Assembly (NCBI RefSeq): GCF_006175995.1
Contig: NZ_VDMB01000024.1
Span: 1 to 50,709, forward strand
Origin: Desulfobotulus mexicanus
GTDB taxonomy: Bacteria; Desulfobacterota; Desulfobacteria; Desulfobacterales; ASO4-4
Direction: 5' to 3'
DNA: 50,709 nucleotides
Shown one piece after another: positions 1 through 50,709 of this stretch. Position numbers and translations under genes: made by a program. Under the pieces are notes generated by a model. It saw only the letters and a program-made list of their open reading frames with translations, ran no database searches and was not told the origin of the DNA. The first letter of the stretch is position 1, and each line of letters begins with the position of its first letter.

Positions 1-243
1 TGCAGCGGTACTCAAAGTGACAGGATTAAACATCCTGAGGGCAACTGCGTTCAGAAATCGCCTCAAAAGGGTAAAAAGGGGAGGTGAGGGGGCAAACACC
101 CTTAAATTTGCCCTTCATAAGGTTGTCAAAGAGCGCATTTTACATCTACCAGACTCGATTCATCAATTTGTAAGGATATTTTTGTCCCGGAACAATCTTT
201 TCAACTTTTCCTCACAAAATATGGCTTGAGACTTTTTGCGAGT
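1..243 (+). mobile_element. Insertion sequence, right end (partial, runs off window)
   Basis: The end of an insertion sequence whose body lies outside the window. It holds the 3' end of a transposase reading frame (stop at 227-229) and closes with tttttgcgagt at 233-243. The reverse complement of that 11-mer, actcgcaaaaa, opens the second element at 50469, just upstream of another transposase start, so the pair is read as the two terminal inverted repeats of one element type. Right of 243 the sequence is recognisably a symporter gene on the other strand, which marks the junction. The family (DDE transposase, IS1182-like or IS4-like) is a judgement from remembered sequence patterns, not a search. 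Confidence 0.6.
2..229 (+). CDS. Transposase, C-terminal fragment (partial)
   Basis: The frame is open from base 2 to a TGA at 227-229 and reads AAVLKVTGLNILRATAFRNR followed by a basic, poorly conserved tail of about 55 residues. The pattern 'LK-x-x-GLNI-x-RATA-x-R' is typical of the last conserved block of DDE transposases whose N-terminus begins like the partial gene at 50594. The upstream catalytic part is outside the window. The gene ends only 14 bp before the proposed terminal inverted repeat, as expected for an insertion sequence. The assignment rests on a short motif and on the matching inverted repeats; it could also be a decayed copy. Confidence 0.5.
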   Translation, partial: AAVLKVTGLNILRATAFRNRLKRVKRGGEGANTLKFALHKVVKERILHLPDSIHQFVRIFLSRNNLFNFSSQNMA

Positions 244-628
244 GCATCATGGATGCAAAAAGTTTCAGGCCGGGGCTATTATAACGCTTATCAAAAAATT
301 CAGCCATAGTCTGCACATCATAGGTGACGGACATCTTCTTGATGGCCCTTCCCATGATCATCCAGACACCTAAAACTCCCACAAATGCATTACCAAAGGC
401 AATCCAGAGTCCGGAAACCCCGAAATTCCAACCCACACTTCCGGCAAATCCAATGAACAAAACAGCAGAAAAATAAGCCGTTGCATAGGTAAAAGCACTC
501 ATCCACGGGCCGATATTGCCACCGCCCAGAAAAAAATCCGCAAAAGAGCGTGTTCTGCGCAAACCGGCAAAACCAGCCCACAGAATCACTGCAAAATACA
601 AGACTACCACAAGGGTTTTAATGAGCAT
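212..628 (-). pseudogene. Sodium:solute symporter (SSS family), cut by an insertion sequence
   Basis: About 128 residues of a sodium:solute symporter N-terminus are present against roughly 500 in the family. ATG 628 is chosen because AAGGATTTGAG precedes it; a GTG at 655 is an upstream alternative. Visible are the first hydrophobic helix (LIKTLVVVLYFAVILWAGF), the R-x-F-x-DFFLGGG block, a second membrane stretch ending in GFAG, and the 'DVQTMAEFFDKRYNS' loop that follows TM3 in this family. Homology stops after GLKLFASMM at about position 244, where the insertion-sequence end begins; ten further codons read through that end to a TGA at 212-214. The remaining two thirds of the gene must lie beyond the element, outside the window, or be lost. 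A transporter this short cannot work. The substrate cannot be told from the fragment. Confidence 0.75.
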
Positions 629-771
629 CTCAAATCCTTTTTTATCAGACCACACCCATGCCGTGACCGGATCTTTTTTTGATTTTTTTGTTTCAATTCA
701 AAAACTTAAAGCTTCCAATAAACCCATCCAAAATCAAGCATCACCTGACAAATCAAGGCATTCTGAATATC

Positions 772-1809
772 TTAAATCACAGGCGGCAGAATATCCAGAC
801 CCATGGTTTCATCCAGCTTCCACATAATGTTCATATTCTGAATCGCCTGCCCTGAAGCTCCTTTTACAAGGTTGTCTATGGCAGACACCAGAATCAGCAC
901 ACCGGTTTCCGGATCCAGACGCAGGGCAATATCACAATAGTTTGTACCCCTCACAAATGAAAGGTCAGGGAAGCGACCTTCGGGCAGTATCCGGACAAAT
1001 GGCCTGTCTTTATAAGCCTGCTGAAGACATTCTCTTATTTCTGCCTCAGTCCTGTTTTCCTTCAGTTTCAGGTAGCTAGTTGCCAGCATACCCCTTATCG
1101 TGGGCACCAGGTGGGGCACAAAGGTAATGGCAGGTCTCTGCTCAGCAACCCCCTCAATAATGGAGGCAATTTCAGGACGATGCCTGTGGGCTCCTACCTT
1201 ATAAGCCTTAAATCCCTGTGCAATTTCACAATAGTGGGTTGCCAGGGAAACACCTCTGCCTGCACCACTGACACCTGACTTGGCATCACAGACCACATGG
1301 GAAAGATCAACCCATTGCTTCTGAACCAGCGGCAGTAACGGAAGAAGAATACATGTGGGATAGCAGCCCGGGTTCCCCACCAGCCTGGCGCCGCTGATGT
1401 CTTCCTTAAAAAATTCACTCAATCCATATACGGATTCCCCGCACAACTCCGGTGCTCTGTGAGTTTCATAGAAAGTCTCATACTCCACCGGGTCCGAAAA
1501 ACGAAAATCCGCAGAAAGATCCACCACACGACACCCTCCCTCCAGAAGCTCCGGCACCATATTCATAGGCAGCTGATGGGGCAGTGCCATAAAAACAAGA
1601 TCCGCCTCTGCCACAATTTTTTTCACATCATAGTTCTCCAGAGGCAGATCAATGCGCTTATAAAATGGTGGGAAAACATCTGAAAAAAGCTGCCCCGCAT
1701 ACTGCCGGGAAGTCAGCATGGTCATCCTGACCTGAGGATGAGAGCTGAGGATACGCACCAGTTCCGCACCAGCATATCCTGTAGCACCGATAACAGCAAC
1801 GCGGATCAT
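772..1809 (-). CDS. argC: N-acetyl-gamma-glutamyl-phosphate reductase
   Basis: Third step of arginine synthesis: NADPH-dependent reduction of N-acetyl-gamma-glutamyl phosphate to the semialdehyde, in the cytosol. The 345-residue product opens with MIRVAVIGATGYAGAEL, the nucleotide-binding glycine loop, and carries the active-site block GNPGCYPTC with the catalytic Cys, then DAKSGVSGAGR and AHRHRPEI, all standard for ArgC. Length is normal for the family. The start at 1809 is preferred over the more upstream in-frame codon because GGGGGGC lies just before it and homology begins at once. No other arg genes are adjacent. The convergent partner on the left is the broken symporter gene. Confidence 0.95.
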   Translation of the reverse strand: MIRVAVIGATGYAGAELVRILSSHPQVRMTMLTSRQYAGQLFSDVFPPFYKRIDLPLENYDVKKIVAEADLVFMALPHQLPMNMVPELLEGGCRVVDLSADFRFSDPVEYETFYETHRAPELCGESVYGLSEFFKEDISGARLVGNPGCYPTCILLPLLPLVQKQWVDLSHVVCDAKSGVSGAGRGVSLATHYCEIAQGFKAYKVGAHRHRPEIASIIEGVAEQRPAITFVPHLVPTIRGMLATSYLKLKENRTEAEIRECLQQAYKDRPFVRILPEGRFPDLSFVRGTNYCDIALRLDPETGVLILVSAIDNLVKGASGQAIQNMNIMWKLDETMGLDILPPVI

Positions 1810-2061
1810 AAAGCCCCCCATGACGGGTCTGCCCGTCTGAAATCCATTTATTAAACCATTACAAAAAAGGTAAATATCCAAAGCGTACCGTCTTTACCAG
1901 ACCCCCCTTTTATTGGCAAGGGCAAGGGTTTTTTTCCCATGTAGCAAGTGCGCAAATATACAGATACAATATTTATGAAGAAAGGCAACCCGACCTGAAA
2001 ACACATGAATTGGCAGATTTTAATTAATTCACAAATCCCTGTTGCACCGCAATATTTTTTC

Positions 2062-2090
2062 TTGACAAAAAACTCAAGAGACATCATATT
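2062..2090 (+). promoter_or_regulatory. Sigma-70 type promoter for the phasin-like gene set
   Basis: TTGACA at 2062-2067 and CATATT at 2085-2090 are separated by 17 bp, giving a predicted start near 2097 and a leader of about 48 nt before the ATG at 2145. The 335-bp stretch from 1810 to 2144 between divergent argC and this gene set holds no recognisable gene; this promoter is the clearest signal in it. Confidence 0.6.
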
Positions 2091-2144
2091 GTTTTTCAAA
2101 CAATCAGTAACACCAAACCCTAATCTTAATTTAAGGAGCCATCC

Positions 2145-2453
2145 ATGAAAACACTTGAGCCTACAAAATTTGTTCAGCAGATCCTTGACTTCCAGAAAAC
2201 GGCCTTTGACAATACCTTCAATGCCATGATCATGGTTCAGGGTCAGACGGAAAAAATGACTGAAACCTTCCTTACCAAAAACAGCATGATCCCCGAAGAA
2301 GGCCAGAAAATGCTTCAGGAGTGGATGCTGGCCTTCAAAAAAGGCCAGGAAGATTTTAAAAAAACCATGGATGAAAACTTCAAAAAGTTCGAATCCTTTG
2401 TCGCAGAAAACGCAGGAAAAGCAGATAAAAGCACTGGCAAAGCAGCAAAATAG
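2145..2453 (+). CDS. Phasin-like small helical protein
   Basis: A 102-residue protein, predicted to be almost wholly alpha-helical, with no signal peptide or membrane segment. It has the look of a phasin: amphipathic helices rich in Lys, Glu, Gln and Phe (FVQQILDFQKTAFDNTFNAM), a central EGQKMLQEWMLAFKKGQEDF segment, and a Lys/Ala-rich tail. Phasins coat polyhydroxyalkanoate (PHA) granules. The next two genes are similar in style and the third resembles the PhaE synthase subunit, which supports a granule role. Expression should be strong: a good promoter at 2062 and an ideal TTAAGGAGCC ribosome site. The function is inferred from composition and neighbours, not from a diagnostic motif. Confidence 0.6.
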   Translation: MKTLEPTKFVQQILDFQKTAFDNTFNAMIMVQGQTEKMTETFLTKNSMIPEEGQKMLQEWMLAFKKGQEDFKKTMDENFKKFESFVAENAGKADKSTGKAAK

Positions 2454-2502
2454 CCCTTAGCAGACCTGCAGATACGGCAAATATCTCTCTTCCGTTCTCA
2501 CA

Positions 2503-2562
2503 AAGCCTCAATTTTAACTTTCCGGGATCTTAACATGATGTCTCTGGTTAGAATTGGGGCTT
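2503..2562 (+). other. Long mRNA hairpin between two phasin-like genes
   Basis: Bases 2503-2518 pair with 2547-2562 over 16 bp without interruption on the plus-strand RNA if two G-U pairs are allowed (aagcctcaattttaac against gttagaattggggctt). The 28-nt loop is large and no T-run follows, so it is not a standard terminator. It may protect the 3' end of the first message or set the ratio of the two proteins. Confidence 0.5.
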
Positions 2563-2637
2563 GCCGCAACTTGAATGGCAGCGAATCCTGTCCTGATTTA
2601 CTACTCCTGAATTTTTAGTGAAAGGCATTTACTCCCT

Positions 2638-2901
2638 ATGGATCAGAAAGAGTTCACCAAATCAATCCTCACCTATAATAAAGCAGCCTTTGATCAGTTC
2701 ATCGCATCCTCAACCATGGCTCAGGAGCAGATGGAAAAACTGGCTGAGATGCTCCTGCAACAGGAAAACACACCTGAAGAGGGCAAAAAAATGATTGGCG
2801 AGTGGCTGGGGAATGTCCGTCAGGCCAGAAAAGATATCCAGGAATCCCTGAATAATTCCTACCGTCAGATGGAAACCTATCTTCTTTCCCTTATCCCCTG
2901 A
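2638..2901 (+). CDS. Phasin-like small helical protein (second copy)
   Basis: An 87-residue protein that is a diverged relative of the product of the gene at 2145: both share a K-x-F-x-x-x-I-L-x-x-x-K-x-AFD start, an M-x-QGQ/AQEQ-M-E-K-M/L segment, a 'PEEG-K-M-x-x-EW' block and a run of K-x-DF/DI-Q. It is fully helical and soluble, without the Lys/Ala tail of the first copy. The ribosome site (AAAGG, 11 nt from ATG) is weaker than that of its neighbours. The pair looks like a local duplication. A PHA-granule role is inferred from the set, not shown. Confidence 0.6.
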   Translation: MDQKEFTKSILTYNKAAFDQFIASSTMAQEQMEKLAEMLLQQENTPEEGKKMIGEWLGNVRQARKDIQESLNNSYRQMETYLLSLIP

Positions 2902-2927
2902 GCATAGCCCCGGAATAAAGGTAAGTA

Positions 2928-2976
2928 TGGCGAATCTATCTTCTGATTATCCCATGAAAAGCCGATGGATTCGCCA
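2928..2976 (+). other. Short inverted repeat before the PhaE-like gene
   Basis: tggcgaatc (2928-2936) and gattcgcca (2968-2976) form a perfect 9-bp stem with a 31-nt loop in the 115-bp gap between the second and third genes of the set. No T-run follows. It may be an RNA-processing or stability element; it could be chance. Confidence 0.3.
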
Positions 2977-3016
2977 GAGAAAACATGCAAAATCATACCA
3001 ATAGAAGGATTCTTCC

Positions 3017-3562
3017 ATGAGCGCTGCGGATAATAAACAAAGTACTGAATGGTTTCAGTTTCCAGCCTTTGATTTTTCCAGTTTCATTACACCCGGTGTA
3101 TCCTTCAACCCCCTGCAAGAGTGGATGAAGGGTCATAAGTCCATGGACACCTCTTCCATGTGGCCCAATCCAGATCTGATGCCAGATTTTAACAAAGCGG
3201 GCATTGAGTGGTATACCCTTGCCACGGAACAGGTACAGACCGTGTTTGAGGAATACTGGAAAATCATGGGGCTGGTTCCGAAAAACGAATATGATCGCCT
3301 CCTTGAACAGTATAAGGCCATAAAGCAAAAAATAGAGGAAGAACAGAAAAAAAATAAACAGAATGAACAGAACAGCTCCAGACTCAAAGAAACCGAAGAA
3401 GCTCTCAGGGCAGCAGAAACACAGATAAAAACACTGGAAAAAACCGAAGAAGCTCTCAGAGCCGCAGAAGCCCAGATAAAAAATCTGGAAGAGGATTTAA
3501 AGAAAAAGGTACAGCCGGAAGAAAAAAAAGAACCTGCAAAAACCCAGACAGCCAAATCCTGA
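3017..3562 (+). CDS. PHA synthase PhaE-subunit-like protein
   Basis: A 181-residue soluble protein. Residues 1-75 are Trp/Phe/Pro-rich (PLQEWMKGH, MWPNPDLMPDFNKAG), residues 76-110 hold the segment EEYWKIMGLVPKNEYDRLLE, and the rest is coiled coil with an internal repeat (ETEEALRAAETQIKTLEK then TEEALRAAEAQIKNLEE) and a charged tail. The 'GLVP-x-x-E-x-D-x-L' segment followed by coiled coil recalls the C-terminus of PhaE/PhaR, the non-catalytic subunits of class III/IV polyhydroxyalkanoate synthases. Family PhaE proteins are longer at about 300 to 360 residues, so this is a short form or a PhaE-like granule protein. No PhaC is in the window. AAGGATTC precedes the ATG. Confidence 0.55.
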   Translation: MSAADNKQSTEWFQFPAFDFSSFITPGVSFNPLQEWMKGHKSMDTSSMWPNPDLMPDFNKAGIEWYTLATEQVQTVFEEYWKIMGLVPKNEYDRLLEQYKAIKQKIEEEQKKNKQNEQNSSRLKETEEALRAAETQIKTLEKTEEALRAAEAQIKNLEEDLKKKVQPEEKKEPAKTQTAKS

Positions 3563-3813
3563 AACATTGAAGCATCCAAATTTTATAACAGAATACCCTG
3601 CAATTCCTCCGCAGGTCACAACAGACTTGCTTTCATCTTCTGTTTGTCAAGGAGGACGCCAAGATCTGGACAGATTAACAGAACCTGAAAGGAGTGGCCC
3701 CTGCCCTCCTTTCCGCAATCAGGGCTTATGATTTCACCCTTTTTAAACAGACTTTTTCCAGAACAACATGGAAACAGCCTTAACAGCCCGCCTGTCCCAA
3801 ATCACCCTCCCCT

Positions 3814-4551
3814 TCACAAGCCTGCTTTTTTTCGTATAATACCAAGCAGAGCTTCCGCCAGAATGAGGTCTTCAGGACTTGTAACCTTAAGGTTGATCCG
3901 GCTCCCTCGAACAAAAACCACAGAATGCCCCATGGCCGTTACAAGACCCGCATCATCCGTACCCTCCAGCCCTCTTGCCAAAGCTGTTTCATGGGCCCTG
4001 CGCAGGATATCACTCCGAAAAACCTGAGGAGTCTGTACAGCAAAAAGCCCCTGCCGATCCACCATCAACACATTGCCACCGGGAAGTTGCCTTCTAAGGG
4101 TATCCACCACATCAATGACCAGCGTTGCTGCTCCATGGTTTCGGGCAACATCCAGGGTCTCTGAAATATGCCGATACTCCAAAAAAGGACGTACAGCATC
4201 ATGCACCAGTATAAACCCGGCAGAAGCATCCACAGAATTCAGCCCTGAATATACTGAAGCCTGACGGGTGGTACCACCGGCCGCCAGACTGGGCACCCTG
4301 CGAAGCTTCAGATCCGGTAAAATACAATCCCGGACATAAACCATGTCTTCCGAAGGCACCACCAGCACAATACTTTCAACTTCAGGATTCTGATCAAGCA
4401 TCCGCAAACTGTGGCCCATAAGGGGAATGCCTCCAAGGGCAAGATACTGCTTTCGCGTACCTGCTCCCATACGTATACCTGATCCTCCGGCCACCACCAC
4501 AGCAGCCAGACCTCCCTCTGCTTCAGACACACAGCCCCCTTCCCAAGCCAT
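3814..4551 (-). CDS. ispD: 2-C-methyl-D-erythritol 4-phosphate cytidylyltransferase
   Basis: MEP-pathway enzyme that joins methylerythritol 4-phosphate to CMP from CTP. The protein (245 residues) has the nucleotidyltransferase signature AAVVVAGGSGIRMG with K-Q-Y downstream, VHDAVRPF, the DVVDTLRR segment, QTPQVF and GTDDAGLV, in the expected order. The first eight residues do not look conserved: a GTG at 4530, with GGAAGGGGGC directly upstream, may be the true start and would give a 238-residue protein of typical length. No ispF follows within the window; ispH, a later enzyme of the same pathway, lies 36 kb away at 40020. Confidence 0.93.
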   Translation of the reverse strand: MAWEGGCVSEAEGGLAAVVVAGGSGIRMGAGTRKQYLALGGIPLMGHSLRMLDQNPEVESIVLVVPSEDMVYVRDCILPDLKLRRVPSLAAGGTTRQASVYSGLNSVDASAGFILVHDAVRPFLEYRHISETLDVARNHGAATLVIDVVDTLRRQLPGGNVLMVDRQGLFAVQTPQVFRSDILRRAHETALARGLEGTDDAGLVTAMGHSVVFVRGSRINLKVTSPEDLILAEALLGIIRKKAGL

Positions 4552-4653
4552 GGGAATGTTTATTTACCAAAAAAGACATCACATATTTTTTAAATCGGCA
4601 GACAATCTGCCTTGCGGAAAACGGATCTTTCTGCATATACCCAAGGAATTACT

Positions 4654-5976
4654 TCAACGCAGATAAGTCAACTCCTTTGGCAGGGGAATCCCCTTACCCA
4701 TACTGTCTTCTCCGTAATTTACAGCAGCAAGAACCTGAATATCCTTCAAAGCCCGGACATCTCCTTTGAAGCAGACTTCCTGTATGGCTTCTTTTTGTAT
4801 TTTACCACCTGCCCATTGTATATCGAGCACACTGGATGCATCAAAAACAGCATCGCCAACGCATAGATCCACCCGACCACCATAGTGCTGCACAATCTTA
4901 GCTACCATAAGGCTGGGACGGCTGTGGAAGCCGAGCTTCACAGGGATACCCACAGTTATGCTCCCCTGCTCCACATACTCATTCAAAAGCTCTTTAGCCA
5001 GTTGTGTCCCTGAACTGAGGTAGTGATTCACATAGAAAAGAGCATAATTTACCGTCCTGTCCAGAAGAATTTCCGGATCCACATAATCACAAAGTACTTC
5101 CTGAACTTTTTTATAAGAATCCTTAAATCCACGTACCCTCAGATGGCGCTCATAGTAATGCAACATACGGCTGACAATCTGAAGCAGATGAAAAGAAACG
5201 GAAAAATGAGACCGCAGCTGTTTCAATCTACGGTTTCCGAAACGATACCCACCATGGATCACATAGGTATCAAAGGAGGACTGAAGATTATGAACCAGAA
5301 CCTGAAATCGGCGGATTTCCGCTTCATTAACCTTGGCGGGCACCAGCTCCAGCATTTCCGCATAGGGATAAGGCTCATAGAAACCAAACTGATCAAAATC
5401 CTTTGCAGTTGCAATGAGTTCGCTTGCAATTTTTACAATATAGTGCCCCTGAAAAGGAACCGCATCCTCATCATCATCAATATTATGTTCCAGCACTTCT
5501 GAGGTAATGACGCCCGGAAAATCCTGGGGTTCAAAGGCCGAGGCTGGAAGCGGTATCCCAAGGGTTGCGGCTTCTTCCAGAATAACAGGAGCCACCCGAA
5601 TCAGAACACTGTTCAAAAATTCCAGTGTCTTTTCTCCTTCCTTACGAAATGTCGCAACATCTTCCAGCCCATAATATTCAAGGCGATTAAGGATATGCTG
5701 CTGCGCATAACAGCCCAGACTGATATGCCGCACCGTAGCTGCCAACTCTCTGTAAAAATACCAGCCTCTGTTATTTTTTGCCCCATGAAAATCCAGAAAA
5801 TCTTCCAGCAGATGGGAAGTGGAGATCAGTTTGGAATACATGCGTTTTGTAAAATAATGCCGTGGCTCCAGAAAGCGAGTGATATAGATACAGCACTTCA
5901 GATAATCTTCTGAATAAATTTTTACTTTTTCAGAAAAAGTTATCTTGCAGGTCAGTTCTTCCACATTCCCCCCCAT
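4654..5976 (-). CDS. Helical protein with C-terminal HPr-like phosphocarrier domain
   Basis: A 440-residue soluble protein. Residues 1 to about 335 are predicted helical, rich in Tyr, His and Leu, and match no domain I recognise. Residues about 340-425 look like HPr, the phosphocarrier of the phosphotransferase system: GIPVKLGFHSRPSLMVAKIV corresponds to the HPr block around the phosphorylated His, and His351 is kept, as is the following Arg-Pro. The region where HPr has its regulatory Ser46 reads FDASSVLDIQW. HPr itself is about 88 residues, so this is a fusion. No enzyme I, HPr kinase or sugar permease is in the window, so the phosphate donor is unknown. The gene lies between rnpB and ispD on the same strand. 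The ATG at 5976 has a weak ribosome site; an in-frame GTG at 5964 follows GGGGGGAA. Confidence 0.7.
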   Translation of the reverse strand: MGGNVEELTCKITFSEKVKIYSEDYLKCCIYITRFLEPRHYFTKRMYSKLISTSHLLEDFLDFHGAKNNRGWYFYRELAATVRHISLGCYAQQHILNRLEYYGLEDVATFRKEGEKTLEFLNSVLIRVAPVILEEAATLGIPLPASAFEPQDFPGVITSEVLEHNIDDDEDAVPFQGHYIVKIASELIATAKDFDQFGFYEPYPYAEMLELVPAKVNEAEIRRFQVLVHNLQSSFDTYVIHGGYRFGNRRLKQLRSHFSVSFHLLQIVSRMLHYYERHLRVRGFKDSYKKVQEVLCDYVDPEILLDRTVNYALFYVNHYLSSGTQLAKELLNEYVEQGSITVGIPVKLGFHSRPSLMVAKIVQHYGGRVDLCVGDAVFDASSVLDIQWAGGKIQKEAIQEVCFKGDVRALKDIQVLAAVNYGEDSMGKGIPLPKELTYLR

Positions 5977-6028
5977 TGGTGCTGATTCGGTTCAGTTTAA
6001 AAAAAATTTTTCTCACCGACCACCAAAC

Positions 6029-6069
6029 ATAACCGCCAGGACCTCAAAAAAAAGATCACTGGCGGTTAT
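6029..6069 (-). terminator. Hairpin at the 3' end of rnpB
   Basis: ataaccgccag (6029-6039) and ctggcggttat (6059-6069) form a perfect 11-bp stem immediately after the RNase P RNA on the minus strand. T-rich sequence lies further downstream (6000-6012) rather than directly at the stem, so it may act as a terminator or as a 3' processing barrier. Confidence 0.55.
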
Positions 6070-6072
6070 AGT

Positions 6073-6463
<391 letters not shown>

Positions 6464-6470
6464 TTTAACC

Positions 6471-6499
6471 AGTATAAGCTTCTTTTCCATAAAAGTCCA
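6471..6499 (-). promoter_or_regulatory. Promoter of rnpB
   Basis: On the minus strand TGGACT (6494-6499) and TATACT (6471-6476) are spaced by 17 bp. The predicted start, 6 to 7 nt downstream, coincides with the first base of the P1 helix of RNase P RNA. The promoter lies in the 73-bp gap after the zinc-ribbon gene. Confidence 0.6.
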
Positions 6500-6536
6500 T
6501 CATGGAAAATCACCAGTGCTCCCATAAAAACACTAT

Positions 6537-7256
6537 TCAGACACCATTCCAGTACACAATACGGTTACAACGCGGACAGTGACGGATTTCATTACACCTT
6601 TGAAGCTCAATACAAAACTGGGGTGGCAGGGTCATAAAACACCCTTTGCATATACTGGAGCTTACACATGCGACACCGACACCTCCCCCCAGACTGACCG
6701 CCTTTTCAAAACGTTTCAGCAGGCGAAGAGAAGCCTTTTGCCCCAGATTCAAGTGTTCCTTTTCCAGCTCTGCCAGGGCTGCCACTTCCCTGGAACAGGA
6801 AGCCATCAGTTCAGCCTTCTGCTCTTCCACACGCAGAGCCTCCGCATCCACCCTTGCCTGAATATCTGCAAGTTCCGCTTCCATGGCACTGATCTGATCA
6901 ATCAGCCCCACCATGGCTTCCTGCATACGACCATTGGCCTTTCGGTTATCATCCATTTCCCGCAACAGCACCTGATAATCCCGGTTATTGGTAACGGTTC
7001 TAAGCGTCTGCTCACTCTTTTTCAAGCGGTCTTCATTATAGCGAAGATCGTCTTCAAATCCTTCATACTGTTTACGCAAACTGGCCAAAGCTTCACTTTT
7101 TTCATCAAGCGCAGAACGCTCACGGTCGAGAACCTCTTCCAGCCGGGATTGTTGCTGCTCAACACCCTGAATGGTCACCCGCAGCTCGCTGGCACGGGTC
7201 TCCGTCTCCTGGAGACGAATCAGAATATCCAGTTCTTCTCTAACCGATGGATTCAT
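6537..7256 (-). CDS. Coiled-coil protein with C4-type zinc ribbon
   Basis: A 239-residue protein: residues 1 to about 185 are continuous coiled coil with heptads rich in Glu, Arg, Gln and Leu, including the conserved hairpin segment VTNNRDYQVLLREMD, followed by a zinc ribbon with Cys203, Cys206, Cys227 and Cys230. This is the family of Helicobacter HP0958 and Chlamydia CT398, whose members act as adaptors or chaperones for RpoN, flagellar or secretion partners; the role in this organism is not settled. Its position between a Nif3-family gene and rnpB on one strand recurs in Desulfobacterota as far as I recall. The ATG at 7256 fits the start of the coiled coil. Confidence 0.85.
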   Translation of the reverse strand: MNPSVREELDILIRLQETETRASELRVTIQGVEQQQSRLEEVLDRERSALDEKSEALASLRKQYEGFEDDLRYNEDRLKKSEQTLRTVTNNRDYQVLLREMDDNRKANGRMQEAMVGLIDQISAMEAELADIQARVDAEALRVEEQKAELMASCSREVAALAELEKEHLNLGQKASLRLLKRFEKAVSLGGGVGVACVSSSICKGCFMTLPPQFCIELQRCNEIRHCPRCNRIVYWNGV

Positions 7257-7373
7257 AACGGATCCGTCCTCTGGGCCGATAGTAAAAACTGTCTGTGATC
7301 AGCCCATTCCCACAGACAAATCATTATCATCATCTGTCCATAAACCCGAACAGTACACCAAGGCATTAAAACA

Positions 7374-8408
7374 TTATAAAACAGAAAAAGGATCCTGCTG
7401 TGACACCAAAGGCACAAGGGTAATCTTCTCCCCTTTTTCCTCAAGAACACTTAAAAGACGTTCAAGCATCAGATCCACCATAATCCTTTCCGTGCCAAAG
7501 TGTCCTGCATCCACCAGACAAAGTCCGTGATCCAGCGCATCCATGGCTTCATGGTATTTCACATCTCCGGTAAGCAGAACATCTGCTCCCCGTACAAGGG
7601 CATCATGAATCATTCCGCCTCCGCTCCCCGTACACAGTGCAACACAGCGAATGGACGTTTCAGGGTTTCCCACAACCCGTACATATTTAAGATCAAGATC
7701 CTTTTTCACCTTTTCTGAAAAAGCCGAAAGGCTCATGGACGCCGGAAGAAACCCGGTCCTCCCCAAACCTGCCCCCATATCCCTCTCGCCGGCAGGTACA
7801 GCATCCATCTGTGCATCAGGACAAAGGCTTCTGATCTTTGCCTTAACACCGGAGATTTTATCGGCGCTGACACGACAGCGGGCAATGCTTATTCCGCCCT
7901 CACCTTTCATCCCGTCCCACCACGCAATATCCTGGCCGCCTTCTACAAGAACCCCATGGACCCTTGACTGCAGAAAAGCAGGAACTTTCAAATGAAAAAC
8001 CCAGTCTTTGCCCCTGATACACGGTCCCAGCACCCGGACATCACCAAGGCCTATACGGCTTGCCAGAGCATCATTAAGTCCGCCTGCAACACTGTCAAGA
8101 TTCGTGTGAGCTGCATAAATACTAAGACCATTCCTTACTGCAGCCTCAACTACACGTCCCATCGGCGTATCAAGGACCAGGCTTTTTAAAGGACGAAAAA
8201 AAAGCGGATGATGCACCACAAGAAAATCCACACCTTTTTCAATCGCCTCGGATACAGTCCCGAAAGTGGCATCCAAAGCAACTCCAATGCACCGGACAGA
8301 CTGACAGCGGTCTCCTATCTGAAGGCCTGATGCATCCCAGGATTCTGCAAGATCCAGAGGTGCGACAGAAGCCACAAGGGCCATGCAATCCCCTACGCTG
8401 AGTGACAT
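7374..8408 (-). CDS. Nif3-like dinuclear metal centre protein (YbgI/YqfO family)
   Basis: A 344-residue cytosolic protein of the Nif3 superfamily. Metal ligands are visible in the N-terminal half (VVHHPLFF with His66-His67, and AHTNLD) and the C-terminal half (GDVKYHEAMD and VDAGHFGTE). Between the halves, roughly residues 130-235, is an inserted domain as in the YqfO subgroup, which makes it longer than the about 250 residues of YbgI. Proposed activities in the family include a GTP cyclohydrolase-like hydrolase, but none is firmly established. The ATG at 8408 follows GGGAGG. It heads the minus-strand run with the zinc-ribbon gene 117 bp downstream. Confidence 0.9.
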   Translation of the reverse strand: MSLSVGDCMALVASVAPLDLAESWDASGLQIGDRCQSVRCIGVALDATFGTVSEAIEKGVDFLVVHHPLFFRPLKSLVLDTPMGRVVEAAVRNGLSIYAAHTNLDSVAGGLNDALASRIGLGDVRVLGPCIRGKDWVFHLKVPAFLQSRVHGVLVEGGQDIAWWDGMKGEGGISIARCRVSADKISGVKAKIRSLCPDAQMDAVPAGERDMGAGLGRTGFLPASMSLSAFSEKVKKDLDLKYVRVVGNPETSIRCVALCTGSGGGMIHDALVRGADVLLTGDVKYHEAMDALDHGLCLVDAGHFGTERIMVDLMLERLLSVLEEKGEKITLVPLVSQQDPFSVL

Positions 8409-8429
8409 TTAAAAACCTCCCTTAAAATT

Positions 8430-8466
8430 AAAAGGGCGATGCAGGTATTCCCCGCATCGCCCTTTT
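8430..8466. terminator. Bidirectional rho-independent terminator
   Basis: aaaagggcgatgc (8430-8442) and gcatcgccctttt (8454-8466) form a perfect 13-bp stem with an 11-nt loop, A-rich on the left and T-rich on the right, so it can stop transcripts in either direction. It sits just upstream of the Nif3-family gene and would insulate it from minus-strand transcription coming from the right. Confidence 0.75.
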
Positions 8467-8942
8467 TATGTGTTTTTTCTATTTTAATAAGCGCACATTG
8501 TAATCCTGCCGGTATGACTGCTCTGGAAAATCTAAAGCCCAGACTCTCCCCACAGATACCGGTATTCATACACCTGTAACAACTGTATATTTTAATCAGA
8601 GAAAAAAACTTATTTTTCAAAACAAAGCACCTGAAAAAATCTGCCAGTCAGATCTGAGTGATTTTTTAATGGGCATTCCTTTAAGAGTAAAGAATACAAT
8701 TTTATTATATATTGCTTCTATAATTAAATTTGCCTGCTGCCCTTTTTTAAATTCAGAGAATCGCCCATTTCAAAAAAACAATCTAAACACCATATGCAAA
8801 AAAAATATACAGCCCTATCCTGCTTTTGTCCAGATATCATTCCCAACAAGCAGTATTACCATACTAATTTCTCTCCCATAAAAGAAGCTGCCAAAATCAG
8901 AAAAACAAACCATCCCCGCCAACACTGAAAATCACGCACAAA
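8467..8942. other. AT-rich gene-free stretch
   Basis: About 475 bp without a convincing gene. Short open frames exist but have no ribosome sites and read like AT-rich noise. The stretch is lower in G+C than its surroundings. I see no clear repeat or RNA fold beyond the terminators at its two ends. Confidence 0.5.
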
Positions 8943-8970
8943 AAAAAGCCCCCTTTCGGGAGCTTTTTTG
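8943..8970 (-). terminator. Terminator of the tRNA gene
   Basis: On the minus strand AGCTCCC, loop GAAA and GGGGGCT fold into a hairpin (one G-U pair) followed directly by eight T, starting five bases after the tRNA CCA end. A textbook rho-independent terminator with a GNRA loop. Confidence 0.85.
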
Positions 8971-8975
8971 TATTT

Positions 8976-9052
8976 TGGTGGGCCCACCTGGATTTGAACC
9001 AGGGACCGACCGGTTATGAGCCGGTGGCTCTGCCAGGCTGAGCTATAGGCCC
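8976..9052 (-). tRNA. tRNA with CAT anticodon (Ile2 or elongator Met)
   Basis: A 77-nt cloverleaf with encoded CCA. The acceptor GGGCCTA pairs with TGGGCCC (one G-U), the anticodon stem is CCGGC/ACCGG-like around the loop CTCATAA, and the T-arm is CCTGG-TTCAAAT-CCAGG. The CAT anticodon is shared by elongator tRNA-Met and by tRNA-Ile2, whose C is changed to lysidine by TilS. The D-loop GCCTGGCA and the strong GC acceptor do not decide between them by eye; initiator tRNA is unlikely because the anticodon stem lacks three consecutive G-C pairs in the usual form. Confidence 0.9.
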
Positions 9053-9350
9053 TTAGAAAACCTTTAATACCTATCTTTTTGGACAGCCTTTGTCAAGCTG
9101 CAGAACCTTTTTCACAAAAAAATAATTGAACCAGTAAATCCTTACTGAAAATTCAACACTTCCTGTATTCCCCAAAAAACAGGTTTGAAAATCAAAATCT
9201 CCATTCTGTCTGATACCATGGCATAAATTTGTCGTACAATTGAAAGTATTTATTATTATATTGATAAACACATTAAAAAAAAGATCCAGATTAAAAGGAT
9301 GGTAAGCTACTAGCCTTGCTGATGCTCTCTTTTTATTCCATCCATTCTGC

Positions 9351-10625
9351 TCAAACCAGCATGGCAGAGAGAGCCATTCTTGCCGTCCGGGCCGGACGCA
9401 GATCCGATGCCAAGGTAACGGGTATCTTTCTTTTCCCGTCATCCAGAATCAGAGGGATTCCCGGTGTAAGGGGACGATCCACCCGCACAAAACCGCAAAC
9501 AAGTCCTTTAATGACAAAACCTTCAGGTCTGTCCGTACTTGCTATGGAATACACAGACCCATTTTTTATTCCCATACCCATATCTGTTACACAGCTAAGC
9601 ACCCTGCCGATTTTTTCCTGCCCCAGCCATACGTCCGTATCAGGCCCTGCTGCAACCTTGCGCAGATCCTTTCCCAAGAATGCATAGGTATGAAAGCCAG
9701 TTTCCATGGCAGCCATAAGCGACTCATCTCCCAAAAAACCTTTGGTAAAAGCCTTTCTGTCTTCCGTAAAGGGCAAGGCAAACATCCATGGATGATTCAC
9801 AAAGGGCCAGTCTCCGATGTCCTGATGGGAAAGGGGCAGAAGGGCTCCGGTGCGCAGGGAATCCCTGGCAGCAAGACCGCATGGTATAAGGTCAAAAGGT
9901 TTTCCTGCTTCAGAAAGAATTGACCATACTCTGTTTACATCCTCCAGGGCACAAAAAATCTCAAAACCAAATTCCCCGGTATAACCGGTGCGGGATAAAA
10001 GTATTGGGGTATCATCTTTTAAAAGGCAGCTGGCGGAACTGCCATCCATCGTCCAGTCTCCCTTAAAAGAAAAATAGGGCATGGCTGCAAAAAGAGCCGA
10101 AACATCCTTTAAAGCCGCAGAGAGAATTTTCCCCGCAAAAGGCCCCTGCACGTCCACCTTACCCACCCTGTCCGTGAGATCCTCGATTACCACATCCTGA
10201 CCTTCAGAAAACACAGAGAGATGCTCCTTTATTATCCCCCCCATCCCGGCATTGACAACGATAAAATAATGATCCTTCTCCAACATATACACAAGGGCAT
10301 CATCCAGCACATGCCCCCTTACATCACAAAAAACCCCGTATGCGCAGCGCCCCGGTGCAAGGGGCAGAGCTTTGGGGCCTGTACAGTAATCCAGATCCTT
10401 GGAAAAAAGTCCTTGCAGAAAACTCCGCCCATTCTCTCCCCTCACACGAATCAGGGCCATGTGGCTTGTATCAAACATGCCAGCAGCAGTGAGTACAGCG
10501 AGATGTTCGGACCTTGCACCGGAAGAATACCAGAGGGGCATCTCATAGCCGCCAAAATCTGCCATATGTGCACCCATCTCAAGATGCCTTGCATGGAGTG
10601 CTGTTTTTTTTATTACTGAATGCAT
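9351..10625 (-). CDS. GcvT-family aminomethyltransferase-like protein
   Basis: A 424-residue soluble protein related to glycine-cleavage T protein, which moves the aminomethyl carbon to tetrahydrofolate. Family blocks are present: ADFGGYEMPLWY, AGMFDTSHM, GHVLDDALVY, VQGPFA, SRTGYTGEFGFEI and CGLAARDSLR. It is about 55 residues longer than usual, with an expanded segment after AARDSLRTGALLPL, and where the classic protein reads DTLRLEAG this one reads DSLRTGAL, so a residue often conserved near the folate site is changed. No gcvH or gcvP is in the window. It may be the T protein of a dispersed system or a folate-dependent paralogue. GGAAGGAAAAG precedes the ATG. The 298-bp stretch to its left (9053-9350) holds no gene I can support. 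Confidence 0.8.
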   Translation of the reverse strand: MHSVIKKTALHARHLEMGAHMADFGGYEMPLWYSSGARSEHLAVLTAAGMFDTSHMALIRVRGENGRSFLQGLFSKDLDYCTGPKALPLAPGRCAYGVFCDVRGHVLDDALVYMLEKDHYFIVVNAGMGGIIKEHLSVFSEGQDVVIEDLTDRVGKVDVQGPFAGKILSAALKDVSALFAAMPYFSFKGDWTMDGSSASCLLKDDTPILLSRTGYTGEFGFEIFCALEDVNRVWSILSEAGKPFDLIPCGLAARDSLRTGALLPLSHQDIGDWPFVNHPWMFALPFTEDRKAFTKGFLGDESLMAAMETGFHTYAFLGKDLRKVAAGPDTDVWLGQEKIGRVLSCVTDMGMGIKNGSVYSIASTDRPEGFVIKGLVCGFVRVDRPLTPGIPLILDDGKRKIPVTLASDLRPARTARMALSAMLV

Positions 10626-10825
10626 AATAACTTTTCCTTCCCGCTACAAAAAATGCTTAAAATATAAAGCAGACAAATACATTATAGGGTCTTGCCATGG
10701 AAAAAAACATGGGATATGAAGAATAAAATTTCTTTTTTCCTGCTCTCAATCCCGCCAGGCCCTTTTCCGCTGTCCGGGCCAATATCTTTTTATATCTGCC
10801 AGCAAAAGAATGAAGGATCTGCGCC

Positions 10826-13800
10826 ATGCATACCCGAATTCCAGCCTTTTTTTTCTGTTTCTTCTATCTTTTTTCCTCCCTTGCCCTGGCCAGCCCCCTG
10901 ATACGCATTGTGCCCCAGGGAGAGGATGTTCCTTCGGATCAGCGCATCCGTCTGGAATTCGACAGACCCATGATCCCTCTCGGGCAGGCTGAAGCAGCAA
11001 ATGTACCTGTCCGTATATCTCCAGAAGTTAAAGGCCAATGGCGCTGGACAGATCCCCAAACCTTAAGCTTCAGACCCGATCCCGAAGAAAAACTTAAACC
11101 GGCAACCCGTTACCGTGTGGATGTAAATGCAGGGTTGGTGGCTCTGGATGGCACAGCTGTAAAACCTGTAAAAGAAAAAACCTTTATCACCACAAGACCT
11201 GAGATCCGCCACGGATTTTTCCATAAGTGGCTTGATGAGCTCACCCCCGTATTTGAACTTCAGGCCAACATGCCCCTTACCCGCTCTTCCGTGGAAAAAG
11301 CCGTGGTCTTCCATACAGGCGGCGGATTTCACCCGGTAAAGGTATCCGCAGCTGGTGATCTTCCGAATGCAGCCATCGCCACTTCCTGGATTATCCAGCC
11401 TGCCCGGCCCCTTCCTGCCAACGAGAAAACAGAACTCATGGTAAAAAAAGGACTGCGGACACCGGAAGGCGACATGCCCGGTAAGGAAATCAGAAACCTG
11501 CGCAATTTTGTTACCTTTCCTGCCCCTGAATTCCTCGGCCTCCGATATGCCACCCTCAATGGAGAAAATATTTTCATCCCTGCTTCCAGTGAAGATCAGA
11601 TCACAAAAGACGGACCGCCCCAGCCCGCAGACCCCCAAGGATATGCGGAGCTTCTTTTCAGTACACCGGTACGGATATCCCAGGCAACGCAAAACATCAC
11701 CTTCACACCTCCCCTTCCGGGTATAAACAAACCATGGGAAGACTATTATGACTATGACCCTACCCGCAGCCTGCATACCGAAGACAGCACCTACGGCATA
11801 TCCCTGCCTGCAACTCCGCTGCCCCTGCAGGATTACACTATCCATGTGAGTGGAGTCATGACGGATGCATTCAAGCGGAAAATGGGTGAGACACGCATTG
11901 CCCGCTTCCATACGGACAGGCTGAAACCTTCTTTTTATCTCCCCACCAGCACTGCGGTTCTTGAAAAGGGGATGGATTCGGAACTCCCCATTTCTTTTAC
12001 CAATATTAAGAATTACAGAATTCAGGGCTCTGCCATGGACAAAGGGGGATTCTACCCCGTAGATACAGGCTATATGCAGACCGGCATTCCCGAAAACACC
12101 TCCGCCACCCTGGCTGCAGGTATCCGGAACATCCTGACGGAAAGCGGTATACTCAGCGCAGAAGTACAGACAGACCCTGAAGTAAGTACCTGGGAAGGGG
12201 CTTCCCGTTTTCTGACCATAGTATCTCCCTGGCAGGTGGTGGTAAAAATAGGACACTTCAACAGTCTGATATGGGTGACAGATCTCCGTACCGGCCAGCC
12301 CGTCTCCGGTATCACCATACGCCTGCTGGAAGGGCATGAAAAAAATCTTGAAATCAGTGATGAGGAAATTGCCACAACCCGCACCAATGCTGAAGGCATC
12401 GCCCTTCTGCCGGGAACAGCGGAGCTGGATCCGGAACAGAAAACAGCAGGCAGGGGCGAATACCGGGAAGACAAACCCCTCTGGTTCCTTGAGGCCTCCA
12501 GTGAAAAGGATCTGGTGCTTTTCCCCTTGGACTGGCGTTTTTCCCTGAATCCATGGCAGATATCCGATACTCCCATATTTTCCAGTGCAAGGGCTCCCCT
12601 TGGCCATATTAAAAGCTGGGGCCTGACGGCCCAGGGAATTTATCGCACCGGCGAAACCATGGACTATAAAATTTATGTCCGGAATCAGGATCTGCACGGA
12701 CTGATACCACCGCCTTTATCAGGATGGACATTGAAGGTGCTGGATCCCGGCAATCAGGAAATTTTCAGAAAAGATGATTTCCCGCTTTCCGCCTTTGGAA
12801 CCTTCCACGGCTCCCTGTCCATCCCTGAAAACGGCAGAGTGGGAAGGTACAGCTTTGAGCTCTCCCATAAAGACACGGATAAAATTCTTCGTCCCCTTTC
12901 CGTTATGGTAACGGACTTTTCCACAGCTCCTTTCCGTGTGCAGGCAGATATTGCCGCACTGCAGGCAAAACCCGGAGACAAAGTCACATTTAAAGCCACA
13001 GCCAGTCTCCATGCAGGTGGAGCCTATACAGAAGCACCGGTACGCATACGCAGCCATATCCGTTCCCGGCCCTTTACACCGGACAGTCCCGCATTGAAGG
13101 ACTTCTATTTTGACAGCAATAACGGCAGGGAGAATCTACCGGTTAAAACCCTTGCAGACCTCAGCCGCAGGCTGGATGACAAGGGCAGGTCAAAGGCCCA
13201 GATAAAAATCCCTGAAACAGATCTGGCCTTTGGTACACTTACCCTGGAAGCAGGTGTCAGCGACGAAAGGGGAAAAACCGTATCTGCCAGCACATCCATT
13301 CCCTTTGAAGGAAGGGATATGCTGGTGGGGATCAAAGCACTGGACTGGATGCAGAAATCCGGAAAAAGTGCTGAATTCCGTGTTGTGGTTGTGAATCCAA
13401 AGGGAAAAATCATACCCGATATTCCCATCCGTTTTATTGCCGAACGTCAGGATGTTTCCGTGGTACGGGCAAGGTCGGCAGGAGATGCCTACACACCCAG
13501 ACACAGCATAGAATGGAAGGAAGTTGCCACAGGCAGCCTTGTTTCAGGCGAAAAGCCGAAGGATGCGGTATTCACCCCGGATACGCCGGGCCGCTGGCGG
13601 GTTCGTGTGGAAATCGAAGACAGCCTGGGTCGTACCCATAAAACCAGTATTCCCGTATGGGTTTCCGGTCCAGGAACTGTAATCTGGGAAAGCCCCGAAG
13701 ATCTGCGGGTGGAGCTGGTTCCTGAAAAAACAGAACTTCAGGTGGGGGACACGGCCCGCATTCTTATAAAAAACCCCTTCCCCGGCGCAAAGGCTTTGAT

Positions 13801-16486
13801 CAGTGTGGAGCGTTACGGTGTACTCCGTCACGAAGTCCGCACCCTTGAAAATGCCGCAGAGGTAATAGAAATTCCCATGGGACCTGCCATGCTTCCAGGG
13901 TGCTATGTATCCGTATCCATTCTCTCGCCCAGAGTAGAAGGATCTCTTCCTCCGGAGAAGGGACCTGATCTGGGAAAACCGTCCTTTCGAAGCGGCTATC
14001 TGTATCTGAGCGTGAGGCCGGAAGAGCAGAAAATTCCCGTTAGCGTAAACATGGACAGGGAAAGCTACAAGCCCGGTGAAACCGTGCATGTAGAGATTGA
14101 AATTCCAGAGAATCTGGCCGACAATACGGAGCTGACCCTTGCCGTTCTGGACAGTGCCATTTTTGATCTTCTACCCGGTGGAAGGAAAAACTTTGACCCC
14201 CATACCGGCCTGTACGCACCTGTTTCCTCCATGGATCTTGAAACCTACACCCTGCTCTCCCGCCTTATCGGAATGCAGCGCCTGGAAGCCAAAGGGGCCA
14301 CACCGGCAGGAGACGGCGGCGGTATCCGCCTGAGGGAAGATTTCCGGGGCGTAGCTTTCTGGCAACCGGAAATCCTGCCCGATTCCAGCGGCCGTGCCAG
14401 AATCTCCTTCAGTGCTCCCGATAATCTGACCAGCTGGGAAGTTCTGGTTCTCGCTGTCACGCCAAAGGATCGCATGGGCACAGGCCATGGTGTCTTCCGG
14501 GTTAACCGGCCTACGGAAATCCGCCCTGTCATGCCCAATTTCCTCCGCACGGGAGACAAACTTGTGGCTGGTTTTTCCATTTTAAACCGTACGGATAAAA
14601 CCAGAGATATAAGCATCCGGGCAGAGCTGCACAAAGAAGGAAGAATACTTGCAAACCGTGAATTTGAAAAAAACTTTGAGCCCTGGCAGCGCCAGCTTTT
14701 TCTTCTGCCCGCAGAAGTCCGTAATACTGGCAACTTACGCATGGAAGTCATCGCAAAGGATGCCCTTGACGGTGATGCCATAGGCCACAGCCTTGAGGTC
14801 ATAGAAAGTATTTTACTTGAAACCCAGGCAACTTCCGGTATTACCAAAGACAAAGTAACGCAGATCCATTTAAAGATTCCGGAAAAAGCAAGGCTGGATG
14901 TGGGTGCCTTGGGCATAAGGCTTTCCCCCAGCCTTATTTCCTCGGTGGAAGCCCCCCTTCTTTTCCTGAGAGACTATCCCTATGACTGCTGGGAACAGCA
15001 GTTGTCAAAGGCCATGGCTGCAGCTCTCTACCTTTCCATGATGGATTATCTGCCCGATGAGGTACAATGGCAGAATGCAGAAAAAGTCATTCCTGAAATT
15101 CTGGCAAAAGCCGCCCTTTTCCAAAGGGAAAATGGCTCCATGGCTTATTTCCCCACATCCGGCGGGGGAGAGAACCCAATGCTCTCAGCATTTACAGCCC
15201 TTATCTTCAAAAAACTCGCAGATTTTGGCTTTTACCCTGCCCCTGATGTCACCCGAAAACTGGACGCCTACCTTGACACCCTTATGCGAAGGAATATCAC
15301 AGGAGACTCTGTTCTGGACCGCAGTTCCCGCATGATGAGCCTGCTGGCACGTTCTGAACAGGCGGATGCAGACCTTTTTGAACGCCTCCGACCCCACCCA
15401 GAACGTGACGGGCTTTTTGCAACAGCCCTTTTTCTGGAAGCCGCGGCCAAAAAGGGATTAAGCTATGGTGAACTCTCCCCTGTGGTGGATGTCCTGCTGG
15501 CACGAACCCATAAAACAGCCGGAGGCCTTTCCGCCCAGGATGAGGAAAGCATATCCCATCCATGGCTCATGGGTTCCCACTCCCGTACCCAGGCTGCAGT
15601 ACTCATGGCCATAATCCGCCTTGGAGAATTACCCGATGCGCCCAAAGAACTACTCAGCTACCCCACCCTGCTTATGAGAGAACTCATGGCACAGCAGGGT
15701 AAAGCTGCCCGCTGGCAGGGTACCCAGGAAAACCTTTTTGCAGCTATGGCTGCAACGGAATACGCCCTAAGCTATGAAATCGAGAGGGTAGACCTTGAAG
15801 CTAAGGTCCGGGACGAAGAAGGGCTTGAAGGAAAAATCCGCTTCCGGGATATCCGGGACACGGCCGTCCGCATTACGCGGCCCATAGTAAAAAATGATCC
15901 GGGCAGAGACCAGATTATTCAAATAGAAAAAAGTGGTTCCGGTTCACTTTACTATACCGCAGCCCTTGCCTTTGCCTCAGAAGAACCAAAACTACCTGCC
16001 GACAACGGCCTGCACGTCCGGCTGCGGATCTTAAATGAAAAGGGTGAAGAAATACAAAAGGACAGTGCTGTTTCCATGTTCAGGGGAGAGCGTGTTCATA
16101 TGGTATGCGATATCAGCAACACCCAGAATTTAAACTTTATCATAGCTGAAGTTCCCCTTCCCGCAGGCCTTGAGGCAGTAAATCCCCATCTGGCAAGCTC
16201 CGGAGAAGAGATGAAAGCACCAGCCCTGCCCGATTCCGTAAAATCAGGCAACCCATGGCCCTTTTATCATCAGGAGCTTCAGCATCAGCAGGTCCGCTTC
16301 TTTGCAGAAGATCTGCCTGCTGGCACCTGGCGTCTGTATTTTACAGCCCAGGCCATTGCCGAAGGCAGCTTCCTTATGCCTGCAGCCCATGCAGAAGCCC
16401 TGTACAGACCTGAAATATGGGGCAGAGACAAAAAGCATTTGCTGATTATCGGTCCCCGGACCGATGATCCTGCCATGGAACAATGA
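10826..16486 (+). CDS. Bacterial alpha-2-macroglobulin (YfhM-like)
   Basis: A 1886-residue secreted protein. Residues 1-22 are a signal peptide ending LALA; there is no lipobox cysteine, unlike the lipoprotein form of E. coli, so it should be free in the periplasm or held by partners. A string of macroglobulin-type beta domains follows, then the marker segment ending in FREDFRGVAFWQPEI-like residues, and the thioester loop YPYDCWEQQ with Cys1388 and Gln1391; the usual loop is CLEQ, so Trp replaces Leu. A helical thioester domain and a C-terminal receptor-like domain complete it. These proteins trap foreign proteases by the reactive thioester. The stop overlaps the pbpC start (ATGA), the classic pairing in which PBP1C mends damage to the wall where the envelope was breached. 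Confidence 0.92.
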   Translation: MHTRIPAFFFCFFYLFSSLALASPLIRIVPQGEDVPSDQRIRLEFDRPMIPLGQAEAANVPVRISPEVKGQWRWTDPQTLSFRPDPEEKLKPATRYRVDVNAGLVALDGTAVKPVKEKTFITTRPEIRHGFFHKWLDELTPVFELQANMPLTRSSVEKAVVFHTGGGFHPVKVSAAGDLPNAAIATSWIIQPARPLPANEKTELMVKKGLRTPEGDMPGKEIRNLRNFVTFPAPEFLGLRYATLNGENIFIPASSEDQITKDGPPQPADPQGYAELLFSTPVRISQATQNITFTPPLPGINKPWEDYYDYDPTRSLHTEDSTYGISLPATPLPLQDYTIHVSGVMTDAFKRKMGETRIARFHTDRLKPSFYLPTSTAVLEKGMDSELPISFTNIKNYRIQGSAMDKGGFYPVDTGYMQTGIPENTSATLAAGIRNILTESGILSAEVQTDPEVSTWEGASRFLTIVSPWQVVVKIGHFNSLIWVTDLRTGQPVSGITIRLLEGHEKNLEISDEEIATTRTNAEGIALLPGTAELDPEQKTAGRGEYREDKPLWFLEASSEKDLVLFPLDWRFSLNPWQISDTPIFSSARAPLGHIKSWGLTAQGIYRTGETMDYKIYVRNQDLHGLIPPPLSGWTLKVLDPGNQEIFRKDDFPLSAFGTFHGSLSIPENGRVGRYSFELSHKDTDKILRPLSVMVTDFSTAPFRVQADIAALQAKPGDKVTFKATASLHAGGAYTEAPVRIRSHIRSRPFTPDSPALKDFYFDSNNGRENLPVKTLADLSRRLDDKGRSKAQIKIPETDLAFGTLTLEAGVSDERGKTVSASTSIPFEGRDMLVGIKALDWMQKSGKSAEFRVVVVNPKGKIIPDIPIRFIAERQDVSVVRARSAGDAYTPRHSIEWKEVATGSLVSGEKPKDAVFTPDTPGRWRVRVEIEDSLGRTHKTSIPVWVSGPGTVIWESPEDLRVELVPEKTELQVGDTARILIKNPFPGAKALISVERYGVLRHEVRTLENAAEVIEIPMGPAMLPGCYVSVSILSPRVEGSLPPEKGPDLGKPSFRSGYLYLSVRPEEQKIPVSVNMDRESYKPGETVHVEIEIPENLADNTELTLAVLDSAIFDLLPGGRKNFDPHTGLYAPVSSMDLETYTLLSRLIGMQRLEAKGATPAGDGGGIRLREDFRGVAFWQPEILPDSSGRARISFSAPDNLTSWEVLVLAVTPKDRMGTGHGVFRVNRPTEIRPVMPNFLRTGDKLVAGFSILNRTDKTRDISIRAELHKEGRILANREFEKNFEPWQRQLFLLPAEVRNTGNLRMEVIAKDALDGDAIGHSLEVIESILLETQATSGITKDKVTQIHLKIPEKARLDVGALGIRLSPSLISSVEAPLLFLRDYPYDCWEQQLSKAMAAALYLSMMDYLPDEVQWQNAEKVIPEILAKAALFQRENGSMAYFPTSGGGENPMLSAFTALIFKKLADFGFYPAPDVTRKLDAYLDTLMRRNITGDSVLDRSSRMMSLLARSEQADADLFERLRPHPERDGLFATALFLEAAAKKGLSYGELSPVVDVLLARTHKTAGGLSAQDEESISHPWLMGSHSRTQAAVLMAIIRLGELPDAPKELLSYPTLLMRELMAQQGKAARWQGTQENLFAAMAATEYALSYEIERVDLEAKVRDEEGLEGKIRFRDIRDTAVRITRPIVKNDPGRDQIIQIEKSGSGSLYYTAALAFASEEPKLPADNGLHVRLRILNEKGEEIQKDSAVSMFRGERVHMVCDISNTQNLNFIIAEVPLPAGLEAVNPHLASSGEEMKAPALPDSVKSGNPWPFYHQELQHQQVRFFAEDLPAGTWRLYFTAQAIAEGSFLMPAAHAEALYRPEIWGRDKKHLLIIGPRTDDPAMEQ

Positions 16487-18675
16487 AAAGGCGTCTATTC
16501 ACCGGAGTGGCTTCTGTCATTCTGATTCTTATATTTTCAGGGATATGGATTATATCGGAACTGCGTCCCCTGCCGCCGGAACTGAAACCCGGCAGCAGGA
16601 GTGAGCGTATCCGCCTTTTGGATTACCATGGCAAACCCCTCACCCTTTCCAGGGATGATGAGCTCAACACCACAGATATTGCTAATCTGGATACCATTCC
16701 CCTGCTTCTCCGCCAGGCAATTCTTCTGGCCGAAGACCAGCGTTTTTTTCAGCACAGGGGAACAGACTGGAAAGCTGTTTTCCATGCGCTTTTCCAGAAC
16801 ATGAGGGCAGGCCGGAACATCCGTGGGGCAAGCAGCATTACGGAACAGGTAATCCGTATTCTGCACCCCAGACCCCGCACCCTGAGCTCCCGCATTCTGG
16901 AAAGCATAGAAGCCCACCTTCTGGAACACCGCTTTTCCAAGGCGGATATTCTTTCCTTCTACCTGAATCAGGTACCCTACCCGGACCGGTGCAGAGGCGT
17001 AATGCAGGCCGCAAATTACCTTTTTGACAGGGATCTTTCCACCCTGAGCAATGCAGAAATCATTACCCTGGCAGTCCTTCCCAGAGCACCCCAGGCTCTG
17101 CATCCTGAACTTTACCCGGAAAGGCTAAAAAAACGCACCGCTGACCTTGCCCTCCGCATGACAGAAGCCGGATTACTGGAAAAAAATTCCCTTGAAAATG
17201 CCCTGAAAATTCCTGAACTGAAGAGAGCATCCATACCCGTGCATGCACCCTTTTTTGTCAGTTTTGTAAGGGAAAGACTGCACCATAGCACCACAGAGAG
17301 TACCCATATCCGCACCACTCTGGACGCTTCTCTTCAAGACAGGGTACAGAAGCTTCTGGACAGGCGGATAGAGCAGATGAGCAGCCGGAAAGTCAATAAC
17401 GGAGCCGTCATCGTCATCAGCCACCAGACAGGAGAAATACGGGCATGGGCCGTGGCGGGTAACAAAGATGAAAGACCCGGAGGAAAAATCAACGCGGTCC
17501 TTGCACCAAGGCAGCCAGGCTCAGCCCTCAAACCCTTTGCCTATGCCATGGCTCTGGAAAAGGGATGGACAGCAGCCACCCCCATTGAGGATACCCCCAT
17601 CAGTACCCCAGTTGGTACAGGTCTTCACGATTACAGGAACTACTCCCGCAACACGTATGGCACCCTGCCCCTGCGGGATGCTCTGGCAAATTCCCTTAAC
17701 CTTGCGGCTATCCGCACCGTGCGCCATGTGGGAACAGCCCCCTTCCTTGCTACCCTAAGGGACTGTGGCCTGCAAAGCCTCACCCGAAATGCGGACTATT
17801 ATGGAGACGGCCTTGTGCTGGGCAACGGAGAAGTCTCCCTGCTGGAGCTGACAGAGGCCTATGCCGTTTTCGCCCGGGATGGTCAGAAAGTTCCCCTTCG
17901 CTTCCTTGCGGATGAGTCCCGGCCTCTTTTACCCGCAAAAAAAATTTTCCATAAGGATACGGCCCGGCTCATCGCAGATATTCTTTCCGACCCTGAAGCC
18001 AGAAAATACGAATTCGGCCCCCTGATGAATTTTCCCGTACAGACCGCCATTAAAACAGGCACCAGCTCCGATCACAGGGATGCATGGGCCTTTGGTTTTG
18101 ACCATAAACATACCGCAGGCATCTGGATGGGCAACCTTGACCGCAGCCCCATGCAGGGACTTGCAGGCGCTTCCGGCCCTCTGCCTTTGCTCCGGGCCAT
18201 CTTTAACGAACTGAACCGCAATCAGCCAACCAGGGGGCTGACTCCGCCCGAAGAACTTGTAAAAAAAGACATCTGCATACAAAAAAAAGGGGCGGAATGC
18301 ACAGCCTTCCGCAGTGAATGGCTGCCACCCATGGAAAACAACCTGCCTGCAGATCTTGCCCGGACAGAAGAAATTCGCCTCCTCCGTCCTTCGGATGGAC
18401 TGACACTCGCCATGGACCCAAGAGTTCCCCTTGAACATCAGCGTCTTGTATTCAGCGTGGAAGGGGCAGAAGAAGGAGCCCTTTACCGCTGGTATGTGAA
18501 TGGTCAGTTTTTTAAGGAAAGCAAGACATCTGACATCGAATGGCAGCTCTATCCGGGTCAGCATCAAATACATGTAGATATTCTTCTGGATGGCAGAAAA
18601 ACTGTTCAGAAAAAAACAGAGATACAGGTTATGGGAGGTATTCGGGCAAAGCTGCAAGGCGACTTCCTGGATTGA
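16483..18675 (+). CDS. pbpC: Penicillin-binding protein 1C
   Basis: Bifunctional peptidoglycan synthase of 730 residues. One N-terminal membrane segment (residues 6-25) anchors it in the inner membrane. The GT51 glycosyltransferase domain shows EDQRFFQHRGTDW with catalytic Glu84 and GASSITEQ. The transpeptidase domain has SxxK at Ser347 (GSALK), SLN at 404-406 and KTGTS at 524-528. Residues about 635-720 form the small C-terminal BiPBP_C domain found in PBP1C. All catalytic residues are present. Its start codon overlaps the stop of the macroglobulin gene by 4 bp, so the two are translationally coupled. Confidence 0.95.
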   Translation: MKRRLFTGVASVILILIFSGIWIISELRPLPPELKPGSRSERIRLLDYHGKPLTLSRDDELNTTDIANLDTIPLLLRQAILLAEDQRFFQHRGTDWKAVFHALFQNMRAGRNIRGASSITEQVIRILHPRPRTLSSRILESIEAHLLEHRFSKADILSFYLNQVPYPDRCRGVMQAANYLFDRDLSTLSNAEIITLAVLPRAPQALHPELYPERLKKRTADLALRMTEAGLLEKNSLENALKIPELKRASIPVHAPFFVSFVRERLHHSTTESTHIRTTLDASLQDRVQKLLDRRIEQMSSRKVNNGAVIVISHQTGEIRAWAVAGNKDERPGGKINAVLAPRQPGSALKPFAYAMALEKGWTAATPIEDTPISTPVGTGLHDYRNYSRNTYGTLPLRDALANSLNLAAIRTVRHVGTAPFLATLRDCGLQSLTRNADYYGDGLVLGNGEVSLLELTEAYAVFARDGQKVPLRFLADESRPLLPAKKIFHKDTARLIADILSDPEARKYEFGPLMNFPVQTAIKTGTSSDHRDAWAFGFDHKHTAGIWMGNLDRSPMQGLAGASGPLPLLRAIFNELNRNQPTRGLTPPEELVKKDICIQKKGAECTAFRSEWLPPMENNLPADLARTEEIRLLRPSDGLTLAMDPRVPLEHQRLVFSVEGAEEGALYRWYVNGQFFKESKTSDIEWQLYPGQHQIHVDILLDGRKTVQKKTEIQVMGGIRAKLQGDFLD

Positions 18676-18762
18676 ATGTACCCGGAAACTGGTCTCTCGC
18701 CCCAAGCTTCTCCAAAAGAAAGATGATGGCAAAAGGTATTTCTGTTTCAGGAAATTACCTGA

Positions 18763-19746
18763 TTAGAAATCAATTTTTTCATCCAGCTGTCGTATGCGGA
18801 TTTTCAGGAAAAGATCTCCGATTGAACCATCATCCATCCGCCTTCCCAACCCCTTCAACCTCAGCTTTTGCCCTTCACGGCTCTGGGGCGGGACGGTAAT
18901 CTTATAAAGGCGGGAATAAAAACCCCATGGGATGTTCACCCGCTTGGTGCATCCTGCAAGGGCTTCCGGTGGAGAAAGTATCAGGGTACCGTAAAAATGG
19001 GGAGCATCCTGAGGGGCTATCACACGGATAGTCTGGAGTCCCGGAGTTTTCCTTCTACGCATAGCCTTGCGTACCTTTGCCGCAAAATGACCTTCCGGAA
19101 GCCGCACGAGAAAACGCAGCAGAAGAGCACCCATGACAAAGCCACCAATATGAGCCCACCAGGCCACCCCTCCTCCTCCACCCATGGCATTAAGTACCTG
19201 AAACATAAACCAGATACCCATATAGATGAAAGCCGGTATTTCAATGAAAAGTGGGAAAATAAAAATAGGGATGAGGGTCAGGATACGGGATGCCGGATAC
19301 AGAAGAAAGTAAGCACCCATGACACCGGCAATGGCACCACTGGCTCCCACAACGGGAATGGTTGAACTGGGATAAACCATGGAATGGGCCAGTCCCGATA
19401 CCAGTCCGCAAACAAGATAAAACCCGAGGTAACGAAGGGGGCCAAGGCGGTCTTCAACGTTATCCCCAAAAATCCAGAGGGTCCACATATTGAAAATAAT
19501 ATGGAGCCAGCCGCCATGGAGAAACATAAAGGAAAAAAAAGTGAAAACCTTCTGAAACAAACCCGTATAGGCAGAAAGGGCTGGGTCCGTGTAACGGGCG
19601 GGAACCAGCCCCCACTCCCACAGAAAACGGGCCATCTCCGGCCCCTGCCCCAGTTGTATAAAAAACACCAGGGCATTGATAAGGATAAGCAGAAGAGTCA
19701 CCACCGGCCGGTTACGGGATGGCTGGGTGTCTCGGATGGGAATCAT
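18763..19746 (-). CDS. Rhomboid intramembrane protease fused to a DnaJ C-terminal-like domain
   Basis: A 327-residue protein. Residues 13-215 are a six-helix rhomboid domain with HGGWLHIIFNMW after the L1 loop, catalytic Ser136 in VVGASGAIAG and catalytic His199 in WWAHIGGF. Residues about 240-327 are soluble and resemble a client-binding domain of DnaJ: GTLILSPPEALAG-x-TKRV, then YKITVPPQSREGQKLRLKGL and GDLFLKIRI, which follow the DnaJ pattern 'kv-x-IP-x-G-x-x-G-x-x-LRLKG-x-G ... GDL'. The ATG at 19746 with GGGAGA just before is chosen over a start at 19800, which would run into nadC. Rhomboids cut membrane proteins; the tail might bind unfolded clients. It lies 13 bp after nadC. Confidence 0.85.
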   Translation of the reverse strand: MIPIRDTQPSRNRPVVTLLLILINALVFFIQLGQGPEMARFLWEWGLVPARYTDPALSAYTGLFQKVFTFFSFMFLHGGWLHIIFNMWTLWIFGDNVEDRLGPLRYLGFYLVCGLVSGLAHSMVYPSSTIPVVGASGAIAGVMGAYFLLYPASRILTLIPIFIFPLFIEIPAFIYMGIWFMFQVLNAMGGGGGVAWWAHIGGFVMGALLLRFLVRLPEGHFAAKVRKAMRRRKTPGLQTIRVIAPQDAPHFYGTLILSPPEALAGCTKRVNIPWGFYSRLYKITVPPQSREGQKLRLKGLGRRMDDGSIGDLFLKIRIRQLDEKIDF

Positions 19747-19759
19747 TTCATCTCCCTGA

Positions 19760-20620
19760 TCAGGTGGCCCATTCCGGACGAAGCTTTCCCGGGGGGGCAA
19801 TTCGCATGCTCAGATCCACGGCCCTTGCCTGATGGGTCAGAGCACCTGCTGAAATGATATGAACACCCGCAAGACTCAAAACCTTTATTTTTTCCTGTGT
19901 CACCATACCGGAAACCTCCACAAGACTGCGTCCGCCAATACGTCGGACAGCTTCTCTGATCATATCGGCATCCATATTATCCAGAAGAATGACATCCGCA
20001 CCAGCATCCGCAGCCTGATCCGCTTCCTCAAGGGTTTCCGCCTCCACCTCAATTTTCACCAGATGGGAAACCCGCCTGCGCACGGCTTCCACGGCCGAGG
20101 CCACACCTCCGGCTGCGGCGATGTGATTATCTTTAATGAGAACGCCATCATAAAGTCCCATACGGTGATTGGCAGCCCCTCCCACACGTACGGCATATTT
20201 TTCCAGAACCCGCCAGCCCGGTGTGGTCTTCCTTGTGTCCACAAGGGTAATGTCACTGCCTTCCATACCCCGACCAAAGGCCCGAACATGGGTGGCAATT
20301 CCACAAAGACGCTGCATAAAATTCAGGGCCGTCCGCTCGCCTGTAAGCAAGGCACGCATGCGCCCCTGAAGGTGCAGGATGCGGGTATTAAGGGCAAGAG
20401 CCTCTCCCTCCTTCACCAGAGGAGAAAAAACCACATCTTTATCAAGCTTTTCAAAAACCCGACGGGCCACGGAAAAACCAGCCGGAACTATGCCCTCTTC
20501 CCGGGTGATAACAATACCTTCGCCCATGGCATCTTCGGGAACAATGGCCTCGGTGGTAATATCTCCCGTACCTATATCCTCTTCCAGAGCCAGATCAATG
20601 AGGCGTTCCACAGCAAACAT
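19760..20620 (-). CDS. nadC: Nicotinate-nucleotide pyrophosphorylase (carboxylating)
   Basis: Quinolinate phosphoribosyltransferase of NAD synthesis: quinolinate plus PRPP to nicotinate mononucleotide, CO2 and pyrophosphate. The 286-residue product is of normal length and shows LALEEDIGTGDIT at the start, GERTALNFMQRLCGIAT, DTRKTTPGWR with the catalytic basic residues, GGAANHRMGLYDGVLIKDNH, EVEAETLEE and VEVSGM. AAGGGG precedes the ATG. The rhomboid gene follows 13 bp downstream, probably in the same transcript. nadA and nadB are not in the window. Confidence 0.95.
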   Translation of the reverse strand: MFAVERLIDLALEEDIGTGDITTEAIVPEDAMGEGIVITREEGIVPAGFSVARRVFEKLDKDVVFSPLVKEGEALALNTRILHLQGRMRALLTGERTALNFMQRLCGIATHVRAFGRGMEGSDITLVDTRKTTPGWRVLEKYAVRVGGAANHRMGLYDGVLIKDNHIAAAGGVASAVEAVRRRVSHLVKIEVEAETLEEADQAADAGADVILLDNMDADMIREAVRRIGGRSLVEVSGMVTQEKIKVLSLAGVHIISAGALTHQARAVDLSMRIAPPGKLRPEWAT

Positions 20621-20651
20621 AAGGATTTTTCCCCTTCATGGGATAAAGTTC

Positions 20652-20884
20652 GTAACTGCTCAGCACAATTTTCCTTTGACAAATCGAATACCTTCAATCA
20701 GGTGCATAGACAACCGAGCCATTTGTTCATGACGCAATCTTATTCTTAGAGCTTCTTGCCCTGCAAAACTCTGATCCGAAACGATTGCAATGTCACTCAC
20801 AAACAGCACGATTGTCTTTTACCGGAACCAATGCTTTGAAATTAAATGAACAATTTTTCAAAATAAAATGTGCTGAATAATTAC
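20652..20884. mobile_element. MITE with IS66-type ends, copy 1
   Basis: A 233-bp non-coding element starting gtaactgctcagcaca and ending tgtgctgaataattac, so its termini are inverted repeats (12 of 16 matching). It is flanked by a perfect 8-bp direct repeat, taaagttc, at 20644-20651 and 20885-20892. GTAA termini and 8-bp target duplications are the marks of the IS66 family; with no transposase inside, this is a passenger (MITE). The right-hand duplication reaches the valS stop codon, so the element landed directly behind that gene. Two internal blocks, 34 and 29 bp, are identical to copy 2 at 39679 and can pair with each other (tgac-gcaatc with gattgc-aat-gtca, and agag with ctct), giving a long imperfect hairpin with a short loop. 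Confidence 0.85.
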
Positions 20885-20891
20885 TAAAGTT

Positions 20892-23555
20892 CTACACCAT
20901 GGCAGCCATACGATCCCGGTTGGCAACAAGCTGTATACGTTTTTCCGAAAGCTCCCCATGCTGCTCTTTCACCTTTTTCACAACCACCTCAGGCGCCTTG
21001 TCAACAAAACCTGGATTATCAAGCTTGGCAGATATGCCATTCAGCTCCTTGTCCACCTTGGCAATGCTTTTGTCCAGACGTTCCACTTCTTTGGAAAAAT
21101 CAAGAATACCTTCCAGGAGAACATAGAGGGGGGAACCGGAAACAATACTGGTGGCAGAGACTCTGGGACGTTCCCCCACACTGGCTGCTTCAAGGGTGCT
21201 GAGGCGTGCCAGAAGCTTCATCAGGTCTCCATGGTTGTTAATCATTTCTTTCTGGAAGGGATTATCCGTATGGAAAACCGCATCCAGAGCCTGGGCCGGA
21301 GGAAGATTCATCTCGCCTCTTATATTACGGACCCCCGTCACAAGCTCCATGAGAAACTCCATGGCCACTTCCGCTTCAGGAGAATAGGCCAGACGCTGCT
21401 GATCCCAGTTTGTTGTGGGATAAACAGCCTTCATGATGGAACCTCTCTCTCCGGGGAGCTTTGACCAGATTTCCTCCGTAACAAAGGGAATGATGGGGTG
21501 AAGAAGAATCAGAGTATCACTGATCACCCGGTAGAGCACGCCCTTGGTGGCTTCCATGGCCGCTTCTCCGGACTTACCGAAAAGAACGGGTTTTATGGCC
21601 TCAAGGTACCAGTCACAGAATTCATTCCACACAAAACGATAGAGAATGGAAGCAGCATCGTTGAAACGGTAAGTTTCCAGAGCCTGCTGCACCTGGGCTG
21701 CCACCGTATTCAGGCGGGAGAGAATCCACTGATCCGGCAGGGACAGGGCTTTTTCATCAAAACTTTCATAGGCCCGGTCCAGATGCATGAGGGAAAATCG
21801 GGCCGCATTCCAGAGCTTATTGATAAAATGGCGGTAACCTTCCACCCTTTCTTCGGCAAGCTTGATATCCCTGCCCATGGCGGCAAAACTCGTCAGGGTA
21901 AAACGGAAGGCATCGGTGCCGTACTGATCAATCACTTCCAGGGGATCAATAACATTGCCAAGGGATTTGCTCATTTTCTTGCCCTCGGCATCCCGGACCA
22001 GTGCATGGATATAAACTTCCTTAAAGGGCACCTCATCCATGAAATGGGTACCCATCATCATCATACGGGCCACCCAGAAAAAGAGGATATCAAATCCTGT
22101 CACCAACACAGAGGTCGGATAAAAGGTTTTCAGAAGATCCGTATTTTCGGGCCATCCCATGGTGGAAAAGGGCCAGAGGGCAGAACTGAACCATGTATCC
22201 AGCACATCACTTTCCTGGATCAGGGAGCTGGAACCACAGTCCGTACAAAGCTCGGGGTCCGCCTCAAGAACCATGAGAGAACCGCAGTCTTTACAGGTCC
22301 ATGCCGGAATACGGTGACCCCACCAGATCTGACGTGAAATACACCAGTCCCGGATATTGTGCATCCATTCGTAATAGGTTTTGGTCCAGTTTTCGGGATA
22401 AATGCGGGTATGCCCCTCTTCCACCGCCTTTAGGGCTTTTTCCGCCAAAGGGGCCACCTTCACAAACCACTGCAGGGAAAGGTTGGGTTCCACCACGGTC
22501 TTACAGCGATAGCAATGCCCCACACTGTGGGTCAGCTCTTCTTTTTTAATCAGCAACCCCTGCTTTTCCAGCTCAGCCACAGCAGCATTCCGTGCCTCAA
22601 AACGATCCAGCCCTGCAAAGGCCCCGGCATGGGCATTCATCCGGCCATCATCATCAATGGCCTTAATCTGCTCCAGGCCATGCCTGATGCCCAGTTCAAA
22701 GTCATTGGGATCATGGGCTGGTGTTACCTTCAGACAACCCGTACCGAAATCCCTGTCCACATAGCTATCCCGGATGACAGGGATCTCCCTCTCCGTCAGG
22801 GGAAGTTTAACAAAAGCGCAGGAAAGGTCTGCATAGCGATCATCTTCGGGATGGAGAGCTACCGCCGTATCCCCGAAAAGGGTTTCCGGGCGGGTGGTGG
22901 CCACCACAAGGGAAGCGGAATCATCCGCCAGGGGATAGGCAATGTGATAGAGAAAAGAATCTTTCTCTTCATGCTCCACCTCCAGATCTGCCAGAGCCGT
23001 ATGGCAGCGGGGACACCAGTTTATCAGATACTGCCCTTTATAAATCAGGCCCTCTTCGTACAGCCGTACAAAAACCTTGCGAACAGCTTTTGAGAGTCCC
23101 TCATCCATGGTGAAGCGTTCACGATTCCAGTCACAGGAAGCGCCAAGGCGTTGCAGCTGATTGATGATGGCACCACCATACTCCTGACGCCATTCCCAGA
23201 CTCTGTCGATGAAAGCATCCCTGCCCAGATCATCCCGGGATTTCCCTTCAAGGGCCAGCTGCTTTTCCACCACATTCTGGGTGGCAATACCCGCATGGTC
23301 CGTTCCCGGCATCCACAATACATTTTTTCCGCAAAGCCTGTGGTAACGGCAGAGAATATCCTGCAGGGTATTGTTCAGTGCATGGCCCATGTGCAGCTTA
23401 CCCGTGACATTGGGCGGCGGAATCACGATGGAAAAAGCTTCTTTTTCCTCATCTTTATCCGCAGCGGCAAAGAGCTGATTTTCCAGCCAGTAGCGGTACC
23501 AGCGCGCTTCCACTTCCCGGGGTTCATACCCCTTGTCTAACAGAGCCTCACTCAT
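20892..23555 (-). CDS. valS: Valyl-tRNA synthetase
   Basis: Class I aminoacyl-tRNA synthetase charging tRNA-Val, 887 residues. The HIGH motif appears as HMGH in PPNVTGKLHMGHALNNT, the editing domain has TTRPETLFGDTAVA, and KMSKS is in GKKMSKSLGNVIDP. Cysteine pairs in TCKDCGSLMV and CTDCGSS suggest a zinc site in the catalytic insertion. The C-terminal 60 residues form the tRNA-binding coiled coil (SKEVERLDKSIAKVDKEL). The ATG at 23555 with GGGAG in front is preferred to the in-frame GTG two codons earlier. The stop codon abuts MITE copy 1. Confidence 0.97.
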   Translation of the reverse strand: MSEALLDKGYEPREVEARWYRYWLENQLFAAADKDEEKEAFSIVIPPPNVTGKLHMGHALNNTLQDILCRYHRLCGKNVLWMPGTDHAGIATQNVVEKQLALEGKSRDDLGRDAFIDRVWEWRQEYGGAIINQLQRLGASCDWNRERFTMDEGLSKAVRKVFVRLYEEGLIYKGQYLINWCPRCHTALADLEVEHEEKDSFLYHIAYPLADDSASLVVATTRPETLFGDTAVALHPEDDRYADLSCAFVKLPLTEREIPVIRDSYVDRDFGTGCLKVTPAHDPNDFELGIRHGLEQIKAIDDDGRMNAHAGAFAGLDRFEARNAAVAELEKQGLLIKKEELTHSVGHCYRCKTVVEPNLSLQWFVKVAPLAEKALKAVEEGHTRIYPENWTKTYYEWMHNIRDWCISRQIWWGHRIPAWTCKDCGSLMVLEADPELCTDCGSSSLIQESDVLDTWFSSALWPFSTMGWPENTDLLKTFYPTSVLVTGFDILFFWVARMMMMGTHFMDEVPFKEVYIHALVRDAEGKKMSKSLGNVIDPLEVIDQYGTDAFRFTLTSFAAMGRDIKLAEERVEGYRHFINKLWNAARFSLMHLDRAYESFDEKALSLPDQWILSRLNTVAAQVQQALETYRFNDAASILYRFVWNEFCDWYLEAIKPVLFGKSGEAAMEATKGVLYRVISDTLILLHPIIPFVTEEIWSKLPGERGSIMKAVYPTTNWDQQRLAYSPEAEVAMEFLMELVTGVRNIRGEMNLPPAQALDAVFHTDNPFQKEMINNHGDLMKLLARLSTLEAASVGERPRVSATSIVSGSPLYVLLEGILDFSKEVERLDKSIAKVDKELNGISAKLDNPGFVDKAPEVVVKKVKEQHGELSEKRIQLVANRDRMAAMV

Positions 23556-23645
23556 GTGCACTCCCTCATGCTTCTTATTATATCTTCACAAAAACCGGTT
23601 TTTAAAATCCGGTCGTATACACAAAAAAACAGGAATACGGACCAT

Positions 23646-23679
23646 AAAAAAAGGGATTATGGAATAATCCCCTTTTTTG
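23646..23679 (-). terminator. Rho-independent terminator after the acidic-protein gene
   Basis: gggattat (23653-23660) and ataatccc (23664-23671) pair perfectly around a GGA loop, with A-runs on the left and T-runs on the right so that it works on both strands. It sits between the end of the acidic-repeat gene and the start of valS, separating the two minus-strand units. Confidence 0.75.
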
Positions 23680-23711
23680 TGCAAGTTTTTGATCCGCTGA
23701 CTTCCCGAAAA

Positions 23712-25166
23712 TCAGGACGGATCTTTGTAAAGAGCATCCTTCAGAGCATGGATTTCTTTTTCCACAGCCCTTTCCACAACAGAAACCAGAGCCATATCCA
23801 GTTTTTCAGCAAATACCTTGCGAACCACCCTCTCAAGTATGGCTTCAAAATCCACATCCGCCAGCCTGTCCTCCAAGGCCTGCACAGAGCTGCCCTGCTC
23901 CATATCCTCTGAAAAATCATTGTTTTCCAAAGGCACAAAGCCTGTGTCCGGCATCAGGGATTCTGCTGCAAGATCCTGATTCGAACCTTTATCGAAATCA
24001 GAATCCAGGTCTTTCTCAGGCTCATCAGCAAAAGAAAATGCTGAGTCTGCCCCACCTTCATCAATGGTATCAGAAACAAAAAAGTACTTTCCGTCTGACG
24101 AAATGGCTGCCTTTTCTTCCAGATCGAAGAGTGCCTCATCTTCTCCTGAAAAAGCCTGTTCTTCCGAAAACTCTCCCTCGTCCGATTCTTCTACAGGCAC
24201 GTCCTCTTCCAGAAGAATACCAGCTGCTTCCAAATCAAGAACATCTTCCTCGGAAAAAACTCCTTCGTCCGATTCTTCTACAGGCACGTCCTCTTCCAGA
24301 AGAATACCGGCTGCTTCCAAATCAAGAACATCTTCCTCGGAAAAAACTCCTTCGTCCGATTCTTCTACAGGCACGTCCTCTTCCAGAAGAATACCGGCTG
24401 CTTCCAAATCAAGAACATCTTCCTCGAAAAAAACTCCTTCGTCCGATTCTTCTACAGGCACGTCCTCTTCCAGAAGAATACCGGCTGCTTCTAAATCAAG
24501 AACATCTTCATCTGCAAAGCCATTTTCTCCGGAATCAGAAATATGATCTTCTTCAAGAAGATCCCCTGCTACAGCCAGATCCAGCACATCATCAGCATCA
24601 CTGGCATTCCATGAATCTGCATCGGATACCGGTTTGCCATCCAATTCCAGAGAGAAATCATCTCCTTCAAGAAAAGCACCCACATCACCGAGATCTATAG
24701 CCTCTTCCCGAAACATCAACTCTGTTTCCGAAGGAACATGAACCTCACCTTCCGGCGCAGCAACAGATACCTGTGAAAAATCAGGAACATCTGCCGCATC
24801 AAGATCCTGCTCCTCTACCCAGTCATCCGGATCCAGAAGAAGATCCTCTTCGGGTTGGGGATCAATGTCTTTTTTTACAGGCAGGTCCGGGATTTTATTG
24901 CCACCGGATTTTGGAGAAGAACCAACCAGGATATCTTCAAGATCAATGAAATCTTCATCTTCCACTGAGCTTTCAGAAGGATGCGGAACAACACGAAAAG
25001 GCTCCCCTGAATTATCCTCAGATGCAACTTCCAATACCGGAACGGAAACAGAACCTTTTCCATCTCCTTCTGCCTGAAGGGTCATGGCAAGATCTGAAAG
25101 ATCCAGATCATCCGTTAATCCATCATCACGAGACGGCGCTATGCTCCGTTCAGTCGTATCTTTCAT
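23712..25166 (-). CDS. Acidic protein with tandem 29-residue repeats
   Basis: A very acidic 484-residue protein of unknown function, without signal peptide or membrane segment. Residues about 219-333 hold four near-identical 29-residue repeats built on EEDVLDLEAAGILLEEDVPV and ESDEG; at least one older, diverged unit precedes them (DDVLDLAVAGDLLEEDHISD). The C-terminal 55 residues (ALEDRLADVDFEAILERVV and onward) are predicted to be an amphipathic helix and are the only part that looks like a fixed structural module. The layout of a disordered acidic body and a helical tail suggests a scaffold or docking protein. ATG 25166 with GGAGAATAT is chosen over an upstream start at 25253 that lacks a ribosome site. 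Confidence 0.75.
   Translation of the reverse strand: MKDTTERSIAPSRDDGLTDDLDLSDLAMTLQAEGDGKGSVSVPVLEVASEDNSGEPFRVVPHPSESSVEDEDFIDLEDILVGSSPKSGGNKIPDLPVKKDIDPQPEEDLLLDPDDWVEEQDLDAADVPDFSQVSVAAPEGEVHVPSETELMFREEAIDLGDVGAFLEGDDFSLELDGKPVSDADSWNASDADDVLDLAVAGDLLEEDHISDSGENGFADEDVLDLEAAGILLEEDVPVEESDEGVFFEEDVLDLEAAGILLEEDVPVEESDEGVFSEEDVLDLEAAGILLEEDVPVEESDEGVFSEEDVLDLEAAGILLEEDVPVEESDEGEFSEEQAFSGEDEALFDLEEKAAISSDGKYFFVSDTIDEGGADSAFSFADEPEKDLDSDFDKGSNQDLAAESLMPDTGFVPLENNDFSEDMEQGSSVQALEDRLADVDFEAILERVVRKVFAEKLDMALVSVVERAVEKEIHALKDALYKDPS
24166..24512. repeat. Four tandem 87-bp repeats inside the acidic-protein gene
   Basis: The motif tccgattcttctacaggcac recurs at 24181, 24268, 24355 and 24442, exactly 87 bp apart, and the units between are almost base-identical (differences such as accagctg against accggctg). 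87 bp equals 29 codons, so copy-number change keeps the frame. Near identity at synonymous sites suggests recent duplication or gene conversion. Confidence 0.95.
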
Positions 25167-25632
25167 ATATTCTCCGATTACATGACTGGACAGCCTGGTG
25201 TTGTGGACACCGCAACAGGTAGGAAATGATGGCGACATCCGAAGATTAGACAAAGTAAAGCAAACATTAACTTTTTATTTCTGCTTTCTGGTACATTCCT
25301 TAACTCTAAAGAACCTGAAAAACTTTTTTACCAAAACTCCAAAGCTTGTAGCATATACTTTATAAAGCCTCCCGCATACAATATCTTACCAATTCATGCA
25401 GAAAGTTCTGCGGATAATAAGTCTAAATATTTCATACCAGAAAAAATCTGTCAAGAAAACGGAGCTGTCCTTTTCTTTTAAAAACACTTATTTTTTATAT
25501 GAGGTTCAGAAATAACATTTTTTTCAATCAGGACAGTATCATTGTATCCAATGAGATATAAGTATAAATTGTATTTCTTCGCATTGAGAAGGACTTCAAC
25601 CAAATTAAACTTAAGCCAAAACAAGGATCACC
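25167..25632. other. Divergent gene-free region
   Basis: About 465 bp between the acidic-protein gene (left, minus) and rsmE (right, plus). It must hold both promoters. It is AT-rich with several TATA-like boxes (for example near 25360), but I could not choose a promoter pair with confidence. No open frame here has a ribosome site or recognisable product. Confidence 0.5.
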
Positions 25633-26397
25633 ATGCGACGCATTCCTTTTCAGCTTCCTGCATCCCCACCGGAACATGTTTGTATCACAGGCCAGGATGC
25701 CAACCATATTCGAAAAGTTCTCCGCATGCAACAGGGAGACCCTCTGTGTCTCTTTGACGGCAAGGGCAATGAATATGAAGCCCTGATTCACAGAATGGAT
25801 ACGGAGGGCGTCCAGCTCACATTGACGGGTATCCAGCGCAGCATTCCAGCCCCCCCTGTACATCTGGATATCGCCATCGCCCTTCTCAAGGAAAAAAAAA
25901 TCGATGAGCTTATCCGCCCCCTCACGGAACTGGGAGCAGGAACCATAAGAATCTTTTGTGCCGCACGCAGTGTTCCAGTTCTTAAAAAAGACAAGGCTGA
26001 AGCAAGGATGGAAAGATGGCAGAAACTGGCCACTGAATCCCTCAAGCAATGCTGCGGCAGCCACATGCCTGAAATCCTTTTTCATAAAGACAGCTCTCCC
26101 CTTATGCTTGACCCTGCACCAGAAGAAAAACGGATTCTTTTCTGGGAAAGCACGGACAGCAGTCATTGGTCTGAAGAAAAAAAGGCTATGCCCCTGCGTA
26201 TCCGTGCAGTTTTTGGTCCTGAGGGAGGATTTGATCCGAAAGAAATTCAGGGTTTTTTCAGAGCCGGGTACAAACCTCTGGGGCTTGGTCCCCGCATTCT
26301 AAGGGCACCAACCGCAGTTCTGGCAGGAACGTCCCTTCTTCAATATCTCTATGGAGATCTTTCCCTTCCTCCCTTTCCCGGACTATGGAAAGAATAA
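25633..26397 (+). CDS. rsmE: 16S rRNA (uracil-1498-N3)-methyltransferase
   Basis: SPOUT-class methyltransferase that methylates N3 of U1498 in 16S rRNA, using S-adenosylmethionine. The 254-residue product has the N-terminal PUA-like domain (HVCITGQDANHIRKVLRM, FDGKGNEYEA), KEKKIDELIRPLTELG, CCGSHMPEI, and the knot motifs VFGPEGGFDPKE and LGPRILRAPTAVL. The last motif usually reads LRTETA; LRAPTA is a modest deviation. AAGGATCACC precedes the ATG. The tRNA-Phe gene follows about 200 bp downstream with its own promoter. Confidence 0.95.
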   Translation: MRRIPFQLPASPPEHVCITGQDANHIRKVLRMQQGDPLCLFDGKGNEYEALIHRMDTEGVQLTLTGIQRSIPAPPVHLDIAIALLKEKKIDELIRPLTELGAGTIRIFCAARSVPVLKKDKAEARMERWQKLATESLKQCCGSHMPEILFHKDSSPLMLDPAPEEKRILFWESTDSSHWSEEKKAMPLRIRAVFGPEGGFDPKEIQGFFRAGYKPLGLGPRILRAPTAVLAGTSLLQYLYGDLSLPPFPGLWKE

Positions 26398-26560
26398 GCC
26401 CGGCTGAAGTTATATACATAAAAAAGAGCCCACAACCATACTGTAGCCATAAGAAGCTTTTTAGGGCATAAGATTAAAGACTTACCCATTAAAACGAGAC
26501 AAAAATACTGTTCCCTGAAGGATAAAAAGCATTTTTTTTTAACGATGGAATAAAAACATC

Positions 26561-26589
26561 TTGACTCTTTGCCCCATTTTCCTTACAAC
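26561..26589 (+). promoter_or_regulatory. Promoter of tRNA-Phe
   Basis: TTGACT (26561-26566) and TACAAC (26584-26589) are spaced by 17 bp, and the predicted start is about 8 nt before the mature tRNA. No other gene could use it. Confidence 0.6.
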
Positions 26590-26604
26590 GGCTTCGTCTT
26601 GAGC

Positions 26605-26680
<76 letters not shown>

Positions 26681-26691
26681 TAAAAAAGAAT

Positions 26692-26724
26692 AAGCACCGG
26701 ATTTCATGATCCGGTGCTTTTTTT
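26692..26724 (+). terminator. Terminator of tRNA-Phe
   Basis: aagcaccggat (26692-26702) and atccggtgctt (26709-26719) form a perfect 11-bp stem with a six-base loop, followed by a T-run to 26724, 11 nt after the tRNA. Confidence 0.9.
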
Positions 26725-26800
26725 ATTTGCACTTTTTACAATTTAAAAAACGGCTGCCCATATCCATATTGGAATCAGACAACCGCAAGGAGTGCACCAG

Positions 26801-27580
26801 CTACAGACAACGGGACAAAAAAGAAGAAATTCTTTCATTCTCCTGGCAGGTACCAAAAAAATCTCCCGGCCTGCCACTGTCCACAAAAACACCAGCCTCC
26901 ATAAAAATAACCCGATCAGCAATTTCCCTTGCAAAGCCCATCTGATGGGTGACAATAATCATGGTCATCCCATCCTTTGCCAGGGCACGGATGGTGTCAA
27001 AGACCTCACCCACCAGCTCAGGATCCAGGGCTGATGTGGGTTCATCAAAGAGCATCATCTTGGGCTGCATTGCCAGAGCCCTGGCAATGGCCACACGCTG
27101 CTTCTGACCACCTGAAAGCGTTGCGGGAAACACTTCCTTCTTATCCGAAAGACCAACCTTTTCAAGCATCATACAGGCAAGCCTTCTGGCCTCTTCCTTG
27201 TCCATTCCCTTTACGGTAACCGGTCCTTCCATGACATTTCCAAGAACCGTCATATGGGGGAAAAGGTAAAAATGCTGAAAAACCATACCGATCTCAGAGC
27301 GTAACCTGCAGATATTTCTGTGGCTGTCGGGAACCCTTTTCCCCTTACGCATGACATAGCCCACATCCCGACCCTCAAAGAGAATATGGCCTTCATCGAT
27401 CTGCTCCAGCATATTCACACTGCGCAGAAGGGTGGATTTTCCTGATCCCGAAGGCCCTATGATAACAACCTTTTCACCCGGCAAAACAGAAAGATCCACG
27501 CCATCCACGGCCTTAAGCTTTCCATATCTTTTAACAATTCCCTTAAGCTCCAGAACAGCTTCTTTTTCAACGCTTTTCAT
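26801..27580 (-). CDS. Polar amino-acid ABC transporter, ATP-binding protein (GlnQ type)
   Basis: A 259-residue ATPase of an amino-acid uptake system, acting on the cytoplasmic face of the inner membrane. Walker A is GPSGSGKST, the Q-loop is EIGMVFQHFYLFPHMTVLGN, the signature is TLSGGQKQR, Walker B is MMLFDEPTSALDPE and the switch His is in IIVTHQMGFA. 'ALAMQPK' and 'PTSALDPE' are typical of the HisP/GlnQ group. The start at 27580 (GGGAG upstream) is preferred to one 26 codons earlier. Its first 14 bp overlap the end of the permease gene, so the two are coupled. The substrate cannot be read from this subunit. Confidence 0.95.
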   Translation of the reverse strand: MKSVEKEAVLELKGIVKRYGKLKAVDGVDLSVLPGEKVVIIGPSGSGKSTLLRSVNMLEQIDEGHILFEGRDVGYVMRKGKRVPDSHRNICRLRSEIGMVFQHFYLFPHMTVLGNVMEGPVTVKGMDKEEARRLACMMLEKVGLSDKKEVFPATLSGGQKQRVAIARALAMQPKMMLFDEPTSALDPELVGEVFDTIRALAKDGMTMIIVTHQMGFAREIADRVIFMEAGVFVDSGRPGDFFGTCQENERISSFLSRCL

Positions 27581-28568
27581 AAACTCCCACCCGCCTTTCA
27601 AGGGTCTCAAAACAAAAGGTAAAGACCGTTGTAAAAAGAAGATAGATACATGCCGCAAGAATCAGTACATTAATGTTAAAATAAGCATTGAACATCTGAT
27701 CCGCTGCCCGCATCAGCTCCACCATGGCAATGGTGGATACAAGAGCCGTATCCTTGATCAGAGCAATAAACTCATTACCCATGGGAGGTATCAGTCTTTT
27801 ATAGGTCTGAGGAACAATTACCCGCCGCATGGCCTGGCCATAGGTCATGCCAATGGCTTTAGCAGCCTCCATCTGTCCGTCATCAATGCTTTCAATTCCC
27901 CCACGGATAATTTCAGCAAGATAGGCGGAATAATTAATACCAAGCCCCAGAAGAGCGGCAGTCAGAGGCTTGAGGGTTATTCCAAGACTGGGCAGGCCAT
28001 AATAGATGAAAAACAGCTGAAGCAGTAGCGGAGTTCCCCTGAAAAACCATATAATAAACCAGCAAAGTCCTGAAAGGGGCGGAATACGACTGATACGCCC
28101 CAGCGCTATCAGTAATCCGCCTATGGGAGACACTACCATGGTGACCAGCACCAGAGTCAGGGTCATCACAGCACCTTTAAGGAGAGCAGGCAGAAACATC
28201 CAGGCATCTTTAAAAAAAAGAATATAGGCTGGAAGAGTTTCCCTTTCCAGGGAGCGAAGAAAGTTGGCTGCCTCTACATTCTGGGGATAAGGGTCCAGCA
28301 CCTCCCTACAGGCTGCCATAGCTGCATCATAATCGCCCATGGCATGAAAAATCCTTGCCATCTGCATCCGGCTGCGAACAAAGGGGGCCACATCCCCGCC
28401 CTGATCAGGCGATGGTATGCCAATCAGAAGTGCTGCAGCTCCCTGAAGATCACCCGTTGCCATGACATTATCCGCTTTACGGAAAACAGATGCCGTATCT
28501 GCTACAACCAGACCAGGAGCAGACAAAAGACAGAGGACCAGAAAGATCCATTTTTCTATTCTCACCAT
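27567..28568 (-). CDS. Amino-acid ABC permease with secreted TPR-like N-terminal extension
   Basis: A 333-residue inner-membrane protein. Residues 1-23 look like a signal sequence (WIFLVLCLLSAPGLVVADT); residues 24-112 are soluble and include a TPR-like unit (RIFHAMGDYDAAMAACREVL and DPYPQNVEAANFL). From about residue 120 it is a normal HisM/GlnP-type permease with the EAA loop at 234-254 (EAAKAIGMTYGQAMRRVIVP) and GNEFIALIKDTAL. Ordinary permeases of this group have about 220 residues and no such extension, so a periplasmic helical module has been added, maybe to touch the binding protein encoded next door. The start at 28568 has an excellent AAGGAGAAGT; the open frame reaching back to 28751 would overlap the preceding gene. 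Confidence 0.9.
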   Translation of the reverse strand: MVRIEKWIFLVLCLLSAPGLVVADTASVFRKADNVMATGDLQGAAALLIGIPSPDQGGDVAPFVRSRMQMARIFHAMGDYDAAMAACREVLDPYPQNVEAANFLRSLERETLPAYILFFKDAWMFLPALLKGAVMTLTLVLVTMVVSPIGGLLIALGRISRIPPLSGLCWFIIWFFRGTPLLLQLFFIYYGLPSLGITLKPLTAALLGLGINYSAYLAEIIRGGIESIDDGQMEAAKAIGMTYGQAMRRVIVPQTYKRLIPPMGNEFIALIKDTALVSTIAMVELMRAADQMFNAYFNINVLILAACIYLLFTTVFTFCFETLERRVGVYEKR

Positions 28569-28610
28569 ACTTCTCCTTGCAGAACCTTTCACCCGGCTTC
28601 TTAAAACAGC

Positions 28611-28639
28611 TGCGCCCGCATTTTTAAGGTGCGGGCGCA
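28611..28639 (-). other. Intercistronic hairpin after the binding-protein gene
   Basis: tgcgcccgca (28611-28620) and tgcgggcgca (28630-28639) form a 10-bp, very GC-rich perfect stem with a 9-nt loop between the binding-protein and permease genes. There is no T-run after it on the minus strand. Such hairpins commonly protect the upstream message so that binding protein is made in excess over membrane subunits. Confidence 0.65.
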
Positions 28640-28668
28640 AAAACAGACAAAGACATATTATCCAAAAA

Positions 28669-29451
28669 CTACCATGCAGCCTTATCAACGATATTCTCAC
28701 CAAACCACTTTTCAGAAATGGTTCCAAGGCTGCCATCTGCCACCATGGCATCCAGCTCTGCCTGCACCCTGTTACGCAGACTTACATCTGCCTTACGGAA
28801 TGCCACACCAAAGGGTTCTTTTGTAATAAATCCAGGCAACACCTTGTATCTTCCTATACGTTTGGAAATGGCATCTCTGCCAACAACATTGTCTATAATG
28901 ACTGCATCCAGACGACCGCTTTCAAGGTCCAGAAGGGCTTTGGGATTATCCACATACTCCCTTACCTCCTTGGGAGCCTCGGGCAGTGCGCCCACAGCAT
29001 TCAGGGCGCTGGACCCCTTCTGCAGACCAATAACCATCCCACCCAGATCCCCATAGGAAGTAAAGCGGTTTTCATTAAACCGCACCACAACGACCTGTCC
29101 ATCCATGATATAGGGTTCTGTAAAATTCACCTGCTCAGCCCGTGCAGGGGTGATGGTCATACCATTCCAGATACAGTCAAATTTTCCGGAGTTGAGGGAG
29201 TGAATCACACCATCCCAGGCCGTGGGATGCCACTCAATGGCAACACCAATACGCTGGCCCAGGAGTTCTGCAGCATCAACGTCAAAACCGACCAGAGTAC
29301 CATCTTCAAGACGGTATCCCATGGGAGCAAAGGCATCATCCAGCCCTATAACAAGCTTTCCTGCATCCTGCACCCTTTTCCAGGAATTATCCGCATGGGC
29401 CGTTATGACCAGCGCCATGACACAGAAAAAAACAACCGCCAACTTTTTCAT
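28669..29451 (-). CDS. Amino-acid ABC transporter, periplasmic binding protein
   Basis: Family 3 solute-binding protein, 260 residues, first gene of the transporter operon. Residues 1-20 are a signal peptide (MKKLAVVFFCVMALVITAHA). The mature part shows KLVIGLDDAFAPMGYRLEDG, GFDVDAAELLGQRIGV, CIWNGMTITPARAEQVNFTE and the C-terminal lobe with FGVAFRKAD, all typical of polar amino-acid binding proteins. The ATG at 29451 follows AAGGAG; an open frame to 29514 has no such site. The ligand is not readable by eye; binding of a polar or charged amino acid is the default guess. Confidence 0.93.
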   Translation of the reverse strand: MKKLAVVFFCVMALVITAHADNSWKRVQDAGKLVIGLDDAFAPMGYRLEDGTLVGFDVDAAELLGQRIGVAIEWHPTAWDGVIHSLNSGKFDCIWNGMTITPARAEQVNFTEPYIMDGQVVVVRFNENRFTSYGDLGGMVIGLQKGSSALNAVGALPEAPKEVREYVDNPKALLDLESGRLDAVIIDNVVGRDAISKRIGRYKVLPGFITKEPFGVAFRKADVSLRNRVQAELDAMVADGSLGTISEKWFGENIVDKAAW

Positions 29452-29595
29452 TGTGCTCTCCTTGTTGTTTTTGAAGGTCAAAAGGGTCAGACCATTTGAC
29501 CGGAAAATAAACAACTTGAATCCATAACAAAAAATGCTTTAATGAAATGAAATTTTTTTTGCAAGTTTTTTATAGGTATTCAAAGGCCGGGAAGC

Positions 29596-29622
29596 GACAG
29601 CCCTGTACAAACAGGGCTTGTC
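29596..29622. other. Hairpin between lepA and the transporter operon
   Basis: gacagccctgt (29596-29606) pairs with acagggcttgtc (29611-29622) with one bulge and an ACAA loop. It lies just behind lepA on the minus strand but the T-run (29623-29630 complement) comes before the stem there, so it is not a standard terminator for lepA; it may still end transcription or be a protective structure. Confidence 0.4.
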
Positions 29623-29659
29623 AAAAAAAAGTTCCAGGGGAGCAAGACCTTCCCACTGA

Positions 29660-31453
29660 TCAGTCCCCGGTTTTCAGCACGGAAAGGAAAGCAGACTGAG
29701 GAATTTCCACCTGCCCTACCATCTTCATGCGCTTTTTACCTTTTTTCTGTTTTTCGAGCAACTTACGCTTACGACTGATATCCCCGCCATAACATTTAGC
29801 CGTCACATCCTTACGGAAGGCAGAAATGGTTTCCCTTGCCACTATCTTACCTCCAATGGCCGCCTGTATGGGAATCTTGAACTGCTGCCTGGGTATTTCT
29901 TCCCTCAAACGTTCACAGGCCATGCGCCCCCTGGCCTCTGCCTTGTCCTTATGAACCAGCTGAGCCAGCGCATCCACCTTCTCGGCATTCACAAGAATAT
30001 CAAGCTTTACCAGATCAGTTTCCCTGTGCTCTATTATATCATAGTCAAAGGAACCGTAACCCTGGGTAATACTTTTCAGTTTATCGTAAAAATCATAGAC
30101 AACCTCACCCAGAGGCAGCTCAAAGATCATCTCAAGGCGGCTGGATGTCAGATACTGATAATTCCTGTTAATCCCCCTGCGTTCCATACAAAGCTTCATC
30201 ACAGAACCCATATAGCGTTCCGGCACAATGATATTGGCCTTGATAAAAGGTTCCTTCACGCTTTTGATCAGGGTAGGGTCCGGATACAGAGCCGGATTGT
30301 CCACCACAATATTTTCACCGTCCATCAGTTCAAGATGGTAGCTTACGGAAGGGGCTGTTATAATCAGAGAAAGGTCAAACTCCCTTTCAAGGCGTTCCTG
30401 CACCACCTCTAGATGAAGCATGCCTAAAAAACCACAGCGAAAACCAAAACCTAAGGCAGCCGAACTGTCCTTTTCATACATGAGGGCAGCATCGTTGAGC
30501 TTGAGCTTTTCTATGGCAGTTGCCAGCTCCTCATAGTCATCGGAGGCCACGGGATAAATAGAGGAAAAAACAACGGGTTTGGCTTCATGGAAACCACCAA
30601 AGGCTTTGGTGCATGGTTTTTTGTGATGGGTGATCGTATCCCCGCAACGGGTATCACTCACGGTTTTAATTCCAGCGATCATGTATCCCACCTGCCCTGC
30701 ATTCAACACCTTCTGGGGATTGCGGACAATCTGAAAATAACCGACCTCTTCCACCTTGTACACAGCACCGTTGCTCATAAAACGGATTTCATCCCCGGCC
30801 TTCAGGGAACCATCCACGATACGCATGTGCACCACGGTTCCCCTGTAGGGATCATAATGGGAATCAAAGATCATGGCTTTCAGGGGAGCATCCGGATCTC
30901 CCTGCGGAGGCGGCAGATAGGCTACAATGGCTTCAAGCAGCTCAGGAATACCCGTCCCCTCCTTGGCGGAAGTCAGCACGGCATCAAAGGGGTCCAGCCC
31001 CAGATCATCGGCAATCTGTTCTTTCACCCATTCCACATTGGCGCTGGGGAGATCAATCTTATTGATCACAGGAATAATGGTCAGATCGTGCCCCATGGCA
31101 AGATAAAGATTGGCAAGGGTCTGGGCTTCCACCCCTTGAGTGGCATCCACCAGCAGAAGCGCACCCTCACAGGAGGCCAAAGCTCTGGATACTTCATAGG
31201 TAAAATCCACATGGCCCGGTGTATCAATCAGATTCAGTGAATAAACCTGACCGTCAGCAGCTTTATAGGGAAGGCAGACCGTCTGACTTTTAATGGTGAT
31301 TCCCCGCTCCTTTTCTATATCCATGGAGTCAAGAATCTGATCATGGAAATCCCTGTCCGCAATAATCCCTGTGGCTTGAATCAGACGATCGGAAAGGGTG
31401 GACTTACCATGGTCAATATGGGCTATTATGCTGAAATTTCTAATGTTTTTCAT
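29660..31453 (-). CDS. lepA: Elongation factor 4 (LepA)
   Basis: Ribosome-associated GTPase that acts on stalled or mistranslocated ribosomes. The 597-residue length is typical. G1 is [18 protein letters not shown], the switch region [12 protein letters not shown]3 DTPGHVDF, G4 NKIDLP and G5 SAKEGTG. The LepA-specific C-terminal domain is present ([20 protein letters not shown]-like residues with KKRMK). GGTGGGATAATTC precedes the ATG. No signal peptidase gene, a common lepA neighbour, is beside it. Confidence 0.97.
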
Positions 31454-31525
31454 GAATTATCCCACCACCTTCTAAAATAACAGTCGCATACATCCTGGCA
31501 AACCAGGTAAAAATATATTTACCCC

Positions 31526-31567
31526 ATAAAAAAACGGGTAGCCGGAAACCGACAATCCGCTTTTTTT
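31526..31567 (-). terminator. Terminator of the PLP-decarboxylase gene
   Basis: On the minus strand CGGATTGTCGG and CCGGCTACCCG pair at 9 of 11 positions around a TTT loop (31535-31559) and are followed by GTTTTTTT. It lies 43 bp after the decarboxylase stop. Confidence 0.65.
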
Positions 31568-31609
31568 CTTCAGGCAAACCTTGTACCGAATACATAAGCC
31601 GCTGTCAAT

Positions 31610-33268
31610 TCACACTCCCGTCCCCTGAAGATCCAAGGAACTGTAATATTCACGATAAATAGCTTCCTGCTCATCCAGTATTTCCTTTAAAATTGAAAGA
31701 CTGGTTAAAGGATTCATCAATACCACACGCAGCACAACGGTTTCACCACCACCGGGAACACCCTTATCAATGGCAGTTCTCGATACAAAACTCTTACCGG
31801 ACTCCCTCTGTATCCTTTGAATATTTATATTAATGTCATTAATTTTCTCATTGAGCCTTGTCCGTTCAGCGCCACAGGACCGCAGCAGGGCTTCCTTCAA
31901 AGGTGTCGGACAGAAACGATAGGTAAGAATATTCAGCTCAGGAGCTGTTACCAGCTGCAGATTATCTCTTTTACGGATTTCTTCGGCAAGCTTACGGGCC
32001 AGATCAATGCCATGATCAATGAGCATGCCATAACCCTTCCTGCCCATAACTTTAATGGCTGAATCAAGGATCAGGGAATTGGCTTCACGGGTTCCTGCAA
32101 GGGTTTTAATTCCCAGATCCACAGACCCCCTGCGGATAATGTAATTGGCATGGTAACTGATGGCATCCAGATGGAAAGGATCACGGAAATAAACCATGCC
32201 GCAGGTCATGGGCATATAGAACTGCTTATGGCCGTCAATGGTAACGGAGTCTGCCAGCTCAATCCCATCCATCAGATGCCTGTAACGGTCGCTCATCAGG
32301 GTAGGCCCGCCCCATGCCGCATCCACATGGAAATGGATACCCGCTTCCCGGCAGAGTTCTCCCATCTTGCGCAGAGGATCTACGGTTCCGGTTTCCGTAG
32401 CCCCCGCAATCCCCACCACGGCAAGAATTCTTGTTCTGGGATCTGCCTTGTATTCTGCAATTTTCCGGCGCAGTGCCGGAAGGCAGATACGGTTTTCACC
32501 ATCCACATCAATGGTTACAAGGTTGCGGTTCCCAAGCCCCAGAACCCCCACGGCCTTGCGCATAGAGTAATGGCCCCGCCGTGAAACCAGAATGACACAA
32601 CGGTCAATGTCATAGGCCCTGTAAGCCTCGGCAAGCCCATCGGCCTCCACCCCGTCAAAACCTTCTCTGGGTCCCAGCAGTCTATTTCTGGCAACCCACA
32701 GAGCAGTAAGATTGGCAGCTGTGCCCCCTTCCGTGAAAACCCCAAGGGTGGCATCCGTACTCTGAACATATTTTTCATAAAAGTCTGGTTCCATGCCGTA
32801 AACCAGACGATGCAGCCTTGCTGTCACCTGCCGCTCCACAATGGATACAACCTTGGATGTCTCAACCTTAACCACATTCTGATTCAAGGCCGCAACAATG
32901 GCCTTGAAAAGAACCATGAAAAAAGGAATGGCAGAAGTCATATGCCCCACAAAATAGGGGGATGAGACATTAACGGCCTGAGGTGCAATACGATCAATTA
33001 TATCAGAAATCACTTCCGGAAGTTTTTTTTCCGGCTCAAAGCATATGGTGCTGTCCATATAGCCCAAAGCCAGCTCTTTAAGCCCTATTTCCTCGGTAAC
33101 CCCCACGTGGTTGTGCAGAAACTCCTGCAACCCGAAAAGAATCTGCTCCATGTAACCAACCAGCTTGGCCCGGTCAGCCTCAGTGTCCGGCTGGATAAAA
33201 AGCCTGAGCATCTGCTCCCAGTCACCATCCCTTACAGAAGGTGCTTCAAAACTCAATCCCTGTCGCAT
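31610..33268 (-). CDS. panP: PLP-dependent aspartate 1-decarboxylase-like protein (PanP type)
   Basis: Group II pyridoxal-phosphate decarboxylase of 552 residues, close in length to Vibrio PanP (about 548), which makes beta-alanine from aspartate for pantothenate and coenzyme A. Visible are YFVGHMTSAIP, FTEGGTAANLTALWVARN for cofactor phosphate contacts, HYSMRKAVGVLGLG, HVDAAWGGP with the Asp that pairs with the pyridine nitrogen, and VTIDGHKQFYMPMTCGMVYF with the Schiff-base Lys. The C-terminal part has SRTAIDKGVPGGGETVVLRVVLMNP. Related glutamate or tyrosine decarboxylases share the fold, so substrate is inferred. The ATG at 33268 follows GGGGCGGGACC. It is monocistronic with a terminator at 31526. 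Confidence 0.85.
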   Translation of the reverse strand: MRQGLSFEAPSVRDGDWEQMLRLFIQPDTEADRAKLVGYMEQILFGLQEFLHNHVGVTEEIGLKELALGYMDSTICFEPEKKLPEVISDIIDRIAPQAVNVSSPYFVGHMTSAIPFFMVLFKAIVAALNQNVVKVETSKVVSIVERQVTARLHRLVYGMEPDFYEKYVQSTDATLGVFTEGGTAANLTALWVARNRLLGPREGFDGVEADGLAEAYRAYDIDRCVILVSRRGHYSMRKAVGVLGLGNRNLVTIDVDGENRICLPALRRKIAEYKADPRTRILAVVGIAGATETGTVDPLRKMGELCREAGIHFHVDAAWGGPTLMSDRYRHLMDGIELADSVTIDGHKQFYMPMTCGMVYFRDPFHLDAISYHANYIIRRGSVDLGIKTLAGTREANSLILDSAIKVMGRKGYGMLIDHGIDLARKLAEEIRKRDNLQLVTAPELNILTYRFCPTPLKEALLRSCGAERTRLNEKINDININIQRIQRESGKSFVSRTAIDKGVPGGGETVVLRVVLMNPLTSLSILKEILDEQEAIYREYYSSLDLQGTGV

Positions 33269-33679
33269 GGTCCCCGCCCCATGGTCTTCTGGTTTCCGGC
33301 TTATGAGCCTTAAAAAAAATACTGCCTCCCCAGCAGTACATTCTTTTTTCCCTTAAAGCTGATCTGAACCTCAATTTTTTCTACCTGCCGCTTCCCCTTA
33401 GCAGACTGATGGAAATTTCACGAATCTTTTTTTCATAACTTTTATTATCTATATATAATTGTCCTTTAAGGTTTGCGCATGTAAACATGTTTGAAAAAAA
33501 AAAACAACGGCCGTTTCTTTTTTTTTTAGTCTCAGAAAACCCGACAGATCCGTGGGAGTGCCTGAGTGTTGACACCAGCCCCACTTCACCGTATCTTTGG
33601 TTGTTTTTTCAGGAAGGGTTGCCTTTACTTTTTTCATGGAAGAAGCTCCCCTTCACAATGTCCAGCTTACGGAGCCGTC
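33269..33679. other. Divergent gene-free region with palindromes
   Basis: About 410 bp between the divergent decarboxylase and GerMN genes. It contains an A11 run, the palindrome aacggccgtt (33506-33515) and a T10 run, which together could fold as a bidirectional terminator. At 33552-33584 there is a nested fold: gtggg/cccac outside and gtgt-tg-acac inside. Open frames here lack ribosome sites and I do not recognise any product. Confidence 0.45.
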
Positions 33680-34243
33680 ATGAAACTTCCTCCCATCCCC
33701 GTCTTTATCATCGGCGCACTGCTGATTGCCCTTGCCTTCTGGGCCGGGATGCGGCTAAGCGGAGACGGCATGCTGCCTAAACCGGACATCCATACAATGC
33801 TGCCGGAAGACGGAAGGTCCCATACAAAGGAAAAGGCTTACCTTTACTTTGCCCATCCCGCATCGGATACGCTTTCGGCAGAAGCACGGGAGCTTTCCCT
33901 TACAGGGACTCCTCAGGACAAGACCCGCATCATTCTGGAAGCCCTTATCACCGGTCCTTCCATGGAGGGCAGCTCCACCCTGCCCGAAGGCACAAAACTT
34001 CTGGCCCTGTACACCGAAGGCAATATGGCGGTTCTGGATTTTCACCCGGACATCCGCAACAATCATCCCGGTGGCAGCCAGGGAGAACTCATGACCATTT
34101 ATGCTCTGGTTAATTCCATTGTAATTAACGTACCGGAAATTCGAAAGGTCAAGATACTGATTGCAGGCCAGGAGCAGGACACCCTGGCGGGGCATATCGA
34201 TATCCGGCATCCACTTACCGCTAATATGATGATTGTAAGATGA
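33680..34243 (+). CDS. GerMN-domain protein, membrane-anchored
   Basis: A 187-residue protein: residues 5-27 form one N-terminal membrane segment ([19 protein letters not shown]), the rest is a GerMN domain with the pattern [39 protein letters not shown] and the [19 protein letters not shown] helix. GerMN occurs in spore germination protein GerM and in many non-sporulating bacteria as a periplasmic module of uncertain role. ATG 33680 with GGAG is chosen; the frame is open further upstream but not conserved. The gene stop overlaps the EF-G start (ATGA), an odd coupling of an envelope protein with a translation factor. Confidence 0.85.
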
Positions 34244-36270
34244 CTCAGATAAAACTCTCCCAGATCCGGAATATAGGTATCATGGCCCACATTGATGCGG
34301 GCAAGACAACCGTCACCGAGCGTATTCTTTTTTATACAGGCCGCTCCCACAAAATAGGTGAAGTCCATGACGGCGAAGCCACCATGGACTGGATGCCCGA
34401 TGAGCAGGAACGGGGCATCACCATAACCAGTGCTGTAACCACCTGTGACTGGAAAGACAGCCGTATTCAAGTAATTGACACCCCTGGACATGTAGATTTT
34501 ACCATAGAGGTGGAAAGATCCTTAAGGGTTCTGGACGGCGCCATCGGTGTTTTCTGTGCCGTGGGTGGTGTACAGCCCCAGAGCGAAACCGTCTGGCGAC
34601 AAGCTGATAAATACCATGTACCCAAAATTGCCTTTGTTAATAAAATGGATCGTATAGGTGCGGATTTTTATGCCGTAGTTGAACAGATCCGGGAAAAACT
34701 GGGAGCAAATCCAGTCCCCATTGCCCTGCCCCTTGGGTCTGAAGACCGTTTTTCCGGTATTATTGATCTTTTGAAGATGAAAGCCATCATATGGGATGAA
34801 GAAGGTCTCGGAGCCACCTTCGATGAGGTCGAAATTCCTGAAGATATGCAGGAAGAAGTCCTTGAAGCCAGGGAAAAACTCCTGGAGGCCGTAGCTGAAA
34901 CCGATGACCTTCTGATGGAAAAATATCTTTCCGAAGAAAACATAACAGAAGAAGAAATTGTATCGGCCCTTCGCAGAGCCACCATTGATCTGAAAATGGT
35001 TCCAGTTCTCTGCGGATCTGCTCTTAAAAATAAAGGAATCCAGTCTCTGCTGGATGCCATTACAGCCTATCTTCCAAGCCCTGCGGATGTCCCCCCTGTG
35101 GAAGGGATTATCCCCGGTACAGAAGAAAAAATACATTTTCCGCCCAAATCCGCAGAACCCCTTTCAGCTCTTATTTTCAAGGTCTCCATGCCCGAAGGAA
35201 GAAAGCTGGTTTACGCCCGTATCTATTCAGGAAAAATCAAGGAGGGGGACGAAGTTTTTAACCCCACACTGAACCGTAAAGAACGGGTCTCACGCATCCT
35301 TCTTATGCATGCCAACAAAAAACAACGCATCCCCGATGCCGGCCCCGGAAGCCTTGTGGGACTGGTGGGACTCAAGGATTCCGCCACAGGTGACACCCTC
35401 TGCTGGCCCAACCATCCAGTAATGCTGGAACGCATTGATATCTATGAGCCTGTTATCTCCCTTGCCATTGAACCCAAGACCCATGGGGATCAGGAAAAGC
35501 TGGAACAGGTGACAGCAAAACTCCTGGACGAGGATCCGACCCTTCGGATCAAACAGGACCCGGATACGGGGCAGATAATTCTTTCGGGTATGGGAGAGCT
35601 TCATCTGGAAGTTATTGTCAGCCGCATGTCACGGGAGTTCAATACCCAGGTGAATGTGGGCCGGCCTCAGGTGGTACACAGGGAAACCCTTTCAGCAGCA
35701 TCCAGAGGAGAAGCCGTTTTTGATCGTGAAATTACCGGCACAAAGCACTACGCCCGAATCGTTCTTAGCCTTCAGCCTCTGGAACGGGGAGCCGGTGTCC
35801 GTGTCTCATCAAAACTTCCCGAAGATCTTCTCCGCCCGGTACTGAAGGAAGCGATGGAAAAAGGAATCCGGGAAGCCTTTGGTGCAGGCCCTCTGATGGG
35901 CTATCCTGCCACAGACCTTGAAGCTGTTGTTCTGGAAGCGGAAATCCGGGAAGGCAGTGATACGGAGCTGGCCTTCACCGTTACCGCATCCATGGCCTGC
36001 AGGCAGGCCATGGTGCAGGGGCAGGCCCTTCTGCTGGAACCCATCATGAATGTGGAAATATTTGTACCCGATGATCATATGGGTGAGGTCATCGGAGACA
36101 TCAACAGCAGAGGCGGAAAAATAGAAGGCATCGCTCCCAAATCCGGTATCCAGGAAATCAGGGCCACGGTACCCCTCAAGAAAATGTTCGGATATTCAAC
36201 GGACCTGAGATCCGCAACCCAGGGGCGGGGGAATTACGTCATGGTATTCTCCCACTTTGACGCTCCCTGA
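34240..36270 (+). CDS. fusA: Elongation factor G (EF-G)
   Basis: Translational GTPase of 676 residues, a little shorter than the usual about 690-700. G1 is [17 protein letters not shown], switch [14 protein letters not shown]3 [10 protein letters not shown]4 NKMDRIG and G5 CGSALKNKG. Domains II to V are complete, ending [21 protein letters not shown]. The surrounding genes are not the str operon (rpsL, rpsG, tuf), so this could be a second EF-G copy specialised in translocation or recycling. Its ATG lies inside the stop codon region of the GerMN gene. The M48 protease gene converges 34 bp after the stop. Confidence 0.92.
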
Positions 36271-36303
36271 AATCTTTAAGCTCCCATGTAAAGCAAATCA
36301 TTT

Positions 36304-37764
36304 TCAGCGTCTTTCCGGGGAAGCCTTCCTTAACTGTCTTGCAATGGCTTTCCGCCGCTCACGGGCATCCCTGCTTTCCTGTGAATCCTCGGCAAGCAGG
36401 GAAATGCTCCTTGCATAATGAAAATCGGCATTGGTGAAATCCCGGGTTCCCTGATGATAACGGCCCAGATGATAATGGGCCAGCCCATCCCGGCCCATGC
36501 GGCCCAAAACCTCTCCCAGGGCATAACGGGCACCAATAAGGCCAGGAGCCATTTCCAGCACTTCTTCATAGGTTTTTACGGCTTCTTCATAGCGGCCAAG
36601 GGCGGCATAGGCCCGGCCCAGATCAAAAAAAACTTCCGGGTCACCGGTATCCGGCGCTATATTTTTCAAAAGCATAATTGCTGCCTCAGGCTGACCGGCA
36701 TGGAAACGGATTCTGCCAAGATCACTGATAACAACCTTGTCCATGGGATTAGCTCTGGTCACAATTTCCATGTTTTTAAGGGCTTCATCCCTGTCACCAT
36801 TCCGGATCAGCGCCAGTGCGAAGGCATGGCGGACGGAAAGATTGTCCGGATCTTTTTCCAGCCTCTGCCGGAGATGGGACACAGCAGGACCGGAATCCGT
36901 ATAACGGGCCTGAAGACGATCCCGTACATGGGCAAACCGCACATTGTCAGAAGGATTCTCCCGGCCTTCATTTAAGGAGTTTTTCTGACGGGATTTCAAC
37001 CATGCCCCGACAAAGACAATGCGCTCTTCGGTGCCGGGATGAGTTCTCAGATAGGTGGGGATATCATCTGTGGTATACCACTCCTTGCCCCGGATTTTTC
37101 GGAGCATGGTCAAAAGTCCTTCACCTCCGTAGCCCGCTGAGCTAAGGTAGCCGAGTCCCCTTTCATCGGCCTCCCGCTCATTTTCCCGGCTGTAGGATAA
37201 AAGGGCAGACTTGCCCGCTGCCTGGCTTCCCATGATCAGACCAAAGGCCGCATCGGGACTGGCACCACCAACGGCGGCAAGAATACCGGCGGCAAGGCCT
37301 GCAAGGGTACCTATCCCTACTTTTTTTGACCGGGCCACGAGCTCTGAAATATGCCTGCAGGTCACATGGGCAATTTCATGCCCCAGAATACCGGCCAGCT
37401 CCTCTTCACTTTCCATGGCCAGTATAAGTCCTGAATGTATATAAATATGCCCGCCGGGTCCGGCAAAGGCATTATAAGAAGAATCCAGAACCACATTAAA
37501 GGTAATGGGAAAGGGAGGGTCTTCAAGGACATCCACAATGCGCGCCCCCACTTCCCGCACATATCCTGTAATAACAGGATCCCTTACCAGACGGTGGGTG
37601 GCATGAATGTAGCGGACAAACTCTTCTGCCAGCACCTCTTCCTGCTGAAGGGTAAGGGAAAAGACAGGAGGGGGAGGCAGCATGAAAAAAAATACCAGGG
37701 AACTAAGGAGAAAAACACGGTTGACAGCCTGCTGTAAAAGCGACATGAATCGTCTTTCTTTCAT
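36304..37764 (-). CDS. Periplasmic M48 metalloprotease with TPR repeats (BepA-like)
   Basis: A 486-residue secreted protease. Residues 1-35 contain a long hydrophobic signal (VFLLSSLVFFFMLPPPPVFS). The zinc motif HEIAH is at 129-133, preceded by NAFAGPGGHIYIHSGL, and the third ligand Glu is in the SRENEREADERG block. From about residue 290 there are five or six TPR units (ARYALGEVLGRMGRDGLAHY and others). The architecture matches BepA/YfgC, which maintains outer-membrane protein assembly by degrading stalled barrels. The start at 37764 is the second in-frame ATG; others at 37791 and 37746 are possible. It diverges from parA over a 151-bp gap. Confidence 0.9.
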   Translation of the reverse strand: MKERRFMSLLQQAVNRVFLLSSLVFFFMLPPPPVFSLTLQQEEVLAEEFVRYIHATHRLVRDPVITGYVREVGARIVDVLEDPPFPITFNVVLDSSYNAFAGPGGHIYIHSGLILAMESEEELAGILGHEIAHVTCRHISELVARSKKVGIGTLAGLAAGILAAVGGASPDAAFGLIMGSQAAGKSALLSYSRENEREADERGLGYLSSAGYGGEGLLTMLRKIRGKEWYTTDDIPTYLRTHPGTEERIVFVGAWLKSRQKNSLNEGRENPSDNVRFAHVRDRLQARYTDSGPAVSHLRQRLEKDPDNLSVRHAFALALIRNGDRDEALKNMEIVTRANPMDKVVISDLGRIRFHAGQPEAAIMLLKNIAPDTGDPEVFFDLGRAYAALGRYEEAVKTYEEVLEMAPGLIGARYALGEVLGRMGRDGLAHYHLGRYHQGTRDFTNADFHYARSISLLAEDSQESRDARERRKAIARQLRKASPERR

Positions 37765-37915
37765 GGCATGGGATCCTTCGGCGGTAAGCATACAGAGATA
37801 TCAAGGATATTTTTAAAAATCTGCCTGCTTTTTAAACTGCTGATTTCAAACTACCGGGCCGTCCCGAATCCTTTGCTTTGCAATTCACCGGAACTATGGT
37901 AGAGGCATATTCGTT

Positions 37916-38698
37916 ATGACACAGATCATCTGCATCGCCAACCAGAAAGGGGGAGTGGGCAAAACCACCACAGCCATTAATCTGGCTGCGGCGCTGGCCC
38001 TTTCCGCCAAAAAAGTTCTTCTTGTGGACTGTGATCCTCAGGCCAATGCCACAACTGGTATCGGCCTTGACAAATCAGGTCTTGACCAGACTCTCTACCA
38101 TGCACTCATTGGTGATGCCAGGGTGGAGGATATTATTAAGGTATGTGAAATTGAAAATCTGCATATTCTTCCTTCACGGGTAGAACTCATCGGTTTTGAA
38201 GTAGAAATGATGGGAGATCCGGAAAGGGAAAAATTCCTTTCCCAAGTGATTAGCCCCTTAAAAAACCGTTATGATTATATACTGCTAGACTGCCCGCCAT
38301 CCTTAAGCCTGCTGACCCTCAACGCCTTCACTGCAGCCGATTCTGTTCTGATCCCTTTGCAGAGTGAATTTTATGCCCTTGAAGGTCTTGGCCAGCTGCT
38401 CCAGACCGTCAAGCGGATTAAGAAAAGCCTCAACACCCAGCTTCGCATTGCCGGTATCCTCCTGACAATGTTCGACGGGCGCACCAACCTCTCCACACAG
38501 GTTGCCGAAGATGCTGAGCAATATTTTAAAGATCTGATTTTTAAAACCCGTATTCCAAGAAATGTACGGCTGGGAGAAGCCCCCAGTTTCGGGCAGCCAA
38601 TTTTCACCTACTCTCCAGCATCCAAGGGTGCCCAGAGTTACATGGATCTGGCGGAAGAGCTTATGGCAATGACACTATCTTCCCGCTCCGGCATTTAA
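37916..38698 (+). CDS. parA: Chromosome partitioning ATPase ParA (Soj)
   Basis: A 260-residue Walker-type ATPase that moves or positions chromosome origins with ParB. The deviant Walker A is KGGVGKTTTAINLAAALA from residue 11, followed by VLLVDCDPQANATTGIG and the Walker B region DYILLDCPPSLSLLTLNA. Its short form without an N-terminal DNA-binding domain is the chromosomal (Soj) type. parB follows after 89 bp. No rsmG/mnmG genes, the usual chromosomal neighbours, are visible, so the locus has been moved. Confidence 0.95.
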   Translation: MTQIICIANQKGGVGKTTTAINLAAALALSAKKVLLVDCDPQANATTGIGLDKSGLDQTLYHALIGDARVEDIIKVCEIENLHILPSRVELIGFEVEMMGDPEREKFLSQVISPLKNRYDYILLDCPPSLSLLTLNAFTAADSVLIPLQSEFYALEGLGQLLQTVKRIKKSLNTQLRIAGILLTMFDGRTNLSTQVAEDAEQYFKDLIFKTRIPRNVRLGEAPSFGQPIFTYSPASKGAQSYMDLAEELMAMTLSSRSGI

Positions 38699-38787
38699 AA
38701 AAACTCCTTACACCGGCTGCATATTTAAACAGAATCCAGCGTTATGGCATCACCATAACCAAAAAAATACCGTGGGAATATCCCTTT

Positions 38788-39672
38788 ATGACTGACTCTT
38801 CAGTATCCGGAAAAAACCGTAAAAAAAAAGGACTGGGACGCGGCCTTTCCTCCCTGATCCCTGACATTGAAGCTGCGGACAGGGAAGTATCCCACAATCC
38901 AAAAAACCTTCCCATCCATGCACTTGTCCCCAACCCCTTTCAGCCCCGTCAAAATTTTGATGCCGATACCCTGCAGGAACTGGCCGACTCCATCGGCAGG
39001 GAAGGGATACTCCAGCCCGTTCTGGTCCGCAGGTCAGGCCTGGACTACCAGATTGTCGCCGGAGAACGCCGGGTCAGGGCCGCAAAAATGGCAGGTCTTT
39101 CATCCGTTCCCGTTATCATCAGAGATCTTGATGATTTGCGCATGCTTCAGATTTCCATTGTGGAAAATATCCAGCGTAATGACTTAAGCCCCATGGAAGA
39201 AGCCCGGGCCTATCAGAGACTGGTACAGGAATTTTCCATGACCCAGGATGCAGTTGCGTCCTCCGTGGGAAAAAGCAGATCCAGCATCACTAATTTCATC
39301 CGACTGCTGCAGCTTCCAGCCCTGATACAGGATGCCATGGATACGGGAAAAATTTCCATGGGCCATGGACGTGCCCTGCTGGCCCTCGAAGATGAAGACC
39401 TCCTCCTCCGAACCTTTCACGAGGTGATGGAAAAAACTCTTTCCGTCCGGGAATGTGAGGCTCTCGTAAAAAAAAGGCTTTCCCCTCTGAATAAGGAGCC
39501 CTCTTCTCCATCCAGTGTGCCGGAAGAATACCAGATCAGGGCCGAACGTCTTTCAAGCTCCCTGGGGGCAGCCATCCGTATCCGGGGAAGCCGCAATGCG
39601 GGGAAAATGGAAATTCCCTATACCAGCCCGGAAGAGTTTGATGCCATTGTAAAAAAGTTGGAAAATCTTTAA
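38788..39672 (+). CDS. parB: Chromosome partitioning protein ParB (Spo0J)
   Basis: A 294-residue CTP-dependent DNA clamp that loads at parS. The N-terminal tail KKKGLGRGLSSLIPDIE stimulates ParA. The ParB/Srx domain follows (VPNPFQPRQNFDADTLQELA, QPVLVRRS, YQIVAGERRVRAAKMAGL), with NIQRNDLSPMEEARAYQRL and the helix-turn-helix near SVGKSRSSITNFIRLL. The C-terminal dimer domain ends with residues like IPYTSPEEFDAIVKKLENL. Length is normal. Its TAA at 39670-39672 overlaps the left target duplication of MITE copy 2. No clear parS site is seen in the window. Confidence 0.96.
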   Translation: MTDSSVSGKNRKKKGLGRGLSSLIPDIEAADREVSHNPKNLPIHALVPNPFQPRQNFDADTLQELADSIGREGILQPVLVRRSGLDYQIVAGERRVRAAKMAGLSSVPVIIRDLDDLRMLQISIVENIQRNDLSPMEEARAYQRLVQEFSMTQDAVASSVGKSRSSITNFIRLLQLPALIQDAMDTGKISMGHGRALLALEDEDLLLRTFHEVMEKTLSVRECEALVKKRLSPLNKEPSSPSSVPEEYQIRAERLSSSLGAAIRIRGSRNAGKMEIPYTSPEEFDAIVKKLENL

Positions 39673-39678
39673 CTTTTT

Positions 39679-39989
39679 GTAACTGTTCAGCACAGTTTTT
39701 CAAGTACCATAGCTGCAAGACATATGCACAGACCCCAGGCTATTTGCCCGTGACGCAATCTTATTCTTAGAGCTTCTTGCCCTGTGCGGAAGCGGCAAAA
39801 ACTCGCCGCCACAGGCAGGATAAGCTTTTTGATTACCATAGCAGGCTTATGCACGCTGCCTTTGTGGCGGCTCAGACAGTTTGCCGCTTCTTTCGCACAG
39901 GTCTGCAAAGCTCTGATCCGAAACGATTGCAATGTCACTTGCAAATAGCCACGGAGTCTTGCAACAGTACGAAGCTGCTGAATAATTAC
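39679..39989. mobile_element. MITE with IS66-type ends, copy 2
   Basis: A 311-bp relative of the element at 20652, starting gtaactgttcagcaca and ending gctgctgaataattac, flanked by a perfect 8-bp direct repeat, aacttttt (39671-39678 and 39990-39997). The left repeat covers the last bases of the parB stop codon. Compared with copy 1 it has about 121 extra bases (39785-39905) between the two conserved blocks; this part is itself an inverted repeat (tgcggaagcggcaaa against tttgccgcttctttcgca, and gccgccacaggcag against ctgcctttgtggcgg), so it lengthens the same hairpin. The element ends 30 bp before ispH and should be carried in any parB-ispH transcript. Confidence 0.87.
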
Positions 39990-40019
39990 AACTTTTTTCA
40001 TCCGACCGAGAGCTTATTT

Positions 40020-41750
40020 ATGCATATTCAGATAGCAAAAACAGCCGGCTTCTGCATGGGTGTCCGCAGAGCCGTTGACATGGCCATTGATGCGGCCAAT
40101 AAAAGCAAAGGCCCCATATGCACCTATGGACCTCTGATCCATAATCCTCAGGTTCTTGATATACTGGAAGAAAAAGGCATCCCTATTCTCAAAGGCATTC
40201 CGGAAAAAGGTGAAGGTACCATCATCATCCGTGCCCACGGAATTCCTCCCTGTCAGCAGAAGAAGCTTCAGGATGCCGGATTCACGGTTATGGATGCCAC
40301 CTGCCCCCGCGTCATCAGGGTACAGACCATCATCCGGAAACATACTGAATCAGGTCATCATGTCATTATTGCAGGGGATGCAGATCACCCGGAAGTTGTG
40401 GGACTTCTGGGCTACGCCGGAAGTACTGGCCATGTCATAAGCAGCATGGAAGAGCTTGCTGCCCTTCCTGTCTTTGAAAAGGCCATCATCGTAGCCCAGA
40501 CAACCCAGAACACCCGCTTTTATGAGGGTATCAGCACATGGGTTACAAAGGAAAGATCCCACTACAAAGTTTTCAACACTATCTGTGATTCAACGGAAAA
40601 ACGCCAGAATGAAACCATGGCTCTGGCAAAAGAGGTTGATCTTGTCATTGTTGTGGGCGGTAAAGAATCCGGCAACACCCAGAGGCTTGCGGAAGTCGCC
40701 ATGGAAGCCGGAACTTCCAGTCTGCACATTGAGTCCGCCGAAGAAATCCCAAAGGATATTCTTAAGGATAAAAAACGCATCGGTATAACTGCAGGTGCTT
40801 CCACACCCAACTGGATTCTGCGTCAGGTCGTCAGCACCATTGAAAGTCAGGCCATGACGGACAGCCCAATGCAGGCATGGATAAAAAAAATACAAAGTTT
40901 TCTTTTAAGCAGCAATATCTATCTTGCCATGGGAGCTGCTGCCCTCAGCTATGCAGCCAGCATGATGCAGGGATTCAACCATGAGTTTCGCTATTCCCTC
41001 ATTGCCGCAACCTATATTCTTTCCATGCAGATATTTAATACCCTCACAGGGATTCCTTCGGACCGCTACAACAATCCGGAGAGGGCAAAACTCTACGAAA
41101 CCCACCGTCCATTTTTCTTCATTCTTGCGGGTTTTGCCGGAATCACAGGCCTTGCAACGGCATTTGAGGCGGGTATCCTTCCCTTTGCCATGCTTTTTTT
41201 TATGACCCTTGCCGGTATTCTTTACACAGCACCCCTATTACCGAGATCCCTGTCCCGCAGTCATATACGTAGCTTAAAAGACATTCCCGGATCAAAGACC
41301 ATCCTAATTGCCATCGCCTGGGGTGTACTCTGTGTCATACTTCCCACATCAGCCATACGGGGCAGCTTGGACACAGCCACCCTTGCCTCCTTTCTTTTTG
41401 TTGCTGCTCTCGTTTTTGTACGCACCGCTTTTTTTGATATCATGGCTCTGCAGGGAGACCGCATTGTCGGAAAAGAAACCCTTCCCATTCTCCTTGGAGA
41501 AGAAAAAAGCCGCAGGCTTTTAATTCTGCTGCTCACGGCTGTGTTCACAGGGACTTTTTTATGTATCCACCTTTCCATTTTCCCTGCTCAGGCCTTTTTG
41601 CTGGCCCTGCCACCCTTTCTTCTGATATGGATGCTGTGTGGTGAAATCAGCGGTCGCATTCCTGCGGATACCCGCCTGGCATTTCATATTGAAAGCCTGC
41701 TGATACTGAGCGGCATTCTGGCGGCCATGATTAAAATATCTGTAATCTAA
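40020..41750 (+). CDS. ispH: IspH (LytB) fused to a UbiA-like membrane domain
   Basis: A 576-residue two-domain protein. Residues 1-285 are 4-hydroxy-3-methylbut-2-enyl diphosphate reductase, the last MEP enzyme: iron-sulfur ligands Cys12 (GFCMGV), Cys95 (DATCPRV) and Cys189 (TICDST), substrate His41, His73 and His123, and Glu125 in DADHPEV. Residues 290-576 are hydrophobic with eight or nine membrane segments and resemble UbiA prenyltransferases, but both Asp-rich motifs are partial: NTLTGIPSD (340-348) for ND-x-x-D-x-x-x-D, and DIMALQGD (473-480) for D-x-x-D-x-x-x-D. The ATG at 40020 is where IspH homology starts; the frame opens earlier inside the MITE, which should not be read as coding. 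The fusion could link isoprenoid supply to prenyl use. Confidence 0.9.
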   Translation: MHIQIAKTAGFCMGVRRAVDMAIDAANKSKGPICTYGPLIHNPQVLDILEEKGIPILKGIPEKGEGTIIIRAHGIPPCQQKKLQDAGFTVMDATCPRVIRVQTIIRKHTESGHHVIIAGDADHPEVVGLLGYAGSTGHVISSMEELAALPVFEKAIIVAQTTQNTRFYEGISTWVTKERSHYKVFNTICDSTEKRQNETMALAKEVDLVIVVGGKESGNTQRLAEVAMEAGTSSLHIESAEEIPKDILKDKKRIGITAGASTPNWILRQVVSTIESQAMTDSPMQAWIKKIQSFLLSSNIYLAMGAAALSYAASMMQGFNHEFRYSLIAATYILSMQIFNTLTGIPSDRYNNPERAKLYETHRPFFFILAGFAGITGLATAFEAGILPFAMLFFMTLAGILYTAPLLPRSLSRSHIRSLKDIPGSKTILIAIAWGVLCVILPTSAIRGSLDTATLASFLFVAALVFVRTAFFDIMALQGDRIVGKETLPILLGEEKSRRLLILLLTAVFTGTFLCIHLSIFPAQAFLLALPPFLLIWMLCGEISGRIPADTRLAFHIESLLILSGILAAMIKISVI

Positions 41751-41816
41751 AATATTGGTACTGACCTTATCTGCCGGACCAAAATAACATACTGATGTAC
41801 AACAAGGAGCCATTCC

Positions 41817-42332
41817 ATGGTTTTCCATAATGATAAGGCAAGGGATCTCTCCAGAGAAGTCCTTGTAGCCCTGCGCCGTATCACCCAGGCCATTGAACTG
41901 CATTCCAGGCAACTGGTGAGAAGCCATGGACTCACAGGTCCACAGCTGATTATTCTCGAAGAAATAGCCCGAAACGGTGAGATGGCCGTGACAGAACTGG
42001 CAAGGGCCATCAGCCTCAGTCAGGCAACGGTGACTGGTATTCTGCTGCGCCTTGAACGCCAGGGACTCATCTCCCGGCTGCGGGGAACCAGAGATAAGCG
42101 CAATACCCTTGTCTCCGTTACGGAAAAAGGAAAAGCCATACTGGACGAGGCCCCTCCCCTGCTGCAGGAAACCTTTGTAAACAGCCTTGCAGCCCTTCCC
42201 CAGTGGGAGCAGCTCATGATCCTGTCCAGCCTGCATCACATCGTTCATATGATGCAGGCCAGAAGTATTGATGCTTCTCCCTTTCTCGTTACGGGTCCCA
42301 TCCACAATGAAAATGAGGCCAGAGAATCTTAA
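41817..42332 (+). CDS. MarR-family transcriptional regulator
   Basis: A 171-residue DNA-binding protein with the winged helix-turn-helix of the MarR family: LTGPQLIILEEIARNGEMAV, TELARAISLSQATVTGILLRLE as the recognition helix, and the wing RLRGTRDKRNTLVSVTEKGK with the conserved D-x-R. A longer than usual C-terminal tail of about 25 residues follows the dimerisation helix. AAGGAGCC precedes the ATG. It stands alone between ispH-ubiA (66 bp upstream) and a 283-bp gap; target and ligand are unknown. Confidence 0.9.
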   Translation: MVFHNDKARDLSREVLVALRRITQAIELHSRQLVRSHGLTGPQLIILEEIARNGEMAVTELARAISLSQATVTGILLRLERQGLISRLRGTRDKRNTLVSVTEKGKAILDEAPPLLQETFVNSLAALPQWEQLMILSSLHHIVHMMQARSIDASPFLVTGPIHNENEARES

Positions 42333-42615
42333 TAACTTATAAAATCACAAATATTTACAATATCTATTACAAAAAGATACCACCACTTTTTTTAGAGAAT
42401 ATCCTTTAAGCTTCAGCAAGAAAGAATTTCTGCCGATCACAGAAAAGAAGCTGTCAGGCAATATCCGTCACAAAGGCGGTATTCAGCTGTTACTTTAAAT
42501 TTTCAGTGTCGATTTCCGGCACACCTCATATAAGATAGAGTAAAGCAAACGGGTGGAAGAGCCGTCGGAATGTTTCTGCCTCCTTTTTCCCATGACCTGA
42601 ACGCCTGGAGAGCCC

Positions 42616-44862
42616 ATGCCGGAAAAAACCCTTTCCTACCAATGCAAAAAATGCCATGCGGAGCAACAGCTTCCAGCCTCTGCTGCAGGCAGTGTGGTAC
42701 CCTGTACCCATTGCAAGACTCCCATGCCCATACCCGCATCTGCTCCTCCGGTGATCCTGCAGCTGGCCCTGCACGCAGGTGAGATTACAAAGGATGGTCT
42801 TTCTGAAATCATGCGTCTGTGGGAAGAAAAAAGATCTGAAAATCCCCATACAGACATTCTGGAGGTCCTGAAAGAACAGCCTGGAATAACAGAAGAAAAA
42901 ATAAACAAACTGAAAAAAACCCATAAAGTATGGGTGCTTCGCAATCAGGAAAAACGGCTTACTGCGGCTATTCTGCGTCTTGGGTGGGTTTCTGAAGATA
43001 AAATGAAACAGGCCGCTGAAATTCAACAGCTCATTTTCCGCAAAAAAGGCGTTCACCCCGGTCTGGGGGATATTTTAATCCAGCAGGGTCACCTGAAACA
43101 GACACAGCTGGATGCCATTCTAAAAGCCATGAATAAATGTGGTGAACCTGCTGCTAAAGTTCCCCCAGAAACAAAAAAAATAACTTCCAAAGCCATCCCG
43201 AAAGATCCTGCCTGCCATGAATCAGCTCCAGGATCATCTGATGTTGCTGATGATAATATCTCCTGTTACACACTGGAGCAGGATGAAACATCAACTTCTG
43301 AGCTGGACAGCTACCTCAGCCTGACCATTTCCCAGGACAATATGGCTGCCTTTATACGGCAAAAACAAATTCTTCCTCAACATTTTAACGCAGACGATCT
43401 TCTGGAATGGCTTCAGTCAAAGGGTATAATTTACGGCCTCGTAGAAAAAAGCCTGCTGGATGGTTTCATCCGCTTTGAATCAGTGCGCCAGTCCAGCTTC
43501 AAGACAGCATCGGGCAAGCCCCCAAAACCGGGAAAAGAAGGCAGTGTTCATTTCAATTTTCCAACGGATTTTCTTTCCAGCGGTGCAATGCTATCCGATG
43601 ACGGGCGCATTGACTTCCGGGAAAGGGGCGCCATTCCCCATGTGACAAAGGGCTGCCTTCTTGCTGAAAAAACCGCCACCATCCATGGGGTCAACGGAGT
43701 GGATGTATTTGGTAACATACAGGTGGTTCCCGAAGTAAAGGATCCGCCTTTAAAGGCAGGAACCGGCGTCTACACCAGTGAGGACAGGCTCAAAATCTTT
43801 GCCAAGATTGACGGACAGCCCTCCCTCCGGGCCTCTGGCGAAGTCTCTGTCATTGATGAGATTCTCATCAAAGGGGATGTTGGCTATGAGACCGGTCACA
43901 TTCAATATGATGGCAAAGTCCGCATTACGGGTAAAATACCGGCAGGATTCCGGGTAGAAGCCAACGAAGTTACCGCAGAAGCCATAGATGGCGGACAGGT
44001 TAGCGCCAAAGGTGATGTGGTTATCACCAATGGAATTACCGAAGGAGAAGTTTATACGGAAGGGGAAGTCCGGGCCAAGTTTGTAAATAAATCCAAGATT
44101 CGAACCCTCTCCAATGTCACCATTCACAGTGAAGTGATCGATTCCGACATTGCCTGCTCAGGTGGATTCAATATCCGCACAGGTAAAATCATTGCTTCGG
44201 AGATTGCTGCACGTCAGGGCATTGAAGCGGGAACCATAGGAACGGAAATATCCTCTTCTTCTACCCTGCACATCGGCATTGATCTCCCCCTCCAGGAAAC
44301 CTTCATGGAGATTGATCGTAAAATTCAGAAAAAAAAGGAGATCCTCTCCAAAGTGCTTCTCCTGCCCCAGGATCTGGATAATGAGGAGAAGAAGCTTCTC
44401 GCCGATATTACCCATTTTGCCCAGGTTCAGGACAGATCCGGCCTGAAACTGAAACTCATTCAGGAAAAAAAATTTGAGGATGCTGAAACTACAGCTACCG
44501 AAGCACCTTCTTTTGTAAAAAAACTCCACGAAGACATGCAGAACGCCGAGAAAAGACTGGGAGAGCTTTTTGATCGTCAGGACACCATTGGTGATGACAA
44601 AAAAAAGGCCCTTGAAGCCATAGATGCAGCTGAAAAAAACCTGAGAGAAGATGAGCAGGAAAAAAAAGCCATGGAAGACTGGGCTGCCCAGCGTACTCCC
44701 ATTGCCCTTTTAAAAATCAACAGCAAAGCTTATCCTGGAACACGTATTATAGCTTCAATGGCTCAGGCCACCCTTCAGGAACCCTTATCCAGATGCATGG
44801 TACGCCAGGTGGAAGTACATAATTCTGTAGAAAAGGAATATATCATACGGATATTCAGATAA
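42616..44862 (+). CDS. FapA (DUF342) family protein with N-terminal zinc ribbon
   Basis: A 748-residue soluble protein. Residues 8-36 form a zinc ribbon (Cys10, Cys13, Cys30, Cys33). Residues about 50-180 are helical. Residues about 240-560 carry the FapA/DUF342 body: an N-terminal lobe (HFNADDLLEWLQSKGIIYG), GAMLSDDGRIDFRERGAIPH, then a right-handed beta-helix of short hydrophobic repeats (GEVSVIDEILIKGDVGYETG, GKVRITGKIPAGFRVEA). A coiled coil (residues 570-690) and a short beta tail close it. FapA proteins are cytoplasmic scaffolds linked to envelope, motility or polymer regulation; the zinc ribbon at the front is an addition to the basic plan. The 283-bp gap before it has no gene. Confidence 0.85.
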   Translation: MPEKTLSYQCKKCHAEQQLPASAAGSVVPCTHCKTPMPIPASAPPVILQLALHAGEITKDGLSEIMRLWEEKRSENPHTDILEVLKEQPGITEEKINKLKKTHKVWVLRNQEKRLTAAILRLGWVSEDKMKQAAEIQQLIFRKKGVHPGLGDILIQQGHLKQTQLDAILKAMNKCGEPAAKVPPETKKITSKAIPKDPACHESAPGSSDVADDNISCYTLEQDETSTSELDSYLSLTISQDNMAAFIRQKQILPQHFNADDLLEWLQSKGIIYGLVEKSLLDGFIRFESVRQSSFKTASGKPPKPGKEGSVHFNFPTDFLSSGAMLSDDGRIDFRERGAIPHVTKGCLLAEKTATIHGVNGVDVFGNIQVVPEVKDPPLKAGTGVYTSEDRLKIFAKIDGQPSLRASGEVSVIDEILIKGDVGYETGHIQYDGKVRITGKIPAGFRVEANEVTAEAIDGGQVSAKGDVVITNGITEGEVYTEGEVRAKFVNKSKIRTLSNVTIHSEVIDSDIACSGGFNIRTGKIIASEIAARQGIEAGTIGTEISSSSTLHIGIDLPLQETFMEIDRKIQKKKEILSKVLLLPQDLDNEEKKLLADITHFAQVQDRSGLKLKLIQEKKFEDAETTATEAPSFVKKLHEDMQNAEKRLGELFDRQDTIGDDKKKALEAIDAAEKNLREDEQEKKAMEDWAAQRTPIALLKINSKAYPGTRIIASMAQATLQEPLSRCMVRQVEVHNSVEKEYIIRIFR

Positions 44863-44970
44863 GAAATGTCAAAGGAATGTCACAGGCTTTTCAATGTATT
44901 TTTCCTCTGTTATCCTTAACAGCAAAAATGGAAACATTGCCTGTCAACTTCCATAATAAGGATACCCTCC

Positions 44971-45900
44971 ATGAACTCCATCGTCCCTGCCCCCCTGCGG
45001 GGTACACTTGTAATCAGCATAGTTGCATTTTCCACGGCAACCCTGTTTATTCCCCTCATCTGTCTCGCGATAATAAAAGTTACCGTACCATGGAAATTGA
45101 GCCGCAGCTTATGTACCCGGGTACTCATCCACATCAGCAGCCTCTGGGTTTACATCAACAGCCAGACCTTTACCCTTCTGCTACCTACCAGATGGGAAGT
45201 CAGGGGCGGTGAGAAACTCTCCCCTGAAGGATGGTATCTTGTACTGTGCAACCACCAGAGCTGGGTTGACATTCTGGCCCTGCAAAAGGAGCTTAAGGGC
45301 AAAGTGCCCTTTCTAAAGTTTTTTTTAAAACAGCAACTCATATGGGTTCCTGTCATGGGTATCGCATGGTGGGCGCTGGATTTTCCCTTTATGAAACGCT
45401 ACAAAAAAGAATACATACTTAAATATCCCCACAAAAAAGGCAAAGACCTTGAGGCCACGCGCAAGGCCTGTGAGAAGTTCCGAACCAGCCCTGTTTCGGT
45501 CATGAACTTTGTGGAAGGTACCCGATTTACACTAAAAAAACATCTCTGGCAAAAAAGTCCCTATAAAGGACTTCTAAAACCAAAAGCCGCAGGCACAGCC
45601 TTTGTTCTCTCTGCCATGGGAGACCAGATGGATCAGATCGTTGATGTCACCATTGCCTACCCCAAAGGTATCCCCACCTTCTGGCAATTCATATGCGGTA
45701 AAACACCACTTATCCGTATGCAGATAAATACATTGCCCATCCACGAAAAACTGCGTGGTGACTATTTTAATGATACGGATTTCAGGGATTCCTTCCAGCA
45801 GGCCATCAACAATCTCTGGCTGGAAAAGGAAAAGCGTCTGATGGAAATGCAACAGGATATATGGGAAAATCCGGATGAAATAAAAAAAGAAGCAGCATAA
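44971..45900 (+). CDS. Lysophospholipid acyltransferase (PlsC/YihG-like)
   Basis: A 309-residue inner-membrane protein. Residues 10-37 are hydrophobic. The acyltransferase motifs are NHQSWVD (H-x4-D, His95 and Asp100), VEGTR (181-185) in NFVEGTRFT, and the fourth-block VDVTIAYPKG. The LKFFLKQQLIWVPVMGIAWW segment between motifs matches the YihG/YhfT-like branch that acts on lysophosphatidic acid in membrane lipid synthesis. AAGGATACCCTCC precedes the ATG. The gene lies 108 bp after the FapA-family gene, perhaps in the same transcript. Confidence 0.9.
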   Translation: MNSIVPAPLRGTLVISIVAFSTATLFIPLICLAIIKVTVPWKLSRSLCTRVLIHISSLWVYINSQTFTLLLPTRWEVRGGEKLSPEGWYLVLCNHQSWVDILALQKELKGKVPFLKFFLKQQLIWVPVMGIAWWALDFPFMKRYKKEYILKYPHKKGKDLEATRKACEKFRTSPVSVMNFVEGTRFTLKKHLWQKSPYKGLLKPKAAGTAFVLSAMGDQMDQIVDVTIAYPKGIPTFWQFICGKTPLIRMQINTLPIHEKLRGDYFNDTDFRDSFQQAINNLWLEKEKRLMEMQQDIWENPDEIKKEAA

Positions 45901-45903
45901 CCC

Positions 45904-45926
45904 GCTGAATCCAGTTTCAGCTTTTC
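45904..45926 (+). terminator. Weak terminator after the acyltransferase gene
   Basis: gctgaa and ttcagc form a 6-bp stem around a 6-base loop, followed by TTTTCT, directly after the acyltransferase stop. Short for a terminator; position is right. Confidence 0.35.
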
Positions 45927-46087
45927 TCCAGCCAGAGGCTTGATGCTCAATTCAACCACAACACCTTAATTTTATTGATCATAAACACAAACATTGTGTT
46001 GTCGTAAAACAAATAGCTGATATGGAGCTACTAAGCGATGCAACCTTTGTTAAGACCAAAAATTTGAACACCAAATGCCAGTGGTAA

Positions 46088-46378
46088 TTATTCCACCATC
46101 TGGTTAACTTTATCCCTCAAAACAGAAGAACATTTAAATGTAACTACCTTCCTCCCATCCAGCATCATACTGTCACCCGTAGCCGGGTTCCGTCCAAGCC
46201 TCGGCTTTTTATCCCTGACACAGAATTTTCCAAAACCACTGACCAGCACATCTTCTCCGGATTCCAGATTCCGCTTGATTATTTCCAGCAGTATCTCCAC
46301 GATCTCTATACTGTGCCTGCGGTGAACACCAATACCTTCCTGAATGGCATCAGCTATATTATTTTTCGTCAAGGTCAT
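46088..46378 (-). CDS. ihfA: Integration host factor, alpha-subunit type
   Basis: DNA-bending protein of 96 residues in the HU/IHF family. The sequence starts MTLTKNNIADAIQEG, continues with the two-helix base, GEDVLVSGFGKFCVRDK, the minor-groove arm tip RNPATG (63-68), and the closing FKCSSVLRDKVN. 'GFGKF-x-VR-x-K-x-x-R-x-GRNP' is typical of IhfA rather than HU. AAAGGAGAGAGTGAC sits before the ATG at 46378; earlier in-frame starts are not conserved. In many bacteria ihfA follows pheT; here it stands alone. Confidence 0.9.
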   Translation of the reverse strand: MTLTKNNIADAIQEGIGVHRRHSIEIVEILLEIIKRNLESGEDVLVSGFGKFCVRDKKPRLGRNPATGDSMMLDGRKVVTFKCSSVLRDKVNQMVE

Positions 46379-46565
46379 GTCACTCTCTCCTTTCCCATGA
46401 GTCCATATATACATATCGTAACAATTCGAAGCAAATCTTACGGATGTTTTCAAATAAATCAAGCATAAACGGTATATTGCAATCACATATCTCCCATATC
46501 TGACATATCAGCAGACATACCTTCCCCCTATACTGGCAAATCATCTGACCGAGGGCACAGAACAA

Positions 46566-46595
46566 TTGACAAAAAAAGGAAAGCCCTCCTATAGT
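46566..46595 (+). promoter_or_regulatory. Promoter of the thioesterase gene
   Basis: TTGACA (46566-46571) and TATAGT (46590-46595) are spaced by 18 bp, predicting a start near 46602 and a leader of about 73 nt. It reads away from ihfA. Confidence 0.6.
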
Positions 46596-46674
46596 AGCCC
46601 TGATTCACCAACCAGATTTTTTGTTCCAGCAGGAAAATACCAGCCTTAAATATTCACCCACAGGGAGAAAAAAC

Positions 46675-47178
46675 ATGCAAGGTAAAACAATAAAAGAAAG
46701 CCGGGTTATTCTTTCCCATCTCATGCTACCTGAAGACACCAACCCAGCAGGCAATGTCCACGGTGGAGTTATAATGAAATACATTGATAATGCAGCAGGA
46801 GTTGTAGCCGTCCGCCATGCCAGAAAGCTCTGCGTCACAGCTTCTGTTGACAGGCTTGATTTTTTCAACCCTGTTTTCATCGGCAACCTTCTCATCATCA
46901 AAGCCAGCATGAACATGGTTGGCAGCACATCCGCTGAAATAGGCGTACGGGTAGAGGCAGAAGATGTCCTCACAGGTGAAATACGGCATGTGGTTTCTGC
47001 CTATCTCACCTTTGTGGCACTGGATGAAAAAATGAAACCCAGCCCAATGCCACCTCTGATACTTGAAAACAAAGACGAAGAACGCCGCAACAGGGAAGCA
47101 AAGGACAGGCATAAAGTGCGTCTCACAGAGAAACAGAAGGAGAAAGCCTGCCAGAAAAACCCGGACCTGTGCGCATAA
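46675..47178 (+). CDS. Acyl-CoA thioesterase, hotdog fold
   Basis: A 167-residue cytosolic protein of the YciA/BACH thioesterase family, hydrolysing acyl-CoA. The signature MLPEDTNPAGNVHGGVIMKYID is followed by ASVDRLDFFNPVFIGNLLII and the EDVLTGEIRHVVSAYLTFVA strand set. The about 40-residue charged C-terminal tail (NKDEERRNREAKDRHKVR) is longer than usual. GGGAGAAAAAAC precedes the ATG at 46675, preferred over an upstream in-frame start without a ribosome site. Confidence 0.92.
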   Translation: MQGKTIKESRVILSHLMLPEDTNPAGNVHGGVIMKYIDNAAGVVAVRHARKLCVTASVDRLDFFNPVFIGNLLIIKASMNMVGSTSAEIGVRVEAEDVLTGEIRHVVSAYLTFVALDEKMKPSPMPPLILENKDEERRNREAKDRHKVRLTEKQKEKACQKNPDLCA

Positions 47179-47272
47179 AATAATCTGATACAACCCTGGC
47201 TCAGCAACTCTTTTTCTGGCCCGCTTCCTGTATGTAAGGCCATGACAGCCTCCCCTGCTTCGGAAGGACATC

Positions 47273-48943
47273 ATGATCAAAAACAAATCCCTTACCCTTC
47301 TGCTTTTTTTATGCATTATCTTTTTTGCCCTCCCGTCCACCCAGGCAATTTCCGGAGACAAAGATGTCCTGAAATCTCAAGGGCCTCCTTCGGCTCTTCA
47401 GACATTAAAGGACCTTCGCCTTTCCATCGAGGCCGTTGATAAAGACATCCTTGAAAAGGAAGAGAGCTACGCAAAAGCCCTCATAGAAGAACGTAAGCAG
47501 GCCATCCGCATAGAGGTCAGCCATCTGTTAAGGTTAAGGGATGCTTATCAGCGGGAATTTGAATCCATAGCATCGGGCATTGAGCTGGAAGAGACAGCAC
47601 AGGCACCCATCAAAGCCTTCCGCATTGAAGAAGAACTCATGGAGGTACTGCGGCCCCTTGTAGAGGGTTTGAAACAGATGACATCACGGCCGAGGGAGCT
47701 GGAAAGACTGAGAAAGGATACGGCTTTTTACGAGAATCATCTCCCGGAAATCCGGAGTGCCATTTCGAAGGTAGAAGACTTCATGGCCAAAACAGAGGAT
47801 AAAGCCCTGCATCTGCACCTGGAAGAACTTCTCTTAAGCTGGCAGGAAAAGGAGCAGGAGGTTCTTCGCCAGATACGCCGCCTCCGTTTCCAGCTGAATC
47901 AGAAAACCGGCCCCGATGAGTCCATGCTGGTCACCATGCAGAAGGGAGTTACCAATTTTGTCAAAACCAGGGGACGCAATCTTTTTCTGGCATTTACCGT
48001 CTTTATAGGAACCTTTCTGCTCCTGAGACTGACTTACTGGAAGTGGAGCAACAACCAGAAAAAATCTCCCCCGCCTTTTTATCACCGCCTGCTTCAGGTT
48101 ATATTCCACAGCACGACAGCCTTTGTTTCCATCAGTGCTGCCCTGCTCCTGCTTTACGCCTTCGGAGACTGGATGCTCCTTAGTATTGCCCTGCTCCTGC
48201 TGATTACCCTGATCTGGTCCGCCAGAAACGGTATGGCCCAGTTCTGGGAACAGGGAAAACTGATACTCAATATGGGTACCCTCAGGGAAGGGGAAAGACT
48301 CATTTATACAGGTCTGCCATGGAAGGTTCAGAAACTGGGCCTGCACGGTATCCTCATCAATCCTTGGCTTGAAGGCGGCTTACTGCGCATCCCGCTAAAG
48401 CACCTTGTGGGTATGCAGTCCAGGCCCTTTAATGAAAATGAGCCCTGGTTTCCTTCCAAAAAGGATGATGTTCTGCTTCTGGAAGATGGCAGTATTGCAA
48501 AGATCCTTATGCAAACGCCGGAGCAGGTTGTGGCAGAACTGGAAGGTGGGGCCAGAAGAACCTGGGCCGCAGTGGACTTTTTAAGCCTATCCATTTGCAA
48601 TCTCAGCAGAAAAAAATTCGGCATCAGTGTTACCATGGGTCTTGACTACGGATATCAGGCAGAAATTACCGACAAAATACCCGGACTCCTGGAACAGTAT
48701 GTCAGAAAAAATCTTGAACAACAGGATTACAGCAGGTATCTGCAGCACCTTGACGTCATCTTCCTTGAAACAGGACCATACTCCCTTAATCTAAGGGTTT
48801 TTGCCATATTTTCTCCCGAAGCTGCAGAGGACTACCTGAACCTGCAGAGAAAAATCAGAAAACTATGCATGGAGGCCTCTACCCATTATGGCTGGAGCAT
48901 TCCCTTTCCCCAGCTTGCACTGCACCGACCGGCCAGTGCCTGA
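47273..48943 (+). CDS. MscS-like mechanosensitive channel-family protein
   Basis: A 556-residue membrane protein. Residues 1-25 are a signal peptide (LTLLLFLCIIFFALPSTQA); residues 30-230 are a periplasmic coiled-coil region; about 237-258, 276-295 and 297-318 are membrane segments; residues about 325-395 resemble the MscS beta domain (GTLREGERLIYTGLPWKVQK, GLLRIPLKHLVGM), and the C-terminal part resembles the cytoplasmic alpha-beta domain. The Gly/Ala-rich pore helix of true MscS is not obvious (ALLLLITLIWSARNGMAQFW stands there), so channel activity is uncertain. The last 58 bp overlap the 3' end of the convergent cca gene. Confidence 0.75.
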   Translation: MIKNKSLTLLLFLCIIFFALPSTQAISGDKDVLKSQGPPSALQTLKDLRLSIEAVDKDILEKEESYAKALIEERKQAIRIEVSHLLRLRDAYQREFESIASGIELEETAQAPIKAFRIEEELMEVLRPLVEGLKQMTSRPRELERLRKDTAFYENHLPEIRSAISKVEDFMAKTEDKALHLHLEELLLSWQEKEQEVLRQIRRLRFQLNQKTGPDESMLVTMQKGVTNFVKTRGRNLFLAFTVFIGTFLLLRLTYWKWSNNQKKSPPPFYHRLLQVIFHSTTAFVSISAALLLLYAFGDWMLLSIALLLLITLIWSARNGMAQFWEQGKLILNMGTLREGERLIYTGLPWKVQKLGLHGILINPWLEGGLLRIPLKHLVGMQSRPFNENEPWFPSKKDDVLLLEDGSIAKILMQTPEQVVAELEGGARRTWAAVDFLSLSICNLSRKKFGISVTMGLDYGYQAEITDKIPGLLEQYVRKNLEQQDYSRYLQHLDVIFLETGPYSLNLRVFAIFSPEAAEDYLNLQRKIRKLCMEASTHYGWSIPFPQLALHRPASA

Positions 48944-50019
48944 CAGCGCAGATCCCGCAGACGACGGCCTGCATCGACTCCTTCCAGCCCGTGATCCGTG
49001 GGAAGACGGACGGAAAACATCAGTTCCAGATCTCTTTTTACCCTTTCAAGGAAATCTTCTCCATGATCTGCCCGTACCAGATAAAACAGGGCATCCACAA
49101 GATCCGCCCTGTGCAGCTTAAGTAAAAGATCAACCCTGGAACCAGGACGAAGCCTGCCATAGAGTCCTGCCTTCATATGAAGGCGTGCAGCCATGCTGCC
49201 TGCATCCTCAAAACGCCTTGAAAGCCGCAGCCTCCGGGCAAAGGCCCTGGCCATGGGTTCACCTGCCCCATCATGCCCGTGATGGGAAGGCCATTTTTCC
49301 TTCGGCGTGGCAAGCTTTCCAAGGTCATGGCACAATGCCATCCATGCCAGAAGCCTGCTCCCATGCAGTTCATCCGTCACATCCATGATATGCTCAAACA
49401 ATGACCCCCTGTGCCAGGGGACTGGCCCTGCCGGAACATCCATGGCTTTTTTCATTTCACTGAACCAGGGATCAAGGCAGCCGGTTTCTGCAAGAATTCG
49501 AAAAAAACGGGAAGGGTTTTCACCGGAAAGGGCAATAAGCAGTTCACTTCCCACCCTTTCCGGAGAAATGCCTTCCAGCAGAAAGGCCGTTTCTCTCATG
49601 GTTTCAAGCAACTCCGGTGCAGGAGCATAATCCGGAAAAAGACTTGTAAACCTTGCTGCACGGAAGACCCGCAAGGGATCTTTCATGAAATTTTCTCTGC
49701 GTACAGGCCTCAGTATTTTTTCCTTAAGATCCTTAAGGGCCATAGGATGATGATAGAGTCTGCCCCCTTCATCTTCTGCCATGGCATTAATGGTCAGATC
49801 CCGCCCCAGCAGATCATCATGGATATTATCTGTATGGGAAAGTATGTATTCATCCCCCCCCACCCTGTATACTGGCGTCTGTTTTCCCTGCTTCCGGGCA
49901 GAGGGAAAGGCCTTAATAAAATCAGCCTCTTTAGCCCCTAAAACCAGAAAATCCCTGTCTTTAAAGGCTCTTCCCATAAGCTTGTCACGGATAGCACCAC
50001 CTACGGTATAAATTTCCAC
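48886..50019 (-). CDS. cca: tRNA nucleotidyltransferase (CCA-adding, E. coli type)
   Basis: Adds or repairs the 3' CCA of tRNAs. The 377-residue protein has the class II nucleotidyltransferase head (IYTVGGAIRDKLMGRAFKDR with DRDFLVLG, RRDLTINAMA-like GRDLTINAMAED, and DPLRVFRAARF) and a C-terminal HD domain with CHDLGKLATPKEKWPSHHGHD, as in the E. coli type. The start is GTG at 50019, only 3 nt after the stop of the DUF1232 gene, so the two form an operon. Since both tRNA genes seen here encode CCA, repair is the likely main role. The 3' end overlaps the MscS-like gene by 58 bp on the opposite strand. Confidence 0.93.
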   Translation of the reverse strand: MEIYTVGGAIRDKLMGRAFKDRDFLVLGAKEADFIKAFPSARKQGKQTPVYRVGGDEYILSHTDNIHDDLLGRDLTINAMAEDEGGRLYHHPMALKDLKEKILRPVRRENFMKDPLRVFRAARFTSLFPDYAPAPELLETMRETAFLLEGISPERVGSELLIALSGENPSRFFRILAETGCLDPWFSEMKKAMDVPAGPVPWHRGSLFEHIMDVTDELHGSRLLAWMALCHDLGKLATPKEKWPSHHGHDGAGEPMARAFARRLRLSRRFEDAGSMAARLHMKAGLYGRLRPGSRVDLLLKLHRADLVDALFYLVRADHGEDFLERVKRDLELMFSVRLPTDHGLEGVDAGRRLRDLRCQALAGRCSASWGKGMLQP

Positions 50020-50022
50020 ATT

Positions 50023-50484
50023 CTATTTCCCGCCAATCATGGCCTTGATTTTTTTTATCAGGCCCGCTCCAATCATTTCATCGGCCGCATCCAGAACCCG
50101 GCGCACCACCTCAAAAATATCTCCCTCACCGACCCAGTGTTTTTCAAGGACATGGGCAGGAGTATTGGTCATGACACTGTTCAACGCATAGGTGGCCAGA
50201 ACAATATCATCCAGATAACCAGCAGGCCCCAGAATGGCTTCGGGCAGAAGATCTATGGGTGAAATAAAATATGCGATGGCAAAGGCCAGCTTGGCCTTTT
50301 CTCTGGCAGGAACTTCCGGGTCCACAACCAGCTTGCATAAAAGATAAAAAATATCCGGTGCCAGCAATATATATTCTGACCATCTGCTGTTTCTGCCTGC
50401 TCCGAATACGGCCCAGTTTTTAATTTTTACCCGAAGCTTCCGGTAAAAATCTTCATTTTTATTGATGGACTCGCAAAAAAACAA
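50023..50484 (-). CDS. DUF1232 (YkvA-family) membrane protein, 5' end cut by an insertion sequence
   Basis: The open frame gives up to 153 residues. The DUF1232 core is complete: EKAKLAFAIAYFISPIDLLP and GPAGYLDDIVLATYALN, the short hairpin-like membrane helix pair of the YkvA family, whose function is unknown. The frame begins at a TTG (50484) that lies inside the neighbouring insertion sequence (from 50469), and no ATG or GTG lies in frame in the native part before the core. The natural start and promoter therefore seem to have been removed by the element. cca follows 3 nt downstream and would be affected as well unless a new promoter exists. Confidence 0.8.
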   Translation of the reverse strand: MFFCESINKNEDFYRKLRVKIKNWAVFGAGRNSRWSEYILLAPDIFYLLCKLVVDPEVPAREKAKLAFAIAYFISPIDLLPEAILGPAGYLDDIVLATYALNSVMTNTPAHVLEKHWVGEGDIFEVVRRVLDAADEMIGAGLIKKIKAMIGGK

Positions 50485-50709
50485 AATTTCATAACCGTTT
50501 AAATTTGTTGTCTTTATATGATTTTGCTATTGATTTAAAGAGCCGTTTTTGGTATGTATATCCTGTGATATTAATCTATTATAAGGATTTTGCATGATCT
50601 ACGTCAAAGACCACAAACAGTACGACATGTTCAGCCCGTTTGAGCATCTTGGTCCAAAGAGGCTGGCTCTTCTGGAGTCATCATGGGCGCATCTGTTTCG
50701 TGAAGAAAT
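50469..50709 (+). mobile_element. Insertion sequence, left end (partial, runs off window)
   Basis: Begins with actcgcaaaaa (50469-50479), the exact reverse complement of the last 11 bases of the element at the left edge (233-243). About 114 bp of AT-rich leader follow, then a transposase start at 50594. Orientation is the same as for the left-edge element, so the two flank the window as direct repeats. The boundary inside the DUF1232 gene explains that gene's missing start codon. Confidence 0.65.
50594..50709 (+). CDS. Transposase, N-terminal fragment (partial)
   Basis: Thirty-eight codons before the window ends, reading MIYVKDHKQYDMFSPFEHLG then PKRLALLESSWAHLFREE. This opening, with 'VKDHKQ', 'F-x-P-F-x-x-LGPKR' and 'L-x-x-SWA-x-LFR', is one I associate with DDE transposases (IS1182-like or IS4-like) common in Desulfobacterota. 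ATAAGGATTTTGC precedes the ATG. The catalytic region lies beyond the window. Confidence 0.7.
   Translation, partial: MIYVKDHKQYDMFSPFEHLGPKRLALLESSWAHLFREE

Follow-up and report, generated by a model that had tools for sequence, protein, structure and literature searches.

A rhomboid protease with a single DnaJ C-terminal domain as its tail in Desulfobotulus mexicanus and its relatives

What would a domain of the Hsp40 client-binding type do at the end of an intramembrane protease? The question is raised by one gene in a 50,709-nucleotide contig of Desulfobotulus mexicanus (NZ_VDMB01000024.1), referred to here in its whole length as the window. Substrate choice by bacterial rhomboids is largely unknown, and their part in clearing faulty membrane proteins is a recent subject. 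A conserved natural fusion offers a testable guess at the target of such an enzyme, namely unfolded cytosolic segments. The locus had been picked out in a preliminary description made from the sequence alone. It placed the gene at 18763-19746, with a rhomboid catalytic dyad (Ser136 and His199) followed by about 90 residues in the DnaJ client-binding pattern, and noted that the J-domain was missing. These points were all borne out, and the strand is the minus strand.

The gene product and its two parts

The reading frame runs from 19746 down to 18763. The ATG at 19746 gives a protein of 327 residues; an in-frame TTG further upstream, at 19800, is the start of the mechanical ORF of 345 aa. M1 is kept in 99% of 81 aligned sequences (the window protein and 80 relatives), and the ATG is favoured as the start because it agrees with these relatives. 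The plus-strand frame across the same bases is interrupted by stops. The features of the gene are as follows.

18763..19746, minus strand, whole gene for the rhomboid protease and its DnaJ_C tail, 327 aa, from the ATG at 19746 to the stop codon at 18763-18765
19489..19503, minus strand, H82-xxx-N86, both residues identical in 81/81 aligned sequences
19339..19341, minus strand, catalytic Ser136 in GASG, identical in 81/81
19150..19152, minus strand, catalytic His199 in AHIGG, identical in 81/81
19105..19551, minus strand, Rhomboid domain (Pfam PF01694), residues 66-214, E 1.5e-34
19039..19110, minus strand, basic stretch after TM6, residues 213-236, linker from membrane to tail (8 K+R, 1 D+E)
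18787..19038, minus strand, DnaJ C-terminal-like domain spanning residues 237-320, of which 258-319 match Pfam DnaJ_C
18919..18933, minus strand, loop I-P-W-G-F, residues 272-276, joining two strands of the tail

By motif and by predicted structure, residues from about 12 to 217 are a rhomboid with its Ser136/His199 dyad intact. Five full-length AlphaFold2 models had mean pLDDT values of 71.5-87.4, and the best of them (87.4, pTM 0.75) has six helices between residues 15 and 213 that are interpreted as membrane-spanning. This model aligns with GlpG (5f5j) at Z 18.4 and rmsd 2.7 over 171 residues, about residues 12-217 of the protein. Both GlpG and DnaJ structures were matched by one full-length model in a single structure search. 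H82 and N86 are presumably the counterparts of the oxyanion-hole HxxxN in TM2 of GlpG, and G202 and G206, invariant in 81/81 sequences, are taken to fit its GxxxG motif of TM6. The protein scores below two narrower NCBIfam cut-offs, that of the GlpG equivalog (33.9 vs 250 bits) and that of rhombosortase (35.5 vs 84 bits). It can be called a rhomboid protease by sequence and fold criteria, with a predicted activity; the identity of Ser136 and His199 throughout the 81 sequences argues that proteolysis has been retained. The same genome has a second, tailless rhomboid (L082, G000:C7:78254-78658), which begins with a zinc-ribbon-like CxxC...CxxC segment and has GASA in place of GASG.

The tail was identified by sequence profiles and by structure prediction. 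When the window tail was scanned alone, Pfam DnaJ_C (PF01556) matched at 27.1 bits (E 4.7e-6; cut-off 26.6), and it fell under the cut-off in the whole protein (23.4 bits) and in the genome search (25.2 bits). On the window sequence alone the assignment is thus borderline; across the family it is solid. All members of a diverse set of 26 tails, scanned singly, matched DnaJ_C at E<=1, the best at 9.8e-13, and any other Pfam family was matched by one tail at most. A profile of these 26 tails, run against all PDB sequences, found Thermus thermophilus DnaJ2 first (E 2.7e-16), and all 20 sequences at E<=1 were DnaJ or Hsp40 by name, some of them fusions. The tail contains the VPP-xxx-EG-xx-LRLKG-x-G and GDL blocks, and the DnaJ-like positions E261, G265, K268 and L297 are invariant (81/81).

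Structure prediction agrees with the profiles. The tail alone was predicted at a mean pLDDT of 88.1 (five models, 84.0-88.1), and its best Foldseek matches were DnaJ chains, with 4j80 at the top (E 6.1e-7). In VIA-align the tail model matched the DnaJ-like protein 3lz8 of Klebsiella at Z 11.4 (rmsd 2.6, 80 residues), with other folds starting only at Z 3.6. Residues 241-321 of the full-length model gave Z 11.3 and rmsd 1.5 over 74 residues with the Klebsiella DnaJ-family structure 3i38_K. By profile and by model, residues from about 237 to 320 are one DnaJ C-terminal domain (CTD) of the Hsp40 client-binding type. The preliminary description had named a different fold or disorder of the tail as the outcome that would count against it; neither was found.

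Two other accounts of the tail were rejected. Chance resemblance was set aside because DnaJ_C matches all 26 tails and because the fused genes score far above DnaJ-like matches. A disordered tail, or one of another fold, was set aside on the pLDDT of 88.1 and on the DnaJ C-terminal domains being the best structural matches.

The other parts of an Hsp40 are missing. A J-domain was absent from the Pfam results at E<=10, and the HPD motif occurs nowhere in the 327 aa. The protein is not a J-domain protein and, lacking that domain, should not stimulate DnaK itself. A second CTD is absent as well, since the models have one CTD-sized unit and then the end of the protein. The comparison with CTD I and CTD II proposed at the outset thus held for the likeness to a DnaJ CTD and failed for the two-CTD arrangement.

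The tail leans towards an origin from CTD I rather than CTD II. CTD profiles were made from 22 J proteins, two of the window genome, which encodes a DnaJ and a CbpA-like protein, and 20 of relatives, selected by their match to a profile of the fusion junction (TM6 plus tail). The best-scoring profile was CTD I for 78 of the 81 tails, a model made from three single-CTD J proteins for 3, and CTD II for none. Median scores were 50.8 bits for CTD I, 41.8 for the single-CTD model and 32.1 for CTD II; the window tail scored 41.9, 30.7 and 25.9 bits, respectively. The reverse search with the tail profile separated the classes more weakly (medians 44.3 for CTD I, 45.0 for single and 37.0 for CTD II). 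Against Thermus DnaJ2 the tail profile put CTD1 slightly ahead of CTD2 (32.5 vs 28.3), whereas the single sequence of the window tail put CTD2 above CTD1 (22.8 vs 12.9 bits). The structure alignments fell mostly on CTD II, judged by residue number.

The IPWGF loop joins the tail strands E266-274 and E277-285 in the full-length model. It sits where the class A DnaJ of the same genome has its zinc finger. P273 is kept in 74, W274 in 56, G275 in 77 and F276 in 66 of the 81 sequences.

Single CTDs are also found in three J proteins of about 261-267 aa (L141 of G091, L144 of G068 and L148 of G047), each with a J-domain, a long linker and one DnaJ_C. That of G068 has a strongly hydrophobic stretch, PLIIGGAILLGAMSG, and is membrane-associated in appearance. 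These proteins are possibly related to the rhomboid tail.

Distribution and history of the fusion

The 80 relatives in the alignment were the best of at least 577 found in a search of genome contigs, and were picked by full-length match. Where a group was named for these best 80, it was Desulfobacterota or 'Deltaproteobacteria', with one merely 'proteobacterium'. Dyad and tail occur together in 81/81, the tail extending 84-111 residues beyond residue 234, a count that does not measure frequency because the relatives were chosen on full-length similarity.

Frequency was measured in whole genomes with the junction profile. How widely the fusion occurs had been raised as a question in the preliminary description, and it proved to be widespread and conserved. 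Among 96 kin genomes, the window's own included, 77 carry it across the junction with scores of at least 121.9 bits (the matches in G021, G058 and G092 are partial), and 19 are without it by this profile. Below the fused genes come an 82.1-bit piece of the contig-cut G058 and then DnaJ-like matches of at most 46.5 bits. In a phylum-wide sample the fusion spans the junction in 53 of 395 genomes: 15 of the 17 from the same order (own included) and 38 from other orders. Two further genomes, G128 and G303, are interrupted by contig ends and stand outside the 53; G439, where an unreadable stretch parts rhomboid and tail, was not counted. The junction profile was unmatched in plasmid sequences.

Tailless versions of the same rhomboid are also common in the phylum. 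The full-length profile matched 288 of the 395 genomes at E<=1e-25, fused ones included, and complete fused genes scored 447.9-562.7 bits, with the best tailless gene at 384.1 bits. Close to home, the window protein shares 93% identity with its counterpart in Desulfobotulus alkaliphilus, which is in turn identical to that of another congener (G001).

A tree was built from the rhomboid cores of 50 proteins, of which 29 are fused, 19 tailless and 2 contig-cut (L117 was excluded, and 10 of the 80 close relatives were included). Seventeen tailless cores are set apart, with support of 98/95, from a group formed by the other 33, among them every fused one. Because two tailless cores fall within this fused group, the fused genes do not make up a clade of their own; in 200 bootstrap trees no branch (0%) divides them from all the other cores. 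The tailless-versus-rest trait needs 3 changes on the tree, vs 15.5 with shuffled labels. Since the tree was rooted at its midpoint, gain and loss are not formally distinguished, and one gain of the tail with two losses is offered as the simplest reading of the sequences. That the tail can be lost follows from the two tailless members inside the group, L099 (G152) and L104 (G450), the latter on a long branch. No remnant of a tail was present in the 3-4 kb fetched around either gene, and the pair would be a useful natural comparison.

Selection on the tail was estimated by the Nei-Gojobori method from the window and two congeners (three distinct pairs). The tail gave dN/dS values of 0.064-0.079 and the core 0.044-0.064, figures that are rough because dS is 0.45-0.86. 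By these estimates strong purifying selection acts on the tail, almost as tight as that on the protease core.

The gene has recurrent neighbours, which in the window are the following.

19760..20620, minus strand, nadC (quinolinate phosphoribosyltransferase), immediately upstream, a recurrent neighbour
20892..23561, minus strand, valS (valyl-tRNA synthetase), second upstream, in the recurrent order valS-nadC-rhomboid

Three of the 80 loci (L019, L072 and L079) were lost to the survey, the gene not being recovered by ORF calling. Immediately upstream, nadC stands in 34 of the 73 loci that have an upstream ORF, and valS follows as the second gene in all 32 nadC loci that extend far enough; in six of the 34, nadC and the rhomboid gene share 4 bases. 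This order fits vertical inheritance and is not part of the mechanism discussed below. Among the recurrent neighbours neither a chaperone nor a protease was recognised, with Pfam naming covering the neighbours in the window.

Two other genes of the window may be recorded. An acidic ORF of 513 aa at 23712-25253 (minus strand) contains near-identical DLEAAGILLEEDVPVEESDEG repeats and matched no Pfam family at E<=0.001. At 10826-18675 (plus strand) an ORF of 1886 aa, whose product we take to be of the YfhM/alpha-2-macroglobulin type, shares 4 bases with a penicillin-binding protein gene with transglycosylase, transpeptidase and BiPBP_C domains (Pfam).

Topology and possible roles of the tail

The linker after TM6 is strongly basic, and the N-terminus has 3 K+R vs 1 D+E. 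By the positive-inside rule, both ends of the protein should be cytosolic. The six helices read from the model, together with the basic stretch, likewise make the tail probably cytosolic. The catalytic serine and histidine of GlpG are open to the periplasm, and helix order puts Ser136 and His199 on the same side. Tail and active site would then lie on opposite faces of the membrane. The preliminary description had proposed a direct link between recognition of unfolded segments and cleavage; the idea of a link stands, but with this topology it would not be direct.

The reading preferred here is that the cytosolic Hsp40-type domain recruits unfolded or orphan membrane proteins to the rhomboid for cleavage, as a form of quality control; we give it a probability of about one half. 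In more general terms, the tail is best read as a putative recognition domain in the cytosol, whether for such proteins or for a partner brought to the protease. An active-type rhomboid would have acquired one Hsp40 C-terminal domain of the substrate-binding type at its cytosolic end. On membrane proteins such as orphan subunits or misfolded proteins, the tail would grip cytosolic segments that are unfolded or hydrophobic and exposed. By tethering the client at the membrane it would lengthen the client's stay at the rhomboid, and the transmembrane segment would be brought to the gate. The rhomboid would then cleave that segment close to the periplasmic face, and other proteases or chaperones would take over the fragments. 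We infer three elements of this scheme: the cytosolic position of the tail, its binding of peptides and the quality-control role. There are published precedents for rhomboids that clear orphan membrane proteins (PMC7232013) and for a cytosolic accessory domain by which rhomboid cleavage is modulated (PMC7231995). Somewhat more tentatively, the protein might be a self-contained, ATP-independent enzyme of membrane triage, in which a single fusion event within this phylum put Hsp40-type sensing and rhomboid cutting into one polypeptide.

Several tail positions are hydrophobic in nearly all of the 81 sequences: F251 in 77, and V270, I272, Y281 and L314 in 81. We take these to correspond to the peptide-pocket residues of yeast Ydj1. 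The same conservation may instead reflect packing of the domain core.

The tail could instead be a dedicated docking or regulatory module for a single partner, such as FtsH or the end of a chaperone (DnaK or another), with the rhomboid acting as an adaptor or being switched by that partner. This is rather unlikely in our estimate. Solved structures (3agz and 2b26) have Hsp40 peptide-binding domains with Hsp70, and the Hsp40 domain in them is presumably CTD I. In the close relatives the IPWGF loop and the near-invariant Q238 (78/81) are conserved, as a docking site might be, but several more distant fused members have other residues at the loop. Nor does any partner gene recur next to the rhomboid in the 73 loci with an upstream ORF. 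A precedent for such an arrangement is YqgP, described in the available text of PMC7231995 as a substrate adaptor of FtsH controlled by its cytosolic domain.

Since only one CTD is left of the DnaJ architecture, and since tailless homologues are common and presumably functional, the tail might also be a structural add-on, no longer able to bind clients, that serves to stabilise or oligomerise the rhomboid. We regard this as improbable. The DnaJ-like sequence is kept beyond what the fold alone might ask (the four invariant positions above), and purifying selection acts on the tail, observations that are, however, compatible with a structural role too. Least probable is a protein that works chiefly as a membrane-tethered holding chaperone with protease activity secondary, an idea that recalls the protease-inactive, rhomboid-fold Derlins of quality control (available text of PMC12615303) and is opposed by the invariance of Ser136 and His199 (81/81).

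If recruitment of unfolded membrane proteins by the tail is correct, chaperone recognition and intramembrane proteolysis are united in one polypeptide. The fusion itself supplies a ready tool, by deletion of the tail or by its transfer onto GlpG.

Comparison with known systems

The fusion suggests that the Hsp40 fold and proteolysis within the membrane are linked, a connection not met in the open-licence literature searched. None of the open-licence PMC papers covered contained both 'rhomboid protease' and 'DnaJ C-terminal', and no title among the matches listed described a rhomboid-DnaJ_C fusion. Soluble accessory domains of rhomboids are mentioned in the available text of a 2025 review (PMC12615303); 'DnaJ' is absent from the main text of that review and from the available text of the YqgP paper (PMC7231995).

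Several rhomboids carry additional domains of other kinds. GlpG of E. coli and H. influenzae (MEROPS S54) shares the rhomboid fold and the Ser/His dyad with the window protein. Its own cytosolic domain is N-terminal (available text of PMC12615303), whereas the window protein adds a DnaJ_C tail instead. YqgP of B. subtilis shares a cytosolic accessory domain and a part in membrane-protein quality control. That domain is N-terminal, has a fold of the restriction-endonuclease type, and binds Mn/Zn, and YqgP differs further in an extracellular C-terminal domain with predicted TPR repeats (available text of PMC7231995). Shigella GlpG and Rhom7 are bacterial rhomboids that cleave orphan membrane proteins. 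Rhom7 differs in having its C-terminal domain after a seventh helix, and this domain was dispensable on an artificial substrate; a chaperone-like domain is not named for either protein in the available text of PMC7232013.

The nearest comparisons are with the two halves of the fusion. The tailless 'MIPxRD' rhomboids of the same phylum have the same core, and the 19 that were read end soon after TM6, at 221-250 aa. The Hsp40/DnaJ C-terminal domains, for example those of Thermus DnaJ2, Klebsiella 3lz8 and CbpA-like proteins, share the profile and fold of one CTD with the tail. In contrast to these chaperones, the window protein is without a J-domain and without a zinc finger, has one CTD and not two, and carries it fused to a membrane protease.
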